Shown here piece after piece: positions 1-64,000 of a stretch of 64,000 nt of DNA. How positions within the stretch are numbered: position 1 is the stretch's first letter; each line of letters starts with the position of its first letter. The translations under genes and the position numbers were made by a program. Source of the DNA: Flectobacillus sp. BAB-3569 (GTDB lineage Bacteria; Bacteroidota; Bacteroidia; Cytophagales; Spirosomataceae); the NCBI RefSeq assembly GCF_002270355.1, contig NZ_NJFZ01000006.1, forward strand, positions 1 through 64,000, given 5' to 3'. Below the pieces are notes generated by a model. It was not told the DNA's origin. It searched no databases and was given only the letters and a program-made list of their open reading frames with translations.

Positions 1-285
1 AGACAGTTCGGTCCCTATCTGTTGTGGGCGTAGGAATATTGACAGGTTCTGACTTTAGTACGAGAGGACCGAGTTGGACTGACCTCTGGTGTATCAGTTG
101 TCCTGCCAAGGGCATAGCTGAGTAGCTACGTCGGGACCAGATAAGCGCTGAAAGCATCTAAGTGCGAAACTGACCTGAAGATGAGTATTCCAAATAAGGG
201 CCGTTGTAGATGACAACGTTGATAGGTTGCAGATGTATAGGTAGAGATACCAGAGTCGAGCAATACTAATTACCCAATAGCTTAT
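1..285 (+). rRNA. 23S ribosomal RNA, 3' end (partial)
   Basis: The window opens inside domain VI of 23S rRNA. The sarcin-ricin loop word AGTACGAGAGGACC is visible near position 57, followed by the conserved GATAAGCGCTGAAAGCATCTAAG segment near 140-163 (read in pieces). The 3' end is placed at about 285 by analogy with other bacteria and is not exact. The 5' part of the gene lies outside the window. It is followed after about 95 bases by 5S rRNA on the same strand, as in a normal 16S-23S-5S operon. No tRNA lies between 23S and 5S. Confidence 0.95.
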
Positions 286-380
286 GATATCTCTGTACTA
301 AGGATTTAATTCTTACTTGTTCAACATCTTTCACGATATACGTCAAACGGACATAAGACATAGAGAAGCGATTCTCGCAG

Positions 381-498
381 GTTTTATGGAGCCGATAGGA
401 CTGGTGTTCACCTCTTCCCATCTCGAACAGAGTAGTTAAGCCCAGTACCGTTGATGATACTGCAATCAAATGCGGGAAAGTAAAAAAGCTCCAAAATA
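381..498 (+). rRNA. 5S ribosomal RNA
   Basis: The conserved core CACCTCTTCCCATCTCGAAC followed by AGAGTAGTTAAG lies at 409-440. The ends were set by pairing the 5' strand TTTTATGGAGC (from 382) with the 3' strand GCTCCAAAATA (488-498), which form helix I. The size of about 118 nt is normal. It is the last gene of the rRNA operon and a strong hairpin terminator follows within 15 bases. Confidence 0.93.
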
Positions 499-510
499 TT
501 ACAAAGACAG

Positions 511-541
511 AAGCCACTCCAAAAGAGTGGCTTTTTTGTTT
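511..541 (+). terminator. rRNA operon terminator
   Basis: AAGCCACTC pairs with GAGTGGCTT around a short loop, followed by a run of T. It lies directly after 5S rRNA and fits an intrinsic terminator of the rRNA operon. Confidence 0.85.
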
Positions 542-550
542 TACAAGGCT

Positions 551-633
551 CAGTACCGTTGAGGATACTGCAGGCTGCGCGCTGAGAACTCAGTGTCCCA
601 ATTATGCGGGAAAGAATAAAGCTCCAACATATT
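551..633 (+). pseudogene. Rearranged fragment of a 5S rRNA 3' half
   Basis: Positions 551-572 repeat 5S positions 443-464 with one change, and 604-633 repeat 470-500 with a few changes, including the GCTCCAA-TATT helix I strand. Between the two matching blocks about 31 unrelated bases replace five bases of the true 5S. No matching 5' half is present, so this copy cannot fold into a 5S rRNA. It most likely is the scar of an ancient second 5S copy or of recombination between rRNA operons. It sits downstream of the operon terminator and may not be transcribed from it. Confidence 0.7.
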
Positions 634-769
634 AAATCATATCTGTATTCTAATTATCTATTTGAAATTCAAAAAAGATAAAGTTTTTCTTTACACTTTG
701 TGTATTATAAAATATTATCTATATTTTTACTCAAAATAAATCATGTAAATACTTTCTACCCCTAAAAAT

Positions 770-1555
770 ATGAGAACAGCACTTGTCTCATTATTGCTAC
801 TATTATCCGTAGCTTCAGAAATATCGTTAGCTCAAAAACGATATAATCCCCGATATAGCTACTTAGATGGCTATTCTCTAACAGCAACCGCAGGTGTTCC
901 ATATATCGTCGGCGAACTTCATGGTGTTCAAGATTTTCCTACTATTTATCATCTATCATTAGAAAAAGGTTTTTCTCCTAAATTATCTGGACGATTGACT
1001 GTAATGTCTGGAACAGCACGGAGTCAAAATAGTGCAGAATATCATGCCTATGCTCGAAATAATTATTGGGGAGTGTCAATAGCGCCTGTGATAAATTTAA
1101 CAGCTCTATTCGCCCGAGAACAAGAACGTCAGCTCAAATGCTACATGTCAGTAGGCATAGGGTTATTGAGATTTCATACTGATGTATATAATATAAATGA
1201 CCAGTTATTACGTACTACCTCAAATAGTACAAGCCGACATACACCCATTTTTCAACAATTTGGCCCGGGTTCTGGAGCAGCTGGTATCTACTATACAAGG
1301 GAAGTGTTTATCCCATTGACTTTTTCCTGCGATTATAAACTCCTCCCTCGACTTTACTTGAATGGCTCAGTAGGCGTTAATTGGATTAGCACAGATAAGT
1401 TTGACGGAACTACTCCGTATAATTTATCAGACCCTTATTTTATAGAAGGTCCTAATTCATACAGTAATACAGCAAATGATGGCTGGGTAAGTTTAAGTGT
1501 TGGTATAAAATATAAATTTATTGCACAACGATTTATACATCAGAGAGGTATTTAG
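770..1555 (+). CDS. Predicted outer-membrane beta-barrel protein (uncharacterised)
   Basis: The 261-residue product starts with a signal peptide (MRTALVSLLLLLSVASEISLAQ, cleavage after about residue 22). The rest has alternating polar and aromatic residues typical of short outer-membrane beta-strands, such as GWVSLSVGIKYKF near the C terminus. No enzymatic motif is seen. A small outer-membrane barrel is inferred; no specific family is recognised. It is transcribed alone, about 215 bases after the rRNA-derived sequence. The start is the first ATG and is directly followed by the signal peptide, which supports it. Confidence 0.7.
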   Translation: MRTALVSLLLLLSVASEISLAQKRYNPRYSYLDGYSLTATAGVPYIVGELHGVQDFPTIYHLSLEKGFSPKLSGRLTVMSGTARSQNSAEYHAYARNNYWGVSIAPVINLTALFAREQERQLKCYMSVGIGLLRFHTDVYNINDQLLRTTSNSTSRHTPIFQQFGPGSGAAGIYYTREVFIPLTFSCDYKLLPRLYLNGSVGVNWISTDKFDGTTPYNLSDPYFIEGPNSYSNTANDGWVSLSVGIKYKFIAQRFIHQRGI

Positions 1556-1684
1556 CACTTCATGATTCTCGTAGGTGAGCCAGTAGATTTCCGAACGACT
1601 TTTGATTAGATTTAATGACTTTTTACCAATTAATAGACAAAACGAGTAAGAGAACTTCAAGTATTTGGGCTCTGTCACTGAATT

Positions 1685-1912
1685 TTATGGAGACAGTTAA
1701 GTAGTCCAAGACAAAGTTTTGAACTAGGAAATTCAATTTTATCAAGTAATAAGGAAATAGAAATATATGACAAGCTTGCTCCTGAGGCAGGGATTGACAA
1801 TGATTCAGGAAAGATTACTTGGCGACTAAACCTCGCTGCTATGCAACAAAAGAAATTGACTTTTCAATATTCTGTTAAATCTCCCAAGGGGACAAATAAT
1901 AGCACTGAATAG
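1685..1912 (+). pseudogene. C-terminal remnant of a DUF4139 (mucoidy inhibitor A-like) gene
   Basis: An open frame without a start codon, preceded by an in-frame TGA at 1679-1681, encodes SSNKEIEIYDKLAPEAG, then DSGKITWRLNL, then KLTFQYSVKSPKG before TAG at 1910-1912. This pattern matches the C terminus of DUF4139 proteins as I remember it (NKEIEV, GK.TW.L.L.P, LSYSVKYPK). Only about 75 residues of a protein of more than 500 remain, and no upstream homologous frame was found, so this is read as a decayed gene end. Its original terminator at 1918-1947 is still intact. Confidence 0.55.
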
Positions 1913-1917
1913 TTTTA

Positions 1918-1947
1918 GAGCCGTATCTCAACGATACGGCTTTTTTT
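1918..1947 (+). terminator. Intrinsic terminator
   Basis: GCCGTATC and GATACGGC form an 8-bp stem around TCAAC, followed by seven T. It follows the DUF4139 remnant and precedes the ABC-F gene, isolating that gene from upstream transcription. Confidence 0.85.
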
Positions 1948-2002
1948 ACGTAATTTTGCCCCAAATTTTGCTAAACTAGGCTTAGTCCTATTGCTCAACA
2001 TA

Positions 2003-3886
2003 ATGAATTATCTATCAGCAGAAAATATTTCTAAAAACTTTAATGAGCGTTGGCTTTTTAAAGGTATCAATTTCGGTATTCTTAAAGGTGACAAAGTAGC
2101 CTTAGTAGGCCAAAATGGCTCTGGAAAGACTACTTTAATGAATGTCTTGGCAGGTGTGATTCCTGCCGACGAAGGTACTATCAGTATTCGCAAAGGAATT
2201 ACTGTTGGGTATCTTTCACAAAATCCTGCATTCAATGAATCGTTGTCGGTCATGGATTCCCTTTTTGATGGCGATTCACCGACAGTGCAAGCCATCAAGG
2301 CATATGAAAATGCTATGTTGCATCACAACGATGATGATTTAACGAGAGCGCTTGAGTTGATGGACAAATACCAAGCTTGGGACTACGAAAGTCGTGTGGA
2401 ACAAGTTTTAGGGAAATTGGGTATTCATGACCTCGATAAACCTATTACGTCATTGTCGGGTGGTCAGCGCAAGCGTGTGGCTATGGCCAAAATTTTGATT
2501 GAGGAGCCAGATTTAATCATCATGGATGAACCGACCAACCACCTCGATTTAGAAACAATCGAGTGGTTGGAGCAAACTCTTTCTTCCCAAAATGTAACAT
2601 TGTTATTGGTAACCCACGACCGTTATTTCTTGGATAGAGTTTGTAATAATATTGTTGAGCTTGATAATGGTAAAACGTATCCTTACAAAGGAAATTATGG
2701 GTATTTCTTAGAGAAAAAAGCTGAACGTGAAGCCATGGAAGCAGCAGGTATCGATAAAGCTAAGAACCTGCTTCGTACTGAGCTAGAATGGATGCGCCGC
2801 CAGCCTAAAGCACGTGGTACAAAAGCTCAATATCGTATTGATGCTTTCTACGATTTAAAAGATAAAGCATCGCAAACTAAAGACGATTCTAAAGTACAGT
2901 TAAATGTAAAAATGGCTCGTCAAGGAAGTAAGATTTTAGAAATTGATGATTTATCAAAAAGCTTTGGCGAACAAAAAATCGTTGCTAATTTCTCTTATGT
3001 TTTCAAGAAGAAAGATAGAATTGGTATCATTGGAAAAAATGGAGCTGGAAAGTCAACATTTTTGAATATGATTACGCAAAACCTGAAGCCTGATTCAGGA
3101 AATATTACAACGGGCGAAACGGTTGTTTATGGTTACTATCAACAAGGAGACTTGGAGTATAGAGATGGACAAAGAGTGATTGACATTGTGACCGAAATTG
3201 CCGAATACGTTACTTTAGGAAATGGACAGAGCATTACGGCAAGTCAGTTTTTGACGCATTTTAAGTTTGAACCTAAAGTACAATACACGCTTGTTGAGAA
3301 GCTATCTGGGGGTGAAAAACGTCGTTTGGCTTTGATGCGAGTATTAATCAAAAACCCTAACTTTTTGATTCTGGATGAACCTACCAATGACTTGGATATT
3401 CAAACATTGAATATTTTGGAAGATTTCTTAATCGAATTTGGAGGATGTTTATTACTAGTATCTCACGACCGTTATTTTATGGACAAATTGGTTGAACACC
3501 TTTTTGTGTTTGAAGGAGAAGGGCAAATTCGCGATTTTCCAGGAAACTATACCGATTATCGTGAATGGAAAGATGAATTAGACAAGCAAGAAGCACAAGC
3601 TAAATCGGCACCCAAAAAAGTAGAAGCGCCAAGTGCTCCAGTTGTTCAAGAGGTTCCTGTTGCTACTTCTGCCAAAAAGAAACTTTCTTACAAAGAGCAG
3701 AAAGAGTATGAATCTTTGGAAGGGGAAATCGCTAAATTGGGAGACCGTAAAGCTGAATTGACAGAAAAACTCAATGCTGGGGGGTCTTATGAAGAATTGG
3801 CTGCTTGGGCTAATGAAATTGAGCAAATTACAGACCAACTTGACGAAAAAGAACTTCGTTGGTTAGAGCTATCAGAAATGATGTAG
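2003..3886 (+). CDS. ABC-F family ATP-binding protein, Uup type
   Basis: This soluble protein of about 627 residues has two ATP-binding cassettes and no membrane segments. Cassette 1 has Walker A GQNGSGKT (residues 36-43), signature LSGGQRKR and Walker B LIIMDEPTNHLDL. Cassette 2 has GKNGAGKS, LSGGEKRR and FLILDEPTNDLD. A charged linker with Ala/Pro/Val repeats leads to a C-terminal coiled coil (about residues 560-627), as in Uup. ABC-F proteins of this type act on ribosomes or on branched DNA intermediates, not in transport. A TTG at 1991 would add four residues, but the ATG at 2003 gives MNYLSAENIS, the usual family beginning, and was preferred. A -7-like TAATTTTG at 1951-1958 lies upstream. 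Confidence 0.92.
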   Translation: MNYLSAENISKNFNERWLFKGINFGILKGDKVALVGQNGSGKTTLMNVLAGVIPADEGTISIRKGITVGYLSQNPAFNESLSVMDSLFDGDSPTVQAIKAYENAMLHHNDDDLTRALELMDKYQAWDYESRVEQVLGKLGIHDLDKPITSLSGGQRKRVAMAKILIEEPDLIIMDEPTNHLDLETIEWLEQTLSSQNVTLLLVTHDRYFLDRVCNNIVELDNGKTYPYKGNYGYFLEKKAEREAMEAAGIDKAKNLLRTELEWMRRQPKARGTKAQYRIDAFYDLKDKASQTKDDSKVQLNVKMARQGSKILEIDDLSKSFGEQKIVANFSYVFKKKDRIGIIGKNGAGKSTFLNMITQNLKPDSGNITTGETVVYGYYQQGDLEYRDGQRVIDIVTEIAEYVTLGNGQSITASQFLTHFKFEPKVQYTLVEKLSGGEKRRLALMRVLIKNPNFLILDEPTNDLDIQTLNILEDFLIEFGGCLLLVSHDRYFMDKLVEHLFVFEGEGQIRDFPGNYTDYREWKDELDKQEAQAKSAPKKVEAPSAPVVQEVPVATSAKKKLSYKEQKEYESLEGEIAKLGDRKAELTEKLNAGGSYEELAAWANEIEQITDQLDEKELRWLELSEMM

Positions 3887-3927
3887 ACTGCATAATTCTT
3901 TCATAATAAAAGCATTACTGTATATTC

Positions 3928-3961
3928 AAGTGCCACAATTTGTATTGGGGCACTTTTTTTT
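3928..3961 (+). terminator. Intrinsic terminator
   Basis: AAGTGCC and GGCACTT form the stem, extended by CAAT/ATTG, with a run of eight or more T. It ends the ABC-F transcript. Confidence 0.85.
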
Positions 3962-4013
3962 GTTTAACTTTATCTAAAATTATTCAAAGTCAACAAACCT
4001 TCACTACTATTAT

Positions 4014-5666
4014 ATGAAAAAAGCACTACTCTCATTCATTTTTATCCTCTTCATAACAACGCTCTCGCAGGCGCAAAAAACCTGTTTTTATAATGGCAAA
4101 GTATATACAGTTGATGCCAAAAGCTCAGTTGCAGAAGCGGTAGTGGTCGAAAACGGAAAGATATTGTTTGTAGGCTCCACACCCGAGGCTCGTGCTGTAT
4201 GGTCAGATAGTCGAACTAAGATGGTGGACTTGAAGGGAAAATTAATGCTTCCTGGGCTTATCGACAATCACACGCATTTTGCTGATGGAGGAATGTATCT
4301 GTTGGGAGTAGACTTGAGAGGTGCAAAAACGATAGCGGAATTTAAAGGTATTTTAAAAAAGTATGTGGATAACCACCGTGGAGAGTGGATAACTTCTGGA
4401 AATTGGGATCATGAATCTTGGGAAGTGAAAGAATTGCCCACCAAGGAAATGATTGATGAGTTTTCGCAAGATACTCCCATTTTTGTTGACCGTTTTGATG
4501 GTCATATGGGGCTAGCCAATTCAAAAGCCTTGGCTTTAGCAGGTATTAACAAAGATACACCTTCGCCTGATGGTGGAGAAATAGTGAAAGATCCTAAGAC
4601 TGGCGAACCAACAGGTGTTTTGAAAGACGCCGCAATGCCTTTGATTTATAAAATTATTCCAGCGGCCAATGCAGTGCAAAAAATCAAATTTGTAGAAAGA
4701 GCTCTTCAGGAAGCACGGGAAAATGGTATTACTTCAGTTCATGATATTACGTTTCAACCAGATTTGATTGCTTATCAAGACTTGGAAAAGGCGGGTAAAC
4801 TTACGTGTCGTTTTTATACAAGACTTCCCATTAGTACTTATCAAAACTTGGTAAATACGGGTATTCAAGCAGGATTTGGTTCTGATAAAATTAAATTGGG
4901 TTCGTTGAAGGCTTATGCTGATGGCTCTTTAGGGTCGAGTACGGCTTTGATGTTTAAGCCTTACACACAAAACCCCAATACCAAGGGTTTGGCTTCGGAT
5001 ATTATTATTAATGGAAGCTTGACCAAATGGGCAGTAGATGCTGACAAAAACCATTTACAGCTTTCTATTCATGCTATTGGGGATTCGGCCAATTATTTGA
5101 TGTTAAAACTTTTTGAAAAAATCACACAGGAAAATCCCAAATGGGATCGTCGTTTCCGTATCGAGCACGCACAGCATGTGAGATTTGAGGATATACAGGC
5201 TTTTGCCAAATTGGGTGTTATTGCATCTGTTCAACCTTATCACTGTATCGATGATGGCGTTTGGGCTGCTAAGCGTATCGGAGATCGAGTAAATTATACT
5301 CACCCTTACAAATCGTTTTTGGAAGCTGGTGTAAAACTCTGTATGGGCTCGGATTGGTCGGTGGCGCCGCTTAATGCTATTTTAGGGATATATGCTGCTG
5401 TAACTCGTCAAACAGTGGATGGCGCTAACCCGATGGGTTGGATACCGAAACAGAAAATATCTGTGCAAGAGGCTATCAAAGCCTATACCATCAATAATGC
5501 GTACGCAGCTTTTGAGGAAAATGTAAAGGGAAGTATCGAAGTTGGTAAACTGGCTGATATGGTGGTACTTTCAGAGGATATTTTAACAATTCAACCTGAA
5601 AAAATAAAAAATGTACAGGTATTAATGACTATTTTTGATGGGAAAATTGTTTTTGAAAGAAAGTAA
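4014..5666 (+). CDS. Secreted amidohydrolase, YtcJ-like (amidohydrolase_3)
   Basis: The 550-residue protein has a signal peptide (first 21 residues, ending LSQAQ). The metal-dependent hydrolase fold is shown by the N-terminal beta domain, DNHTHF (His86 and His88), the YtcJ-type ADGSLGSSTALM block near 302, IHAIGDSAN near 352, RIEHAQH near 385 and GSDWSVAPLN near 448. The C-terminal GSIEVGKLADMVVLSEDILT is the usual ending. Members hydrolyse C-N bonds of unknown substrates; the true substrate cannot be read from sequence. It is a single-gene unit between an upstream terminator and a 170-base gap. Export to the periplasm is inferred from the signal peptide. Confidence 0.88.
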   Translation: MKKALLSFIFILFITTLSQAQKTCFYNGKVYTVDAKSSVAEAVVVENGKILFVGSTPEARAVWSDSRTKMVDLKGKLMLPGLIDNHTHFADGGMYLLGVDLRGAKTIAEFKGILKKYVDNHRGEWITSGNWDHESWEVKELPTKEMIDEFSQDTPIFVDRFDGHMGLANSKALALAGINKDTPSPDGGEIVKDPKTGEPTGVLKDAAMPLIYKIIPAANAVQKIKFVERALQEARENGITSVHDITFQPDLIAYQDLEKAGKLTCRFYTRLPISTYQNLVNTGIQAGFGSDKIKLGSLKAYADGSLGSSTALMFKPYTQNPNTKGLASDIIINGSLTKWAVDADKNHLQLSIHAIGDSANYLMLKLFEKITQENPKWDRRFRIEHAQHVRFEDIQAFAKLGVIASVQPYHCIDDGVWAAKRIGDRVNYTHPYKSFLEAGVKLCMGSDWSVAPLNAILGIYAAVTRQTVDGANPMGWIPKQKISVQEAIKAYTINNAYAAFEENVKGSIEVGKLADMVVLSEDILTIQPEKIKNVQVLMTIFDGKIVFERK

Positions 5667-5836
5667 ACCTCGAACATAAAAACTAGAGCATGGATTGGAA
5701 ATTTCCTAATGAAGTTTTAATCCATACACAACGAAAAATTGTAAAAATAAGTCTAATTTGTCGGGCTATTGGAATAAATCATCGATAGCAGAAACTGGAT
5801 TTTAAGTGTTGTGTTGGCTTGTTGTAAAAATTATCC

Positions 5837-6456
5837 ATGGATATAACTCAAATAATAAAATATCTCTCTGATTCAAAAGAGATAATTAATGCAGGTTTGT
5901 TTGCCATCACCTTTGTGGTATATGCTGAAAATGGGCTTTTCTTTGCTTTCTTTCTACCGGGCGACTACCTTCTGTTTTTGACTGGAATTTTTGTAGGTAG
6001 TAAACTATTACTTTACCCTATTACTACTGTGATATTATATTTGTTTTTGGCGGCAGTAATAGGATCTTTAACAGGGTTTTTATTTGGGCGATACTTTGGT
6101 ACAACTCTTGAAAACAGACCTGATACTTGGTATTTTAAAAGAAAACATCTAGATGCTACGCAGGATTTTTCGAAAAATATGGAAGCCAAGCGCTAATTAT
6201 CAGTCGTTTCTTGCCATATATCCGTACCTTTGCACCGATTTTGGCGGGTATAAGTAAAATGAATTATCCTAAATATCTTTTCCTCAATATTGTTGGAGGA
6301 GCCGTTTGGGTAGTTTCGTTGGTTGGAGGTGGTTATTGGTTTGGTATCAGGTTTCCTTGGATTATCAACTATGTTCATTATGTAATCCTTTTCTTCTTGG
6401 TCATTACGACTTTTACTGTGGTCAAAGGTTATTTTAATATTAGGAATAAGTCGTAA
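5837..6456 (+). pseudogene. DedA family membrane protein, split by a one-base frameshift
   Basis: The first frame (5837-6196) gives the DedA N terminus with AENGLFFAFFLPGDYLLFLTG, then runs out of frame after QDF. The second frame resumes with LIISRFLPYIRTFAPILAGI, the conserved DedA core, and ends at 6456 after two further membrane segments. Adding one T to the T5 run at 6166-6170 restores a continuous protein of 206 residues reading QDFFEKYGSQALIISRFLPY. DedA/DUF368-like proteins are lipid flippase-type membrane proteins needed for envelope homeostasis. It lies 80 bases before nuoA on the same strand. Either a recent real frameshift or a homopolymer sequencing error; the rest of the sequence is undecayed, which favours error or a very recent event. 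Confidence 0.85.
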
Positions 6457-6535
6457 AAGGGTCGTGAGCTTTCTGCTTTCAGGTGTCATTTTTTACTCCT
6501 AATATCTTTCAGTTGCTTTTCTAATTTGTTATACG

Positions 6536-7000
6536 ATGCTAAGTGAATTTGGGTATATATTATTGTTTATTATCACTGCGATTGTCTTTACGGCGGTAAT
6601 TCTTTTTGTTGCCAAACTATTGAGACCCAATCGCCCGAATGTTGAGAAGTTGACTACTTACGAGTCTGGAGAAGAACCCGATGGTAATGCCAACGTCCGT
6701 TTTAACATTCGCTTTTATGTAATTGCGTTGTTGTTTGTGCTATTTGATTTAGAATTAGTTTTCTTGTTTCCTTGGGCAACAGTTTTTGGAAATGAAACAC
6801 TAAACAATACGACAGACGGTCTTTGGGGATGGTTTTCGATGGCCGAAATGTTTATTTTTGTAGGCATTTTAATTCTCGGATTAGCCTATGCGTGGATAAA
6901 GGGACATTTGGATTGGGTACGCCCAGAGGTACAAGAACCACAGTTTAAATCGCCAGTACCAGTAAGCAAGTATGAGGCTATCAATAAAAAATATTCTTAG
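6536..7000 (+). CDS. nuoA: NADH-quinone oxidoreductase subunit A
   Basis: The 154-residue inner-membrane protein has three membrane segments. The family hallmarks YESGEEPDGNANVRFNIRFY (residues 42-61, split here by the quinone-side loop) and LFDLELVFLFPWA follow each other as in NuoA/Nad3. It is a small membrane subunit of respiratory complex I. The nuoB and nuoC genes do not follow; the next gene is an unrelated HERIH membrane protein, and nuoD lies about 9.4 kb away at 16404. The complex I genes are therefore scattered in this genome. The start ATG at 6536 is the only one that preserves the first membrane segment. Confidence 0.94.
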   Translation: MLSEFGYILLFIITAIVFTAVILFVAKLLRPNRPNVEKLTTYESGEEPDGNANVRFNIRFYVIALLFVLFDLELVFLFPWATVFGNETLNNTTDGLWGWFSMAEMFIFVGILILGLAYAWIKGHLDWVRPEVQEPQFKSPVPVSKYEAINKKYS

Positions 7001-7047
7001 GTTTTAGTGTCAGGTATTTGGTGTAAATTCTTCTATTGGTTTGATTA

Positions 7048-7401
7048 ATGGCTTTACCCAAAATACATATAGGTTTTCATTTGCGACAAGGTTATATATT
7101 GTTAGCAGTGCCATATCTGCAAGTAGCAGGTATGGCACTGTTTCCTTTTATATTAGTTCAAAAAAGCAATCCCTCGAAAATATTAGTCAATCATGAAAGG
7201 ATTCACTTGCGCCAGCAAATCGAATTGGGAATTGTCTTTTTTTATCTGTGGTATCTGATTAATTATGGTATAAATCGTTTGAAAGGAATGCCTCATAATA
7301 AGGCATATCATCAAATCATATTTGAAAGAGAGGCTTACCAAGAAGATGAAAATTTACAATATTTGACAAAAAGAAAATGGCTTGCCTTTTTACGATATTA
7401 A
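7048..7401 (+). CDS. Small membrane protein with HERIH metal-binding-like motif
   Basis: The 117-residue protein has a hydrophobic N-terminal segment (about residues 17-38), then VNHERIHLRQQ (His-Glu-x-x-His, residues about 48-58), a second membrane segment (about 60-75) and FEREAYQ near residue 91. HExxH followed by a downstream Glu in ExxAY resembles the zinc site of gluzincin peptidases, but the protein is far shorter than any characterised member. I do not recognise a named family with certainty. It starts 48 bases after nuoA and probably shares its transcript. Metal binding is an inference. Confidence 0.6.
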   Translation: MALPKIHIGFHLRQGYILLAVPYLQVAGMALFPFILVQKSNPSKILVNHERIHLRQQIELGIVFFYLWYLINYGINRLKGMPHNKAYHQIIFEREAYQEDENLQYLTKRKWLAFLRY

Positions 7402-7414
7402 GCAAGCCATTTTA

Positions 7415-8452
7415 TTACCACAAATTTTGTGGACAGAGGATTTTATGTCTATTGTTTAGCATAACTCCGATCACAATCTCGTGGGAGCCCCTAGAGCGTT
7501 GATTAATGTCAGATAAAGTAAAGTCGTAGGAATACCCAATATTGAGAAGAGAGCTAATATTAAAACCTACCAAACCTACAAAAGCGTCTTTGTTTCGATA
7601 AGAAGCACCAATCCAAAAACGATTGTCATACATAGCTTTTAGATTCACATCATACGTCACAGGTGCCAAATTTACTTTTTTGACTAATACCGAAGGCATT
7701 ACCGTCCAGTAATCAGTAGCGTCAAATCTATAACCAGCCGAAAGAAAATAGTGAGGATAAACACTACCAACCCACGAATAAGTAGATGAGTTATCGCCTG
7801 TGGGTTTGAGGTTATAGTTTTCAAAAAGAAGTTGATTGGCCGATACCCCAATGTAATAGTTCATCGAATAATACCATGCCCCTACATTGATGGTAGGCTG
7901 AATCGCTGTAATTTTTCCACCTCCCATAATCGCAGGGTCTGGATTTACTTTTACCTGCAAATTCGAAAAGTCTAGCGTATATTGCGTCACACCACCCGAT
8001 GCTCCAATGGCTAATTTTGAATGTCCTGTAACAGGAATATGATAAGCGTAACTTCCCAAAAGGCTTACTTGTGAACTAGGTCCCATGTTATCAGATATGA
8101 GCGAAATGCCTACACCCTGATGCCCTGGTACTCGTGGCTTACCGCTATATTGGCGAGAAGGAGTAATAGGACGACGAATCGTTTTGCTAATATAAGGCGT
8201 TGGACCCGTACTGGTACGGTCGGGCTTATCTAAGGCAAAGTGCGCCGTTAGGTAGTATGTTGTGGGTGCTCCTTCAAAATTTGTCCACTGATTGCGATAG
8301 CCGACTTTTATATCGGTATAATCTTCAATACCTACCACTGCGGGGTTGATTAGATAGGTATTCATCATATATTGACTGTATTGAGGGTTTTGTTGGGCAC
8401 TTAGGCGATAGCAAAATAAACTTGCTACTAAAAAAAGTATAAATTTTTGCAT
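7415..8452 (-). CDS. PorP/SprF family type IX secretion outer-membrane protein
   Basis: From ATG at 8452 (reading left) the product has 345 residues and begins with a signal peptide MQKFILFLVASLFCYRLSAQ. The mature start QNPQYSQYMMNTYLINPAVVG is the diagnostic PorP/SprF opening (Q.P.YSQYM.N....NPA..G). The C-terminal part is a predicted beta-barrel with NIGYSYDFTLS. These proteins work with type IX secretion and gliding motility, holding surface adhesins at the outer membrane. A longer frame up to 8572 exists, but its first 40 residues are not signal-like, so 8452 was chosen. It is convergent with the HERIH gene (13 bases apart) and divergent from bshC. Confidence 0.9.
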   Translation of the reverse strand: MQKFILFLVASLFCYRLSAQQNPQYSQYMMNTYLINPAVVGIEDYTDIKVGYRNQWTNFEGAPTTYYLTAHFALDKPDRTSTGPTPYISKTIRRPITPSRQYSGKPRVPGHQGVGISLISDNMGPSSQVSLLGSYAYHIPVTGHSKLAIGASGGVTQYTLDFSNLQVKVNPDPAIMGGGKITAIQPTINVGAWYYSMNYYIGVSANQLLFENYNLKPTGDNSSTYSWVGSVYPHYFLSAGYRFDATDYWTVMPSVLVKKVNLAPVTYDVNLKAMYDNRFWIGASYRNKDAFVGLVGFNISSLLNIGYSYDFTLSDINQRSRGSHEIVIGVMLNNRHKILCPQNLW

Positions 8453-8817
8453 GACGAGGATTGCGTATGTATTAGCGTAAGGAAAAAACAAGCAAATTTT
8501 GTGCCTATTCCTCTTTTGAGGATATCTATTATGCTGTGAGCAGTCGGCTTGAAGAGGGCGGTTTTTCAACAAGTTCTATACAAATATACTTAATATTTGG
8601 AGATGAATCAGGACTGAAATAATTCATTTCAAGGTTTTTAGGATGTTATTGGTCGATAATTTGGTGGTGTTCAGAAAAACATCAAACTTTAAAAGAACGA
8701 ACTCCACTAACCTTGCGTTAGTATGAAGTTAGGTTTTGTTTTCTATCCAAGACAATACTCCATTCAATCAACCATTAGAAGATATTTATAGAAAAGCCCG
8801 ACGGGGCATCGCTCATT
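8453..8817. other. Intergenic region between divergent porP/sprF-like gene and bshC
   Basis: This 365-base gap must hold the promoters of both divergent genes. I see no conserved gene and no repeat family here. A short GCCC/GGGC hairpin lies at 8796-8807 just before the bshC start. No convincing TTTG-N19-21-TAnnTTTG pair was found by eye. Confidence 0.5.
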
Positions 8818-10362
8818 ATGCAAGTACATAGACTACCTTTAAGACAAACCAACCAATTTTCAGCGCTCTTTCTTGATTATATGGACCAAGCTTCGGCTTT
8901 GACCGAGTATTCTGGTAACTTCCCTAATTTGGAGGGTTTTGCCAAGCAGATAGAACAAAAATCATTTTCTGACGAAAACAGAAAGGTACTTGTAGAGGTA
9001 CTAAAGCGACAATACCAAAACCTAACAATTCAGCCAGATCTTGATATTCTTGCTCAACCCAATACCTTTACCGTTACCACAGGGCACCAGTTGAATATTT
9101 TTACTGGACCTCTTTATGTGGTTTATAAGATGATTACCGTGATTAATTTGGCTAAATCATTGAAACAGGCGTATCCTGATTACAACTTCGTACCTGTATA
9201 TTGGATGGCGACCGAAGACCATGATTTTGCTGAAATCAATCATTTTTCTTTGTTTGGTAAAAAATATGAATGGAATACCGAACAAAAGGGAGCCGTAGGA
9301 AGAATGAATCCTAAAGAGCTTGAAACGCTTATCAGTGAGTTTGCGGATTGCCCAGAGGTATTTAAAAATGCATATCTCGAAAAAGAAACCTTGAGCGATG
9401 CCGTACGATGTTATATTCATGAGTTATTTGGAGCAGAAGGATTGATTTGTATTGATGCAGATGACCGCCAGTTAAAAACTTTGTTCTCGCCAATTATCAA
9501 AGATGATTTGTTAAATCATTCGGCTTTTGCCAAAGTACAGGCTACCTCTAGTGCCCTCGAAAATTTGGGATATAAAACCCAAATTGCCCCTCGCGAAATC
9601 AACTTCTTCTATTTGTCCAACGGTGTTCGTGAGCGTATCGTAAAAGAAGAAGGTGTCTATAAAGTATTGAATACTGAGCTTCAGTTTTCTGAAGAAGAGA
9701 TACTTGCCTTACTAGAATCGCAACCAGAACATTTTAGTCCTAACGTGGTATTGCGTCCTGTATATGAAGAGGTTATTTTACCAAATCTAGCCTATATCGG
9801 CGGTCCATCTGAAGTGCCATATTGGTTACAACTGAAAGGTGCTTTTGATCATTATGGCGTCACATTTCCAATCTTAATGCCACGCAATTTTGCTTTGGTT
9901 GTCAATAAGGCCTCTGCTAAAAAGATGGAAAAATTAGATTTGTCCATCGAAGAGTTATACCATGATGAAGTAACGCTACGTAAAAACTTTGTCGAGAAGC
10001 ATTCAGAAAACTCTTTGAGTTTGGCGGAAGAAGGAAAAACATTTTCAGCAATTTTTGAAGAAATACTTACCAAGGCTATCAAAATCGATAAAACCTTGGA
10101 GGGAGCCGTAAAAGGAGAGCAACAGAAACTATTGAATAGTCTTGACCATTTGGAAAAACGCTTGAAAAAAGCGGAAGAGCGTAATCAAGAAACAGAAGTA
10201 AATCAATTGTTGGGACTTAAGCACAAACTTTTCCCGAATGGTGGGTCACAAGAACGTGTGGAAAACCTAATGAATTTCTCGCTCAACAATACTGAATTTA
10301 TCTCAACATTGCTCAACACCTTCGATGCCCTCGATTTTAGCTATTATACCATAGTTGAGTAA
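8818..10362 (+). CDS. bshC: Bacillithiol biosynthesis cysteine-adding enzyme BshC
   Basis: The 514-residue protein matches BshC in length and motifs: TVTTGHQLNIFTGPLYVVYK (about residues 86-105), FVPVYWMATEDHDFAEINHF (about 124-143), PNLAYIGGPSEVPYWLQLKG (about 321-340), and a C-terminal coiled coil rich in Glu/Lys (about 425-465). The enzyme links cysteine to GlcN-malate in the last step of bacillithiol synthesis, the low-molecular-weight thiol of many Bacteroidota and Firmicutes. It is a single-gene unit; bshA and bshB are not in the window. It is followed by a 436-base gap full of palindromes. Confidence 0.94.
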   Translation: MQVHRLPLRQTNQFSALFLDYMDQASALTEYSGNFPNLEGFAKQIEQKSFSDENRKVLVEVLKRQYQNLTIQPDLDILAQPNTFTVTTGHQLNIFTGPLYVVYKMITVINLAKSLKQAYPDYNFVPVYWMATEDHDFAEINHFSLFGKKYEWNTEQKGAVGRMNPKELETLISEFADCPEVFKNAYLEKETLSDAVRCYIHELFGAEGLICIDADDRQLKTLFSPIIKDDLLNHSAFAKVQATSSALENLGYKTQIAPREINFFYLSNGVRERIVKEEGVYKVLNTELQFSEEEILALLESQPEHFSPNVVLRPVYEEVILPNLAYIGGPSEVPYWLQLKGAFDHYGVTFPILMPRNFALVVNKASAKKMEKLDLSIEELYHDEVTLRKNFVEKHSENSLSLAEEGKTFSAIFEEILTKAIKIDKTLEGAVKGEQQKLLNSLDHLEKRLKKAEERNQETEVNQLLGLKHKLFPNGGSQERVENLMNFSLNNTEFISTLLNTFDALDFSYYTIVE

Positions 10363-10363
10363 G

Positions 10364-10401
10364 TATAAGTGCTGAGTTGTGAGTGATGAGTTTTGAGTGT
10401 T
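10364..10401 (+). repeat. Family A repeat fragment
   Basis: Right after the bshC stop, the text TAAGTATAAGTGCTGAGTTG and GAGTGATGAGTTTTGAGTG matches the word pattern of the longer family A units at 23908, 43950 and 46850. Only one arm is visible here. Confidence 0.6.
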
Positions 10402-10460
10402 AATTTGTCCTTGCGTAAGCAGGCAAAATTAAATCAAGTTTACCTAATAGGCTGTAAGAG

Positions 10461-10602
10461 TATTTTTAATGACTTTATAAGTCATTAAAAATAGAAAATT
10501 TTGTGTTTCTTTTAATGAAATCCTATTGTTTGAGCCGCAGGCGAGTTTAGGATTTCTTGACTTTCTTTTGTTACTTTTCTTGTGTTAAGACAAGAAAAGT
10601 AA
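10461..10602. repeat. Cluster of three palindromes (REP-like composite element)
   Basis: Three hairpins stand in a row. The first is a perfect 15-bp stem with a 3-base loop at 10461-10493 (arm TATTTTTAATGACTT). The second, 10517-10556, has GAAATCCTA/TAGGATTTC arms around a loop containing TTTGAGCCGCAGGCGAG. The third, 10571-10602, is a perfect 13-bp stem (TTACTTTTCTTGT) with a 6-base loop. There is no open frame of note. The order (AT-rich stem, GC-bearing loop, TTACTTTTC stem) suggests one composite repetitive element, not three chance hairpins. Confidence 0.7.
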
Positions 10603-10737
10603 GGAATGTCGATTGGAAATTTTGTTTTTTAACAAATGCCAAATAGAATTTTTAAACATACTTTAAGTAAAAACAATGGTAGTGTTTCTTACAGAATTAT
10701 TATTACATTTTACTTAACACCCAAAGCGTATAGCAAC

Positions 10738-10774
10738 AAAAAGCGCGAGCCTTTCTCGAAGGGCTCGCGCTTTT
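10738..10774. terminator. Bidirectional intrinsic terminator
   Basis: AAAAGCGCGAGCC and GGGCTCGCGCTTTT form a strong GC stem flanked by A-run and T-run, so it can work in both directions. It lies 25 bases beyond the stop of the minus-strand lrp-like gene. Confidence 0.85.
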
Positions 10775-10798
10775 ACATGATTGTTATGATGAAGTTTT

Positions 10799-11269
10799 TC
10801 AAGGGATTGGTAATACCTTACTTTCTTTGAAAGTAGAAAGAATAACCATCGTTTGTGTGCCAGCAACTTCTTCAATCTCGTTGATTTTTTCAAGCATCAA
10901 CTTTTGGTATGAAGAGATATCTTTAGCAATAATTTTCAATAAAAAGTCACCAGAACCTGTAACGTGATGACATTCGATAACCTCTGGAATATCATTGATT
11001 TGGTGTACGAATGATTCAGTAACTTGCTTTTTGTGACCAGTCAATGAAACTGTAACAAAAGTTGTAACTCCCAAACCTACTTTATCTCTATTCAATTGAG
11101 CATGGTAGCTCTGAATGATACCAGAAGTTTCTAATTTTTTTACACGTTCGAGGGTAGGCGCTGGCGAAAGGCCAATTTCTTTTGAAAGCTGGGCGTTGGT
11201 AATCTTTGCGTTCTGTTGAAGAATTTCCAGAACCTTATGGTCTATCTGGTCTAGCTTAATTGCACTCAT
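10799..11269 (-). CDS. Lrp/AsnC family transcriptional regulator
   Basis: The 156-residue protein has an N-terminal winged helix-turn-helix (LDQIDHKVLEILQQNAKITN, then LSKEIGLSPAPTLERVKKLE, residues about 6-48). A C-terminal RAM/ligand-binding domain includes VTGSGDFLLKIIAKDISSYQ. Lrp-type proteins sense amino acids and bind as multimers near their target promoters. The usual divergent target gene is not adjacent: a TIGR03643 gene lies upstream on the same strand. A -7-like TAACTTTG lies at 11398-11405 on the minus strand. A second, distinct Lrp paralogue lies at 46380. The specific effector is unknown. Confidence 0.92.
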   Translation of the reverse strand: MSAIKLDQIDHKVLEILQQNAKITNAQLSKEIGLSPAPTLERVKKLETSGIIQSYHAQLNRDKVGLGVTTFVTVSLTGHKKQVTESFVHQINDIPEVIECHHVTGSGDFLLKIIAKDISSYQKLMLEKINEIEEVAGTQTMVILSTFKESKVLPIP

Positions 11270-11568
11270 CTTATTAGGAGTTTAGTATGGATAGATTTTG
11301 AATTTTTACTAGACTGTTTGACGACACAATCTAAGTCGTTCAAAATCTTTTACTTCTGACTTGAGTCTGTTTCTTAGTAAGGTTAAGAAATAGAAAGCAA
11401 AGTTACAGACTTTCTAGTAAATTTCTAAGAAATTTTACAGAAAAGGAATTTCGTAAAATAAAATTTTTATTAAACGGCATTATCTTATCGAAAAACCTAT
11501 AATATTTTGCTCAAACGAAATGAGTGTATTTGATATAGAGTCAGTTAAACGCAATCTAGCTCATAAAA

Positions 11569-11853
11569 TTACTTTCTTTTAGAAATTTTGTTCATTGAGA
11601 TACTTCTTTGTAAATCGCATTTAAAGCGTCCTTTTAAAATTGTACTTTTGACACGATGTTTGGTAACTCGACCTTGTACTCGCTCTCTCCACATTTTCCA
11701 AGAAGAACGTTTCATCTCTTTTCGCATCAATTCTATTACTTCTTGTTCCTTTAGCCCAAACTGATCCAAAATGGCATCAAAAGGCGTGCGGTCCTCCCAT
11801 GCCATCTCAATAATACGGTCTATCTCTTGTTCGCTTAATATGACTTTTTTCAT
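11569..11853 (-). CDS. TIGR03643 family small protein
   Basis: From ATG at 11853 the product has 94 residues starting MKKVILSEQEIDRIIEMAWE, then DRTPFDAILDQFGLKEQEVI and LMRKEMKRSSWKMWRERVQG, a pattern I associate with TIGR03643. It reads as a compact helical, DNA-binding-like domain with a very basic C terminus (KHRVKSTILKGRFKCDLQRS). A longer frame starting at 11919 adds 22 residues without family support. The function of the family is unknown to me. The nearest genes (lrp-like and glnS) give no functional hint. Confidence 0.75.
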   Translation of the reverse strand: MKKVILSEQEIDRIIEMAWEDRTPFDAILDQFGLKEQEVIELMRKEMKRSSWKMWRERVQGRVTKHRVKSTILKGRFKCDLQRSISMNKISKRK

Positions 11854-12296
11854 GAAATTGATAATGTTAAAAAACGCATAAATGACTTGCCGAAACGCAT
11901 TGGCGTTTGAGCATATCATTCATAACTTCTTAAAGGCAGAATTGTTGGAAGGAATTCATCACTCGACAGGATTATTCGAGGAATGTGATTTTTGTTTCTC
12001 CCATTTCATAAAAATGTGTAAATTCGTATTTAATACAAATCTATTCAATGAGATATTTATTCCTTTCAGAATGATTTGTCACTGATTTCAAAAACGGATT
12101 CGGTGCGAAAATGTACGTAAACAAAAAACTTACAAAGACAGAGATTGGTAGGTTGTGGATTATTCCCAAATTGTATATTTCCAATCTTACCTATCGCTTG
12201 ATGCTAGCACGTATAACCATCAACTAAAATTACACGGTATTCTTACTAAAAATAGGTAGTTCTTTGGAGCTATCAACGTTTTGATTATTTGGTATT
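11854..12296. other. Intergenic region upstream of glnS
   Basis: This 443-base gap separates the divergent TIGR03643 gene and glnS. It contains an open frame at 11882-12085 with no credible protein features. GATTGG near 12141 and CCAATC near 12180 form a weak inverted repeat. I see no repeat family and no clear promoter pair. Confidence 0.5.
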
Positions 12297-13982
12297 ATGA
12301 CAGAAGAAAAAGAAAAATCACAAGAGCGAATTCCCGCTAATTTTCTCGAACAAATCGTTGAGGAAGATATTACATCAGGAAAAAATGGTGGTCGTGTACA
12401 CACTCGTTTCCCTCCCGAGCCTAACGGTTATTTGCACATTGGTCATGCCAAATCTATTTGCTTGAACTTTGGGTTAGCTGACAAATTTGGTGGAAAAACA
12501 AACCTTCGCTTTGATGATACCAACCCTGTAACAGAAGATACAGAGTACGTAGAATCTATCAAAGCTGATGTGCGTTGGTTAGGTTTTGATTGGGAAAATG
12601 AGCTATATGCTTCTGACTACTTCGACCAGTTATATGAACTTGCAGTACAGCTAATCAAAAAGGGATTGGCGTATGTAGATGACCAAACATCGGAACAAAT
12701 TGCTACTCAAAAAGGAAATCCTAACATTCCTGGTGAGGAAAGCCCATATCGTTATCGCTCAGTTGAGGAAAATCTCGACTTGTTTGAACGTATGAAAAAC
12801 GGTGAATTTGAGGATGGTGCAAAAGTGCTTCGTGCCAAGGTAGATATGGCGCATCCTAACATGCACATGCGTGACCCTTTGATGTACCGTATCAAAAAGG
12901 CAAAACACCACCGCACTGGCGATAAATGGTGTATATATCCAATGTATGACTTTGCTCATGGGCAGTCGGATTCGATTGAGAAAATTACTCACTCGATTTG
13001 TACGTTGGAGTTTGACGTACACCGTCCGTTGTATGATTGGTTTATCGAAAAATTAGATACTTTCCCATCGCATCAATACGAATTTGCTCGTTTGAACCTT
13101 ACACATACGGTAATGAGTAAAAGACGTTTGTTGCAGTTGGTAAAAGAAAATATTGTATCAGGATGGGATGACCCTCGTATGCCGACTATCTCAGGCTTGC
13201 GTCGTCGTGGATTTACACCTGCTTCAATTCGTAACTTCTGTGATAAAATTGGGGTGGCAAAACGCGATAACCTTATCGATGTAGGGGTATTGGAATTCTG
13301 TGTGCGCGAGGATTTGAATAAAATTGCGACACGTGTAATGGCAGTACTTGATCCAGTGAAATTAGTGATTACTAATTATCCTGAAGGACAAGTAGAAACT
13401 TTACAAGTAGAAAATAACCCAGAAGATATCAACAGTGGTCATCGTGATGTACCATTTAGTCGTGAGGTATATATCGAGCGTGAAGACTTTATGGAAGTTC
13501 CACCGAAGAAATTCTTCCGTTTGGGACCTGGTTTGATGGTTCGTTTGAAAGGAGCTTACATTGTAAAATGTGAAGATTTTGTTAAAGACGAATTCGGAAA
13601 TATTACCGAAATTCACTGTACTTATATTCCAGAAAGTCGTTCGGGGTCGGATACCTCTGGTATTCATGTAAAAGGAACCATTCACTGGGTATCTGCACAA
13701 CATGCAGTACCAGCAGAAGTGCGAGTTTACGACCGTTTGTTGATTTTGGAAGACGCTTCTCAAGTAGGAGACGACTTCAAGAAATTTATCAATCCTGATT
13801 CGTTGACTGTCTTAGAAAATGTATTAGTCGAACCAAGCCTTAAAGAAGCTGAGTTAGGAAAGAACTATCAATTTATCCGTAAAGGGTATTATTGTTTAGA
13901 CAAAGATTCTACTGGAGATAAATTAGTTTTCAATAGAACCGTTGGTTTGAAAGATGCTTGGGCAAAAGAAAAAAATAAGTAA
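12297..13982 (+). CDS. glnS: Glutaminyl-tRNA synthetase
   Basis: The 561-residue cytoplasmic enzyme charges tRNA-Gln with glutamine. It is a class I synthetase with the HIGH motif in [15 protein letters not shown] (about residues 40-54), the GlnRS/GluRS block LRFDDTNP, and the KMSKS equivalent VMSKRRL near residue 275. Catalytic-domain words [19 protein letters not shown] follow GlnRS, not GluRS. The C-terminal anticodon-binding barrels (about 340-555) are complete. A direct GlnRS means the organism need not use the GatCAB route for Gln-tRNA. A hairpin terminator follows at 14021. Confidence 0.95.
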
Positions 13983-14020
13983 TTCTAATTTTGCCAAAGA
14001 ATAATTTGATGATTATTCAC

Positions 14021-14070
14021 AAAAAAGTGTGGATAAGTAATGTTAATAACTCACTTACCCACACTTTTTT
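14021..14070. terminator. Bidirectional terminator between convergent genes
   Basis: AAAAAAGTGTGG pairs with CCACACTTTTTT; inner bases TAAGT/ACTTA extend the stem. It lies between glnS (plus) and the lipoprotein gene (minus), with A-run and T-run on the two sides. Confidence 0.8.
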
Positions 14071-14077
14071 ATTGCTA

Positions 14078-14545
14078 TTAATAGGCTGCCTGATAGTTAA
14101 TCACAAAATTGATTGGCTCGTTTTTCTCTTCTTTTACCTCAAAAGGAAATATGTTTTCCTCTCCATCAAAGATATTTGCCCACAAACCTTTACTCTCTTC
14201 ACGTACCATTATAGAATACTTTCCTTCGGGTAATTCTAAGCAAAAATCCCCGTTTTTGTCTGATAAAACACTGGTAATCAACTTGCTTTGGATATTTGAG
14301 TAAAACCCATTCGCCTGTGTTACTTGTTTGAGATTAGTAAGCTCGTAGATTAATACTTCTCTTTGAATCCCTTTGGGAACACGAGGCGGTCTGTCAGGCG
14401 ATGGCATCTGATTGCCAGCTACCCAAGTGACTTTTCCACACACCCTATTCTGATTGTGGATAACTTTTGAGGATGATGTGGATTTATGCGTACAAGCCAT
14501 TGTTGATAATATGGCAAATAGTCCGAAGAAAAAGGTTTTTATCAT
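14078..14545 (-). CDS. Predicted lipoprotein with carboxypeptidase-regulatory-like domain
   Basis: From ATG at 14545 the 155-residue product begins MIKTFFFGLFAILSTMACTH, a lipoprotein signal with the acylated Cys in LSTMAC. The rest reads CGKVTWVAGNQMPSPDRPPR, then LVISVLSDKNGDFCLELPEG-like text (SVLSDKNGDFCLELPEGKYS), and KYSIMVREESKG, resembling a transthyretin-like carboxypeptidase-regulatory fold. The alternative start at 14584 adds 13 residues that would spoil the signal peptide. It is probably anchored in the envelope. Function is unknown. Confidence 0.7.
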   Translation of the reverse strand: MIKTFFFGLFAILSTMACTHKSTSSSKVIHNQNRVCGKVTWVAGNQMPSPDRPPRVPKGIQREVLIYELTNLKQVTQANGFYSNIQSKLITSVLSDKNGDFCLELPEGKYSIMVREESKGLWANIFDGEENIFPFEVKEEKNEPINFVINYQAAY

Positions 14546-14620
14546 AGCTATACAAAGAAAACATCCTAAACAATGACTGTGCATTATTTAGGATGTAAAC
14601 GTATCGGTAATAAAGATATT

Positions 14621-15598
14621 TTATGCTTTACGCTTGAAAAGTGAGTTCACAAATTCCTTTTTATTGAAGACTTGTAAATCTTCAATTTTCTCTCCTACGC
14701 CAATATACTTCACTGGAATTTTGAACTGATCTGAGATACCAATTACTACACCACCTTTGGCTGTACCATCCAACTTGGTGATAGCCAAAGCTGTTACATC
14801 GGTAGCCTTCGTAAACTCTTGCGCTTGGATAAAGGCATTTTGTCCAGTCGAACCATCCAATACCAAAAGTACTTCATGAGGAGCCTCTGGCAAGAACTTC
14901 TGAACAACACGCTTGATTTTAGCCAATTCATTCATCAAGTTTACTTTGTTGTGTAATCGACCTGCTGTATCGATAATTACCACATCGGCTTGCTGTTCAA
15001 CGGCTTGTTTTACAGCATCAAATGCTACTGAAGCAGGGTCGGTATTCATACCGTGATCGATTACTGGAATGCCTACGCGCTGTCCCCAAAGTTTGAGTTG
15101 GTCGACTGCTGCAGCACGGAAAGTATCACCTGCACCTAATATAACCTTATTGCCAGCTTTGTGGAATTGAGAAGCAAGTTTACCAATAGTCGTTGTTTTA
15201 CCTACGCCATTGACACCCACTACCATGATTACATAAGGCTTGATATCAGATTTTTTGAAGGCATCAGTAATATCTTCAGATTTGTTTTGAGCCAATAGCT
15301 CTGCGATTTCCTCACGAAGAATTTCGTCAAGTTCGCTTGTGCTTACGAATTTATCACGAGCAACACGCTCTTCGATACGACGAATGATTTTAACTGTAGT
15401 TTCGACGCCGACATCCGAAGAGATTAAGATTTCTTCTAATTCATCTAATACCTCATCATCGACTTTTGATTTGCCGACGATAGCACGACTTAGTTTCGAA
15501 AAAAGTCCTTCTTTGGTTTTTTCGAGTCCTTTGTCGAGTGATTCTTTCTCTTCAGTATTGAGTGTTTCTTTCTTTTTAAAAAAATCGAATAAACCCAT
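14621..15598 (-). CDS. ftsY: Signal recognition particle receptor FtsY
   Basis: The 325-residue GTPase docks SRP-ribosome complexes at the inner membrane. It has a short acidic/basic N terminus with FDFFKKKE, the helical N domain, then G1 GVNGVGKTTTIGKL (about residues 128), DTFRAAAVDQL, G3 DTAGRLHNK and G4 TKLDGTAKGG. The C terminus KYIGVGEKIEDLQVF is typical. It lies downstream of DUF4295 and rpmG as commonly seen in Bacteroidota, but an intrinsic terminator at 15694-15722 and a -7-like TACTTTTG (15682-15689, minus strand) suggest it also has its own promoter. Confidence 0.95.
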   Translation of the reverse strand: MGLFDFFKKKETLNTEEKESLDKGLEKTKEGLFSKLSRAIVGKSKVDDEVLDELEEILISSDVGVETTVKIIRRIEERVARDKFVSTSELDEILREEIAELLAQNKSEDITDAFKKSDIKPYVIMVVGVNGVGKTTTIGKLASQFHKAGNKVILGAGDTFRAAAVDQLKLWGQRVGIPVIDHGMNTDPASVAFDAVKQAVEQQADVVIIDTAGRLHNKVNLMNELAKIKRVVQKFLPEAPHEVLLVLDGSTGQNAFIQAQEFTKATDVTALAITKLDGTAKGGVVIGISDQFKIPVKYIGVGEKIEDLQVFNKKEFVNSLFKRKA

Positions 15599-15681
15599 TT
15601 GTTGTTATTTTTTTGGTTACTCGTTAAAAGTCTGAAAGTTATCTACAAAAAGACATTCAGAAGACTTTTGAAAACGTAAGG

Positions 15682-15689
15682 CAAAAGTA
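15682..15689 (-). promoter_or_regulatory. Candidate -7 element for ftsY
   Basis: Reading the minus strand gives TACTTTTG, matching the Bacteroidota -7 consensus TAnnTTTG. It lies between the terminator after DUF4295 and the ftsY start. No good -33 TTTG at 19-21 bases was found, so this is tentative. Confidence 0.4.
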
Positions 15690-15693
15690 AAAC

Positions 15694-15722
15694 AAAAAAA
15701 GTCCCGATAAAGGGACTTTTCC
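15694..15722 (-). terminator. Terminator between DUF4295 gene and ftsY
   Basis: AAAAGTCCC and GGGACTTTT pair around GATAAA; on the minus strand the stem is followed by a T run. It separates the rpmG-DUF4295 transcript from ftsY. Confidence 0.8.
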
Positions 15723-15749
15723 TAAAAATCTTAATAAAGGGGCTGAATA

Positions 15750-15899
15750 TTAAGCTTTAAGAGCAGCTTGAACATCTTCTTGAAGAACGATTTCTTCTTT
15801 GAAAGAGTAAGCACCAGTAGCTGTTTTAACAGCTTTGATAACTTTAGCGTATTTTACACCACCTTCTTTTTTAAGGGTTGCAACTACCTTCTTTGCCAT
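15750..15899 (-). CDS. DUF4295 family small basic protein
   Basis: This 49-codon gene encodes MAKKVVATLKKEGGVKYAKV, then IKAVKTATGAYSFKEE and IVLQEDVQAALKA. It is the short DUF4295 protein found between rpmG and ftsY in many Bacteroidota; a ribosome-associated role is suspected from its conserved position, not shown. The start ATG is 47 bases downstream of the rpmG stop. Its high Lys content and MAKK start resemble ribosomal proteins. Confidence 0.9.
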   Translation of the reverse strand: MAKKVVATLKKEGGVKYAKVIKAVKTATGAYSFKEEIVLQEDVQAALKA

Positions 15900-15945
15900 G
15901 TTATTATGATGAGTTAACAGTTATCTGTTACGATAACCGAGTGAA

Positions 15946-16128
15946 TTACTTGATTTCTTTGTGAACAGTTACTTTTTTCAAGAAAGAGTTGTATTTCTTC
16001 AACTCAATACGAGCAGTAGTGTTTTTACGGTTTTTTGTAGTGATGTAACGAGACATCCCTGGAACGCCTGAAGCTTTTTGCTCAGTACATTCTAAAATCA
16101 CTTGGATTCTATTGCCTTTCTTAGCCAT
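15946..16128 (-). CDS. rpmG: 50S ribosomal protein L33
   Basis: The 60-residue protein starts [20 protein letters not shown] and contains [20 protein letters not shown], the L33 signature. Only one Cys is present, so it is the zinc-free (C-minus) form. L33 binds near the ribosomal E site. In related genomes rpmB (L28) usually precedes it; no rpmB is present in the 275 bases upstream. It forms a two-gene unit with DUF4295 and has a strong promoter at 16245-16276. Confidence 0.95.
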
Positions 16129-16244
16129 TGTGTTATGCTTTATGAATTTTCTGTATCTTACAAATATTTTTTATTCGTTTGATTATCAGAAAATTACAAC
16201 TTGCTGATAAGTCCGAACGAATATATATTTCCCAAATAGGACTG

Positions 16245-16276
16245 CAAAGGTAGTAAATGTTTGAGTTTTAGACAAA
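16245..16276 (-). promoter_or_regulatory. Bacteroidota-type promoter of rpmG-DUF4295
   Basis: On the minus strand a -33 TTTG (16276-16273) is followed after 20 bases by TACCTTTG (16252-16245), a very good match to TTTG-N19-21-TAnnTTTG. The predicted start of transcription leaves a 5' leader of about 110 bases before rpmG. Confidence 0.75.
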
Positions 16277-16403
16277 TATGTTTTTGAAAAAACTTATGCT
16301 TTCAAGGCGTTTTTTCAGAAAATAAGAGAAAATTTGACGTTTGGGGACTAAATTTGCTTCTCCGCTGTTCTTTATCTAAGATAAAATTTACGAATTTTAC
16401 GGC

Positions 16404-17618
16404 ATGAAGCAAATCCAATACCAATACGACCCTGAGCATTTTAAACGTTCAGACCCCAATAAGTATAATTCCTCGAAACTCAAATCGGAAGAAATGATTT
16501 TGTCGCTTGGGCCTCAACACCCTTCGACTCACGGTGTTTTGCGTTTAGAGGTAATCTCTGATGGTGAGCTGATTGTGGATGTAGTTCCTCACTTGGGTTA
16601 TCTGCATAGATGCTTTGAGAAACATGCTGAATCTTTAGCTTTTGGACAGACTATTCCCTATATCGACCGTTTGGATTATCTGGCAGCGATGAATTCTGAG
16701 CATGCCTATGTGATGGGAGTAGAGAAAATGCTTGATTTGGAGGGTAAACTTCCCAAACGTATTGAATATATCCGTGTACTGGTAGCCGAACTCAATCGTT
16801 TGGCATCGCATTTTGTTGCCATAGGCACGTATGGCTTAGATATTGGGGCATATACTTCATTTTTGTGGCTCATGCGCGACCGCGAGCATATTCAGCGGTT
16901 GCTCGAATGGCTTTGTGGTGCTCGTATGCTTTACAACTACATTTGGATTGGAGGCTTGTTTTATGATTTACCTGTTGGTTTTGAAGAGCGTTGTTTGGAG
17001 TTTATCAATTACCTCAAGCCCAAAATGGTTGAGATTCGTGAGTTGATTATTGAAAACAAAATCTTTGTGCAACGTACGGCTAATATTGGTATTTTACCTC
17101 TGGACTTGGCTATTAACTACGGTTGTACAGGGCCTGTGCTTCGTGGTTCGGGCTTAAAATTTGACCTCCGTCGTGTCGATGGCTATTCTGTATATCCAGA
17201 ACTTGATTTTGAAATTCCAGTAGGAAAAGGAGAAATGGGTACTGTGGGAGACTGCTGGGATAGAAATTTTGTGAGAGTATTAGAATGTGATGAATCAATC
17301 AAGATTATCGAGCAATGCCTTGTACAGTTGATGGGCGATCACAAACGTACTCGTGATTTTAATCCACAGGCTATGCTTCCTAAAAAAGTACGTCCTCAGG
17401 CGATGGATTTATATTTTAGAGCTGAGAATCCTAAAGGTGAACTTGGCTTTTTCTTCAGAACAGACGGTCGCTCAGATGTACCATTACGTGTAAAAGCAAG
17501 AGCTTGTTCGTTTCATAATTTATCGGTAGTGCCCGAAATTAGTCGTGGTGCTATGTTAGCAGACTTGGTGGCTATTGTTGGTTCTGTAGATTTGGTGATG
17601 GGTGAAGTCGACCGATAG
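16404..17618 (+). CDS. nuoD: NADH-quinone oxidoreductase subunit D
   Basis: The 404-residue 49-kDa-type subunit of complex I lies at the quinone site. It has the family opening LGPQHPSTHGVLRLEVISDG (about residues 35-54), HLGYLHRCFEKHAE, PYIDRLDYLAAMNSEHAY, and the C-terminal SFHNLSVVPEISRGAMLAD and IVGSVDLVMGEVDR. The [NiFe]-hydrogenase-like Cys ligands are absent, as normal for NuoD. It is not fused to NuoC. Its neighbours are rpmG (divergent) and a thioesterase, with no other nuo gene near; nuoA is about 9.4 kb upstream. Confidence 0.96.
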   Translation: MKQIQYQYDPEHFKRSDPNKYNSSKLKSEEMILSLGPQHPSTHGVLRLEVISDGELIVDVVPHLGYLHRCFEKHAESLAFGQTIPYIDRLDYLAAMNSEHAYVMGVEKMLDLEGKLPKRIEYIRVLVAELNRLASHFVAIGTYGLDIGAYTSFLWLMRDREHIQRLLEWLCGARMLYNYIWIGGLFYDLPVGFEERCLEFINYLKPKMVEIRELIIENKIFVQRTANIGILPLDLAINYGCTGPVLRGSGLKFDLRRVDGYSVYPELDFEIPVGKGEMGTVGDCWDRNFVRVLECDESIKIIEQCLVQLMGDHKRTRDFNPQAMLPKKVRPQAMDLYFRAENPKGELGFFFRTDGRSDVPLRVKARACSFHNLSVVPEISRGAMLADLVAIVGSVDLVMGEVDR

Positions 17619-17676
17619 TTTTGATAATTTCTCAACAAATATTTAATATTTCTGCCAAGGCAGAGAACAAACATCA

Positions 17677-18204
17677 ATGTTTAAATTAGATCCTAATAAA
17701 GAATATCCTAAAAAGTTGCATTCGAAATCACTTATCCGTTTTCAAGATTGTGATCCATTGAAGCATCTTAACAATGCTAAATATTTCGATTATTTCTTCA
17801 ACGCTCGCGAAGACCACGTAGCCGAGGTTTATAACTTTGATTATAATGACTATTTCGAAAATAATCATACTTCTTGGGTCGTTTACAATCACCAAATAGG
17901 CTATGTTTCGTCGGCAAGAGTGAGTGAATGGGTAACAATTATTTCATCGACTGTCTATTACAATGAGGATACTTTAGTGACAGAATATGTCATGACAGAT
18001 GAACATTTGCAGGTATTGAAGGCTGTTTTGTGGACAACTTCAAAATATATTGATGTACGTACTGGCAAGAAAACGCCTCATCCACCAGAGGTAATGGAGT
18101 TTTTTGATAAAGTGTGTCTTGAGGGAATAGATTTTGAACACACGTCGTTCAATGCTCGAATCAAAGTGATTAAACAAGAGCTGAAGGAAGGAAAGTTTGT
18201 GTAG
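17677..18204 (+). CDS. Acyl-CoA thioesterase, hotdog fold (4HBT family)
   Basis: The 175-residue protein has a single hotdog domain with the active-site motif RFQDCDPLKHLNNAKYFDYF (residues 21-40; Asp24 and Asp26 candidates), like the YbgC/4-hydroxybenzoyl-CoA thioesterase group. These enzymes hydrolyse acyl-CoA thioesters in the cytoplasm. The substrate chain length cannot be told from sequence. It follows nuoD by 58 bases on the same strand and may be cotranscribed. Confidence 0.85.
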   Translation: MFKLDPNKEYPKKLHSKSLIRFQDCDPLKHLNNAKYFDYFFNAREDHVAEVYNFDYNDYFENNHTSWVVYNHQIGYVSSARVSEWVTIISSTVYYNEDTLVTEYVMTDEHLQVLKAVLWTTSKYIDVRTGKKTPHPPEVMEFFDKVCLEGIDFEHTSFNARIKVIKQELKEGKFV

Positions 18205-18324
18205 TGAAATCATGAGTTGTTCGTACACTTTTAGAGAAAATCCAAAATTGTAGGCGCTATTCTAAATTGCTGAAGCAATATCAATCAAAATAATTCCTTT
18301 TGCTAAAAAACGCTTAATTGAATT

Positions 18325-18846
18325 ATGAAAAAAATCGCTTTCTTATTTATTGCATTGTTAACTTTTGTGGTGAAAGGTATCGCCCAAGACCGCTTGAAAT
18401 CGCTCACTGAAGAGCGTCAGGTTTTGTATAGTAAATTCAAAGAGTCAGAGAGCCAGTCTTCAGGGATTTTTGGGAATCGTACCAAAGATGATATGCAAAG
18501 CTCAATCGAAGCTTTGAAGGAGATTATGGCGAAGGACAATGAGATTTTAGACGAGCTGAATAATCTTAGCGAAAAATCAAAATCAGATTTTACTGAACAA
18601 TATAATGATTTGATTCAACAGAATAATGAGCTTCGAGAAAAGAATCGGGAGCTCAGCGAACTGTCTGAACGCCACAAAGGATGGTCAAAAGAAAACCATA
18701 CTATTTTGGAATCAGTAGAAGAGGAAAAGACTTTTACCCTATCGATATCGGTAGTTGTAGCTTTTTTGTTGATTGTTTATGTGATTAAATTTTATGCACT
18801 AAAGTCGAAATACAACGAATTGAAGAAACAACAACGCTTAGAATAG
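18325..18846 (+). CDS. Uncharacterised coiled-coil protein with signal and C-terminal membrane segment
   Basis: The 173-residue product has an N-terminal signal peptide (MKKIAFLFIALLTFVVKGIA), a long charged helical region (about residues 25-125) rich in Glu, Lys and Asn with heptad-like spacing (EQYNDLIQQNNELREKNREL), a membrane helix TLSISVVVAFLLIVYVIKFY (about 136-157), and a basic tail. It probably projects a periplasmic coiled coil from the inner membrane. No family is recognised. Its last nine bases overlap the convergent gene at 18838. Confidence 0.6.
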   Translation: MKKIAFLFIALLTFVVKGIAQDRLKSLTEERQVLYSKFKESESQSSGIFGNRTKDDMQSSIEALKEIMAKDNEILDELNNLSEKSKSDFTEQYNDLIQQNNELREKNRELSELSERHKGWSKENHTILESVEEEKTFTLSISVVVAFLLIVYVIKFYALKSKYNELKKQQRLE

Positions 18847-19344
18847 TTTTTTCCAACCGTAGCGAATTGCCAATAGCAGCATAATAAATCCGACTATGAT
18901 ATACTGAAATGGAACGTAGGTAATAGCATAAATTCGTAGTCGGTCTACAAACCATAAAATCCCAATAAGTGCTGTTAGAATAGTCATAAATCCAGATAAC
19001 CTACCAAGTTCAGGAACCGCCTCAAAAGGAATTTTCCACTTGATGAGCATCAGCGTGATAGCCATAGAAACAATGGGTAAAATCTGAATAATGAGGTTCA
19101 TTTGCCAAATGCTTTGACGTTCGAACAAAAAGAGATAAACATCTAAAGTCAAGGCAAATATCCCTGGGATACCAATCATATAAGCCAATACCATATAGCT
19201 ATATCGAACCAGAACCGAAGGTCCGTTAACTGGATTCGTTTGCCACAATCCTATCAAAAATGTAATAGCAGGCACAAGTAGTAAGTAATACAAAAGCGAA
19301 TAAGGATTTTGACTAATACTGTCAAATAGTTGTTGCAAGGTCAT
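18838..19344 (-). CDS. Uncharacterised multi-pass membrane protein
   Basis: The 168-residue product has about five hydrophobic segments, including SLLYYLLLVPAITFLIGLW, YMVLAYMIGIPGIFALTLDV, IIQILPIVSMAITLMLIKWK, GFMTILTALIGILWFVDRL and IIVGFIMLLLAIRYGWKKLF. It is a small inner-membrane protein without recognisable catalytic motifs. It lies 36 bases downstream of recQ on the same strand and may be cotranscribed with it. Function unknown. Confidence 0.65.
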   Translation of the reverse strand: MTLQQLFDSISQNPYSLLYYLLLVPAITFLIGLWQTNPVNGPSVLVRYSYMVLAYMIGIPGIFALTLDVYLFLFERQSIWQMNLIIQILPIVSMAITLMLIKWKIPFEAVPELGRLSGFMTILTALIGILWFVDRLRIYAITYVPFQYIIVGFIMLLLAIRYGWKKLF

Positions 19345-19380
19345 GGGTTTTCTGGTAAAGGGAAAAGAAAAAATGAAAAG

Positions 19381-21300
19381 CTAAATCGTTAAATTTCCTT
19401 CCGAATCTACTCTAATTTGCTGATTTTCTATCATTTCTCGTACAATTGCTTTAAAAAAATCAGCATTGTTGGGCTGCATTATTTTGAGTAATAATTCAGG
19501 CGACATACTACCATTGTTTAACAAAGCTTTTACTTTTTCTTGTGTTTGAAACTTGTATTGAAGCTCTTGCTGATAAGTCCCTTCTTCTCGTTTTTTCTTA
19601 ATACAAACATCACAAACACCGCAAGTAGCGTCGGTATGCTCGTCGAAATATTCCAAAAGCAGTTGCGTTCTACAGCGTTTTTGGTGCTCGATATAATGTT
19701 TTACAGCTAGGGCTTTTTGCACATCATACACACGTCGTTGTTCAATATCCTGAACTTGCAAAGGCAATTGTTGTGCATCAAATCGACCTGTCAAAAATGT
19801 GAGTTGCGGTTTATCCTTGTGTTTGTCATATTGAATAATTTCAAACTTTTCGAGATTAGATAAAAGCAATTCTACCTCAGTTTGAGGAGCAGAAAACACT
19901 TTTGAAATGGTAGCCTCCGATATATTCAGATAACCTGTAAAAAGCTCTCCTCCGTACATTCGTAAGAGTAATTTTACAAAAGTATCATATTTCGGATTCC
20001 GTAATTGAAAATCATATAATTGACGATTATCTACCGAAAAAGTAATACGAGAAGGATGGTGAACCGCTTCAGAGAGCGTAATAAATCCTTGGTTTTCTAA
20101 AATTTTTAGGGCAAAATAAGTGTCGGGTGAAGGCAAATCAAATCGTTGTTGGAAGGTCGATAAGTCCAAATCGTAGCAAGCAAATTCGCCAGCGCCTACT
20201 GCCAATTGAAAGTAATTACCCAAACATTGATATACCCTTCTTATCAACGGGATAGGAGGATATTTCTGCGCAGTATTTACTTCTAAATTTTGAATATCTA
20301 CTTGATCATACAACACCGTCGCAAAGGCTTTTTGACCATCTCGTCCTGCACGACCAGCTTCCTGATAATAGGCTTCGAGTGTTTCGGGTAAGTCTAAATG
20401 AACTACCAATCGTACATCGGGTTTGTCAATTCCCATGCCGAAGGCATTGGTCGCCACCATCACACGAACCTGATTTTTAATCCATTGTTCTTGCCTTTGA
20501 CTACGTTCTTGCGCATTGATTCCTGCATGATAAAAGGTCGCAGATATACCAGATTTTTGAAGAAATTGAGCTACCTCTTGCGTTTTCCGACGATTACGGA
20601 CATATACGATGGCCGTTCCTGCCACTTTTTGGAGCATAGCTACCAGACGTGCTATTTTGTTTTCTTCATAAAGCGTAGAATAGGACAAATTAGCTCTGGC
20701 AAAACTCTGCTGAAACACCTGAGGGTTTTGCATGGCAAGCTTCGCCAAAATATCTGTTTTGACTTCTTTTGTCGCTGTGGCGGTCAAGGCAATAGTACGA
20801 AGTGTGGGGAATAACTGTCGAAATTCCGCTATTTTCAAATAAGGAGGTCTAAAATCATAGCCCCATTGCGAAATACAGTGTGCTTCGTCGATAGCTAGTA
20901 AACATAACTTCATGGCCTTGACTCTTTCGAGAAAAAGCGAAGTCTGTAGTCTTTCTGGAGAAATATACAAAAACTTTACATCGCCATAAATACAATTATC
21001 CAATGCAATATCTATTTGATTTCGGTGCATCCCAGCATATATCGCCACCGCCGAAATACCTCTTCGGCGCAATTGTGCTACTTGGTCTTGCATCAAAGCA
21101 ATCAATGGCGTTATGACCAAACATACGCCTTCCATCGCCATGGCAGGAACCTGAAAGCAAATAGATTTTCCGCCTCCTGTAGGCAACAATGCCAAGGTAT
21201 CACTACCATTCAAGACTGACTGAATAATGTCTTCTTGTAAAGGACGAAAAGAGCTATAGCCCCAATATTGTTGTAATATTTGATGTATCGGATATTGCAT
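19381..21300 (-). CDS. recQ: RecQ family ATP-dependent DNA helicase
   Basis: The 639-residue helicase unwinds DNA 3' to 5' in recombination and repair. Motif 0 YWGYSSFRPLQEDII, motif I LLPTGGGKSICFQ, motif II AIDEAHCISQWGYDFRP, motif III ALTATAT, and motifs V-VI ATNAFGMGIDKPDVR and YYQEAGRAGRDG are all present. The RecQ-Ct zinc-binding region has CRTQLLLEYF and CGVCDVCIKK (about residues 542-570). A weak HRDC-like tail replaces the usual full HRDC domain. Two RecQ types are usual in Bacteroidota; this shorter one resembles the secondary type. A TACTTTTG -7-like element lies upstream at 21343-21350 on the minus strand. Confidence 0.93.
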   Translation of the reverse strand: MQYPIHQILQQYWGYSSFRPLQEDIIQSVLNGSDTLALLPTGGGKSICFQVPAMAMEGVCLVITPLIALMQDQVAQLRRRGISAVAIYAGMHRNQIDIALDNCIYGDVKFLYISPERLQTSLFLERVKAMKLCLLAIDEAHCISQWGYDFRPPYLKIAEFRQLFPTLRTIALTATATKEVKTDILAKLAMQNPQVFQQSFARANLSYSTLYEENKIARLVAMLQKVAGTAIVYVRNRRKTQEVAQFLQKSGISATFYHAGINAQERSQRQEQWIKNQVRVMVATNAFGMGIDKPDVRLVVHLDLPETLEAYYQEAGRAGRDGQKAFATVLYDQVDIQNLEVNTAQKYPPIPLIRRVYQCLGNYFQLAVGAGEFACYDLDLSTFQQRFDLPSPDTYFALKILENQGFITLSEAVHHPSRITFSVDNRQLYDFQLRNPKYDTFVKLLLRMYGGELFTGYLNISEATISKVFSAPQTEVELLLSNLEKFEIIQYDKHKDKPQLTFLTGRFDAQQLPLQVQDIEQRRVYDVQKALAVKHYIEHQKRCRTQLLLEYFDEHTDATCGVCDVCIKKKREEGTYQQELQYKFQTQEKVKALLNNGSMSPELLLKIMQPNNADFFKAIVREMIENQQIRVDSEGNLTI

Positions 21301-21536
21301 TCGTAAAAGCAGGTGTCAGATGTTGATAGTGGATAACTTCAGCAAAAGTATAGTTACCGTAGCCAAATGTCAAGTTTCGCTCGTATATCCAAGACTGTAG
21401 CAAAGACAGAAAGAAGTATCTGTTTTTTTCTTATATTTAAACTTTCTAAAAAGTGTTATTAACCAATCGTATTTCTGATATAGGAGGATATTAAATTCGA
21501 AAATTTCTGTCTCCATTTTATTTTTAACAACAAACT

Positions 21537-22841
21537 ATGAAAAAACGCTCAATAGTAGGATTTGTGATAGGATGTGTCGTTAGCTTGACAGCATGTCAGA
21601 CTAGCAAGTTGAGTAGCAAAAAGTTAGGAAAGTTATTATCCGAGTCTAGTACATTTTCGCAAAATCATACAGGTTTTGTTTTATATGATTTGTCTGAGCA
21701 AAAGGAGATTTTCAACTATCAAGGAAACCGCTATTTTCAACCTGCTTCTAATACCAAAATCTTAACCTATTATGTAAGTCAGCGTACTTTGGGCGATTCG
21801 TTACCTGCCTTAAAATATGTCACCAATGCCGATTCTTTGATTATTTGGGGCACGGGAGATCCTAGCTTTTTGAGTCCGAGTATGCCAGCCTCTAAAGTGT
21901 TAGATTTCTTGAAAAATAGTCCACAAAAAATCTATTTTTCAGCCAATAACTTTACAGGGAAACACTATGGTCCGGGTTGGGCATGGGATGACTATAATGA
22001 TGATTATGCTTCTGAAATTACGCCATTACCAATTCATGGCAATGTAGTGGGCTTTAAGGCAAATGGGAATAGTTTGATAGCCAATCCTGCCTATTTTCAG
22101 GATAAAATCGTAAGCGTCAAAAGTGCTAATAATTTTGGTGTAACTCGTGTAGAATCGAATAACACTTTTGAAATACCTCAAGGAAAAGCTCCCAAGGCTA
22201 ATTTTGAACAGGAAGTACCCTTCAAAACATCGAATAAACTAACGACAGAACTATTAGCCAGTGTTGTAGGAAAACCCGTAACGCTGATTGATGCCCCGCT
22301 ACGTTCCAGTGCCAAAACATTGATGAGCTTGCCTGTAGATACGGTTTTTGCCAGAATGCTTCATGTAAGTGATAATATGATGGCAGAGCATTTGATGCTG
22401 ATGTGTGGACAAATTTTGGCAGGAGAATTAAATGTGAAAAAAGGGATAGAAAAAGCTAAAACTAATTATTTGAATACACTGCCCGATGCCATTACATGGG
22501 TAGACGGTTCGGGGCTTTCGAGATACAACATGATTACGCCAAGAGATTTGGTAATGGTTTTGCGCCAGATGTATCAAGAAGTACCGCAGGAAAAATTGTT
22601 TAAAGTCCTTCCAGCCGTAGGACAATCTGGTACGCTCAAATCGCTGATGCCTAAAACAGATAAACCTTTTATTTTCGCCAAATCGGGCTCTTTTAGCAAT
22701 AATTATAACCTGAGTGGATATTTGGTTACCAAGCAAGGAAAGGTATTATGCTTTTCTTTGATGAATAACAATTTTGTAAAACCAATGTCGGAGATTCGTA
22801 AAGAAGTGGTGAAAATTTTAACAGAAATTTACCAATATTAA
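21537..22841 (+). CDS. dacB: D-alanyl-D-alanine carboxypeptidase/endopeptidase, PBP4 (S13) family
   Basis: The 434-residue protein starts with a lipoprotein signal (lipobox SLTAC, Cys20). The S13 catalytic motifs are present in order: SxxK as PASNTKIL (Ser71, Lys74), SxN in HVSDNMMAEHL (near 278), and KSG in FAKSGSFSNNYNLSGYL (near 385) in place of KTG. It cleaves D-Ala-D-Ala or cross-bridges in periplasmic peptidoglycan. The protein is shorter than E. coli PBP4, mainly in the insert between motifs 1 and 2. It is a single-gene unit. Confidence 0.88.
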   Translation: MKKRSIVGFVIGCVVSLTACQTSKLSSKKLGKLLSESSTFSQNHTGFVLYDLSEQKEIFNYQGNRYFQPASNTKILTYYVSQRTLGDSLPALKYVTNADSLIIWGTGDPSFLSPSMPASKVLDFLKNSPQKIYFSANNFTGKHYGPGWAWDDYNDDYASEITPLPIHGNVVGFKANGNSLIANPAYFQDKIVSVKSANNFGVTRVESNNTFEIPQGKAPKANFEQEVPFKTSNKLTTELLASVVGKPVTLIDAPLRSSAKTLMSLPVDTVFARMLHVSDNMMAEHLMLMCGQILAGELNVKKGIEKAKTNYLNTLPDAITWVDGSGLSRYNMITPRDLVMVLRQMYQEVPQEKLFKVLPAVGQSGTLKSLMPKTDKPFIFAKSGSFSNNYNLSGYLVTKQGKVLCFSLMNNNFVKPMSEIRKEVVKILTEIYQY

Positions 22842-23107
22842 AGCTACTTGTGACTCGGGTATTTTCGTTATCGGTGAATAAATTCACCCGCTAAGTGGAA
22901 TCATTTGACAAGAACAGGTCATATTATCAATACTGATGTAAGACTTGTGTTGGTAGTCAAAATAAGTGTTTTTTCTCAAAATCATAAGGTTTAAATAGCT
23001 GTAATCTAGGTTATTAACGGGTACACTATTAACTAATAACGTTTTCCTACTTACCGCTCTAATAACGGATATACAATTTATAGGCAACTTTCTAAAGACT
23101 AACTACT

Positions 23108-23905
23108 ATGAAAAAATGGATTATTGTGCTTCTTGTCTTATGTGTGAGCCAACAACTTTTAGCTCAGGAAACGCTCTATTTCAATCCTATTTATGTGCCT
23201 TACGCCGATACAACCTTAGTGTTTACGCCAAAGGAATATACTCGAAATACCACAAAGCGTTTTCCTATGGTATATCTTCTACATGAGCAAGGAGGGAACT
23301 TTAAACAATGGAGTAATTTTCTGAATGTACAAAAATATGCCGACGCCTATGGGTTTGTCATTGTTTGTCCCGACGGCTTGAATGATTCGTGGTATATCAA
23401 TAGCCCTCGGAAAGCGACTAGTAAGTTTGAAGATTTTTTCTTCAAAGACTTACATACAACCATGATGGAAAAATACCGAATAGATACTGATCAAGTGTTT
23501 ATCACTGGCGTAGGTATGGGTGGTTTTGGCGCAATGTATTTATTTTTGAAGAAACCAGATATATTCCGTTCTGTAGGGAGTTGTGCAGGTATTTTGGATA
23601 TGCAAAACGAGGTAGACAATGCTCGGTTGAGAACGTTGTTGGGCAATACAGATTTTGAAACCTTACGTAACCTATCGATTATGAGCAATATTGGTAAGTT
23701 TGTAAGTACTCAAAAAGAAATCATTTTTGACTGTGGTATCGATGATCCTCAATATGAAAATACCAATTTTTTTAAAAAACGTTGTGATGAATTACGTATC
23801 CGAGCAACCTATGTATCTCAACCCGGCAAACACGATAGAAGCTATTTCCAAAAAGCCATCCGCTGGCATTTTGATTTTTTCAAAAGACTCGCAAAAGACA
23901 ACTAG
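23108..23905 (+). CDS. Esterase-fold (EstD/FrsA-type) secreted protein lacking the catalytic serine
   Basis: The 265-residue protein has a signal peptide (ending LLAQ, residue 20) and an alpha/beta hydrolase core of the putative esterase family (PMVYLLHEQGGNFKQW, FVIVCPDGLNDSWY). In active members the nucleophile elbow reads G-x-S-M-G-G. Here it reads TGVGMGGFGAM, so the Ser position is Gly136 (codon GGT at 23513). The acid (CGIDD, Asp212 or Asp213) and His242 (PGKHDRSYF) remain. It is probably a non-hydrolytic pseudo-enzyme or binding protein, or it uses another nucleophile. Its stop codon abuts the 228-bp family A repeat. Confidence 0.82.
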   Translation: MKKWIIVLLVLCVSQQLLAQETLYFNPIYVPYADTTLVFTPKEYTRNTTKRFPMVYLLHEQGGNFKQWSNFLNVQKYADAYGFVIVCPDGLNDSWYINSPRKATSKFEDFFFKDLHTTMMEKYRIDTDQVFITGVGMGGFGAMYLFLKKPDIFRSVGSCAGILDMQNEVDNARLRTLLGNTDFETLRNLSIMSNIGKFVSTQKEIIFDCGIDDPQYENTNFFKKRCDELRIRATYVSQPGKHDRSYFQKAIRWHFDFFKRLAKDN

Positions 23906-23907
23906 TT

Positions 23908-24135
23908 GAGTGATGAGTTTTGAGTTTTGAGTGAGGAGTTAGGAAGGATTGGGGGGGGCGGATGTTGGATTGCGGAAGTGTAATCTACTTTCTTCTAGAT
24001 ATTTTGCAATATTTCCGAAAGCAGCAATCCCAAATCCGAAATTGTTTGACAATCAAGTACTTTTTTGTCTAAAACTCAGGGCAACCTATTTTAGGCAAGG
24101 ACAACTCCGCACTCAAAACTCAAAACTCATCACTC
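23908..24135. repeat. Family A repeat unit with 33-bp terminal inverted repeats (MITE-like)
   Basis: The left end (23908-23940) and right end (24103-24135) are inverted repeats of 33 bases with a single mismatch, starting GAGTGATGAGTTTTGAG. Inside, GGATTGCGGAA near 23968 is mirrored by TTCCGAA and GCAATCC near 24014-24030, so the whole unit can fold into one long hairpin. It has no ORF. It fills the gap between two convergent genes almost exactly: two bases after the esterase stop and directly touching the fabG stop. The inner CTCAGGGCAACCTATTTTAG block recurs at 26543-26561. Confidence 0.85.
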
Positions 24136-24873
24136 CTAAGAGGCTTGTCCTCCGTTTACGCCTAATACTTGACCGTTTACGAAGCTGGCTTCTTCTGAAG
24201 CTAAATATAGATAGGCATAAGCAATATCCTTTGGATCTCCCATGCGTTTGAGTGGGATTTGACTAATCATGGCTTTTTGAACTTCTTCGGGCATAGCTTC
24301 TGTCATTTCTGTTCTGATAAAACCTGGCGCTACAGCATTGGAGGTTATACCATGCTTTGCCAATTCTTTTGCCCAAGTTTTTACCATCCCAATTAAGCCC
24401 GCTTTGGCTGCAACATAATTGGTTTGACCAAAATTGCCATGTACCCCCACGATTGAGGAGGTACAAATAATTCTTCCATATTGTTTTTCGACCATATAAG
24501 GCGCTACGGCTTTGGTACAATTAAAAACTCCTGTAAGATTCACATCAATGACCTGTTGCCATTCATCGTGTGACATTTTTAGCAGTGTTTTGTCGCGTGT
24601 AATACCAGCATTATTGATGAGAATATCAATTTTTCCAAAGCGTTCAAAAACCTCCTTTGTTGCGGATTCAATACCACTAACATCCGTTGTGCTTACTTTC
24701 ATAAACTCACAATCATAACCTTGAGCACGTAGATTTGAAGCAGTTTCCTCTCCTAAGTCTAATAAGTCCCAAATAATTACGGTGGCACCTTCCTTACAGA
24801 AAACTTCTGTGGCGGCCTTTCCAATTCCTCTGGCAGCGCCAGTTATAATAGCAACACGATTTTGTAATCTCAT
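24136..24873 (-). CDS. fabG: 3-oxoacyl-[acyl-carrier-protein] reductase
   Basis: The 245-residue short-chain dehydrogenase has the NADP-binding TGAARGIG (residues 11-18), NNAGITRD, and the catalytic Ser-Tyr-Lys of ICTSSIVGVHGNFGQTNYVA then AKAG. The C terminus GQVLGVNGGQAS is typical. It reduces 3-ketoacyl-ACP in fatty acid elongation. It stands alone, not in a fab cluster, so a related role (for example polyester or acetoacetyl-CoA reduction, as in PhaB) is possible. RIxxTSSIVG and GNFGQTNY are in fact common to FabG and PhaB. Confidence 0.85.
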   Translation of the reverse strand: MRLQNRVAIITGAARGIGKAATEVFCKEGATVIIWDLLDLGEETASNLRAQGYDCEFMKVSTTDVSGIESATKEVFERFGKIDILINNAGITRDKTLLKMSHDEWQQVIDVNLTGVFNCTKAVAPYMVEKQYGRIICTSSIVGVHGNFGQTNYVAAKAGLIGMVKTWAKELAKHGITSNAVAPGFIRTEMTEAMPEEVQKAMISQIPLKRMGDPKDIAYAYLYLASEEASFVNGQVLGVNGGQAS

Positions 24874-24940
24874 AGTAAAATAGTTTTAAGTACCTTCTTA
24901 AATTCATAGTTGATAGACAAAGTAGTTAATTTTTTTTACG

Positions 24941-24974
24941 AAAAAAAGCCCCTTGTTTCATAAAACAAGAGGCC
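24941..24974 (-). terminator. Terminator of the outer-membrane protein gene
   Basis: CCTTGTTT pairs with AAACAAG plus GG/CC, with one C-A mismatch; on the minus strand a run of T follows. It lies 110 bases beyond the stop of the 25085-25693 gene. Confidence 0.75.
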
Positions 24975-25084
24975 TAGCCAAATATAAAGAGAATTGCGGA
25001 TTGAGAAATTTAAAGAGATTTGAGAGAGAAGTTTATTAAAGAGTTTTTATCAAAGTATGGATTATAATTCAGAAAGCTAGGTAT

Positions 25085-25693
25085 TTAGTTTTTGCCAAAG
25101 CTAAAGCTAACATATACTTGAGCAGAGGTGTTTTTGATGGTGAGATAGTCAGATAAATTATTGTTACTATCTATTTGGAAATCTTTGTTAACATTGGTCA
25201 AGCCCAATACGTAACGTCCTCCTAAAGCAACTTTATCGGAAACTTTGTATTCCAAGCCACCAGCAAGTCCCAAGTCAATGTCTTTGAAAAGACCGTTGTA
25301 GTTGACTGAGAAAAAACCGTTTCCAATACCAATTTTGGTATTAGTTAAATAGCTTACTTGCGGACCAGCCAACAAAGAAAGTTCTTCGGTAACAGGGAAT
25401 TTCAATAAAATAGGCAAAGAAAGATAGTGCATACCAATCGAGCCTACACTACCAATCTTGAAGCCTTGTTGTGAATAAAAAAGTTCGGGTTGAATTCCTA
25501 TTTTGTCAGAAAGCATTAAATCTTGCAATACAATACCTGCATGAAAACCCGCTTTACCATCGATTATATCAACAGGTTCTGGTGACATGATAGCATCAGA
25601 ATAAGTGAACCCGCCTTTGAAGGCAATTTTTTGAGCATTAGCAAACGATACTACACTTAATACGATAGCTAGGGAAGCAAGTAATTTTTTCAT
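25085..25693 (-). CDS. Outer-membrane beta-barrel protein (OMP_b-brl_2/PorT-like)
   Basis: The 202-residue product has a signal peptide (MKKLLASLAIVLSVVSFANA) and an eight-strand barrel pattern: FKGGFTYSDAI, GFHAGIVLQDLML, IGIQPELFYSQQGFKIG, LSLPILLKFPVTEELSLLAG, and YKVSDKVALGGRYVLGL, ending YVSFSFGKN. This is the common Bacteroidota outer-membrane barrel family that includes PorT. No partner genes of type IX secretion are adjacent, so function is not assigned. Confidence 0.85.
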   Translation of the reverse strand: MKKLLASLAIVLSVVSFANAQKIAFKGGFTYSDAIMSPEPVDIIDGKAGFHAGIVLQDLMLSDKIGIQPELFYSQQGFKIGSVGSIGMHYLSLPILLKFPVTEELSLLAGPQVSYLTNTKIGIGNGFFSVNYNGLFKDIDLGLAGGLEYKVSDKVALGGRYVLGLTNVNKDFQIDSNNNLSDYLTIKNTSAQVYVSFSFGKN

Positions 25694-25821
25694 ATTAGAA
25701 AAGTTAAATTTCTTGAAAGATGCGTTTTATAAATATGTACTTATAACGGCAAAGTGTTCCGAAGGTCTCATAACAAAATGTTAATACTTGTTAAGGTTTT
25801 GTTAATGCTCCGAAAAGAGCA

Positions 25822-25856
25822 ACAAAAAAGGTCTTAGCATTACTTGCTAAGACCTT
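25822..25856 (-). terminator. Terminator of the DUF6249 gene
   Basis: AAGGTCTTAGCA and TGCTAAGACCTT form a perfect 12-bp stem with a 5-base loop, followed on the minus strand by six T. It lies 80 bases beyond the DUF6249 stop. Confidence 0.85.
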
Positions 25857-25935
25857 CATAATCATTTTAATACCGTTTAGAGGCCTAAAATTTTACTTTT
25901 TTTAAAAAAATAAAAAAAATCTGTCCGTATGTCGT

Positions 25936-26349
25936 TTATTCTTCTTTGCGTCCCTGTTTTTCATTAATCTTCATTTGGAGAAAATATGATAACAAAAGTC
26001 CAATTCCACCAAATACAAAAATCATAGAGAAATATGCTACCTCGTCGTCGAAGCCCAAATTTGCTTCAAGGAAATGTCCAATTAATAAGCCTAGACCAAC
26101 ACCAATAGCCACTAAACCCCAACGTAGAGAATTGGCAGGATTAATATTGATAGACTTGCTTGGAGGCATCATTCCTTTGGCAATCATTGCCATTTTTTCG
26201 TCGTTGTCGAATTTTCTTAAAAATACAATCATCGTAAATAAGCCTACTGTACTCACGATTGGGATTAAGAGCGCAACCAATCCTTCTGAAACCATGTCTT
26301 TATAAATGTTTAAGTTGTTAAAATCTGTATACATTTCAGTCACCTTCAT
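25936..26349 (-). CDS. DUF6249-type membrane protein
   Basis: The 137-residue product has an N-terminal membrane segment (VALLIPIVSTVGLFTMIVFL), the cytoplasmic stretch RKFDNDEKMAMIAKGMMPPS that marks this family, two further membrane segments (GLVAIGVGLGLLIGHFLEA, FSMIFVFGGIGLLLSYFLQM), and a basic tail. The start could be ATG at 26349, or MYTDF five codons later. Function is unknown; related genes often sit beside ECF sigma factors, but none is present here. Confidence 0.7.
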   Translation of the reverse strand: MKVTEMYTDFNNLNIYKDMVSEGLVALLIPIVSTVGLFTMIVFLRKFDNDEKMAMIAKGMMPPSKSININPANSLRWGLVAIGVGLGLLIGHFLEANLGFDDEVAYFSMIFVFGGIGLLLSYFLQMKINEKQGRKEE

Positions 26350-26456
26350 TGCTAGCGTCTATGTCGGTGTTTGCTGAATATTTGACTATAGGATGAAGGT
26401 TTCAGAAGAAAGGTTACAGGGGGGAGGAATTTTTTTTGAATTTTAAAGAGCAAATG

Positions 26457-26597
26457 GGGAGTTTTGAGTTTTGAGTGCGGAGTTAGGGAGGATTTGGGAT
26501 GTTGGATTGCAGAATTACAAATTCCTTTTTTTTCTAAAAACTCAGGGCACCCTATTTTAAGCAAAGATAACTCATTACTCAAAATTTCTAACTCCCC
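26457..26597. repeat. Family A repeat unit, shorter variant
   Basis: The left arm GGGGAGTTTTGAGTTTTGAG (26457-) and the right arm ending TTTCTAACTCCCC (26597) are imperfect inverted repeats of 29 bases. Between them, GGATGTTGGATTGC-GAA and CTCAGGGCACCCTATTTTAA match the inner parts of the 23908 unit, while about 85 central bases are missing. Here it lies between divergent genes. An open frame at 26352-26582 is only the translation of this repeat. Confidence 0.75.
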
Positions 26598-26684
26598 CTT
26601 TGTGCCTTTGCCACTGTTGCCTACTGTTCACTTATAAAAATTTAATCTACAAATAATATTGTTTTTTCTGAGAAAATTCTAAAT

Positions 26685-27251
26685 TTGAAGTATATGAAAA
26701 AATGGTACTATATATGCATTTGGTTGGGACTTTGCTCGCTTTGTAGTTGCGAGATAAACGACTATGTAGAACCACAAGCATTGCCCGACGCGACACACGA
26801 GGGTTTACAAACTTTTGGTACTAAAATCAATGGAAGTTTGTGGGTACCTTTTCAAAAATATCGTTCTAATCCCAATATCAAGCCAGCTCCTGTGGTTTGG
26901 GGAAAATTACAACAACAGACTTTACGCATTGCCGTAACCAATCAGCAAACATTGGAGTCGATTAGCTTGATGATTAATGGGGTCAATGGAGTTGGTACAT
27001 ATCGTTTTATGAGTTTTTTCCCGAAAAATGCTTTGGAGTTTACTCCCTATGCTAGTTTGTATCAGCGTTGCGCCAACGGCGATTGTGCACAATATGTAGT
27101 TTGTAATACCTGCGAAAACAAAGTGAATATTACTTATTACGACACTACAAGAAAGATTTTTTCAGGAACATTTGAGGTAACATTCCAAAAAAAGGATAGC
27201 CCTTCAGAGAGAGTTACCCTTTCTGATGGTCGTTTTGATATAAGAGATTAA
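26685..27251 (+). CDS. Predicted lipoprotein (DUF6252-like)
   Basis: The 188-residue product begins with a lipoprotein signal (YICIWLGLCSLCSCEIND; acylated Cys in LCSC). The mature part contains TFGTKINGSLWVPFQKYRSN, resembling Bacteroidota lipoproteins that start with a conserved NG..W.P block, then beta-rich sequence with four Cys near CANGDCAQYVVCNTCENK. These Cys could form disulfides. A second ATG (MKKWYY) nine bases downstream is equally possible. Function unknown. Confidence 0.65.
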   Translation: MKYMKKWYYICIWLGLCSLCSCEINDYVEPQALPDATHEGLQTFGTKINGSLWVPFQKYRSNPNIKPAPVVWGKLQQQTLRIAVTNQQTLESISLMINGVNGVGTYRFMSFFPKNALEFTPYASLYQRCANGDCAQYVVCNTCENKVNITYYDTTRKIFSGTFEVTFQKKDSPSERVTLSDGRFDIRD

Positions 27252-27252
27252 G

Positions 27253-28131
27253 CTATTTTTTCATCTTTCTAAATCCCCAGTATCCTAACCCTCCTAATAT
27301 CAAAAGCATCCAGAATCTGGTAAAGAATAGGATTAGGTCTTGAAATAAATACCAGCCTTGATTTACGCTTTCGATTAAACTAACTCCAAAATTTGGTCTT
27401 TTAAACGCTTCACTTTCAAGATTAGCAAGCACTTCTCGGTGTACTTGTGCAGGCTGATAAATGTGTACATTGATGGTGCTGTAGGCAACTTGATCTTTTA
27501 AGGCAAGTGTTTCAATCTGACGTGTATCCGCTTGCGATTGTATATGATAGAGGCTTTCTGTCGCAGGAGCCGTATCTTTTAGATTTGTTCCCTTCTTGAT
27601 TTCTTGGTTATATTTCTTTTCAAAACTGCTAAATCGACTTTTCCTTACTTGACTCGCCAGTAATTCAAGACTAACATCATTAGCACCGATAGATTGACTT
27701 TCCATGAACAATACATAAGGTTGTAATGCTATCAAAGCATCATCAAAATATACTGTAGGTATGCGCAAGGTAATTTGATTGGAAAGTTCGAAGGTCTCAT
27801 TTCTCATCAAGGAATCTTGACTGATTGCTACATCTTGACTACTAATCACATTTGAACTCATGGTAGAGTTTGTCATAAAACCTCCCCATTTTTTGGTCAG
27901 TTCGGTAATATCATTGGTTGTTTTCTGAACATCTTTTACTCTAAAATTAAGCTGTGCTGTTCTCACAAATTGACGTTTGGCAGGCAAAGAAATGTCTCCT
28001 TCCATAGTAACCGAGGCAGAGTCTAAAGCCGCCGTTTCATACGATTCTGCTCCCGATTCTGATTTGTGCTCGGCACATGATACTAAGCCTATAGCAAGAC
28101 TTATGGTGCTAATAATGATGTACTTTTTCAT
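27253..28131 (-). CDS. DUF4349 domain lipoprotein
   Basis: From ATG at 28131 the 292-residue product has a lipoprotein signal (SLAIGLVSCAE). The DUF4349 core is shown by VRTAQLNFRVKDVQKTTNDI, WGGFMTNSTM, LRIPTVYFDDALIAL, and STINVHIYQPAQV. A C-terminal membrane helix (FWMLLILGGLGYWGFRKMKK) ends the protein. DUF4349 proteins are envelope proteins of unknown function. The first 14 codons of the longer frame (from 28173) do not fit the signal and were excluded. It is convergent with the 26685 gene with one base between stops. Confidence 0.85.
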   Translation of the reverse strand: MKKYIIISTISLAIGLVSCAEHKSESGAESYETAALDSASVTMEGDISLPAKRQFVRTAQLNFRVKDVQKTTNDITELTKKWGGFMTNSTMSSNVISSQDVAISQDSLMRNETFELSNQITLRIPTVYFDDALIALQPYVLFMESQSIGANDVSLELLASQVRKSRFSSFEKKYNQEIKKGTNLKDTAPATESLYHIQSQADTRQIETLALKDQVAYSTINVHIYQPAQVHREVLANLESEAFKRPNFGVSLIESVNQGWYLFQDLILFFTRFWMLLILGGLGYWGFRKMKK

Positions 28132-28289
28132 AGTTGTGGAAATGGTTGTTGGGAAAAGGTGAACAGGTATCAATATTTTAAAAACTTGATATATTCACTT
28201 AACGAGAAGGTAGATTCTATTATTTTGAATAATTAAAAAATAATTAAAAAAATATAAATTTTATTTTAATTATTGGGTTGGTTAGATTT

Positions 28290-28380
28290 AAGTTTTGTGT
28301 TTTAGGCACAAGGCAACAGGCACTAGGCAAAGAGTTGTACTTGCCTAATGCCTACTGCTTACAGCCTAAAGCACAAAATT
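28290..28380. repeat. Family B repeat unit (AGGCACAAGGC type)
   Basis: An inverted arrangement begins AAGTTTTGTG-TTTAGGC and ends GCCTAAAGCACAAAATT. Between are AGGC-spaced words (AGGCACAAGGCAACAGGCAC, then TAGGCAAAGAG) facing TTGCCTAATGCCTACTGC. The unit is non-coding. It lies in the 388-base gap between the divergent DUF4349 and carbonic anhydrase genes. Confidence 0.75.
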
Positions 28381-28519
28381 ATTTTCAATATTCCAAGACT
28401 TCCTGATTTTATCAAAGCCGAAATAGGAGAGTATTAGAGATATACCTTAACTTGCAAAGGAAAGTGTGAGAGGGAGATGTTTATTTCATTCAAAACTATT
28501 TTTACATAACAAAACAAAA

Positions 28520-29032
28520 ATGGCACTTATTAAACCAGTAAAAGGTGTTTCGCCAGTATGGGGCGAAAATTGTTGGATTGCAGAAAATGCAACGATTGTT
28601 GGAGATGTAAAAATGGGCGACAACTGTACGATTTGGTTCAATGCGGTAGTGAGAGGCGATGTCAATGCGATTGAAATTGGTCATAATACCAATATTCAGG
28701 ATGGGGCAGTGATACATTGTACTTATCAAAAAACAAAGACAATTATTGGCAATTATGTTTCGATAGCACATAATGCTGTAGTCCATGGTTGTGTAATCGA
28801 GGACCAAGTATTGATTGGTATGGGGGCAATTGTCATGGATGGCGCCGTCATAGAATCGGGTTCGATTATTGCCGCAGGTGCCATCGTTACACAAAACACT
28901 CGTGTTCCAGCAGGCTCTATTTATGCAGGAAATCCTGCCAAATTATTAAAAGAAGTATCACCAGCAGCGGCGGAGGTATTTATGCGCACGGCAAATAATT
29001 ACTTGATGTATGCCGAATGGTTTAAAGAGTAA
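28520..29032 (+). CDS. Gamma-class carbonic anhydrase-like protein
   Basis: From ATG at 28520 the 170-residue protein has a left-handed beta-helix built of hexapeptide repeats (IVGDVKMGDNCTIWFNAVVR, IEIGHNTNIQDGAVIHCTY, TIIGNYVSIAHNAVVHGCVI). The three zinc ligands are His66, His84 and His89. The family includes CamH/YrdA-type enzymes; activity cannot be proved from sequence. The upstream 18 codons of the longer frame (from 28466) are non-homologous. A family B repeat and a short gap separate it from the HIT gene downstream. Confidence 0.88.
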   Translation: MALIKPVKGVSPVWGENCWIAENATIVGDVKMGDNCTIWFNAVVRGDVNAIEIGHNTNIQDGAVIHCTYQKTKTIIGNYVSIAHNAVVHGCVIEDQVLIGMGAIVMDGAVIESGSIIAAGAIVTQNTRVPAGSIYAGNPAKLLKEVSPAAAEVFMRTANNYLMYAEWFKE

Positions 29033-29103
29033 AAAAGTTTACTCATCCTGATATAATGAGGATAGGTAGATTGAAAACAGATATGAAGTCGTGTAAAACT
29101 AGA

Positions 29104-29220
29104 TTTGAATTTTTTGTTTTAGGCACAAGGCAAAGAGTGTTAAATGTTTTTTAGTAACGATAGCTATGTATTTGCCGAATGCCCAAAGCTGAAAGCCGTA
29201 AGCTCAAAAAATAAATTTCA
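29104..29220. repeat. Family B repeat unit
   Basis: TTGTTTTAGGCACAAGGCAA then AGAGTGTTAAATG opens the unit, and GCCGAATGCCCAAAGCTGAA, AGCCGTAAGCTCAAAAA closes it. The middle holds TTAGTAAC-like sequence shared with 44090-44192. Outer arms are imperfect inverted repeats. It separates the carbonic anhydrase and HIT genes, both on the plus strand. Confidence 0.7.
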
Positions 29221-29276
29221 TTTTGCGTGCTAACTTATTATTCCCTGATTCCTAATAACTAAGAACAATTATAGAA

Positions 29277-29672
29277 ATGGCAACTATTTTCACAAAGATT
29301 ATTAATGGCGAGATTCCTTGCCACAAAATTGCGGAAGACGAAAACTATCTAGCATTTTTGGATATCATGCCTTTGGCAGAAGGACATACTCTAGTAATTC
29401 CGAAAAGAGAAATTGATTATATTTTCGATATTGAAGACGAACTATTGTCAGGTTTGATGCTATTTGCCAAAAAAATCGCACCAGCTCTATCTCAAGCATG
29501 TCCAAGTAGACGTATTGGCGTGTCGGTAATTGGTTTGGAAGTACCTCATGCTCACGTGCATTTGATTCCTTTGAATACGATGAATGATATTAACTTCACT
29601 CGTGAAAAGCTCAAGCCAACACAAGAAGAATTAACAGCTACGGCAGAAAGAATAAAATCATTTTTGAAATAG
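29277..29672 (+). CDS. HIT family nucleotide-binding protein
   Basis: The 131-residue protein has the histidine triad EVPHAHVHLIPL (His91, His93, His95), preceded by IFTKIINGEIPCHKIAEDEN and LVIPKREIDY, the Hint/PKCI-like opening. Such proteins hydrolyse nucleoside phosphoramidates or AMP-lysine. It is a single-gene unit and is convergent with gpsA, with a family C repeat between. Confidence 0.93.
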   Translation: MATIFTKIINGEIPCHKIAEDENYLAFLDIMPLAEGHTLVIPKREIDYIFDIEDELLSGLMLFAKKIAPALSQACPSRRIGVSVIGLEVPHAHVHLIPLNTMNDINFTREKLKPTQEELTATAERIKSFLK

Positions 29673-29784
29673 CACTTTGCTTTCTTGCCTTTGTTGGAAT
29701 TATTTCCAACAACTTGGCGTCAGCAACATTCCAGCTTAATACTGTCCTGTAAACTTGGCTAGTTGGATAAAACTCAAACTATTG

Positions 29785-29832
29785 CATAAAAAAGCGGTCG
29801 AAAAATGTTTTCCGACCGCTTTTTTTGATGCT
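29785..29832. terminator. Family C hairpin, bidirectional terminator
   Basis: GCATAAAAAAGCGGTCG pairs with CGACCGCTTTTTTTGATGC around an A/T-rich loop. A-run and T-run flank the GC core, so it can stop transcription from both the HIT gene and gpsA, which converge here. Confidence 0.85.
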
Positions 29833-29853
29833 AGTGTGCGAGATATGATTTGG

Positions 29854-29881
29854 TTTAAGACGTAAAGTATTACGTCTCTAC
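29854..29881. repeat. Family C palindrome (GTAGAGACG type)
   Basis: TTTAAGACGTAA and TTACGTCTCTAC are inverted, forming the second module of family C seen also at 34522, 34696 and 62815. The following text AATCACTCAACCACTCAATC recurs near 34742. Confidence 0.7.
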
Positions 29882-29946
29882 ATCAAGAATATAAATCTTT
29901 AAAAAATCACTCAACCACTCAATCACAAATCACTCAATTTAAGAAT

Positions 29947-30972
29947 CTACTTCAAGAATGTTCTCAAAGTCATAATCTCGTTGGCAGGGACAGCTTTTTC
30001 GTATAAAATATTGTAAACGGCATCGATAATTGGCATCGATACATCGTATTGTTTGTTGACTTGATGAATACTTTTTACTGCATAATAGCCTTCAGCTACC
30101 ATGTTCATTTCAATTTGCGCTGATTTGACAGAATAGCCACGTCCAATCATATTACCGAAAGTACGGTTACGTGAAAATTGCGAGTAGGCAGTTACTAGCA
30201 AGTCACCCAAATACCCAGAGCTATGAAGGTCACGGTAAGGGTCAGGGTAAACTATATCTAGGAAACGTTTGATTTCTTGCATCGCATTAGATACCATTAC
30301 TGCTTGGAAGTTATCGCCGTAGCCTAGTCCGTGGGTAATACCACAAGCCATGGCAATAATATTTTTGATAACAGCACAGTATTCTACACCATACAAATCA
30401 CCAATAGGATTGGCCTGAATGTAGCGACAACTCATAAGGTTGGCATAATCCTGCGCCACATGAAGGTTGGGAGATGCAATCGTCAAATAAGATTGTTTTT
30501 CGAGGGCAACCTCTTCGGCGTGACAAGGGCCCGCAATCGCCGCAAGCATATTTTGAGGAACTCCAAATACCTTTTCCATCCAGTCTGTAACCAACATATT
30601 TTCCTCAGGAATCATCCCTTTGATGGCAGAAACAATCTTTTTACCAGCAAAGTGATTACGGTTAAGGTTTTTGAGTGCATCAGGAATAAATGCCGCAGGT
30701 ACAGCCAAAATGACGTATTCTACACCATTAAGGGCATCATGCATCTTGTGATATGCACGCACCTTACGAGGATTCAACGGAGCATCGGTTAGGTAACTAG
30801 GATTATGATTGTATTTTTTGATAAAATCCACATCCGATTTGCGACGCAACCACCACTTGATTTTAACGTTGTTTTCCGACAAAATCTTAATAATTGCTGT
30901 AGCCCAACTGCCACCACCCAATACTGCGATTTGAGTAGGCAAATTTTTCTTAAAAGCTGGAATTTCTGTCAT
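29947..30972 (-). CDS. gpsA: Glycerol-3-phosphate dehydrogenase [NAD(P)+]
   Basis: From ATG at 30972 the 341-residue enzyme starts MTEIPAFKKN, with the Rossmann motif AVLGGGSWATAI (residues 17-28). Further motifs are VILAVPAAFIPDAL, SAIKGM, AIAGPCHAEEVA and YGVEYCAVIKNIIAMACGIT with the catalytic Lys. It reduces dihydroxyacetone phosphate to glycerol-3-phosphate for phospholipid synthesis. The extra 32 codons of the longer frame lack homology. A TAACTTTA -7-like element ends five bases before the start codon, implying a very short leader. Confidence 0.94.
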   Translation of the reverse strand: MTEIPAFKKNLPTQIAVLGGGSWATAIIKILSENNVKIKWWLRRKSDVDFIKKYNHNPSYLTDAPLNPRKVRAYHKMHDALNGVEYVILAVPAAFIPDALKNLNRNHFAGKKIVSAIKGMIPEENMLVTDWMEKVFGVPQNMLAAIAGPCHAEEVALEKQSYLTIASPNLHVAQDYANLMSCRYIQANPIGDLYGVEYCAVIKNIIAMACGITHGLGYGDNFQAVMVSNAMQEIKRFLDIVYPDPYRDLHSSGYLGDLLVTAYSQFSRNRTFGNMIGRGYSVKSAQIEMNMVAEGYYAVKSIHQVNKQYDVSMPIIDAVYNILYEKAVPANEIMTLRTFLK

Positions 30973-30977
30973 GGGAG

Positions 30978-30985
30978 TAAAGTTA
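30978..30985 (-). promoter_or_regulatory. Candidate -7 element of gpsA
   Basis: On the minus strand TAACTTTA lies five bases upstream of the gpsA ATG. It matches seven of eight positions of TAnnTTTG. If used, the mRNA would be almost leaderless. Confidence 0.35.
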
Positions 30986-31104
30986 CATACTTCTGGGAAT
31001 TTTGGAGTTATGTGATTCCGAGGTTTTTTTGCTAATTTGTTATGCGTATTGGCAAATGTACCTGCCACACCACATTTATCTCAACAATAAACGCTTCATC
31101 TTAC

Positions 31105-33465
31105 ATGAAAAAAATCTATTTCTTCATTTTTGCTTACCTCTGTTGTTCGATGACTTTTGCCCAAAAACTAAGCATCGAAAGTATCATGCAAGACCCCAAG
31201 AATAGTATCGGAAGTTTACCTTCTAATATTTTCTGGTCGGAAGATAACAAAACTATTTATTTTAACTGGAATCCTGATAAAAATAAGGCCGACTCTCTTT
31301 ATGGTTTATTAGTTTCTGACAAAAAAATCTTCAAAGTATCGCCTAGTGTACGTCGTGGATTGCCTTCTGCTTTTGGCGTGTATAGCAAAGACCGTTCTAA
31401 GAAAGTATTTACTCGTAACGGAGATATTTTTTTGATGGATACCCAAACACAAGCAGTACGCCAGATTACCAATACTTTGGAATATGAATCTGATGCGGAG
31501 TTTTCGGGAAAAGAGGATAAAATTATTTTTACAAAAGCCAATAACCTGTTTAGTTTCAATCTTTCCAATGGCGAATTGGTTCAGCTAAGTAATTTTATTG
31601 CAGGTGCAAAAAGACCAGAAGCTAAACAAAGCGAACAAGATAAATGGTTGAAACAAGATCAATTATCAATGTTTGAAATTTTGAAAGAACGTGCGGATAA
31701 AAAGAAAGAAGGCGAAAAAATTAGTAAAGCCGATTCTCCAAAACGTCCCAAAGAATTTTACCTAGACGAAAAGCGTGTCGACAACCTCGTGTTGAGCCCA
31801 GATGGCAACTATATTACTTTTCGCTTAGTAAAAGCTGCTACAGGAAGCAAGTCTACGATTGTGCCAAATTATGTTACAGAGTCAGGCTTTACGGAAGATA
31901 TCCCTGCTCGTACCAAAGTGGGTGCACCAGCAGCGAGCTATGAGTATTTTGTGTATCAAATTGCAAAGGACACAATTGTCTCTATCCCAACCAAAGGTAT
32001 CGAAGGAATTTATGACCAACCTGCCTATTTGAAAGACTATGCAGTAAAAAAAGACACCACTAAAGCTAAAAAGCCTGAAGCAAGAATGGTGCTCATGAGC
32101 GGTCCAGTATGGTCTGAAGATAGTAAATATGCAGTTATGGTAGCTCGTAGTACTGATAATAAAGACCGTTGGATTTTGAAGTTTGACCCTATTACCCTCA
32201 AACTCGAAACTATCGATCGCCAACATGACGAAGCATGGATTGGTGGACCTAATATCGGTTTTGGTACAGGAAGCATAGGTTTTTTAGCTGATCAAAAAAC
32301 TTTGTATTTTCAGTCAGAAGCTGATGGCTACTCGCATATTTATACTGTGGATTTGTCAAATAATCAAAAGAAACAATTGACAAAAGGAAAGTTTGAAGTT
32401 CAAAGTTTACAACTCTCAAAAGACAAAAACTTCTTTTATATCACCACGAACGAAGTACACCCAGGCGAACAGCATTTTTACAAAATGTCAGTTACTGGCG
32501 GTGAGCGTACTCGCTTGACCAAACTAGCGGGTTCTAATCAAGTAGTATTGTCACCAGATGAAACCAAGTTAGCTTATTTGCATTCTGAAAGTACCAAACC
32601 ATGGGAATTGTATTTGCAAGACAATTCACCGACAGCCCCTGCAATGCAATTGACTCAATCAACCAGCGAACATTTTAAGGCATACAAATGGCGTGATCCA
32701 CAAGTGTTGACCATCAAAGCCAGAGACGGTGAGGATATTTATGCTCGTTATTATGAAGGAAAAGGTGCAAAGGGTAAAAAGCCAGCGGTAATTTTTGTAC
32801 ATGGGGCAGGATATTTGCAAAATGCACATAAATGGTGGAGTCAATATTTCAGAGAATATATGTTCCATAATTTCTTGGTAGACAATGGCTATGATGTATT
32901 AGATATTGATTACCGTGGTTCGGCAGGCTATGGTCGTGATTGGCGTACAGGAATTTACCGTTTTATGGGAGGAAAAGACCTTACCGACCACGTAGATGCT
33001 GCTAAATGGCTGGTAGAAAAACATGGAGTAGATGCTAAGAAAATCGGTATTTATGGTGGTTCGTATGGTGGATTTATGACCTTGATGGCTTTGTTTACTT
33101 CTCCAGATACGTTCAAGGCTGGCGCTGCTTTACGTCCTGTAACTGATTGGGCTGCTTATAACCACCCTTACACGGCTAATATTTTGAATGAACCACAAAA
33201 AGATTCAATTGCTTATCGCCGTAGCTCGCCAATTTATCATGCAGCAGGTTTGAAAAATCGCTTATTGATTTGCCATGGTATGGTCGATGTAAACGTTCAC
33301 TTCCAAGATGTTGTTCGTCTTTCACAAAGACTAATTGAGTTGAAAAAAGAAAATTGGGAGTTAGCAGCCTATCCAATGGAAGATCACGGTTTTGTAGAAC
33401 CAACCTCATGGATGGACGAATACAAGCGTATTTTTAAACTTTTTGAAGAAGAGTTGAAAAAGTAA
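31105..33465 (+). CDS. Secreted prolyl oligopeptidase family (S9) peptidase
   Basis: From ATG at 31105 the 786-residue protein has a signal peptide (MKKIYFFIFAYLCCSMTFAQ). An N-terminal beta-propeller (about residues 30-520, with WSEDNKTIYF, LSPDGNYITF, LSPDETKLAY blades) precedes the alpha/beta hydrolase domain. The triad is Ser653 in IYGGSYGGFMTL, Asp728 in HGMVDVNVHFQD and His761 in EDHGF. It resembles DPP IV-like exopeptidases of Bacteroidota that clip dipeptides in the periplasm. The 21 codons upstream in the longer frame (31042) overlap the gpsA leader and were excluded. Confidence 0.93.
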   Translation: MKKIYFFIFAYLCCSMTFAQKLSIESIMQDPKNSIGSLPSNIFWSEDNKTIYFNWNPDKNKADSLYGLLVSDKKIFKVSPSVRRGLPSAFGVYSKDRSKKVFTRNGDIFLMDTQTQAVRQITNTLEYESDAEFSGKEDKIIFTKANNLFSFNLSNGELVQLSNFIAGAKRPEAKQSEQDKWLKQDQLSMFEILKERADKKKEGEKISKADSPKRPKEFYLDEKRVDNLVLSPDGNYITFRLVKAATGSKSTIVPNYVTESGFTEDIPARTKVGAPAASYEYFVYQIAKDTIVSIPTKGIEGIYDQPAYLKDYAVKKDTTKAKKPEARMVLMSGPVWSEDSKYAVMVARSTDNKDRWILKFDPITLKLETIDRQHDEAWIGGPNIGFGTGSIGFLADQKTLYFQSEADGYSHIYTVDLSNNQKKQLTKGKFEVQSLQLSKDKNFFYITTNEVHPGEQHFYKMSVTGGERTRLTKLAGSNQVVLSPDETKLAYLHSESTKPWELYLQDNSPTAPAMQLTQSTSEHFKAYKWRDPQVLTIKARDGEDIYARYYEGKGAKGKKPAVIFVHGAGYLQNAHKWWSQYFREYMFHNFLVDNGYDVLDIDYRGSAGYGRDWRTGIYRFMGGKDLTDHVDAAKWLVEKHGVDAKKIGIYGGSYGGFMTLMALFTSPDTFKAGAALRPVTDWAAYNHPYTANILNEPQKDSIAYRRSSPIYHAAGLKNRLLICHGMVDVNVHFQDVVRLSQRLIELKKENWELAAYPMEDHGFVEPTSWMDEYKRIFKLFEEELKK

Positions 33466-33477
33466 TATTTATAAAAG

Positions 33478-33540
33478 GGAACAGGCAACAGGCACTAGGC
33501 ACAGAGTGTTAAAATGTTTTTAACAAAGTTACTATTTCAA
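33478..33540. repeat. Family B repeat fragment
   Basis: GGGAACAGGCAACAGGCACT, AGGCACAGAGTGTTAAAATG and TTTTTAAC match the left part of other family B units (for example 43808). The closing half is not recognisable. Confidence 0.65.
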
Positions 33541-33666
33541 GACTTAGTCTTGGACTCATTTTTTAACAGTTTTAAACTGTTTTTAAACATTCATTGAAAA
33601 AGTCTAAATACCTTTTCTCTTTTTGTCCAGTAATCAGAAAACTTAATTAATTGAAGGTGTAAAATA

Positions 33667-33724
33667 TTGATAATTAAAATTTTACATTCAAAATTTACAA
33701 CTCATAATTCAGCATTCATACTTA
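33667..33724 (-). repeat. Family A2 repeat (TGAATTATGAGTTG type)
   Basis: The reverse complement of these 58 bases matches 43950-44007 at 54 of 58 positions. It contains GCTGAATTATGAGTTGT and ATGTAAAATTTTAATTATCA. It stands just before the DNA alkylation repair gene. Confidence 0.8.
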
Positions 33725-33749
33725 TCCTTGACACAATCTTAATTTAATC

Positions 33750-34445
33750 ATGTTGGTACTTGAGAAATTAGCTGCTTTACAAAACCCTGAAAGGGCAAAA
33801 TTGATGGCTCGTTATTTTAAAACGGGTAAAGGTCAATATGCCGAAGGGGACACTTTCTGGGGATTATCGAATCCTCAGGTTAGGAGTGTAGTAAAGGAGT
33901 TTTACAAACAAGTATCTATTGAGGAGGTTACGACGCTGGTTGAGCATTCGACACACGAAGTCCGTGCCTGTGGCTTACTGATGTGGGTAGAACAATTCAA
34001 GAAAGGTTCAACGATACAGCGTGCTCGTATCGTTGAACTTTATCTGAGTCATTTGGACTATATCAACAATTGGGATTTGGTCGACCTTACGGCACATTTT
34101 ATTCTAGGGCCTTGGTTGCTCGACAAAGACCGTGATATTTTGTACGAATTAGCGCAACGCAATCATTTGTGGTCACAACGAGTGGCTATTATTACTTGCC
34201 TTGCTTTTATTCGAAAAGGGCAATTTGCCGATGCTCTTAGCCTGTGTGAAGGTTTTCTGACACATCGTCATGACCTTATTCACAAAGCAACAGGATGGAT
34301 GCTCCGAGAAATAGGCAAGCGAGATGAGTTGGTCTTAAAAGAATTTTTGGATGAACACGTTTTAGCGATGCCTCGCACCATGTTGCGCTATGCTATCGAA
34401 AAGCTACCTCCAGCCGAGCGAAAAGCCTATCTTCTTGCCAAATAA
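33750..34445 (+). CDS. DNA alkylation repair protein, AlkD family
   Basis: The 231-residue helical HEAT-like repeat protein contains RYFKTGKGQYAEGDTFWGLS and NPQVRSVVKEFYKQ (about residues 21-54), VRACGLLMWVEQF, YINNWDLVDLTAHFILGPWL (about 108-127) and RVAIITCLAF. These are the hallmarks of AlkC/AlkD-like DNA glycosylases that remove alkylated bases without base flipping; WDLVD carries the catalytic Asp of AlkD. It is a single-gene unit convergent with the porin gene, with family C repeats between. Confidence 0.9.
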   Translation: MLVLEKLAALQNPERAKLMARYFKTGKGQYAEGDTFWGLSNPQVRSVVKEFYKQVSIEEVTTLVEHSTHEVRACGLLMWVEQFKKGSTIQRARIVELYLSHLDYINNWDLVDLTAHFILGPWLLDKDRDILYELAQRNHLWSQRVAIITCLAFIRKGQFADALSLCEGFLTHRHDLIHKATGWMLREIGKRDELVLKEFLDEHVLAMPRTMLRYAIEKLPPAERKAYLLAK

Positions 34446-34472
34446 TAGCGAATAGGTAGCTTGGTTTATAAA

Positions 34473-34751
34473 CATGACTCATCCCGAATTTAGTGATTAT
34501 GTTAAAATTTGTATTCTCGCCGTAGAGACGCAATGATTGCGTCTAATGTTGAGGGAAAATCTAGCATAGTATCATCAAAAAAGCGGTCGAAAAATATTTT
34601 TCGACCGCTTTTTTGATAAAAACGTGGAGAATAATCCCTATCCTAAAAATTCAGGATGACTCATGTTTGATACTTTATTTCAGAATGATACCCCTTTAGA
34701 CGCAATGCATTGCGTCTCTACAGATGGAATACAAATTTTAGAATAATCACT
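34473..34751. repeat. Family C composite element with nested inverted repeats
   Basis: The centre is a perfect 44-bp palindrome (34574-34617; arms contain AAAAAAGCGGTCGAAAAA). Around it, 34492-34546 and 34696-34751 are inverted copies of one another, 49 of 56 positions matching, each with GTAGAGACGCAAT-ATTGCGTCTAA, itself a palindrome. A further inverted pair CATGA-TCATCC-GAATTT lies at 34473-34491 and 34647-34665. The element fills most of the gap between the convergent alkylation repair and porin genes. Confidence 0.85.
34574..34617. terminator. Perfect 44-bp palindromic terminator (family C)
   Basis: Each 21-base arm is ATC, six A, GCGGTCG, five A, and the centre is TA. Because it is fully symmetric with flanking A and T runs, it should terminate both convergent transcripts. 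Confidence 0.85.
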
Positions 34752-34788
34752 CATGCACTCAATCATCACTCACTAAATACTCCGACTG

Positions 34789-35982
34789 CTAGAAATTAAA
34801 TTGTGCTTGTAATCTCAACAAATTACCGATTTGATGATTGTCAGGAAGGTTAGCGTCTTCGTAAGTTCTGTTTGAAATAGTATAAGTAGCAGTAAATTCA
34901 AAATAGTTTTTTAATTGCCATTCGGCACCAATTTCCAAGTCTTTTACCAAGTAGCTACGAGCATCAATTTCATGTTTTTTACCTCCATTGTAGTACTGAT
35001 ATTTGATAAAAGGCGTAACAAAATTATCGTTAACCTTCTGTCTCCACATCACTTGTGCATAACCTCCGTGTAGATTTCTTACTTCAGTCGTCATTGTTTC
35101 AGGGTTGAATTGCGGTCCTTGCCCAACATTATACTCTGCTTGAAAACCAAAAGGTTGTGGGTACACTACCACCGTTGCGCCAACACGGCGGTCTGTAAAG
35201 TCTGAAACCGTAGCTTTATTTTTTGTGTTTTTTTCAATCACATATTTTCCTGTATATGCCTGCAAGCTCGTTTCTATAATTTGACCATTCTTAAATTGAA
35301 ATGGATAGGTAATTCTCGAAACTACATGTGGTTCGTTATTAGCTTCGGTTCTGTTGGCATTTTGACCGTTGTAAAAACCCAATGCAAATACCCCATAATC
35401 GCCACTACCTTTGAGACCCGAAGAAACCAAATAAGCAAAACGCTCACGGATTTTGGCTGGTGCCCAATAGAAAAATACACCCAAATCTCGCTCGTTAGAA
35501 ACAGGACTATTGGTCGGATCGGCACGGTCGAGTGAAAGACGGTTTTGTGAAGATTGCATATTTTCGAAACCGTAAGGTACTTTGCTTTGTCCAAAGCGCA
35601 AGCGATATTCTTTTTTAGCATCGAGAGCCAAATCAAAATACGCATCACGGATTTGTAAGGCGTGTTGAAAACTTCCACTGACATTAGAAGCAAAGTCAGG
35701 CTGGATATAGATATATAATCTTTCGGATACATCGCCCGAAATAATCACACGTCCACGGCGGATAAAGAAACCACCATTTTCTCCCCAAGATCTATCACAT
35801 TGCTCACATTTGAGCTTTTCGTTGGTTTCTAATAAACGATTGTAACGTACTTGTGCATAACCTCTAATCGAGATTTTTTCATACCATTTTTTTGGTGCTA
35901 CTGTTTTCTCTGTGCTCTGAGCTAAAGAGAAATATACAGGACATAAAATAATAAGGTAAACAAGGGCTTTTAACGTTTTCAT
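34789..35982 (-). CDS. Phosphate-selective porin O/P-like outer-membrane protein
   Basis: The 397-residue product has a signal peptide (MKTLKALVYLIILCPVYFSLAQ). Mature sequence ISIRGYAQVRYNRLLET, FFIRRGRVIISGDVSERLYI and YIQPDFASN, then DAYFDLALDAKKEYRLRFGQ and KVPYGFENMQSSQNRLSLDR, is characteristic of OprO/OprP-type porins. A Cys pair (CEQC, near residue 59) lies before the first strands. It is third in a minus-strand group after the PiT transporter and the DUF2490 protein, supporting a role in phosphate or polyphosphate uptake. Confidence 0.9.
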   Translation of the reverse strand: MKTLKALVYLIILCPVYFSLAQSTEKTVAPKKWYEKISIRGYAQVRYNRLLETNEKLKCEQCDRSWGENGGFFIRRGRVIISGDVSERLYIYIQPDFASNVSGSFQHALQIRDAYFDLALDAKKEYRLRFGQSKVPYGFENMQSSQNRLSLDRADPTNSPVSNERDLGVFFYWAPAKIRERFAYLVSSGLKGSGDYGVFALGFYNGQNANRTEANNEPHVVSRITYPFQFKNGQIIETSLQAYTGKYVIEKNTKNKATVSDFTDRRVGATVVVYPQPFGFQAEYNVGQGPQFNPETMTTEVRNLHGGYAQVMWRQKVNDNFVTPFIKYQYYNGGKKHEIDARSYLVKDLEIGAEWQLKNYFEFTATYTISNRTYEDANLPDNHQIGNLLRLQAQFNF

Positions 35983-36184
35983 AAAACTTGAAGATTCTAC
36001 CGTAACGACATAGTAATCCCATAGAATTGAACGCCAGTTTTCAATAAAAACAGGGGTTAATTCGCAAAAATTACTGATTCGATATAAGATTACTCATCAT
36101 AAAGACAATAAGAAATCATACACGAAAATGGATTTCGATACAGGATGGAAGTTAATTTATTTGTCTGTGATTTGTGGTTCTTTA

Positions 36185-36222
36185 CTGTTAATTGTCAGAT
36201 AGGCCTATCCGACAATTAACAG
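36185..36222. repeat. 38-bp near-perfect palindrome
   Basis: CTGTTAATTGTC, then GATAGG, is mirrored by CCTATC, then GACAATTAACAG, with a single A-C mismatch and no loop. It lies 14 bases past the DUF2490 stop and before the porin. There is no strong T run, so it may be a terminator of a different type, an RNA-processing hairpin, or an operator. Confidence 0.7.
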
Positions 36223-36235
36223 CTATTTATATTAA

Positions 36236-37075
36236 TTACTTGTTATTCTTACTAAATAATTGCTCAAAATTGCTAATGGCTAAATTGAGTTGAAGGATAT
36301 TATTAATCTCAACATTGTCTTTGTTCGCATTATTGAAACGGAAAATGGTTTGTTGCATATAACCTGCTTCAACTGCCACAAACTTATTGAATTTGTACCC
36401 AAGTCCAACTAATAAACGGTTCTGGTCCATTAGATTAATGTTTGAAACTTTCTCGCCCATATTCACAAACAATTCATCATAAGCTTGTGCATAAAGGGTA
36501 TTATCATCCATTTTGGCGTGGTTGATAGGAAGGGTCATTTTTACTTGATAACGGAAACGTTCTCTGAATGTCGCATTTGAGAAGTCACCACCATACAAAA
36601 AGCTTTTGTCATCGATACTTTGATTTTGTCCTAGCCAACGAAATTCATAGCGAAAACGGTTATCGATGCGTAAGCGACCAATGTTTTGCGACAAGGTAAC
36701 TTGTGGAGATATACGATATTCTGAAAAAAAAGCGGAAGGAGCGCCATTGCTGAAGCGATTGGAACCTATCCAACCAAATGGCATCAATGAAAATCTTACG
36801 TTAGGATTAAGCTGAAAATGTACCCATGGACGAAAAACGTGCTGATTAAGATTATGGTAAGGGTTACCAGTTGTAGTACTTTCATTGTAATCCCCTTGCA
36901 TATCTTGGCGACGTTGCTGGTTTTCTAGTTGCCATGAGAATTTTCCTGCAATTTTTCCCGAAATATTTAAGTCCGTCCAACCATTAGAAATATGATAATA
37001 GTTTCTTGGACTCTGGGAAAAAGATAATGCAGTAGCCATCAACGACAAAATTGCCGTCATGATAAACTTTTTCAT
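36236..37075 (-). CDS. DUF2490 family outer-membrane protein
   Basis: From ATG at 37075 the 279-residue product has a signal peptide (MKKFIMTAILSLMATALSFS). The body is beta-rich with WTDLNISGKIAGKFSWQLEN, FRPWVHFQLNPNVRFSLMPF and LLVGLGYKFNKFVAVEAGYM, the pattern of DUF2490 barrels. Function is unknown; its position between a phosphate transporter and a phosphate-type porin suggests a related envelope role. A terminator separates it from the transporter gene upstream, so it may be transcribed independently. The longer frame from 37117 adds 14 codons before the signal. Confidence 0.85.
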   Translation of the reverse strand: MKKFIMTAILSLMATALSFSQSPRNYYHISNGWTDLNISGKIAGKFSWQLENQQRRQDMQGDYNESTTTGNPYHNLNQHVFRPWVHFQLNPNVRFSLMPFGWIGSNRFSNGAPSAFFSEYRISPQVTLSQNIGRLRIDNRFRYEFRWLGQNQSIDDKSFLYGGDFSNATFRERFRYQVKMTLPINHAKMDDNTLYAQAYDELFVNMGEKVSNINLMDQNRLLVGLGYKFNKFVAVEAGYMQQTIFRFNNANKDNVEINNILQLNLAISNFEQLFSKNNK

Positions 37076-37126
37076 AAACTTGGATTTTCTATATTGGTAG
37101 TATATGTTGAAATTCAATCTTGTACT

Positions 37127-37167
37127 AAAAGAGTCTCATGGTTTTCAACGACCATGAGACTCTTTTT
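37127..37167 (-). terminator. Terminator of the PiT gene
   Basis: A perfect 16-bp stem (AAAAGAGTCTCATGGT and its complement) with a short loop, with T run on either strand. It follows the transporter stop by 11 bases. Confidence 0.9.
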
Positions 37168-37177
37168 AAATGATGGA

Positions 37178-38629
37178 TTAACCAATAATCCAACGGAAGA
37201 AAACAAACAATGTAGCTGATAAAAGAATCGTAACTGGAAGTGTCAATACCCAAGCCATTACGATGTTTTTCACTGTACCACCTTGTAAGTTTTTGATACC
37301 TTTTGAAGCTACCATCGAACCAGCGATACCCGACGAAAGAACGTGAGTGGTAGATACTGGCCATTTGTAAGCCGTAGCCAAACCGATTGTGATAGAAGCA
37401 ACCAACTCAGCCGAAGCACCTTGAGCGTAAGAAAGGTGTTGCTTACCGATTTTCTCACCGATTGTTACTACAATTCTTTTCCAACCAATCATAGTACCTA
37501 AACCTAATGATAAAGCAATCATCCACATTACCCAAGCTGGAGCAAAGTCTGTTAATGACGAAAGACCTTTGTTTGAGTTACCGAATGAGAAGAAAGGAGC
37601 TTTATCACCAGCAGTAGCTTTTTTCAGTTCTTTTTTGTCGTCAGCACTTAAGCTTACTGCATCGCTTTCAGACAATTTTTTTGTATGCTTATTAATAGCT
37701 AAAACATCTTTACGAATCTCTAGTTTTTTCTCAGTAGACAAATGATTAATTAATGATTTGTCTGTCAAAATTGTATTCAAAGCTACAGTAGCTTTCATTA
37801 CTTTCGTATAACTTTCTTTTTCAGTAGAAGAAAGTTTGTTTGTATCGATTTTAGCAATGATTGTCTGAACTTTTACTACGGCACCTTGCAATTTGAATGG
37901 ATCAACATCGGTATTGATCGCAAAATAACTTGGTAAGAAAGCAATCAAAATCATCATTACAAGACCGATACCTTTTTGACCGTCGTTACGTCCGTGGAAG
38001 AAACTTACCAATGTACAAGTCAAAAACAAAATACCACGAATCCACATTGGAGGAGGAGTATCTTTTTTCGGCTCTTTAAAAATTTCTTTATTAGGAACAG
38101 ATTTTTTCAAAATGTACATAAATACAATTGCCACAGCAAAACCAAACAATGGAGATAACAAAAGTGCCTGACCAATTTCGGTAGCTTTATCCCAGTTTAC
38201 TGTTGATAAACCAGCTTTATTTTCAGGTAAAAGAGCGTATCCAACACCAATACCAATGATTGAACCAATCAATGTGTGAGAAGAAGACGCTGGAATACCA
38301 AAATACCATGTTCCTAAGTTCCAAATAATAGCGGCACCTAACATAGATAAAGCCGTGGCCATGGAGTGATAGACGTTGGGGTCTATGAGTAGCTCCGTGG
38401 GTAATAATCCAATGATTGACATCGTTACACCAACACCACCAGTCAACAAACCAATAAAGTTCATAAAACCAGACCATACAACGGCTTGAGTAGGCTTCAA
38501 TGAGTTTGTGTAGATAACAGTCGCAACCGCGTTAGCTGTATCGTGGAAACCATTAACAAATTCGAAAGCACAGGCTAAGAATAAGCAAAGGAAAAGTAAA
38601 ATGAACAAGGACGTATCTAATCCGAACAT
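37178..38629 (-). CDS. Inorganic phosphate transporter, PiT family
   Basis: The 483-residue inner-membrane carrier has about ten membrane helices in two halves. The PiT repeats are visible as FVNGFHDTANAVATVIYTNS (about residues 24-43) and FFHGRNDGQKGIGLVMMILI (about 213-232), and SSSHTLIGSIIGIGVGYAL and WPVSTTHVLSSGIAGSM mark the two substrate regions. A soluble loop of about 100 residues (about 250-350, rich in Lys, Ser and Thr) lies between. It imports phosphate with cations. No phoU-like gene is adjacent. Downstream lie a DUF2490 barrel and an OprO/P-like porin. Confidence 0.93.
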   Translation of the reverse strand: MFGLDTSLFILLFLCLFLACAFEFVNGFHDTANAVATVIYTNSLKPTQAVVWSGFMNFIGLLTGGVGVTMSIIGLLPTELLIDPNVYHSMATALSMLGAAIIWNLGTWYFGIPASSSHTLIGSIIGIGVGYALLPENKAGLSTVNWDKATEIGQALLLSPLFGFAVAIVFMYILKKSVPNKEIFKEPKKDTPPPMWIRGILFLTCTLVSFFHGRNDGQKGIGLVMMILIAFLPSYFAINTDVDPFKLQGAVVKVQTIIAKIDTNKLSSTEKESYTKVMKATVALNTILTDKSLINHLSTEKKLEIRKDVLAINKHTKKLSESDAVSLSADDKKELKKATAGDKAPFFSFGNSNKGLSSLTDFAPAWVMWMIALSLGLGTMIGWKRIVVTIGEKIGKQHLSYAQGASAELVASITIGLATAYKWPVSTTHVLSSGIAGSMVASKGIKNLQGGTVKNIVMAWVLTLPVTILLSATLFVFFRWIIG

Positions 38630-38927
38630 AGTTTTTGAGAATTAATTATATGATATAAGAACGAATGCGTAAAAAGGAATTTTTGAATTAGTGAATCAGG
38701 TATTTTATCGTTTTTCTTATATCCCAAGTATTATTAAGACTTTTCATATTGGTATTTATCGCACAAAAGTAAAAATACTTATTTACGTCAATGTTAAGGA
38801 ATTGTTAAATTTGGTAACATTGGGATAATTGCTTGATATTTAAGAATTTGTTATAATTTTTCCGAGTTAAGATATTACTTTGCTGATAAATACAAACTAA
38901 ATACCTGTATCACCACCACAAACCCAC

Positions 38928-41353
38928 ATGAACAAACCAGTTGGATTGCTATGTCTTCTTTTGTATGTATTACTGTTGTTTGACACCTCAGTATTTGGGC
39001 AAAATGCCTCAAAAATTACGATCAGTGGCTACATCAAAGAAGCTGGAAGCGCCGAGCTGCTGCCAGGGGTAAATGTTATGCTGAAGGGTACCCGCATTGG
39101 GACTCAAAGCAATAATTACGGTTTTTATTCCTTGAGTGTTCTGGCTCAGGATAGTATTGAGGTGGTTTATAGTTTTGTAGGCTATCAAGTCTTTTCTCAA
39201 AAAATAGACGCAAAATCAAAATCGCTTACTATCAATGTTGATTTAAAACCTAGTAATCAAGATCTGGAGGAGGTAAAAGTCGTCGCCAATAGCGTTGAGC
39301 AACAAAAACTTTCGGAGCAAGTGCAAATGTCGCAGATTTCCATTCCGATTCAACAAATCAAAGAGATTCCAGCCTTCATGGGTGAAAAAGATGTATTGAA
39401 AGTTCTCCAACTGATGCCTGGCGTGCAAAAAGGAGCAGAAGGGAATGCTGGAATTTATGTGCGTGGTGGTGGCCCCGACCAAAATCTCCTGATTCTGGAC
39501 GATGCCCCAGTATATAATGCCTATCACTTGTTTGGATTTTTCTCGGTATTTAATGGCGACGCACTCAAAAGCGTTGAACTAACCAAGGGCGGATTTCCTG
39601 CCCGTTTTGGTGGTCGACTTTCATCGGTAATAGAAATGCAAATGAAAGAAGGCAATAAAGAAGATTACCATGTAGAAGGAGGAATTGGCCTGATTGGGGC
39701 AAGAGTAGTAGCCGAAGGGCCTATTGATAAGCAAAAACGTTCATCATTTTTAGTATCTGCCAGACGCACTTATTTGGATATTTTGACCCAACCACTTATT
39801 CCCAAAGAACAAAAAGGAAGTCGCTACTATTTTTATGATTTCAATGCCAAATTGAATTATGATTTTGGACAAAAAAATCGACTATTCCTAAGTGGATATT
39901 TCGGGCAAGATCGACTCTATGTAAGAGATATGCAGTTGCAATCTAAATTGGAATCGTCGATTGAATGGGGAAACCAAACCGCTACCATACGCTGGAATCA
40001 CCTTTATAGCGATAACCTTTTCAGTAATCTGTCTTTGATTTATAGTAAATACGATTTTATGACATCAAGTTTACAGTCTAATCTTGATGCAATAGGTATC
40101 AATAATTTCAGTTTGTATTATTCTTCTGGTATCAGAGACCTTGGTGCCAAGTTTGATATTGATTTTTTACCTAATCCCATTCATACTCTCAAAGCAGGAG
40201 CGCTAGCCACCATGCACCGTTTTACGCCATCTGCCATTGAGTTACAAGACGATATTGCTTCACGCTATAAAGATGCAGTCGAAAATATCGATGCGCTTGA
40301 ATTAGGTATTTATCTGGAAGATAATTACAAGCCTCTCCCCAATTTACGATTCAACATAGGTTTACGCTATTCTAGTTTTAGTACTTCCGAAAAAGGATAT
40401 CATAACTGGGAACCTCGCGGGGCTATGGCATGGACCTTACCCAAAGACTGGGCTTTGAAAGCATCGTATGCCGTAATGAATCAATATATTCATTTGGTGT
40501 CAAATTCAGGAGCAAGTTTGCCTACGGATTTATGGGTACCTTCTACTGACTTAATAAAACCGCAGCGCTCGCAGCAAGTAGCTTTGGGTTTTGCCAAAGA
40601 TTTTCCCGAGCGACAGTTTAGTATTACGTTAGAAGGCTTCTATAAAACTATGAATCAAATCGTGGCATTGAAGGAGGGAAGCTCTTTTATCTTAAACGGT
40701 AGCCTTCAACGATTTACACAGGCCAAATCTCAAGAATCTCCATGGGAAAGTAATATGACTGCGGGCAAAGGGCGTTCTTATGGAGCTGAGTTTTTGTTAC
40801 AGAAAAAACAGGTAAGTTTTCGGGCTGGATAGGTTATACTTTATCTTGGATTTTCCACCAGTTTGATGAATTGAATTTTGGGAAAGAGTTTTATCCCAAA
40901 TACGACCGTCGTCATGATTTGTCCTTAGTAGGTATTTACCATTTAAAACCAAATGTTACGTTATCAGCTACGTGGGTATATGGAACAGGCAATGTGTTTA
41001 CGATTCCAATTTCTACTTATGAAGTTTATAGTCATATCCCAGGTTTGAATCAAACTGGCGTAAATCAATATTATAACAGTGCCCGTGAAATACCTGATTA
41101 TCGCGAAAGAAATAATTTTCGTGCACCGCCTTACCATCGCTTAGATGTGGGAGTGCAGTTCCATAAAAAACTGAAGAAAGGACATACTCGTACTTGGGAG
41201 TTTGGGGTTTATAATCTTTACAATCGCAAGAATGCCTATTTCTATTCCTTCAAAAGCGTGTATAACACCACAACCGACCAGACTACTAAATCCTTGGCAC
41301 AGTATGCATTGTTTGGGATTATTCCTTCAGCAACTTATAGTTTTAAATTTTAA
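38928..41353 (+). pseudogene. TonB-dependent receptor, split by a one-base frameshift
   Basis: The first frame (38928-40832) gives a signal peptide, a carboxypeptidase-regulatory-like domain (about residues 30-110), and the plug (IPAFMGEKDVLKVLQLMPGV, YVRGGGPDQNLILLDDAPVY-like text), then the barrel to LLQKKQVSFRAG. The second frame continues the barrel from about 40809 to 41353, ending FGIIPSATYSFKF. Adding one A to the A6 run at 40803-40808 restores FLLQKKTGKFSGWIGYTLSW and a single protein of 808 residues. Such receptors import large or scarce nutrients with TonB energy. The DUF4249 gene follows after 11 bases, its usual partner. Confidence 0.88.
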
Positions 41354-41364
41354 TCTAACAGACC

Positions 41365-42318
41365 ATGAAATCATTTCAATTTTGGCAAAAAATAGCAGTG
41401 GTAATAATGGCTCTGTTATCACTTAGTTCTTGTGAAACATTGGTCAATAATATTGCCCTTCCGTATGAAGAAAAACTGGTATTGCAGAGTTTTATTTGTC
41501 CGCAGGATACCATGATAGAAATATCATTGACTACCAACCAACCTGTAATTGGTGTTATCAACGAAGGTGAAGACCGATATCCAGTATTAAAAGATGCCGT
41601 AATTACGCTTTCGGATGGCACAAGAACTGTTACAGCCAAATACCAACAAATTACCTATCTTGATTATATCGAAGTAGACAGTACGGGACATTACAAAGAA
41701 AATTTTTTGACGAAAGACCGATATGTCATTTCGACCAAAGATATTCCTATTGTAGCAGGTGCAACGTACACCATGATAGCCAAAGCTAGGGGGAAAGAAG
41801 TAAAAGCAAAATGTACCGTACCAAACCAGCGAGTACAGCGAACAGCGATTAATCCATCATTGACAACAGGTTATGACCGAAATAGTAAAGCTTACCCAGC
41901 TCTTATCGTACGGGTATTAGACTTTGCCAGTACAGTCAATTACTATGCTGTGGGGGCATTTTATTATGAAAACATGAGGGTACTAGATGCTCAAAACCGC
42001 TTTGTGGTGGTTCGCCGTTTTGTCAATAGTCGCCAAGAATATATGAGCGATGCTGGACAAGATGGTATGACCTTGGCTACGCAGCCTATGTTGCTCAATA
42101 CTACCAACGATTTGAATGTAGTTAGTCGCAATGCTGAAATTTATGTTGCTGTAACAGATTATCCATATTATCAGTTTAATATCTCGGTAGACAAAGTTCG
42201 TCGCAGTGGACGGAATCCATTTTCCGAACCTGTACTTACCTATACCAATGTGGAAAATGGTTTGGGCGTTTTTGCTTCTTATCAACAAATTAGAACGGCA
42301 GTCACAGTGATAAAATAA
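41365..42318 (+). CDS. DUF4249 family lipoprotein, receptor partner
   Basis: The 317-residue product has a lipoprotein signal (VIMALLSLSSCETLVN). The mature domain starts ALPYEEKLVLQSFICPQDTM and IEISLTTNQPVIG, then DAVITLSDGTRTVTA, which is the DUF4249 pattern, and ends with NGLGVFASYQQIRTAVTVI. These lipoproteins are encoded next to TonB receptors in Bacteroidota and probably cover or feed the receptor at the cell surface. It starts 11 bases after the receptor stop, so the two form an operon. Substrate unknown. Confidence 0.9.
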   Translation: MKSFQFWQKIAVVIMALLSLSSCETLVNNIALPYEEKLVLQSFICPQDTMIEISLTTNQPVIGVINEGEDRYPVLKDAVITLSDGTRTVTAKYQQITYLDYIEVDSTGHYKENFLTKDRYVISTKDIPIVAGATYTMIAKARGKEVKAKCTVPNQRVQRTAINPSLTTGYDRNSKAYPALIVRVLDFASTVNYYAVGAFYYENMRVLDAQNRFVVVRRFVNSRQEYMSDAGQDGMTLATQPMLLNTTNDLNVVSRNAEIYVAVTDYPYYQFNISVDKVRRSGRNPFSEPVLTYTNVENGLGVFASYQQIRTAVTVIK

Positions 42319-42443
42319 TGGAGAGAATGGTGGTTGAATAATTAATTGAAATGTAGTTGTGAGGCATAGAACTCAAATACTACATTTTATCCAAAGAAAT
42401 TTTAAAAAATACATAATCTCTTAGGTACAAATCACTCATTCCT

Positions 42444-42451
42444 TACCTTTG
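42444..42451 (+). promoter_or_regulatory. Candidate -7 element of hemB
   Basis: TACCTTTG matches TAnnTTTG exactly, 68 bases upstream of the hemB ATG. No clear -33 TTTG at the right spacing was seen. Confidence 0.45.
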
Positions 42452-42519
42452 TGGCACTAAAACTTATGAATGTAGGTTTTTTCAATAAACGCTAGTACAA
42501 AAAACGCTGGCTTGATATT

Positions 42520-43488
42520 ATGCTAAGAAGACCAAGAAGAAATCGTCAGTCTTCGGCTATCCGTGCAATGGTCGAAGAAACAACCGTATCTGTCAATGAT
42601 TTGATTTATCCTATGTTTGTGATGGAAGGTCAAAATCTGACAACCGAAGTAAAATCTATGCCGGGTATTTTCCGCTACTCACTAGATAAATTGCTTGATG
42701 AATTAGCGGTTATTCAAGATTTAGGTATCCGTTCTATTGCCTTATTCCCTCAGATTCCCGAAGCAAAAAAAGATAAATATGCTACCGAAAGCCATCGCCA
42801 AGGTAATATTTATCTCGAATCAATCAACGCTATCAAAAATGCTTTTCCAGAAATCTGCATCATGTCAGACGTAGCCATGGATCCGTACAGTGCAGATGGT
42901 CATGATGGTATCGTCGAAAACGGACAGATTCTCAACGATGAGTCATTGGAAGTGTTGGCAAAAATGGCCGTAGCACAAGCCGAAGCTGGAGCCGACATTG
43001 TTGGTCCATCGGATATGATGGACGGGCGTATTGGGTATATCCGAGAAGCATTAGATGACAAAGGCTTTATCAATGTAGGAATCATGGCTTATTCAGCGAA
43101 ATATGCTTCTGCTTTTTATGGCCCATTCCGTGATGCATTGGATTCAGCACCTAAGTTTGGAGATAAAAAGACCTACCAAATGAATCCTGCCAACATACGA
43201 GAAGCATTGGTTGAGGCTGAATTAGATTATTTGGAAGGAGCAGATTACTTGATGGTAAAACCTGGCTTGGCATATCTTGATGTAATCAAAACCTTGAATG
43301 ATAATTTCAATATCCCAATTGCAGCTTATAACGTATCAGGCGAATATGCGATGGTAAAAGCAGCGGCTCAAAACGGCTGGTTGGATGGTACTCGTACGAT
43401 GGTTGAATGTTTGACATCATTGAAGCGTGCCGGTTCAAAAGTGATTTTGACCTATTTTGCCAAAGAGTATGCAGAGTTGGTGAAATAA
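42520..43488 (+). CDS. hemB: Porphobilinogen synthase (delta-aminolevulinic acid dehydratase)
   Basis: The 322-residue enzyme joins two 5-aminolevulinate molecules into porphobilinogen in haem synthesis. Opening RRPRRNRQSSAIRAMVEETT, SVNDLIYPMFV; DVAMDPYSADGHDGIV replaces the zinc-type Cys cluster (DVCLCxYTxHGHCG) with Asp, Tyr and Ser, so this is the magnesium/potassium type. The Schiff-base lysines lie in IMAYSAKYASAFYGPFRDA and DYLMVKPGLAYLD. It is a single-gene unit followed by family B repeats. Confidence 0.95.
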   Translation: MLRRPRRNRQSSAIRAMVEETTVSVNDLIYPMFVMEGQNLTTEVKSMPGIFRYSLDKLLDELAVIQDLGIRSIALFPQIPEAKKDKYATESHRQGNIYLESINAIKNAFPEICIMSDVAMDPYSADGHDGIVENGQILNDESLEVLAKMAVAQAEAGADIVGPSDMMDGRIGYIREALDDKGFINVGIMAYSAKYASAFYGPFRDALDSAPKFGDKKTYQMNPANIREALVEAELDYLEGADYLMVKPGLAYLDVIKTLNDNFNIPIAAYNVSGEYAMVKAAAQNGWLDGTRTMVECLTSLKRAGSKVILTYFAKEYAELVK

Positions 43489-43493
43489 TAGTG

Positions 43494-43584
43494 GGCTTTC
43501 GGCATTAAGCTCTGTGCAATAGGCTAAATGTTTATAAATCATAAACATATTTTGCCAAGCGCCCAGAGCTGATTGCCGAAAACC
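43494..43584. repeat. Family B-related inverted repeat
   Basis: GGCTTTCGGCATTAAGCTCTG-type left arm (43494-43514) faces CAGAGCTGATTGCCGAAAACC-type right arm (to 43584), with a few mismatches; the inner ATGTTTATAAATCATAAACAT is itself a palindrome, given here as two halves around ATA. It lies right after the hemB stop. Confidence 0.75.
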
Positions 43585-43608
43585 TAATATGGCGTTATTA
43601 TCAACTAC

Positions 43609-43637
43609 AAAGCCTCTCACCATAGGTAGGAGGCTTT
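43609..43637 (+). terminator. Possible hemB terminator hairpin
   Basis: AAAGCCTC and GAGGCTTT form a stem extended by ACC/GGT. The downstream T run is short, so termination strength is uncertain. Confidence 0.5.
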
Positions 43638-43770
43638 AGTCATTAACCTTTTCTATTATTTGATAATTTTAATTTTTAATAATTTCTCAGGTTAAAGCTT
43701 AAGCTTGTCTAAGAGATTGTTTTTTTTGAACAGAAGAAAATTGCAAAGCGTACCTTGCTGATAAATTTAT

Positions 43771-44192
43771 GTAATAGTAAAAATTTAAGTAATCGTTCAG
43801 GATTATATGTGTTTAGGCAACAGGCACAAGGCAAAGAGTGTTAAAATGTTTTTAACGACCACAGACATGCATTTTTCCCAAAGCCCACCGCCGAAAGCCG
43901 ATACCTGAAAGCCTAAGCACAATCTTAAACTTTATTTTGCCCACTAACTTAAGTATTAGTGCTGAATTATGAGTTGTGAATTGTGAATGTAAAATTTTAA
44001 TTATCAACATCTTACATCTCCAATTGATTAAATCTAATTCTGCACGATTACTTAATAGTAAAACTTTAAGTAATCGTACAGGATTAGATGTGTTTAGGCA
44101 CAAGGCAAAGAATGTTATTTTTTTAGTAACTATAAATCTATTTTTGCCGAGTGCTCAAAGCTGAAAGCCGTAAGCTCAAAAATCAAATTTCA
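43771..44192. repeat. Duplicated family B block with family A2 insert
   Basis: A 49-base direct repeat (43771-43819 and 44052-44100, about 44 of 49 matching; contains TTTAAGTAATCGT-CAGGATTA) leads into a family B unit each time (43808-43940 and 44090-44192). Between them lies a family A2 unit (43950-44007) in direct orientation to that at 33667 reversed. A perfect 12-bp inverted repeat ACGATTACTTAA sits at 44044-44077. No gene is present in the whole 43489-44278 gap of 790 bases. Confidence 0.75.
43950..44007 (+). repeat. Family A2 repeat
   Basis: 58 bases containing GCTGAATTATGAGTTGTGAA and AATGTAAAATTTTAATTATC; 54 of 58 match the reverse complement of 33667-33724. Confidence 0.8.
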
Positions 44193-44278
44193 CCTTCGTA
44201 TAAGACTAGTAATCAAAATATTACACTCAAAACTCATACTTATACTTTTCTCAAAATGCGTTTTGTTTTCTCTTTCAA

Positions 44279-44782
44279 TTAGAGATTTTTCATGAGAATA
44301 AAATCATTTTGTTCTTCAGAGCCTAATACGAAACTATGCACCCCTACTTTTTCGAAGCCCCACTTAGTATAAAAAGCGATGGCTTTCGGATTGTTTTCCC
44401 AAACGCCCAAGCCCATTTTCTTGAAACCTTGCTGTTTCGCATAATCAATACAAGCTTGCATCATTACCGAGCCTAGTCCTTTGCTATGATAACTTTTATC
44501 AACGTAAATACGCTGTATCTCGGCTGCCTCCGAATCTTCCAGAATTGTATCTATTGTTCGAATTTTGGCAAAAGCAATCATCGTATTGTCTTCAAACCCC
44601 ACCAGATAAGTACTCCCTTTTTCGGATAGTTCGCCTGCCATTATTGCTGGCGTAAAATTCGTGTCCAGATATAATTGCAGATTTTCGGGCGTATTATAAA
44701 TGGCATAGGTATCTACGAAAGTGCGACGAGCTAGTGCAAGGAGTGCTTCTACATGAGAAGAATTAGCTATTTGTACTTGCAT
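44279..44782 (-). CDS. GNAT family N-acetyltransferase
   Basis: The 167-residue protein has the GNAT acetyl-CoA site in IQRIYVDKSYHSKGLGSVMM (about residues 89-108; RxxxGLG form) and the C-terminal GLGVWENNPKAIAFYTKWGF. N-terminal QVQIANSSHVEALLALARRT is typical of the PaiA/RimI-like group. The acceptor is unknown. It is divergent from the LysR gene, 96 bases apart, so it is a possible LysR target. Confidence 0.9.
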   Translation of the reverse strand: MQVQIANSSHVEALLALARRTFVDTYAIYNTPENLQLYLDTNFTPAIMAGELSEKGSTYLVGFEDNTMIAFAKIRTIDTILEDSEAAEIQRIYVDKSYHSKGLGSVMMQACIDYAKQQGFKKMGLGVWENNPKAIAFYTKWGFEKVGVHSFVLGSEEQNDFILMKNL

Positions 44783-44878
44783 GACGTTGACTAATGTTTT
44801 GATAGTACAAAGAAAATCTTTTGAACTTATAAGAAAAAATACTTATTTTATATTAAATAATGCTTTTTTGTTATAAGT

Positions 44879-45769
44879 ATGGATATTCGACAACTAGAAT
44901 ATTTTTTGGGTGTAGCCTCTGAGTTGCACTTTTCGAAGGCTGCTGAAAAGCTATATGTAGCACAGCCAGCTTTGAGCCGACAAATTCAACAATTAGAAAA
45001 TGAATTGGATGTAGTGCTTTTTGAACGAGATAAACGAAACGTAAAACTGACTCCTGCAGGCGAATATCTTCAAAATGAGGCATCAAGAATACTTTCGCAG
45101 CTAGAATATGTGCGTCTCAGAACACAATTGATACATAGAGGCGAGGAGGGTGATTTGAGAATTGCACACCCGGGGTCGGCTGTATTCTCAGTTTTGCCAA
45201 CTTTGCTATCGGCATTAAAATTATACTTCCCCAAGATTCGAGCGGTATTGTCTGAGGTACTAGAAAATAAATTATTTGAGTCTTTACAAAATTATCAGGT
45301 GGATGTTGGCTTTGTAAGAGAACCAATTCCAGATAAATATTTGAATTCGAGGCTCATTTTTGAGGAATGTTTTTCGCTGGTAGTACCACCAAACCATCCT
45401 TTGACTAAGGAAAACTTTACGGGACTGAGACAAGTACAAAACGAATCGTTTATCTTACCTCCAAGGCATGCAGGCTCGACCTACCATGATATTTTGTTGA
45501 GAATGTGTGAGCGTGAAGGATTTTTACCCAATATTATTCATGAGTCAAATTTTGGGACTACGATTTTAAAATTGGTTGAGCATAATTTAGGTGTAAGCTT
45601 GTTGCCATCTTCCTACCGCATTAGTTCGCCAGTTAATGTGCGATTCATTGATTTAGACCAATTGCCAGAAAGAACGCAGTTATCGATGGTTTGGAGAAAA
45701 GACGATACCAATCCGATTTTGCATAACTTTTTGGATACCGCCAGCTCGGTAGATTTTAGATATGATTGA
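44879..45769 (+). CDS. LysR family transcriptional regulator
   Basis: The 296-residue protein has the N-terminal helix-turn-helix MDIRQLEYFLGVASELHFSK, AAEKLYVAQPALSRQIQQLE (residues 1-40), a linker helix, and a two-lobe effector domain starting near DLRIAHPGSAVFSVLPTLL (about 92). LysR proteins commonly control the divergently transcribed neighbour, here the GNAT gene. The effector is unknown. A convergent terminator follows at 45787. Confidence 0.93.
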   Translation: MDIRQLEYFLGVASELHFSKAAEKLYVAQPALSRQIQQLENELDVVLFERDKRNVKLTPAGEYLQNEASRILSQLEYVRLRTQLIHRGEEGDLRIAHPGSAVFSVLPTLLSALKLYFPKIRAVLSEVLENKLFESLQNYQVDVGFVREPIPDKYLNSRLIFEECFSLVVPPNHPLTKENFTGLRQVQNESFILPPRHAGSTYHDILLRMCEREGFLPNIIHESNFGTTILKLVEHNLGVSLLPSSYRISSPVNVRFIDLDQLPERTQLSMVWRKDDTNPILHNFLDTASSVDFRYD

Positions 45770-45786
45770 TGACTGGGTAAAAAAAT

Positions 45787-45819
45787 AGGCATAAAGGAGC
45801 AGAATACACCTTTATGCCT
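45787..45819. terminator. Hairpin between convergent genes
   Basis: AGGCATAAAGG and CCTTTATGCCT form a perfect 11-bp stem with an 11-base loop and five A on the left, so it serves best as a minus-strand terminator. Confidence 0.75.
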
Positions 45820-45845
45820 GTTTATGTTGATATCACCAAAAGTGA

Positions 45846-46166
45846 TTATGCCGCTGTGCGGTAATAATTTGTTGGGTTTCTTTGTTTACGATATATACCA
45901 CATAAGCTTGGAGTGTCGCCAGAGCTTAGATCCATAATTTGAATTTCAAATACAGCGCTAATTTTTTCTAAATGTTTGGAGGCGTTCAATAAGCTATTCC
46001 AATCTGCATTGACAACAAGGCGTAACTTACGGTATCGTGAGACTTCTTCACGGTTGCTTAATTCAATAAATTGGACTTCTTCAAAATATTTTTGAAGCGT
46101 GTTCATCAGTAAATGAACAGTGAAATCGTTGTCCTGAAAGCCGAGTGTGAGAAGGTAAGTTTCCAT
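45846..46166 (-). CDS. Uncharacterised small protein
   Basis: From ATG at 46166 the 106-residue product METYLLTLGFQDNDFTVHLL then MNTLQKYFEEVQFIELSNRE appears as a small alpha/beta domain without signal peptide or membrane segment. The preceding 28 codons of the longer frame (from 46250) are AT-rich and unlikely to be coding. Its neighbours are the LysR gene (convergent) and a second Lrp gene (divergent). No family is recognised. Confidence 0.55.
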   Translation of the reverse strand: METYLLTLGFQDNDFTVHLLMNTLQKYFEEVQFIELSNREEVSRYRKLRLVVNADWNSLLNASKHLEKISAVFEIQIMDLSSGDTPSLCGIYRKQRNPTNYYRTAA

Positions 46167-46379
46167 AAGCTTATAATTGTTTATGATTACATAATTACTA
46201 ACGCTTATAATCGATTTTACGATTTTGGTTTTAGCATTAAATTTTATCAAATTTATAAAATAAAGAACTATAGTCCAATATTTATAATTATATTAGATTA
46301 TGATTCTTCCATATTGAATATTTGTGGATTATTTTTATTGTAAAGGTGGTGGTTTAATCTCAAAAAAGATTTTTATTCT

Positions 46380-46847
46380 ATGGCTTCGTTAGATAATACA
46401 GATTTAAGGATATTAAAATTGTTGCAAGAGGATGCTTTGATGACCAATAAAGAGATTGCCGCAAAGCTTAATTTGACAACAACGCCCGTTCATGAGCGTA
46501 TCAAACGTCTTGAGCAAGATGGAATAATCGAGAAATACACGGCTATTCTCAATAAGTCTAAATTGGGAAAAGGACTGGTGGTGTTGGTCGATGTGACACT
46601 AAAAGAGCATGCCGCAGAATATTTGGCACAGTTTGAGCGCGATGTACTGTTGCTACCAGAGGTAGTAGAATGTTATTGTATTTCGGGAGGAGCGGATTTT
46701 TTACTGAAGGTATTGGTCAAAGATATGGACGAGTATCGTCAGTTTATCTTACATAAATTGGCAACATTGGCCAATATCGGAAATGCGCAAAGTAGATTTG
46801 TCGTAAACGAAATCAAAAGCCAAACGCCCGTTCCGATACAAGTCTAA
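46380..46847 (+). CDS. Lrp/AsnC family transcriptional regulator (second paralogue)
   Basis: The 155-residue protein has the winged helix-turn-helix LDNTDLRILKLLQEDALMTN, KEIAAKLNLTTTPVHERIKR (residues 4-43) and the RAM domain with VVECYCISGGADFLLKVLVK (about 95-114). The TTTPVHERIKRLE recognition helix differs from the SPAPTLERVKKLE of the paralogue at 10799, so DNA targets probably differ. Its stop lies three bases before a family A unit. Confidence 0.92.
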   Translation: MASLDNTDLRILKLLQEDALMTNKEIAAKLNLTTTPVHERIKRLEQDGIIEKYTAILNKSKLGKGLVVLVDVTLKEHAAEYLAQFERDVLLLPEVVECYCISGGADFLLKVLVKDMDEYRQFILHKLATLANIGNAQSRFVVNEIKSQTPVPIQV

Positions 46848-46849
46848 TA

Positions 46850-47041
46850 AGTGATGAATTGTGAGTTTTGAGTGCAAAGTATTATAAAAACAATTTCGAA
46901 TATTGGATTTGGGATTTCGGAAGTATAAGCTTCTATATTTTGTAAAAAACAAAGGTATTTTTCTTTATTTCCGAAATCCTAAATCTGTAATAGTTTAAAA
47001 TTCTTAGAACATTCCGTACTCAAAACTCACTACTCATCACT
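46850..47041. repeat. Family A repeat unit between convergent genes
   Basis: The 26-base ends (46850-46875 and 47016-47041, three mismatches) are inverted, starting AGTGATGA. Inside, GGATTTGGGATTTCGGAA (46905-) mirrors TTCCGAAATCCTAAATC (to 46985). The unit spans nearly the entire gap between the lrp and mlaD-like stops, its right end overlapping the latter stop codon by two bases. Confidence 0.8.
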
Positions 47042-47990
47042 ACTTCACCGCTGGTGGAGGTGTTTTTTTGCCAAAAACTGAAATGTTAACATAGCGTTTT
47101 GGTGCCAAGCGGAAGTCAATGAGGAGTTTATCCAAATCAACCATAGTTTTGTTGAGATTGGTATATAACGAGTCATCTTTCAATATTTTTCCAAGACTTC
47201 CTTGACCTGCCTGAATACCTGCCATTACTTTTTGCAAATCATCCAAAGACTTTTGTGTACTAGCCAACGCTTGATTGATTTTGAGTGCGTTTAGTGAGTC
47301 AGCCATTTTGTTGAACTTCCCTAAAAGAGGCTTAAACTGCTTTTCTGTTTCTACTAAATTTCCTGAAAGTGTTTTCAAGTTTCCAGTGATGCCATTAAGA
47401 TTCGAACGATTTTCGGCAATAGTGCTATTCATAGAAGTGCCAAGCGTCGTAATGGTAGAATTAGAGTTTTTGAGTAATATATTTAACGCTGCTGAAGTAG
47501 ATTGGAAGCCTGCTACTACAGTTTTGAGCGTAATCAATAAGGAGTCTACATGATTGAGTGCTGGCAAAGCTTTTTCCTTGAGGACGTCCGTCAGACCTGT
47601 TTCCAAAGTACCTTTTAGTTGGCCTCCATCAGCAATAGCAGAACCTTTTCCCATTTCTAAGCGAATGAGCTTTCCGCCCAATAAACCATCGGAGGCTAAA
47701 ATAGCTTTAGTACCTTGTGGTAAGATTAGATCTTTGCGGATACTTAATATTACTTGGATTGAATGTTGAGCATTATCTTGTAGTATTACGTCTTTTACAA
47801 TCCCGACCTTAAGACCGCTCAAAGCCACTTGGCTAGAAGGAACTAGGCCTTGTACGTCGTTGAATGTAACATAATATGTTTTTTCTGAAGAGAAAAATGA
47901 AGAACCCTTCAGAAAATTAAAACCAAGATAGAGCGCTGTAAATGAGATTACAGCTAAAATACCGACTTTCGCTTCTTTTGATATATTCAT
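47040..47990 (-). CDS. MlaD family (MCE domain) lipid-transport protein
   Basis: From ATG at 47990 the 316-residue product starts MNISKEAKVGILAVISFTAL, with an N-terminal membrane anchor (VGILAVISFTALYLGFNFL). The MCE domain follows (YYVTFNDVQGLVPSSQVALS, GLKVGIVKDVIL, LASDGLLGGKLIRLEMG; about residues 35-115), then a long helical C-terminal part (about 130-300). It carries phospholipids between the membranes, probably with MlaE/MlaF-like partners not in this window. It follows the amidase gene by 126 bases. The 14 codons upstream in the longer frame are not conserved-looking. Confidence 0.9.
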   Translation of the reverse strand: MNISKEAKVGILAVISFTALYLGFNFLKGSSFFSSEKTYYVTFNDVQGLVPSSQVALSGLKVGIVKDVILQDNAQHSIQVILSIRKDLILPQGTKAILASDGLLGGKLIRLEMGKGSAIADGGQLKGTLETGLTDVLKEKALPALNHVDSLLITLKTVVAGFQSTSAALNILLKNSNSTITTLGTSMNSTIAENRSNLNGITGNLKTLSGNLVETEKQFKPLLGKFNKMADSLNALKINQALASTQKSLDDLQKVMAGIQAGQGSLGKILKDDSLYTNLNKTMVDLDKLLIDFRLAPKRYVNISVFGKKTPPPAVK

Positions 47991-48116
47991 TGATGTAAGA
48001 AATGGTAAAGAGCGTGATTTTATGAAAACCACTATTTACTAAATAAGAGCTTAGACCAAACTCTTTAATGTGAGTATTATAAAGCAATGACAATGGAAAA
48101 GCGTTTTTCCACCAGC

Positions 48117-48932
48117 TTAGTTTTCAATTTCTTCTTTGTAAGACTTAAAAGCTCTGAAAATAGATTTAGCTACCTCATCCTGACCGTCAGAAGACGAGAG
48201 ATAATCTTCCTCGTTGGGGTTTGTTAAGAAACCTACTTCCACCAATACACTTGGCATAGCCGTTTCCCACAAAACTAAAAAACCTGCTTGTTTTACGCCA
48301 TAACTTGTGCGGTCGCTATATCTTTTGAACTGACGTTCGATTTTTTGAGCAAATTTAAGACTATTATTCATAAAGGCACTTTGATAATTTGCCATCATGA
48401 TATGAGCCAATGGAGAGTTAGGGTCAAAACCATTATAGGTCTTTCTATAATCCTTTTCTTGCAAAATTACTGAGTTTTCCCTTTTGGCGACATCTAGGTT
48501 TTCTCCTGTTTTATGTAACCCCATCGTATATGTTTCAGTTCCTTTGAATTTTTTGGAAGGATGTGAATTACAATGAACAGAGATAAAAAGGTTAGCCCTA
48601 TTACGATTAGCAATGGCCGAGCGCTCGTGCAAATTTACAAATACATCTGTCTGACGGGTGTAATATACTTTAATGTTGGGGTATTCTTCTTTGATTTTTT
48701 TGCCAAGAGCCAATACGATTTTTAAAGCTATATTTTTTTCTCGTACACCCGATGGCCCCGAACAGCCAGGGTCTTTGCCGCCGTGACCTGCATCTAGTAC
48801 AATGGTACGAATATTGGTACTAGCCGATGTAACTGCAATAGAGTCAGGCATAGACTCTATTTGTGGCAAACTGAAGCCAGTTAAACCACCGATCATTAGT
48901 ATTAGAGAGAAACCTTTAAGAAAGTTTAACAT
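48117..48932 (-). CDS. N-acetylmuramoyl-L-alanine amidase (AmiC-type, Amidase_3)
   Basis: The 271-residue periplasmic zinc amidase has a signal-like N terminus, VLDAGHGGKDPGCSGPSGVR (zinc His and start of the fold), Glu of REKNIALKIVLAL, ISVHCNSHPSKKFKGTETY (second zinc His) and the catalytic Glu in PSVLVEVGFLTNPNEEDYL. It cleaves the stem peptide from muramic acid. No AMIN or LysM domain is attached. It is upstream of the MCE gene and divergent from lptD, a common Bacteroidota arrangement of envelope genes. Confidence 0.93.
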   Translation of the reverse strand: MLNFLKGFSLILMIGGLTGFSLPQIESMPDSIAVTSASTNIRTIVLDAGHGGKDPGCSGPSGVREKNIALKIVLALGKKIKEEYPNIKVYYTRQTDVFVNLHERSAIANRNRANLFISVHCNSHPSKKFKGTETYTMGLHKTGENLDVAKRENSVILQEKDYRKTYNGFDPNSPLAHIMMANYQSAFMNNSLKFAQKIERQFKRYSDRTSYGVKQAGFLVLWETAMPSVLVEVGFLTNPNEEDYLSSSDGQDEVAKSIFRAFKSYKEEIEN

Positions 48933-49073
48933 TATTTTCAGGCTGGTTCGTAAACAAGAACGTTATATAAAGTAATTTTGTATTTTAAATCTTTTTTGAA
49001 TTGATAAAATTGGAAGGCATTAAAGATAAGAATACTTTATTTTCCAATAATTTACTAGAACTCGTCCTATACA

Positions 49074-51947
49074 ATGGATAATTCCTATAGAACAGGCAAA
49101 TATAATTTTTTAAGTCTTTCAAAAAAAGTCCTACTCTTAATCGGTACGATGTTCGTACTAGGTTTTGCGTATTCGGCAAATGCACAAAGACTTCTCAAAG
49201 GCAAAGACAACAGCAAATCTACCAAAACCACTGCAACTTCTACCAAAGTTTTGCCAGTGGATACTTTGCGTAAAAACAATCTTGATTCTTTAGGAAAGAA
49301 AGGTGCAAAAACTGTTCCTGATTCGCTCAAAAAGCAAGATGAACTAGAAACGACTGTACAGTACACAGCACAAGATTCGACCATTATGGATACCGAAAAA
49401 CAAATCGTGTATCTTTATGGGGATGCCAAAGTAACGTATGGGAATATTTCCTTGCAAGCAGACTTTATCAAACTTAATTGGGCCATTAATCAAGTAGACG
49501 CTAACGGAACGATGGATTCTACTACCAAAAAAGTGAAAGGTAAGCCCGTATTTAAGCAGGGAAATGACGAATACAATGCCGATGAAATCAAGTATAATTT
49601 TAAGTCAAGAAAAGCCCTAATTCAAGGGATTGTTACTCAGCAAGGAGAAGGCTATGTACAAGGGAAAAAGGTAAAAAAGGATGATGAGGATAACCTATAT
49701 ATCCGAAATGCAATTTATACAACCTGTAATTTGGCACAACCACACTTCCACATCAATGCCTCTAAAATTAAAATTGTAGGAAAAAAAGAAATTGTGGCAG
49801 GACCTTTCCACATCGAACTCAACAATATTCCCTTGCCGATAGGTTTACCTTTTGGATTTTTTCCATATCGCCCACCACAGGAGTCAGGTACTTCGGGGAT
49901 TTTGATGCCTACTTATGGCGAAGAACCCTCAGGTCGTGGTTTTTACTTGCGTGATGGGGGGTATTATTTTGCGCTTAGTCCCAATATTGGTGTAAGAGCT
50001 ACAGGTGAAATTTATGGTAATGGTAGTTGGGGACTTGGAGCCAACTCTCAATATGTGAAAAGATACCGTTATAGTGGTAATTTTAACGTACAATACCGCA
50101 AAGGAATTGATCCTGACGAGTCGAAAGTCGATCCTACTGTTCGTAATGACTTTTCGATTCAATGGTCGCACTCACCACAAAGTAGAGGTAATTCGAGTTT
50201 CTCTGCATCGGTCAATGTTGTGAGTAATAGCTATAATCAATACAATAGCTTTGTTACCTCTAACTATACCTCCAATGCGACTAACTCATCGGTACAATAT
50301 TCTAAAAACTTTGGACAGACGATTCGTACAGGGGCAAGTATGAACATATCCCAGAATACCACAACCAAAGAGGTTACTTCTGCCATTAATTACAACTTTG
50401 GTCTAAATCAAATACAACCATTTAAAAAGAAAAAAGCCGTAACAGAAAGATTTATAGATCAATTCCGTTTTGGCTTAGATTTTACAGGCTCTACAAGTAT
50501 TACCAACAAAGTGGCACTAGACAACCGTTCGTATTTGTCGCTTCCTTATACCGTATATCGTAGGGTTGACCCTACAGATACAAATCTTAATAAACCTGTA
50601 ACTATTACTAATTCCACTTCAACAAATTTGGAAAGAGATGGGGTTATTGGTTTCAATTTTGATAATTTAGGTACTATCTTGAGTAAGGGGCAAACGAAAA
50701 TGCAGTATTCCATCCCTATCTCTTTGCCGAATATCAAACTTGGTCGCTATATCAACCTTACCCCTGGGATGAGCTTATCAGGAAATGTTTATACGAGAAA
50801 GTATAATTATAAATTCTTGAATTTTAACAACTTTGCTACCTCGGATTCATTACGAAGACTTGGAGCTGTGAAAATAGATACGACAAATGGGTCATTTATA
50901 GACTACCAATACGCATTTACCATGAGTATGAACACTCGTTTGTACGGAACACTAAACTTCAAAAACTTTGGACGTTTGGCAGGTATTCGTCACGTAATGA
51001 CACCATCGGTTAGTGTGAGTTTCACTCCAGATTTCACTGACACAAAATATGGGTTTTATCAAGACGTAGTGTTAACAAATAGTAGTACTGGGAAAAAAGA
51101 TACACTCAGAATATCTGCATTTAATCCAACATTAACAAACGTCGGAAGTAGATCGGGAGGTATCAACTTTAGTTTAAACAATACCATAGAAGCGAAAGTA
51201 AAAGCAAAGTCTGATACAGCCGCTAAAGAGTTTGAAAAACTCACCATTATCGATAACCTTTCGTTATCGACCAATTATAACTTTTTTGCTACCAAGTACA
51301 AATTAGCTCCAGTATCTTTTGGGGCAACTTCGAGGGTCAAAAAATTTGATATTAATATCGGCGGTACGCTCGACCCTTATGTATATCAAGTCAATTCCAA
51401 CTATGGTTCAGTCGGTGAGCAGTTGGATGAATATATGTTTTCGACAGGAAAAGGGCTAGCCAATCTTTCGGCCTTTAATATGTCGATAGGTAAAAGCTTT
51501 AAGCCTGGAGGGAATAAGCCTAAAACTAGCACCAATGGTACAGAGGGACAGATGAAGCAAATCAATCGCAATATCGATTCTTATGTAGACTGGAGTGTGC
51601 CTTGGGAGTTTCAGTTTAGTTATCAATACAACTATGCTAAACGTGGTTTAGCACCTGCCGTAACAGTTAGCGCAGTTACCTTCTCTGGTAGTGTAAAGAT
51701 GACCGAAAAGTGGGATTTTAAAGTTCAGTCAGGTTATGACTTTATTAACAAAGGGGTATCATTGACCAATATTAGTATCCATCGCGATTTACACTGTTGG
51801 GAAATGCAGTTTAACTGGACACCAGCCGCCAGTCCATTGTATGGTCGTGCTAGTAGCTACTCATTCGACTTACGTGTGAAATCGTCCTTATTACAAGAAC
51901 TCAAGCTCTCTCGTCGTCGTTCATTCTACGATAATGGAGGTTTCTAA
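49074..51947 (+). CDS. lptD: LPS-assembly protein LptD (Bacteroidota type)
   Basis: The 957-residue outer-membrane protein has a signal (VLLLIGTMFVLGFAYSANAQ), a Lys/Thr-rich stretch, an OstA/LptA-like beta-jellyroll (DSTIMDTEKQIVYLYGDAKV, ADFIKLNWAINQVDANGTMD; about residues 100-260), and a large beta-barrel (about 280-957). FGFFPYRPPQESGTSGILMP is typical. It inserts LPS at the cell surface. The conserved double Cys pattern of E. coli LptD is absent. Divergent from the amidase gene. The terminator at 51956 follows. Confidence 0.9.
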   Translation: MDNSYRTGKYNFLSLSKKVLLLIGTMFVLGFAYSANAQRLLKGKDNSKSTKTTATSTKVLPVDTLRKNNLDSLGKKGAKTVPDSLKKQDELETTVQYTAQDSTIMDTEKQIVYLYGDAKVTYGNISLQADFIKLNWAINQVDANGTMDSTTKKVKGKPVFKQGNDEYNADEIKYNFKSRKALIQGIVTQQGEGYVQGKKVKKDDEDNLYIRNAIYTTCNLAQPHFHINASKIKIVGKKEIVAGPFHIELNNIPLPIGLPFGFFPYRPPQESGTSGILMPTYGEEPSGRGFYLRDGGYYFALSPNIGVRATGEIYGNGSWGLGANSQYVKRYRYSGNFNVQYRKGIDPDESKVDPTVRNDFSIQWSHSPQSRGNSSFSASVNVVSNSYNQYNSFVTSNYTSNATNSSVQYSKNFGQTIRTGASMNISQNTTTKEVTSAINYNFGLNQIQPFKKKKAVTERFIDQFRFGLDFTGSTSITNKVALDNRSYLSLPYTVYRRVDPTDTNLNKPVTITNSTSTNLERDGVIGFNFDNLGTILSKGQTKMQYSIPISLPNIKLGRYINLTPGMSLSGNVYTRKYNYKFLNFNNFATSDSLRRLGAVKIDTTNGSFIDYQYAFTMSMNTRLYGTLNFKNFGRLAGIRHVMTPSVSVSFTPDFTDTKYGFYQDVVLTNSSTGKKDTLRISAFNPTLTNVGSRSGGINFSLNNTIEAKVKAKSDTAAKEFEKLTIIDNLSLSTNYNFFATKYKLAPVSFGATSRVKKFDINIGGTLDPYVYQVNSNYGSVGEQLDEYMFSTGKGLANLSAFNMSIGKSFKPGGNKPKTSTNGTEGQMKQINRNIDSYVDWSVPWEFQFSYQYNYAKRGLAPAVTVSAVTFSGSVKMTEKWDFKVQSGYDFINKGVSLTNISIHRDLHCWEMQFNWTPAASPLYGRASSYSFDLRVKSSLLQELKLSRRRSFYDNGGF

Positions 51948-51955
51948 AATACACA

Positions 51956-51988
51956 TAAAGCCGTTGCATGCAACGGCTTCTTTTTCTT
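51956..51988 (+). terminator. lptD terminator (perfect palindrome)
   Basis: GCCGTTGCATGCAACGGC (51960-51977) is a perfect 18-bp palindrome followed by a T-rich run. A longer reading of the AraC gene would start inside it, which argues against that start. Confidence 0.8.
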
Positions 51989-52855
51989 ATGATACGCGTT
52001 CCTTCTTTCATACATGCAGGAGAGTTTCAGTCCTTAAAAATTAAGGATATGACTTTTGTTGCCTACCGAAATCAGGACCCACCACTCAGAAATGAAGTGT
52101 TTTTTGAAGAACATGCCTTGATATTTGTCCTTGAAGGTGAAAAGAAATTTGTTACGCCCGAACAAGATATTCGTGTCAAAAAAGGCAATGTGGTATTCAT
52201 CCCTCGTGGTTATTATACCATGCAGGAGGCCATCAATAAACAATATAGAAGTTTGGTTTTCTTCTTTAACGAAAAGCTACTCAAAGAATTTGTGGCAGGA
52301 CATTTGAGCCTTTTTCAAGAAAACTCTCTAGTCGAACCTGACCCTAATCAAGGTTTGTTGGTATTTGGTATCAATGAAAGTTTGGAGAAATATATCGACT
52401 CTATTTTCCCTTATTTTCATCTCGAAACACAATATCTCAATCACTTTCTGAACCTAAAGCTTCAAGAGTTACTATTGCATTTGCTCGAGATAGACCCTAC
52501 TGGCAAGCTCAAGTCGATTGTTTACAATATTTACAAAGGAGAAAAAGCCGATTTGGAGTTTTTGATGGATAGCTATTATCTCAAACCTTTGTCGATGGAA
52601 GAGCTTTCGAGACTTTCAGGAAGAAGCTTATCTGCATTTAAAAGAGATTTTCAGAAGCAATTTCAAACTTCACCAGCACTTTGGCTTAAAAACAAAAGGT
52701 TGGAACATGCCCGACTTTTATTAGAAAATACGGGCATGAACGTTTCTGAAATTAGTATGGAAATTGGCTACGAGAGTGTTTCTCATTTTATCAAAGCCTT
52801 CAAAGAGAAATACCACGTTACGCCAAGTCATTATAAAGAAGGAGAAAGAAGCTAG
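51989..52855 (+). CDS. AraC family transcriptional regulator
   Basis: From ATG at 51989 the 288-residue protein has an N-terminal beta-rich cupin-like effector domain (EEHALIFVLEGEKKFVTPEQ, KKGNVVFIPRGYYTMQ) and the C-terminal double helix-turn-helix (LSRLSGRSLSAFKRDFQKQF, MNVSEISMEIGYESVSHFIK, AFKEKYHVTPSHYKE; about residues 195-285). The effector is unknown. The frame could be extended to 51968, but that ATG lies in the lptD terminator. It converges on the ABC exporter gene, one base between stops. Confidence 0.9.
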   Translation: MIRVPSFIHAGEFQSLKIKDMTFVAYRNQDPPLRNEVFFEEHALIFVLEGEKKFVTPEQDIRVKKGNVVFIPRGYYTMQEAINKQYRSLVFFFNEKLLKEFVAGHLSLFQENSLVEPDPNQGLLVFGINESLEKYIDSIFPYFHLETQYLNHFLNLKLQELLLHLLEIDPTGKLKSIVYNIYKGEKADLEFLMDSYYLKPLSMEELSRLSGRSLSAFKRDFQKQFQTSPALWLKNKRLEHARLLLENTGMNVSEISMEIGYESVSHFIKAFKEKYHVTPSHYKEGERS

Positions 52856-52856
52856 T

Positions 52857-54635
52857 CTATGAAATTCGTTGGCTTTCTTTCTGGTGCTTCCATAGTTCTT
52901 GGAAAATAGCACTGTTGGCTAGCAGATACTCAAAACTGCCTTCATCTACAATATGTCCTTTTTCGAGGATATATACATAATCAAACTGGCTCAGCAAATG
53001 CAATCTGTGCAGAGTGGATAGCACAGCTTTTCCTTCAAATTCTTTAAATAATTGCTGATAAATCAAGACTTCTGTTTTTGGGTCAACACTACTGGTTGGT
53101 TCGTCGAGCAGTATAATTTGTGAGCTACGTGCTGCCAATACCCCGCGTGCCAAAGCCAAGCGCTGTTTTTGTCCTCCCGATAGGTTTACGCCCTTTTCTT
53201 GAATATTGGACTGTAAGCCATTTGGCAATTGCTTGATCACGTCGGTAAACTGGGCTACATCACAAACTTGTAAAATATCAGACTCCTCAAATGGCAATCC
53301 TAGCGTGATATTGTATTCGATGGTATTCTCAAAAATTTCTGGTTCTTGTGGAAATAGCGTAACCGTTTCGGCCAAGATACCAATATCATCTTTTGTCTTA
53401 CCGTCTAAGTCTATTTGAACACCTTTTTCGGGTTCATACAGTCCACGAAGCAAAGCCAAAAGCGTACTTTTTCCAGAGCCACTTTCTCCAATAAAAGCAA
53501 TACGTTTTCCTTTGTTGATTTGAATTTTGAGCTGATGTAGTGCCTGAGATTTATTTTCCAGACTATAATTTTCTTGATGTGAAAAATTTAGGTTAGAAAT
53601 CGTCAAGGCAGACCAGTTTGCTGGAAGGCTTTCTTCCTCTTCAGGACGATGATGTTCGCGATATGCCTGCGAAATAGTACGAGCTGTTTGCACATCAGTA
53701 TTATGCTGAATAATTTGGGTATAAAGCCAAGCCACATCATGAAAGACACTCGTAAAGTTGTTGACATATCCTAATAATGTCACTAAACCTCCTACCATAA
53801 ACACTTTACCAACTTCCCAATTTTGATAAACATAACCTACCGTAATTACAACATAAATCAATCCCACAAGCATATCTGCCACAAACCATTTCCACTCGTT
53901 GATGACCACCTGCTTACGGAAGGGCGCAAAAACATGTTTGATTTTGTCACTTAAACTTTGCTCCATTTGTTTTTCCAAACGAAGTGTAATCACCGTAATA
54001 ATATTCGAAAGACTATCAAAAAGCGTGGAAGATACCACGTGCTCACGCTCGTTGGTTTCGTCGAGTGCTTTGATAAAAGGTTTATCAAACTGAGCAATGA
54101 CCCAAATGGTAAAAATGCCCAAAAGCACACCAATGGCACCAAACAAAGGCGAAAAGTAAAGCATCGCAATGAATGAAAAGAAGAATTTGGAAAAGGCATG
54201 CAAATACATAAAGCCATCCTGAAAAAAAGTCTTTAGGGCTTCATATGCTTTACGAATACGGTTGATCGTCGCACCGCTATGATTATCTTGGTGCCACTTT
54301 ACAGGCAAATGTAGCGTTTGATGATAAAGCTCATGCAGAAAGTTACGGCTAAGATTAAAAGCCAAACTGCGTTCCATTACGCGTGCTGTACCATGAAAAG
54401 TCCATTCTACAAAGCGCAATAGCAAAAAGCCTATCCCATAAATCCATGTGTCTTTGAGGACATCCATACCTTTGAGCTGGATTTTGTCGATAAACCAACC
54501 GTACCAGATAGGATTGAGAGAAAAAATAATGTTTGCGACAATAAAGAGCGCATATACCAACAAGAAGCGTTTTTTTTCTTGTCGAGCATATTGCCATGCA
54601 ATTTTTAAAAGAGAAATATAAGGATTGTTTGCCAT
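52857..54635 (-). CDS. ABC exporter, fused membrane and ATPase domains
   Basis: The 592-residue half-transporter has six predicted membrane helices (about residues 1-310) and a C-terminal ATPase with Walker A FIGESGSGKSTLLALL, signature NLSGGQKQRLALARG, Walker B QIILLDEPTSSVD and the H-loop STLHRLHLL (LHRLH in place of the usual THRL). It resembles MsbA/bacteriocin-type exporters that work as dimers. The substrate is unknown. It stands alone with a convergent AraC gene. The start ATG at 54635 gives a good N terminus MANNPYISLLKIAWQYARQE. Confidence 0.92.
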   Translation of the reverse strand: MANNPYISLLKIAWQYARQEKKRFLLVYALFIVANIIFSLNPIWYGWFIDKIQLKGMDVLKDTWIYGIGFLLLRFVEWTFHGTARVMERSLAFNLSRNFLHELYHQTLHLPVKWHQDNHSGATINRIRKAYEALKTFFQDGFMYLHAFSKFFFSFIAMLYFSPLFGAIGVLLGIFTIWVIAQFDKPFIKALDETNEREHVVSSTLFDSLSNIITVITLRLEKQMEQSLSDKIKHVFAPFRKQVVINEWKWFVADMLVGLIYVVITVGYVYQNWEVGKVFMVGGLVTLLGYVNNFTSVFHDVAWLYTQIIQHNTDVQTARTISQAYREHHRPEEEESLPANWSALTISNLNFSHQENYSLENKSQALHQLKIQINKGKRIAFIGESGSGKSTLLALLRGLYEPEKGVQIDLDGKTKDDIGILAETVTLFPQEPEIFENTIEYNITLGLPFEESDILQVCDVAQFTDVIKQLPNGLQSNIQEKGVNLSGGQKQRLALARGVLAARSSQIILLDEPTSSVDPKTEVLIYQQLFKEFEGKAVLSTLHRLHLLSQFDYVYILEKGHIVDEGSFEYLLANSAIFQELWKHQKESQRIS

Positions 54636-54948
54636 AATGATATAGGAGGGAAATCTAAAGTGATAAATGCTTTAGTTTTCGCTCCTTTATTTTTGAAATC
54701 TTAATAAAATACAATTTTTATTGAAAAAGTAAAGTTTCAAAAAAAGAATGAATTCTGAATAAGTTTGAGATAATAAAAAAGTTAAGAATCGAAAAAAAAT
54801 CTTCTTTTTACATAAAGAATAGTTTTTAATAATAATCTTTTTAGAATTTTATTCTAAAAAGATAGCCAATATGGCATGTATAATAGAATTTTATTCTTTA
54901 AAATAATCAAAAATCCAATCTTTTTTATCCTTCCTTACAAACCAGATT
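54636..54948. other. AT-rich gap upstream of the leuA leader
   Basis: About 310 bases between the divergent ABC exporter gene and the leuA promoter. It is very AT-rich, with an imperfect inverted AGAATTTTATTCT-type word at 54843-54856 and again at 54891-54900. No gene is seen. Confidence 0.5.
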
Positions 54949-54979
54949 TTTGTATAGTCAATAATTTTACATAGCTTTG
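54949..54979 (+). promoter_or_regulatory. Promoter of the leuA leader transcript
   Basis: A -33 TTTG (54949-54952) and TAGCTTTG (54972-54979, TAnnTTTG) are 19 bases apart, matching the Bacteroidota promoter pattern. The predicted transcription start falls within a few bases of the leader ATG at 54984, so the leader peptide might be translated from a nearly leaderless RNA. Confidence 0.7.
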
Positions 54980-54983
54980 ATAT

Positions 54984-55040
54984 ATGGAAAATAATAGCAC
55001 AAATAAATCTTTTATCATCATTAAGCTCCTCGCTGATTAG
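54984..55040 (+). CDS. leuA leader peptide (attenuation)
   Basis: This 18-codon ORF ends KSF-III-K-LL-AD before TAG, that is three Ile codons (ATC ATC ATT), one Lys and two Leu codons (CTC CTC) near its end. Ile- and Leu-rich short ORFs before branched-chain amino acid genes are leader peptides, in which ribosome stalling on scarce aminoacyl-tRNA selects the RNA fold. The stop codon overlaps by one base the antiterminator strand beginning at 55040. A ribosome finishing at TAG would cover that strand and allow the terminator; one stalled at the Ile codons would leave it free. Confidence 0.75.
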   Translation: MENNSTNKSFIIIKLLAD

Positions 55041-55105
55041 TGAGACAAGGTTCTTTTGTGCAAATCGAAGCCTTTTCTCACAACCAACTGAGGAAAGGTT
55101 TTTTT
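55040..55105 (+). promoter_or_regulatory. leuA transcription attenuator (antiterminator/terminator)
   Basis: Strand 2, GTGAGACAAGG (55040-55050), can pair with strand 3, CCTTTTCTCAC (55071-55081), ten of eleven positions matching. Strand 3 can instead pair with strand 4, TGAGGAAAGG (55089-55098), which is followed by seven T (55099-55105). The two folds exclude each other, as in classic amino acid operon attenuators. The leuA start codon lies 72 bases downstream. This predicts leuA expression when Leu or Ile is limiting. Confidence 0.75.
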
Positions 55106-55176
55106 ATACCCATTGCAACGACTATTTTGTAACCAAGAAACAACATTTAACAAATCATCAATCCCTTTAAAAAGTC

Positions 55177-56316
55177 ATGAGTCAAAGAATTCAAATATTC
55201 GACACAACATTGCGTGATGGCGAGCAAGTTCCGGGCTGTCAATTGAACACAGAAGAAAAATTGCAGGTTGCTGAACAATTAGAATTACTTGGGGTAGATA
55301 TTATTGAAGCTGGTTTTCCAATTTCATCTCCAGGTGATTTCCGTTCTGTAGAGGAAATTGCGAAACTCGTGAAGAATGCCACAGTTTGTGGTTTGACTCG
55401 TGCTAAAAAAGAGGATATTGATGCAGCTGCTGCAGCTTTGAAACATGCCAAAAGACCACGTATCCACACAGGTATCGGTTCTTCGGATGTACACATTCAG
55501 TACAAATTTAATTCAACTCGTGAAAAAATCATCGAACAAGGCGTTTGGGCAGTAAAATATGCTAAAAGCTTTGTTGAAGATGTAGAGTTTTTTGCAGAAG
55601 ATGCGGGTCGTGCAGATTTAGCATTTTTGGCTCAATTGACAGAAGCTGTTATTGCCGCAGGTGCTACAGTAGTAAACTTGCCAGATACAACAGGTTATTT
55701 GTTGCCAAACCAAATGCATGAGCGTATTAGCTACTTATTCGAAAATGTTTCGAATATTCACCAAGCTACGATCTCGATGCACAACCACAATGACTTGGGC
55801 TTAGCTACTGCTAATACCATTGCAGGTATACAAGCAGGAGCTCGTCAGGTAGAGGTTACCATCAACGGTATCGGTGAAAGAGCTGGTAATACTTCATTGG
55901 AAGAAGTTGCTATGATTTTGAACGTACATAAAGGTTTAGGTTTCGAAACAGGTATCAACCCTAAATTTTTGTACCCAACTTCATTGATGGTTTCTAACTT
56001 GATGGGTATGCCAGTACAGGCAAACAAAGCAGTAGTTGGTGCTAATGCTTTTGCTCACTCGTCGGGTATTCACCAAGATGGTTTCTTGAAGCATGCGCAA
56101 AACTACGAAATCATGAATCCTGAAGATGTAGGTGTGCCTTCTTCAGCCATCGTTTTGACTTCTCGTTCGGGGCGTGCTGCTTTGCGTCACCGTTTACAAT
56201 TATTAGGTTTTGCTTTTGAAAAACCAGAACTTGACAAATTGTACACACGTTTCTTGTTGATGGCCGATGAGCGTAAGCAATTAAACGACGAAGATTTGAA
56301 AGAATTGGTAGGCTAA
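55177..56316 (+). CDS. leuA: 2-isopropylmalate synthase (short form)
   Basis: The 379-residue enzyme joins acetyl-CoA and 2-ketoisovalerate in the first step of leucine synthesis. It has [16 protein letters not shown] (residues 8-23), the metal-binding [10 protein letters not shown] (about 202-211), [15 protein letters not shown] and the [13 protein letters not shown] block (about 293-305). The C-terminal leucine-binding regulatory domain of the roughly 510-residue form is missing, so feedback inhibition through that domain is not expected; control is probably at the attenuator upstream. Related enzymes (homocitrate or citramalate synthase) share the motifs, but the Leu/Ile leader supports leuA. 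No leuBCD or ilv genes follow. Confidence 0.9.
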
Positions 56317-56339
56317 AACAACCTACTTCAAGATACGGG

Positions 56340-56386
56340 AAAAAGGTCTTTGTGATAAACATTTTGTTTGTCATAAAGACCTTTTT
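56340..56386 (+). terminator. leuA terminator
   Basis: AAAAAGGTCTTT and AAAGACCTTTTT form the stem base, extended by TGA-AAAC / GTTT-TCA. T-rich sequence follows. Confidence 0.85.
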
Positions 56387-56534
56387 CCTTTATTGACCAT
56401 TAGATAATTTTTAAGTGAAAACATAGAATAATTGAGCGTTCACTCAATTTCTTGACGTATATTCAAAGCATAAATGATAAGCCTCAAAAAATACTTCTTA
56501 AACTCAAAACTCGATCCCAATCATTAAATCAAAT

Positions 56535-58483
56535 TTGAAGATTATGTCAAAGTCACTATCTTATCTGTTTACCATTTTATTGAGCTTGATGCTTATTGAC
56601 GTGCCAGCTCAGGATATTAGTAAATATAAGTTTTTAGCTTATGGCGCATTACCAGCTTGGACTGGCGTAGCTGTAGACTGGCATACCTCTCCCAAGGTGT
56701 ATATCTATGACCCCAAAGAAACCCGTGGGCATGCCGAGTTTGTCAATAAAAAGCTTGGTCGAGCCATTGATTTTAAACAGTTTAAAACATTGGCTTCAAC
56801 CTCAAAAACACGCCAATATCTTCCTTTTTTGTGTATGACCTCAGTGCGAAACCCTATGCAGTAGGGGCACAGAAATATACTTATGCTGTAAGGGTTGAAG
56901 ATTATTCTTATGACGATACTCCTGCCTTAATGGCAAATGATATCATAAAGCTTACCCAACTAATATCAGCTACTTACAAGCAGTTTAAGGGAAAGCCTTT
57001 GGTGATAGTCAATACCAAAGAAAAGCATATTTTGAGTCAGCAGGTATTAGAGCCTTTTCTCAAAAAACACCAGTTCAATACCGCTGTGCCGATGAATCTT
57101 ATCAAGCATTTTGATGGATTTAAAATCGAGGTGCTCAATGAGGTTGTAGCAGTGGGACGGTTAGTGCATGTCAAAAATGAGAAAGAAATGGTAAAGCTGA
57201 CTCCACAAGATATTGCAATTTTTGAACATATTCCAGAAAGAGTGCCACCATTAGCGGGTATTATTACGCTCGAACCCCAAACGCCACTTTCGCATGTAAA
57301 CCTTTTAGCCAAAAACCGCAAAACGCTTAATATTTCATTGACAAGCCTTTCGGCTTGGCCAGAGTTAAAGGCAAAAATTGGTCAAATAGTAGAAATAAAT
57401 CCAAAATTCCAGAAGCTGATTATCAAAACTGTTACGTCAGATTATGCGGCAAAATTTTGGAAAAATAATCAACCTCAAAAAGTAAATATTCCCAATCCTG
57501 AATTAACGTTTGAGTCTACCATTCCGCTCAATAAACATTTTAAGCAATATCAGAAAGTCAACTTAATTGGTGCCAAAGCCAATAATTATGCTTTGATTCA
57601 TGAGTTATTAGGCGAAGAATATGTTTTGCCTGCTTATGCGATTGGTTTTAAGCCGTATATGGATTTATTAACACAAGGAGCTGATAAAGAAATTAACTTT
57701 TTTCTGAGTAAAAAAAGCACTTTAAATAAGTCTGAAAAACAAAAAGCGCTTGCTCGAATTCGCAATGTGATTACCAAAAGTACACCAAGTGCGGCCATGC
57801 TCGAATCTCTGCGTGGGGTATTGAATAAGTATTTTGCAGGAAAAAAAGTAAAACTACGTAGTTCTACCAATTGTGAAGATTTACCCCAATTCAATGGCGC
57901 TGGGTTATATACTTCCAAAGGGTTTAATGTAGCTGATAACGATAAAGTTTTAGCCGAAAAAATCACAAAGGTCTATGCTTCTTTGTGGAATGATGAAGCA
58001 TTTGAGGAGCGCGAATATTTTGGAATAGATCATAAGAAAGTGGCAATGGCTATTTTGGTAAGTCCAGCCTTTGTTGATGAATTTGCCAATGGGGTGATTT
58101 TAGTAACGCCACACGAGAAGAGTGGAAATGTGGATGTGTTAGTCAATACCCAACCAGGCGAAAATGAAGTAGCAAATCCAAAGAAAAATGATAAACCAGA
58201 GGCTTTCCTAGTAGGACAAAATGGTGTAGTGAGTTCAATAAAAAGTCATTCAAATCTTGGTAAGGTATTTATCGGAAATGAACAAGTTTCAGCCTTGCTA
58301 AAAGTCTTGAGGATTAATGCCATCAAAGTACACCAAGCCTTAATGAATCGTCAGAAAGAATCAGGAGATAAGCAGCTTTACAGTACTGATATTGAATTTA
58401 AAGTAGTGAAAAATACCGATGGACAATACTTCTTGTATTTCAAGCAGGCTCGATTATTACGTAATCATATTTTGCCTGAGTAA
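56535..58483 (+). pseudogene. Secreted PEP/pyruvate-binding (PPDK_N-like) protein, split by a frameshift
   Basis: The first frame (56535-56864) has a signal peptide (SLSYLFTILLSLMLIDVPAQ) and HTSPKVYIYDPKETRGHAEF, then shifts after YLPF. The second frame continues FVYDLSAKPYAVG to 58483, with PPLAGIITLEPQTPLSHVNL and LAKNRKTLNISLTS (mobile swivelling domain), and KLRSSTNCEDLPQFNGAGLY in the ATP-grasp part, ending YFLYFKQARLLRNHILPE. Adding one T to the T6 run at 56825-56830 restores one protein of 649 residues. It is related to PEP synthase/glucan water dikinase nucleotide-binding domains, but an exported one has no clear role. Confidence 0.8.
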
Positions 58484-58494
58484 AGTATTGGTAT

Positions 58495-58541
58495 AAATAA
58501 CAAAAACGGTAAAGATTAATTCTTTGCCGTTTTTGTTATTT
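58495..58541. terminator. Bidirectional terminator
   Basis: A nearly perfect 20-bp stem (AAATAACAAAAACGG-AAAG with CTTTGCCGTTTTTGTTATTT) lies between the PEP-binding gene and the convergent aspS. Confidence 0.9.
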
Positions 58542-58555
58542 CAAGAAATCAAACC

Positions 58556-60319
58556 CTAAACGATAGTTTTGATTTTTAACTCATCCAATTGTTTTGCATC
58601 AATCGTAGATGGTGAATCAATCATTACATCGCGTCCTGAGTTGTTTTTCGGGAAAGCGATAAAGTCACGAATTGAGTCAGAACCACCAAACAATGAGCAA
58701 AGACGGTCGAAACCAAAGGCCAAACCACCGTGAGGAGGAGCGCCGTATTCGAAGGCATCCATCAAGAAACCAAACTGGTGTTTTGCTTCTTCGTCAGAGA
58801 ATCCAAGTGTTTCAAACATTTTAGCTTGAAGGTCTTTTTGGAAAATACGAATAGAGCCACCACCAACTTCAACACCGTTTATAACCATATCATAAGCATT
58901 GGCACGAATTTTACCTAAATCACCTGATTTCAAGAATTCGATATCTTCTGGCTTAGGAGACGTGAATGGGTGGTGCATGGCAAACCAACGATTTTCTTCT
59001 TCGCTATGCTCCAACAATGGGAAGTCTACAACCCAGTGTACAGAGTATTCGTTAGGATTACGCAAGCCCAAACGGTTACCCATTTCCAAACGCAATTCGT
59101 TTAATTGCTTTCTTGGTTTGTCGCCATCGCCACACAAAATCAACAATAAATCGCCTGGTTGTGCATTGGCTGCTTCAATCCATTTTTTCAAATCTTCTTC
59201 CGAATAGAATTTATCTACCGAAGATTTGATTGAACCGTCAGCATTGTAACGTACATAAATCAAGCCTTTTGCGCCAATTTGAGGACGTTTTACAAAGTCA
59301 GTTAATTCGTCTACTTGCTTACGAGTGTATTCAGCGCAACCTTTTGCATTGATACCTACAACTACTGATGCAGCATCGAATACTGGGAAGTTTTTATCAG
59401 AAGTTAAATCAACTTCTTCGCTTTTCAACTCATAAAACTCCATACCAAAACGAATATCTGGTTTGTCAGAACCATAATATTTCATGGCATGAGCATACGT
59501 CATACGAGGAATTTCGTTGATTTCAAGCCCTTTCAAGTTTTGGAATAATTGACGAATCAAACCTTCGAACATTTGAAGAATATCTTCTTGCTCAATGAAT
59601 GACATTTCGCAGTCGATTTGAGTAAACTCAGGTTGGCGGTCTGCACGTAAGTCTTCGTCACGGAAACATTTTACGATTTGGAAGTAACGGTCAAAACCCG
59701 AAACCATCAAAAGCTGCTTAAATGTTTGTGGCGACTGAGGCAAAGCATAAAACTCACCTGGGTTCATACGTGATGGAACTACAAAGTCACGAGCACCTTC
59801 AGGCGTAGATTTAATCAAAACAGGCGTTTCTACTTCGATAAATCCTTGCTTGTCGAGGTACGAGCGTACTTCTTGAGCCATTTTATGACGCAAAATCAAG
59901 TTCTGGCGAACAGGATTACGACGTAAATCTAGGTAACGATATTTCATACGAATATCATCGCCACCATCTGTTTCATCTTCAATTAAGAAAGGAGGAAGTT
60001 TAGCAGGGTTCAAAATGCTTAACTCTGTTACCTTCACTTCAATATCTCCAGTAGGTAATTTATCATTTTTTGAAAGACGCTCAACTACAGTTCCTGTCAC
60101 CGAAATCACAAATTCACGTCCTAGCGAACGAGCAGTTTCGATAGCTTCTTTTGGCGTTTTACCCTCTTCCAACATCAATTGGGTAATACCATAGCGGTCA
60201 CGGAGGTCAATCCAAATCATACCACCTTTGTCACGAGTACGTTGTACCCATCCACAAAGCGTTACGATTTCGTTTACGTTAGCGATACGAAGTTCGCCGT
60301 TGTTATGAGTTCTTAACAT
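58556..60319 (-). CDS. aspS: Aspartyl-tRNA synthetase
   Basis: The 587-residue class II synthetase has an N-terminal OB-fold anticodon-binding domain ([40 protein letters not shown]; residues 8-48), the catalytic core with [43 protein letters not shown], a bacterial GAD insert (about 290-400), and motif 3 [20 protein letters not shown]. Asp and not Asn specificity is the default; the insert domain supports bacterial AspRS. Two small hairpins lie in its leader (60332-60393). Confidence 0.95.
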
Positions 60320-60686
60320 AAGTTTTTGATACGGACGGTATTGTCCGTCTATGTAATCTCTTATTTATGAAAAAATATGGACATACCTGTCCGAGCTAAA
60401 TAATTCGTAAAATTACAGAATTTGTGGGGTGTCACCCAAAAGAATTTAAAATCTATTTGAGTGGAATCTGTAACTTTCTTTAGGATTTGTAAAAAAATGC
60501 CAAGAAAGAAGAGCCTTCTCGCAAGTATTTGTAGGTTCCGCCGTATTGTCTTTTTATTTTTTATGAAAAAAAATCATATTTGAGAAAAATACTACAGACG
60601 TATAATGCTCAAACATTCCCTCCAATCTGTAGTTTCATAAGAGGATTGAAATAGATATTTGAAGAGAAAATCCTAACAAAAAAAGA
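60320..60686. other. Intergenic region with two GGAC/GTCC hairpins before aspS
   Basis: In the minus-strand leader of aspS, GGACA-TGTCC at 60380-60393 and ACGGAC-GTCCGT at 60332-60349 are two small hairpins with similar sequence (GGACA, TA, GTCC). Nothing else is recognised in the 367-base gap between the divergent aspS and desaturase genes. Confidence 0.5.
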
Positions 60687-62159
60687 ATGAAAAAAGTCGC
60701 AATTATAGGAGCAGGTATAGCAGGAATCGCTTCGGCTATTCGATTGGCACACAAAGGATATGCCGTAGAAGTGTTTGAAGCGAACGAATATGCAGGTGGA
60801 AAACTCAGTAGTTTTGAGCAAAATGGCTACCGATTTGATGCAGGGCCTTCTTTGTTTACCCTGCCACATTTGGTAGAAGAACTATTCCAGTTAGTAGGGA
60901 AAAAAGTGTCTGATTTTTTTGAATATGAGCGATTATCTACGATTTGTCATTATTTCTGGGAAGATGGAACTCGACTAAATGCATACGCTGAACCTCCCAA
61001 ATTTGCACAAGAAGTGGAAAAGGTTCTGGGTATTTCGGCAGCGAAAGTAGAAGAGTTTTTAAAAGATAGTGCATTCAAATATGAAGTCTTGGACGGGTTG
61101 TTCCTGCAAGATTCTTTACACAAGTTATCCACATGGACTTCGAAAAAGGCCTTACGAGGATACTTAAATCTTCCTAAACTTGGCATTTTTGGAACGATGA
61201 ATCATGCCAACGAAAAGTATTTCCAACATCCCAAGTTGGTACAACTTTTCAATAGATATGCCACCTATAATGGTTCAGACCCCTATCAAACTCCTGCAAC
61301 ATTGAATATTATTCCGCATTTGGAATATAATGTGGGTGCTTTTTTCCCAAAAAAAGGAATGGTTGATATTACGAATGTGCTTGTCGATTTGGCAAAATCA
61401 ATCGGAGTAAAATTCCATTTTCAATACCGTGTAAAAGAAATTCTTACCCAAAATCAGCAAGTAAAGGGCATTCGTGTTGTATCTCAGCATAGAGAAGAGC
61501 AAGAACTATTCTTCGACAAGGTAGTTTCTAATATGGACGTTACCCATACCTATCGCAAATTATTACCCCAATCTCCTCATCCTGATAAACTGTTAAATCA
61601 ACCCAAATCTAGCTCAGGTGTAATTTTTTATTGGGGAGTAAAAAAGGCTTTTCCTGAATTAGGGCTTCATAATATCCTATTTAGTGATGATTATCGGGAG
61701 GAGTTTCGAGTGATGTTTGAGGATAAAAAGATTTTCAAGGACCCAACAGTATATATCAACATTAGTTCCAAACACAAGCCAGACGATGCACCAGAAGGTT
61801 GCGAAAACTGGTTTGTACTTATCAATGCACCAGCCAACGAAGGACAAGATTGGGATAAATTGATTCAAGACCTGCGCCAGCAAGTCATCGATAAAGTATC
61901 TAGAATATTATCTTGTGACTTAGCATCTTTAATTGAAACGGAGTCTATCCTAGATCCAAGGAGTATTGAGCTGAAAACATCATCGGCACAAGGAGCATTG
62001 TACGGAAATTCGTCAAACAATAAGTATGCGGCATTTTTAAGGCATGCGAATTTTTCAAAAACTATCAAAGAATTATATTTTGTAGGCGGAAGCGTACACC
62101 CTGGCGGAGGAATTCCTCTGGCCTTATCTTCAGCCAAAATCATGGCAAAGGAACTTTGA
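60687..62159 (+). CDS. Carotenoid desaturase (CrtI/CrtD family)
   Basis: The 490-residue flavoprotein has the FAD-binding opening VAIIGAGIAGIASAIRLAHK and GYAVEVFEANEYAGGKLSSF, then FDAGPSLFTLPHLVEELF, and the C-terminal YFVGGSVHPGGGIPLALSSA. The GGKL and DAGPSLFT words resemble 1-hydroxycarotenoid 3,4-desaturase CrtD more than phytoene desaturase CrtI, but I cannot separate the two with certainty. Carotenoids are the usual yellow to pink pigments of this group. No crtB, crtY or crtZ gene is adjacent. The next gene starts about 95 bases after. Confidence 0.85.
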   Translation: MKKVAIIGAGIAGIASAIRLAHKGYAVEVFEANEYAGGKLSSFEQNGYRFDAGPSLFTLPHLVEELFQLVGKKVSDFFEYERLSTICHYFWEDGTRLNAYAEPPKFAQEVEKVLGISAAKVEEFLKDSAFKYEVLDGLFLQDSLHKLSTWTSKKALRGYLNLPKLGIFGTMNHANEKYFQHPKLVQLFNRYATYNGSDPYQTPATLNIIPHLEYNVGAFFPKKGMVDITNVLVDLAKSIGVKFHFQYRVKEILTQNQQVKGIRVVSQHREEQELFFDKVVSNMDVTHTYRKLLPQSPHPDKLLNQPKSSSGVIFYWGVKKAFPELGLHNILFSDDYREEFRVMFEDKKIFKDPTVYINISSKHKPDDAPEGCENWFVLINAPANEGQDWDKLIQDLRQQVIDKVSRILSCDLASLIETESILDPRSIELKTSSAQGALYGNSSNNKYAAFLRHANFSKTIKELYFVGGSVHPGGGIPLALSSAKIMAKEL

Positions 62160-62254
62160 AATACCTACTTGCTTACTTAATTAAAGTTTCGGAACTTTGC
62201 CGAATCAAAACGAAACCTATGGGTTTTCGAAAAACAAGATTTAGCTATAACAAA

Positions 62255-62728
62255 ATGATTCAACGTACACAAAGTCTTTTATTGGCATTAGTAGTAATTG
62301 CCATGGGAGTTGTAATTAGTAGCCCAATTTGGGAAAAAAGTAGTGCTGCACTCAATCAAAAAGTCGTATTGACAGCCAAAGCTTTGGAGCATGCACAAGG
62401 TACTACCACTGTAAGCTCAAGCACGATTTATATTGCAATTTTGGCTGGATTAGCAGCGCTTATTGCAGCATTTTCTCTTTCTCAATACAAGAAAAGAGTA
62501 TTGCAAATGTCTTTAGGAGCCTTAAATTCGGCAGTTTTGGCGGGTGTATTAGGCGCTAGTTTTTTCAATGTTTTCAAAGAAGGTATTCCACTTTTCGAAC
62601 CAGAAAACCAAGGCAACTACGCTTTAGGTTTTTATGCTGGCGTATTTGCTTTATTGGCAAATATGATTGCCAATCGTCTAATCCGTCGCGACGAAATGCT
62701 AGTGCGCTCAGCAGATAGAATGAGATAG
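62255..62728 (+). CDS. DUF4293 family membrane protein
   Basis: From ATG at 62255 the 157-residue protein MIQRTQSLLLALVVIAMGVV has four membrane helices (about residues 5-22, 60-78, 84-104 and 124-145) and a positively charged C terminus IANRLIRRDEMLVRSADRMR. This arrangement marks DUF4293, a Bacteroidota membrane protein of unknown function. The longer frame from 62156 overlaps the desaturase stop and has no family support. Confidence 0.8.
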   Translation: MIQRTQSLLLALVVIAMGVVISSPIWEKSSAALNQKVVLTAKALEHAQGTTTVSSSTIYIAILAGLAALIAAFSLSQYKKRVLQMSLGALNSAVLAGVLGASFFNVFKEGIPLFEPENQGNYALGFYAGVFALLANMIANRLIRRDEMLVRSADRMR

Positions 62729-62730
62729 TT

Positions 62731-62770
62731 GTAAGTGTGGAGTTTAGAGTTTAGAGTGCTGAGTTTTTAG
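62731..62770 (+). repeat. Family A fragment
   Basis: GTAAGTGTGGAGTTTAGAGT and TTAGAGTGCTGAGTTTTTAG follow the DUF4293 stop at once. Word structure matches the left arms of family A. Confidence 0.5.
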
Positions 62771-62814
62771 AATATGTACTCAGGAATCCAATAAATCCTG
62801 TCTATTGATTGTCA

Positions 62815-62903
62815 GTAGAGACGCAATACCGTACGTCTTAAACCGAAAAACATAGCAGTATCAAAAAGGCGGTCGAAAAACAATTTTCGACCGCCTTTTT
62901 GAT
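62815..62903. repeat. Family C unit: GTAGAGACG palindrome plus GCGGTCG hairpin
   Basis: GTAGAGACGCAATACCGTAC and GTCTTAAA (62815-62842) matches the module at 29854 in reverse. The hairpin at 62860-62903 has perfect 20-base arms (ATC, five A, GGCGGTCG, four A) with a 4-base loop, and serves as a bidirectional terminator between DUF4293 and the sugar isomerase gene. GGATGACTCA near 62939 also recurs from 34654. Confidence 0.85.
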
Positions 62904-62985
62904 AAATGATTTGACGATAAGTCTAATTTCAAAGTTTGGGATGACTCAGATCTATTTCGAAGAAGATAACAAAAAAAAATCTACA

Positions 62986-63019
62986 TCAACTCTTTGCCTT
63001 GAGCCTGTTGCCTGATCCC
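62986..63019 (-). repeat. Family B fragment
   Basis: On the minus strand the text GATCAGGCAACAGGCTCAAG, GCAAAGAGTTGATG matches the left half of family B. It ends just before the isomerase stop. Confidence 0.65.
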
Positions 63020-63028
63020 TATCAAAAT

Positions 63029-63997
63029 CTAAACCAGCCCTTCCTTCAACAAATCATGTAAGTGAACAAAACCGATAGGTTTTTGATTTTCTAGTACTAC
63101 TAAAGAAGTAATATTTTTCTCCTGCATTACTTGAAGGGCTTCTGTTGCATACGCATCAGGTTCTATTGTTTTTGGATTAGCGGTCATAATATCTTTCGCT
63201 TCCAAACCTGTCAAAACCTCGTACTTATTCAACATTCTACGAACGTCACCATCAGTAATAATACCCGCCAAAGTACCGTCTGCATTCACAACGGCAGTTG
63301 CCCCCAAACGTTTCGAACTGATTTCTACAATAGCATCTTTGATAGACGTATTGTATTGAACAATCGGTAATTCATGATTTGGATAAATATCACTTACTTT
63401 CAAATACAATTTTTTGCCCAAAGCACCACCAGGGTGATATTTAGCAAAATCGGTACTACTAAAACCACGGCATTCCAATAGACATACAGCCAAGGCGTCA
63501 CCTAGCGCAAGTGCCACCGTTGTACTAGTGGTAGGTGCTAGGTTGAGTAAGTCTGCTTCGCGTTCGGCTAAAGCATGCAAAATAAAATCAGCGTTTTTCC
63601 CTAAATACGATTGAGGATTTGAAACCATCGCAATGAGTTTCACCCCTGTACGCTTAATCAGCGGTACAAGTACCTTAATTTCAGGCGTATCTCCAGATTT
63701 AGAAATACACATTACGGTATCTCCATATTGAATCATACCAAGGTCGCCATGAATAGCGTCGGCAGCATGCATAAACAAAGCTGGCGTACCTGTCGAATTA
63801 AGTGTTGCAACGATTTTTTGAGCAATGATTGCAGATTTACCAATACCTGTAATCACAAAGCGACCACGACTGTTAAGTAAGTGATTTACACATGATTCAA
63901 AATCTGAATCAATTTTATCAATAATTTTTTGTATCGCTTCGGCTTCTTCCTGCAAAACTTTTTTTGCTGTTGATTGAATATTTTTTACTAATTTCAA
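63029..63997 (-). CDS. KpsF/GutQ family sugar-phosphate isomerase (arabinose-5-phosphate isomerase, KdsD-like)
   Basis: The 322-residue protein has an N-terminal SIS domain (RFVITGIGKSAIIAQKIVAT, HAADAIHGDLGMIQYGDTVM, CISKSGDTPEI; about residues 45-130) and two CBS domains (VSDIYPNHELPIVQYNTSIK and AKDIMTANPKTIEPDAYATE; about 205-322). It interconverts ribulose-5-phosphate and arabinose-5-phosphate at the start of Kdo synthesis for LPS, fitting the lptD gene in the same window. The ATG at 63997 gives a normal N terminus, but because only three bases of upstream sequence remain, a longer start cannot be excluded. Confidence 0.92.
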   Translation of the reverse strand: MKLVKNIQSTAKKVLQEEAEAIQKIIDKIDSDFESCVNHLLNSRGRFVITGIGKSAIIAQKIVATLNSTGTPALFMHAADAIHGDLGMIQYGDTVMCISKSGDTPEIKVLVPLIKRTGVKLIAMVSNPQSYLGKNADFILHALAEREADLLNLAPTTSTTVALALGDALAVCLLECRGFSSTDFAKYHPGGALGKKLYLKVSDIYPNHELPIVQYNTSIKDAIVEISSKRLGATAVVNADGTLAGIITDGDVRRMLNKYEVLTGLEAKDIMTANPKTIEPDAYATEALQVMQEKNITSLVVLENQKPIGFVHLHDLLKEGLV

Positions 63998-64000
63998 TTT

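Follow-up and report, generated by a model that had tools for sequence, protein, structure and literature searches.

The leader of leuA in Flectobacillus sp. BAB-3569 has the organization of a classical ribosome-mediated transcription attenuator, and we consider it highly probable that it operates as one. Leader-peptide attenuation is textbook knowledge for Proteobacteria; for the present gene, the assignment, which had been made in the original prediction, is supported by the conservation of the leader in relatives, a paralogous copy upstream of ilvD in the same genome, covariation in the terminator and control codons that match the pathway. The switch would, very probably, turn leuA on only when leucine or isoleucine is short. 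The stretch of DNA analyzed (hereafter, the window) comprises the first 64,000 nucleotides of NZ_NJFZ01000006.1, a 505-kb contig of a 6.6-Mb genome.

Rereading of the sequence located all the previously proposed elements, namely, the promoter pair, the open reading frame (ORF), the antiterminator, the terminator and the T run, at the positions assigned to them, all on the forward strand. The promoter is of the Bacteroidota type, with a −33 element TTTG (54949–54952), a spacer of 19 nt and a −7 box TAGCTTTG (consensus TAnnTTTG; 54972–54979), which is separated by a conserved gap of 4 nt from the ATG of a short, translated-looking ORF 5′ of the amino acid gene. This leader ORF (54984–55040) encodes MENNSTNKSFIIIKLLAD, is predicted to be leaderless and ends with TAG (55038–55040); an in-frame stop codon immediately 5′ of the ATG at 54984 makes that ATG the sole usual start codon. 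The ORF contains three consecutive Ile control codons, ATC ATC ATT (55014–55022), and two Leu control codons, CTC CTC (55026–55031), with CTC accounting for 36 of the 412 Leu codons (8.7%) in eight genes of the window. Abutting the leader stop codon is the antiterminator 5′ strand GTGAGACAAGG (55040–55050), 10 of the 11 positions of which pair with CCTTTTCTCAC (55071–55081), a shared strand that serves both as the antiterminator 3′ strand and as the terminator 5′ arm. In the competing terminator, 55071–55080 is wholly paired with 55089–55098, with one G-U pair (14 pairs in the computed fold), and the 3′ arm is followed by seven T (55099–55105), so that the 3′ half of the element spans 55089–55105. 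A third, protector-like helix can form between GCACAAA within the leader ORF (54997–55003) and TTTGTGC in the spacer (55055–55061). The leader stop codon is located 136 nt from the ATG of leuA (55177–56316).

From the promoter spacing, RNA polymerase is predicted to start at the leader ATG, or one or two nucleotides from it, in which case the ribosome would load on the first codon of the RNA. At a low supply of charged Leu- or Ile-tRNA, the ribosome would wait at the Ile and Leu codons (55014–55031), leaving 55040–55050 free to pair with 55071–55081, and this pairing would prevent formation of the terminator and allow transcription of leuA. When the amino acids are sufficient, the ribosome would reach the stop codon and cover 55040–55050, whereupon 55071–55080 would pair with 55089–55098 and, together with the T run, end transcription before leuA. 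If the leader is not translated at all, the third pairing (54997–55003 with 55055–55061) would exclude the antiterminator and also favor termination. Given the usual ribosome footprints, that is, the extent of RNA covered by a stalled ribosome, a stall on the Ile codons or on the first Leu codon would leave the antiterminator strand free, a stall on the second Leu codon would mask the initial few bases of that strand, and arrival at the stop codon would mask all of it. Translation, stalling, termination and the amino acid response are, in this scheme, what we infer from the arrangement of the sequence elements.

Each of the three competing folds (protector, antiterminator and terminator) is better than at least 199 of 200 shuffled sequences. 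Folded alone, the terminator reaches −16.7 kcal/mol (z −5.2) and the antiterminator −14.6 kcal/mol (z −3.25), in either case with 0 of 200 shuffles as good, and the protector-like fold reaches −20.5 kcal/mol (z −3.5; 1 of 200 as good). The fold of the whole leader has a z score of −4.7 (0 of 200 as good), and the stretch from the stop codon to the T run folds as the terminator (z −2.1; 5 of 200 as good). The leader-spacer pairing that forms the protector in the window surpasses 200 of 200 shuffles; by reading, it is kept in one relative (L035), and in another (L007) one pair is swapped and one broken. As a general feature of the family, the protector pairing was rejected, with 7 of 60 leaders placing it within the best 10 of 200 shuffles.

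Simple scans of the architecture can be read as favoring coincidence, with a random short ORF lying next to an ordinary terminator: when terminators were scored on the two strands of the window, 3 of 41, that of the leuA leader among them, had an ATG-started short ORF rich in Ile, Leu and Val at the right distance. A separate, simpler scan for terminators in the window did not list that of the leuA leader. A chance pairing is nevertheless refuted by the comparison with relatives, namely, by the conservation of the element, the paralogous copy at ilvD, the covariation and the match of codons to gene, and its probability is practically negligible.

The sequences preceding leuA were inspected by script and by eye in three sets of regions. 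The first set consisted of 83 rows, including near-duplicates, drawn from homologue-search loci (80 + 2) and the window, with two rows read on the wrong strand and five having less than 340 nt upstream, such that the full leader was not always visible. Within these limits, 16 of the 83 rows, window included, combined a Leu-rich short ORF and an antiterminator strand with a terminator rich in C (CCTTTTCTC, CCCTTTCTC or similar); one of these leaders (L093) was taken from separate readings. Read on the correct strand, L007, from the same genus, has the attenuator and L015 lacks it, and none was seen in the six Arcicella-labelled and six Aquirufa-labelled rows of this set. The locus labelled Roizmanbacteria (L092) carries a Leu-rich ORF with a different terminator. 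In the second set, the leuA attenuator was present in 29 of 40 regions, four of them weak (L120, L134, L139 and L147), and absent from 11; in the third, it was present in 7 of 18 regions and absent from 11. Among these last 11, L155, which is terminator-like but shows no distinct leader, was tallied as lacking the attenuator. The leader peptides include ISLLLLLS in Emticicia, LSLILLG in Siphonobacter and KTLLLLK in Sporocytophaga, a member of another family. The original prediction would have been contradicted had the short ORF or the alternative pairings lacked conservation in relatives; both, however, are found again in many Spirosomataceae and, outside that family, in Sporocytophaga. Counterparts of the leader ORF are found in L033, L085, L035 and L007, which together with the window constitute the five Flectobacillus-type leuA leaders, and, with longer 5′ untranslated regions (UTRs), in other genera. 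All five Flectobacillus-type leaders keep the promoter, the ATG, the frame, the xLL motif near the stop codon with its pair of Leu codons, the antiterminator strand and the terminator.

The structural alignment (A2) contained 31 of the 41 leuA leaders collected, near-duplicates (L085, L094, L135 and L158) and divergent sequences (L120, L121, L128, L139, L147 and L171) having been left out. In this alignment, the intrinsic terminator between the ORF and the gene pairs in 96.2% of the cells, both sides change in 8 of 12 pairs, and on each of five measures 0 of 500 shuffles are as high; on an earlier alignment (A1, n = 34), which retained most of the ten leaders dropped for A2, both sides change in 6 of 10 pairs. 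A covarying, T-tailed hairpin is difficult to reconcile with the possibility that the short ORF alters the translation of leuA, for instance by reinitiation, rather than termination. Leader ORFs located 11–14 bp before genes are overrepresented in Bacteroidetes, which the authors of that survey read as reinitiation (PMC4833913); here, the leader stop and the start of leuA are separated by the 136 nt noted above, and a strong terminator with its T run lies between them, making translational control highly improbable.

The antiterminator, which competes with the terminator for its 5′ arm, is conserved as a pairing and weak as covariation. It pairs in 83.8% of the A2 cells, compared with 40.6–63.7% for versions slid along the alignment, and this share of paired cells is reached by 7 of 500 shuffles. 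Both-side changes occur in 3 of 10 pairs, compared with 4 for the versions slid by −3 and −2; the count of such pairs is reached by 109 of 500 shuffles and the covariation score by 32 of 500. Little covariation is to be expected here because the shared strand is nearly invariant. The expectation that both hairpins would covary was borne out for the terminator and found weak for the antiterminator. In an alignment-free test from which kinship was not removed, the sum of the native antiterminator pairings surpassed 5,000 of 5,000 permutations for 79 leaders; with kinship likewise retained, 0 of 5,000 permutations were as good for the 41 leuA leaders and 185 of 5,000 for the 38 non-leuA leaders (those of ilv genes and one EamA gene). 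An earlier permutation run on the 41 leuA leaders gave 1 of 2,000 as good. At the level of single sequences, 1 of 200 shuffles was as good as the antiterminator of the window and 70 of 200 were as good as that of L035. Relative to the initial base of the leader stop, the antiterminator strand starts between −5 and +13 nt (median +1) in 60 of 60 leaders, with the search beginning 12 nt before the stop and a 61st leader (L147), which gave no leader ORF, uncounted. In all 60, the stop codon is placed such that a terminating ribosome would mask the antiterminator strand.

The output stage of riboswitches and T-boxes also consists of alternative terminator and antiterminator folds, so that a structure of this kind would equally serve an RNA that itself senses a metabolite or uncharged tRNA, with the short ORF being incidental. 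In the present case, however, the folds begin within the ORF, and the most consistent feature of the element is precisely an ORF with pathway-matched codons that ends at the antiterminator. In addition, no Rfam family reaches its gathering score here or in 15 related loci. Relaxing the E value to 5 gave six Rfam matches to this region, each well short of its cut-off: a PyrR site (E 4) and, on the opposite strand, snoRNA models. Neither the T-box model nor Leu_leader (RF00512) was among them. We accordingly regard direct sensing by the RNA as very improbable, and sensing by a translating ribosome as the preferred reading.

Under ribosome-mediated attenuation, the codons of the leader indicate what is sensed. 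End-product codons are concentrated in the leader ORFs, are conserved and match the gene downstream, being mostly Leu for leuA and Ile, Val and Leu for ilv genes. The share of Ile and Val among the Ile, Leu and Val codons is 0.30 in 39 leuA leaders versus 0.67 in 30 ilv leaders (Mann-Whitney p = 1.1e-10, a test that ignores relatedness, on hand-typed selections with near-duplicates). The leader of the window, with three Ile and two Leu codons, has a share of 0.60, which is atypical for leuA, lies nearer to the ilv group and speaks against a pure leucine sensor at this locus. Conservation of the Ile and Leu codons had been expected; Leu codons are indeed common to the leuA leaders, but the run of three Ile codons was seen only in the window and in two near-identical relatives (L033 and L085).

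A covariance model (R1) built only from the 31 leuA leaders found further leaders of this kind; counts are given at E 1e-5, and the matches below about 45 bits that were read were mostly plain terminators. In the genome of the window, the best match was not the leuA leader itself (E 8.9e-9) but a locus outside the window, C110:101113–101218 on the reverse strand (L174; E 6.6e-10), where ilvD begins 116 nt past the hairpin. The 464 aa of the gene product that the locus contains match TIGR00110 and related models, which identifies the gene as ilvD; its leader peptide, MKVSGFVNIILVLVILRCEV, contains Ile, Val and Leu. Among 200 genomes of the family, 104 had matches, 127 in total (including one pair that represents the two strands of a single hairpin), a lower bound given the strict filters. 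Of these matches, 77 lie 35–112 nt upstream of leuA on the same strand; the other 50 comprise 31 located elsewhere and 19 in genomes with no listed position of leuA. Twenty of the 50 were read (18 + 2), and 19 of them precede ilvD, as judged by likeness to the profile-identified ilvD rather than by individual scans, and one precedes an EamA transporter gene. Outside the family, leuA leaders were found in the Sporocytophaga genus (f15/g93; L207, L210, L212 and L218) and in f16 (L231), ilvD leaders in f5 (L220, L227, L228, L230 and L240), and ilvE leaders in f5 (L225 and L226), f14 (L208 and L214) and f19 (L223, L224, L229 and L239), with ilvE identified through profile models in a single protein from each of f14 and f19 and through likeness in the others. 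In 345 genomes of the phylum, R1 gave matches in 12, including those before ilvE and acetolactate-synthase-small-subunit-like genes of f25 and f26, the latter named by sequence likeness and a sub-threshold ACT match; one of the 12 matches (L273) resembles a plain terminator. The leaders of ilvD, ilvE and the EamA gene were thus all recovered by R1, none of them having been in its training set. The EamA-family gene that follows a similar attenuator in Pseudarcicella (L252; G005 C22), with the leader MIAIQLNIWSLLLRSKS, perhaps encodes an amino acid transporter.

A further possibility is that the leader yields a stable small RNA or peptide acting in trans, with the terminator as its end and control of leuA in cis secondary. 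The terminated transcript predicted here would be about 120 nt long, and there is a precedent in rnTrpL/peTrpL of Sinorhizobium meliloti, likewise a leaderless attenuator transcript (PMC7298713). The peptides, however, drift strongly between genera except in their content of Leu, Ile and Val, and the association of the element with leuA, ilvD and ilvE persists; a role in trans may exist in addition, but as the main function it is very improbable. Returning to attenuation in cis, we find it about equally balanced whether the leuA leader is one cassette of a hitherto undescribed branched-chain attenuation regulon of Bacteroidota, in which an ancestral attenuator would have been copied to leuA, ilvD, ilvE, an acetolactate-synthase-like gene and a transporter gene, retuned in its codons to Leu or to Ile, Val and Leu, placed in series of two or three units ahead of ilv genes in various lineages and, in Flectobacillus leuA, made leaderless. 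The leuA leader provides a concrete comparative case in Bacteroidota: the codons match the pathway, the covariance model recovers additional members, and no Rfam family reaches its cut-off on the element.

A dyad, GCGAA-NN-TTCGC, was observed within 90 nt upstream of the leader start in 10 of 11 ilvD leaders and 25 of 41 leuA leaders; the window does not have it. It is found, for instance, at 1648–1635 of L174 (reverse strand) and in loci L121–L152 and L246–L263, and L146 has the dyad and no attenuator. The dyad is a candidate operator of a branched-chain regulator or, as another candidate, a 5′ RNA hairpin.

The genome of the window has single units at leuA and ilvD. In other Bacteroidota, 12 of 33 hand-picked loci were found by script to carry a series of two or three leader-plus-terminator units (L269, with three units, and L223, L224, L239, L265, L266, L268, L271, L272, L208, L214 and L257; L223/L224 and L208/L214 are near-duplicates), upstream of ilvE, ilvD or the acetolactate-synthase-small-subunit-like gene. 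The clearest series is that of L269, where three units precede ilvE; the first leader has a TTG start, and the last two, MKTNSNIIIISIIIRSFE and MKTNMNIIIISIIIRSFE, evidently stem from a recent duplication. Among these series, antiterminators were computed for L223, in each of its two units, and for L269, in the middle unit (L274) and the last. Second matches in f5 (L225 and L226) were not accepted as tandem units, the script having found no second leader. Salmonella mgtC senses other signals, and it differs from the serial units described here, which look alike and are rich in the same amino acids. Its tandem attenuators share with some of these relatives the presence of two leader ORFs in one leader (PMC3641672). 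If the proposed regulon is real, two or three like attenuators in series would constitute a cascade with a steeper or more graded response, and the effect of such an arrangement becomes testable.

The suggestion that the leader ORF is nearly leaderless is supported by the conserved promoter spacing. In Flavobacterium psychrophilum, TAnnTTTG was mapped at −12 to −5 (PMC9723704); applied to the window, this position predicts that transcription starts at 54984, the first nucleotide of the leader ATG. The ATG lies exactly 4 nt past the −7 box in all five Flectobacillus-type leuA leaders, L033 having been read separately from a survey of 53 leaders. In that survey, eight leaders had no box within 90 nt, and the others had it at 23–67 nt from the ATG except for five with the 4-nt spacing: the window, L085, L035, L007 and L252. 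The first four also have TTG exactly 19 nt 5′ of the −7 box; in L252, the TAnnTTTG box is 4 nt before the ATG, but there is no TTG at the usual spacing. The ilvD leaders of Flectobacillus have longer 5′ UTRs of 42–43 nt. Given the conserved 4-nt spacing, the leuA leader is likely to be translated from a leaderless RNA, a property that is probably conserved in the genus. Leaderless mRNAs account for 5.5% in F. psychrophilum (PMC9723704), and 5′ UTRs under 10 nt for about 3.7% in Bacteroides thetaiotaomicron (PMC7366714). The S. meliloti trpL leader is a precedent for a leaderless attenuator (PMC7298713): the rnTrpL transcript starts at the leader ATG, as reported there and only predicted here, with Trp in place of Leu and Ile as the amino acid. 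If our reading of the regulon is correct, the first codon of the RNA in Flectobacillus leuA is the start codon of the sensor, and it becomes testable whether such a leaderless start lets the ribosome follow the polymerase closely in a phylum that makes little use of Shine-Dalgarno sequences.

Among the closest known systems is the Leu_leader (RF00512; leuL) of Gammaproteobacteria, in which a short ORF with Leu codons and an antiterminator and terminator that share a strand also precede leuA. The differences lie in the type of promoter, in the predicted leaderless start and in the separation of leuA from leuC, leuD and leuB in Flectobacillus. Bacteroid-trp RNA is read as a trp leader attenuator. 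This motif (RF01692) is listed for Bacteroidetes (PMC2864571); it has no match at the leuA leader or, at E 0.001, anywhere in the genome of the window, and a relationship to it was rejected. The LEU element of Actinobacteria (PMC1262725) likewise has a leader ORF with a run of Leu codons before leuA, but was described as a pseudoknot whose base stem is formed between the Leu codons and the Shine-Dalgarno box of leuA, and not as a terminator hairpin. Within the phylum, "strong clues" for leader peptide attenuation before amino acid biosynthesis operons were noted in F. psychrophilum, a member of another order (PMC9723704). Beyond such general hints (PMC9723704; PMC7366714), the part of the open-access literature that was searched did not describe an attenuator of leuA or of ilv genes for any member of the phylum.

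The leuA gene encodes a short-form 2-isopropylmalate synthase of 379 aa. Its identity is 99% with the Flectobacillus longus protein (L033) and 92% with the Arcicella rosea one (L034), in keeping with a placement in Flectobacillus (Cytophagales, Spirosomataceae). The protein matches NF002086 with 590.6 bits, above the cut-off of 532, and TIGR00973 with 552.5, below the cut-off of 598.7 and over the first 376 of 494 positions; both models are matched over their first ~380 positions. Its Pfam content is limited to HMGL-like and HCS_D2, and the LeuA_dimer domain (PF08502) is absent. The original prediction spoke of a LeuA that had lost its leucine-binding domain; short-form LeuA is the better description, since the LeuA frames of the relatives listed are also short (~380–424 aa), with no room for PF08502. 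A protein identical (100%) to the LeuA of the window occurs in a record labelled Cellulophaga sp. BC115SP (L085), and one with 68% identity in a Roizmanbacteria-labelled metagenome-assembled genome (L092), both apparent mislabellings.

The leuA gene looks like a single-gene unit, the upstream ORF (52857–54635) being on the opposite strand and the next downstream ORF beginning at 56535. A paralogue encoded on C138 contains PF08502 and has citramalate synthase (CimA) as its best match, below the model cut-off; it is part of a leuC-leuD-cimA-leuB run. LeuB, LeuC and LeuD may therefore serve both leucine and citramalate-derived isoleucine synthesis, in which case leuA would be the leucine-specific step; this role, together with the lack of a feedback domain in LeuA, suggests a reason for the separate place of leuA. 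A second attenuator, 5′ of leuC in the same genome, was considered and rejected: the 606-nt gap has one scored hairpin with no Leu-rich ORF before it, by reading an ordinary terminator. In this assembly, the CimA-like paralogue (L153, 14555–16068) is split into two overlapping frames, through either a sequencing error or a real frameshift. The same locus contains two similar-looking short ORFs, one of 120 aa (13444–13806) that separates leuC from leuD and one of 123 aa (16164–16535) that separates the cimA-like gene from leuB; their products may be four-helix-bundle or 23S-intervening-sequence-like proteins.
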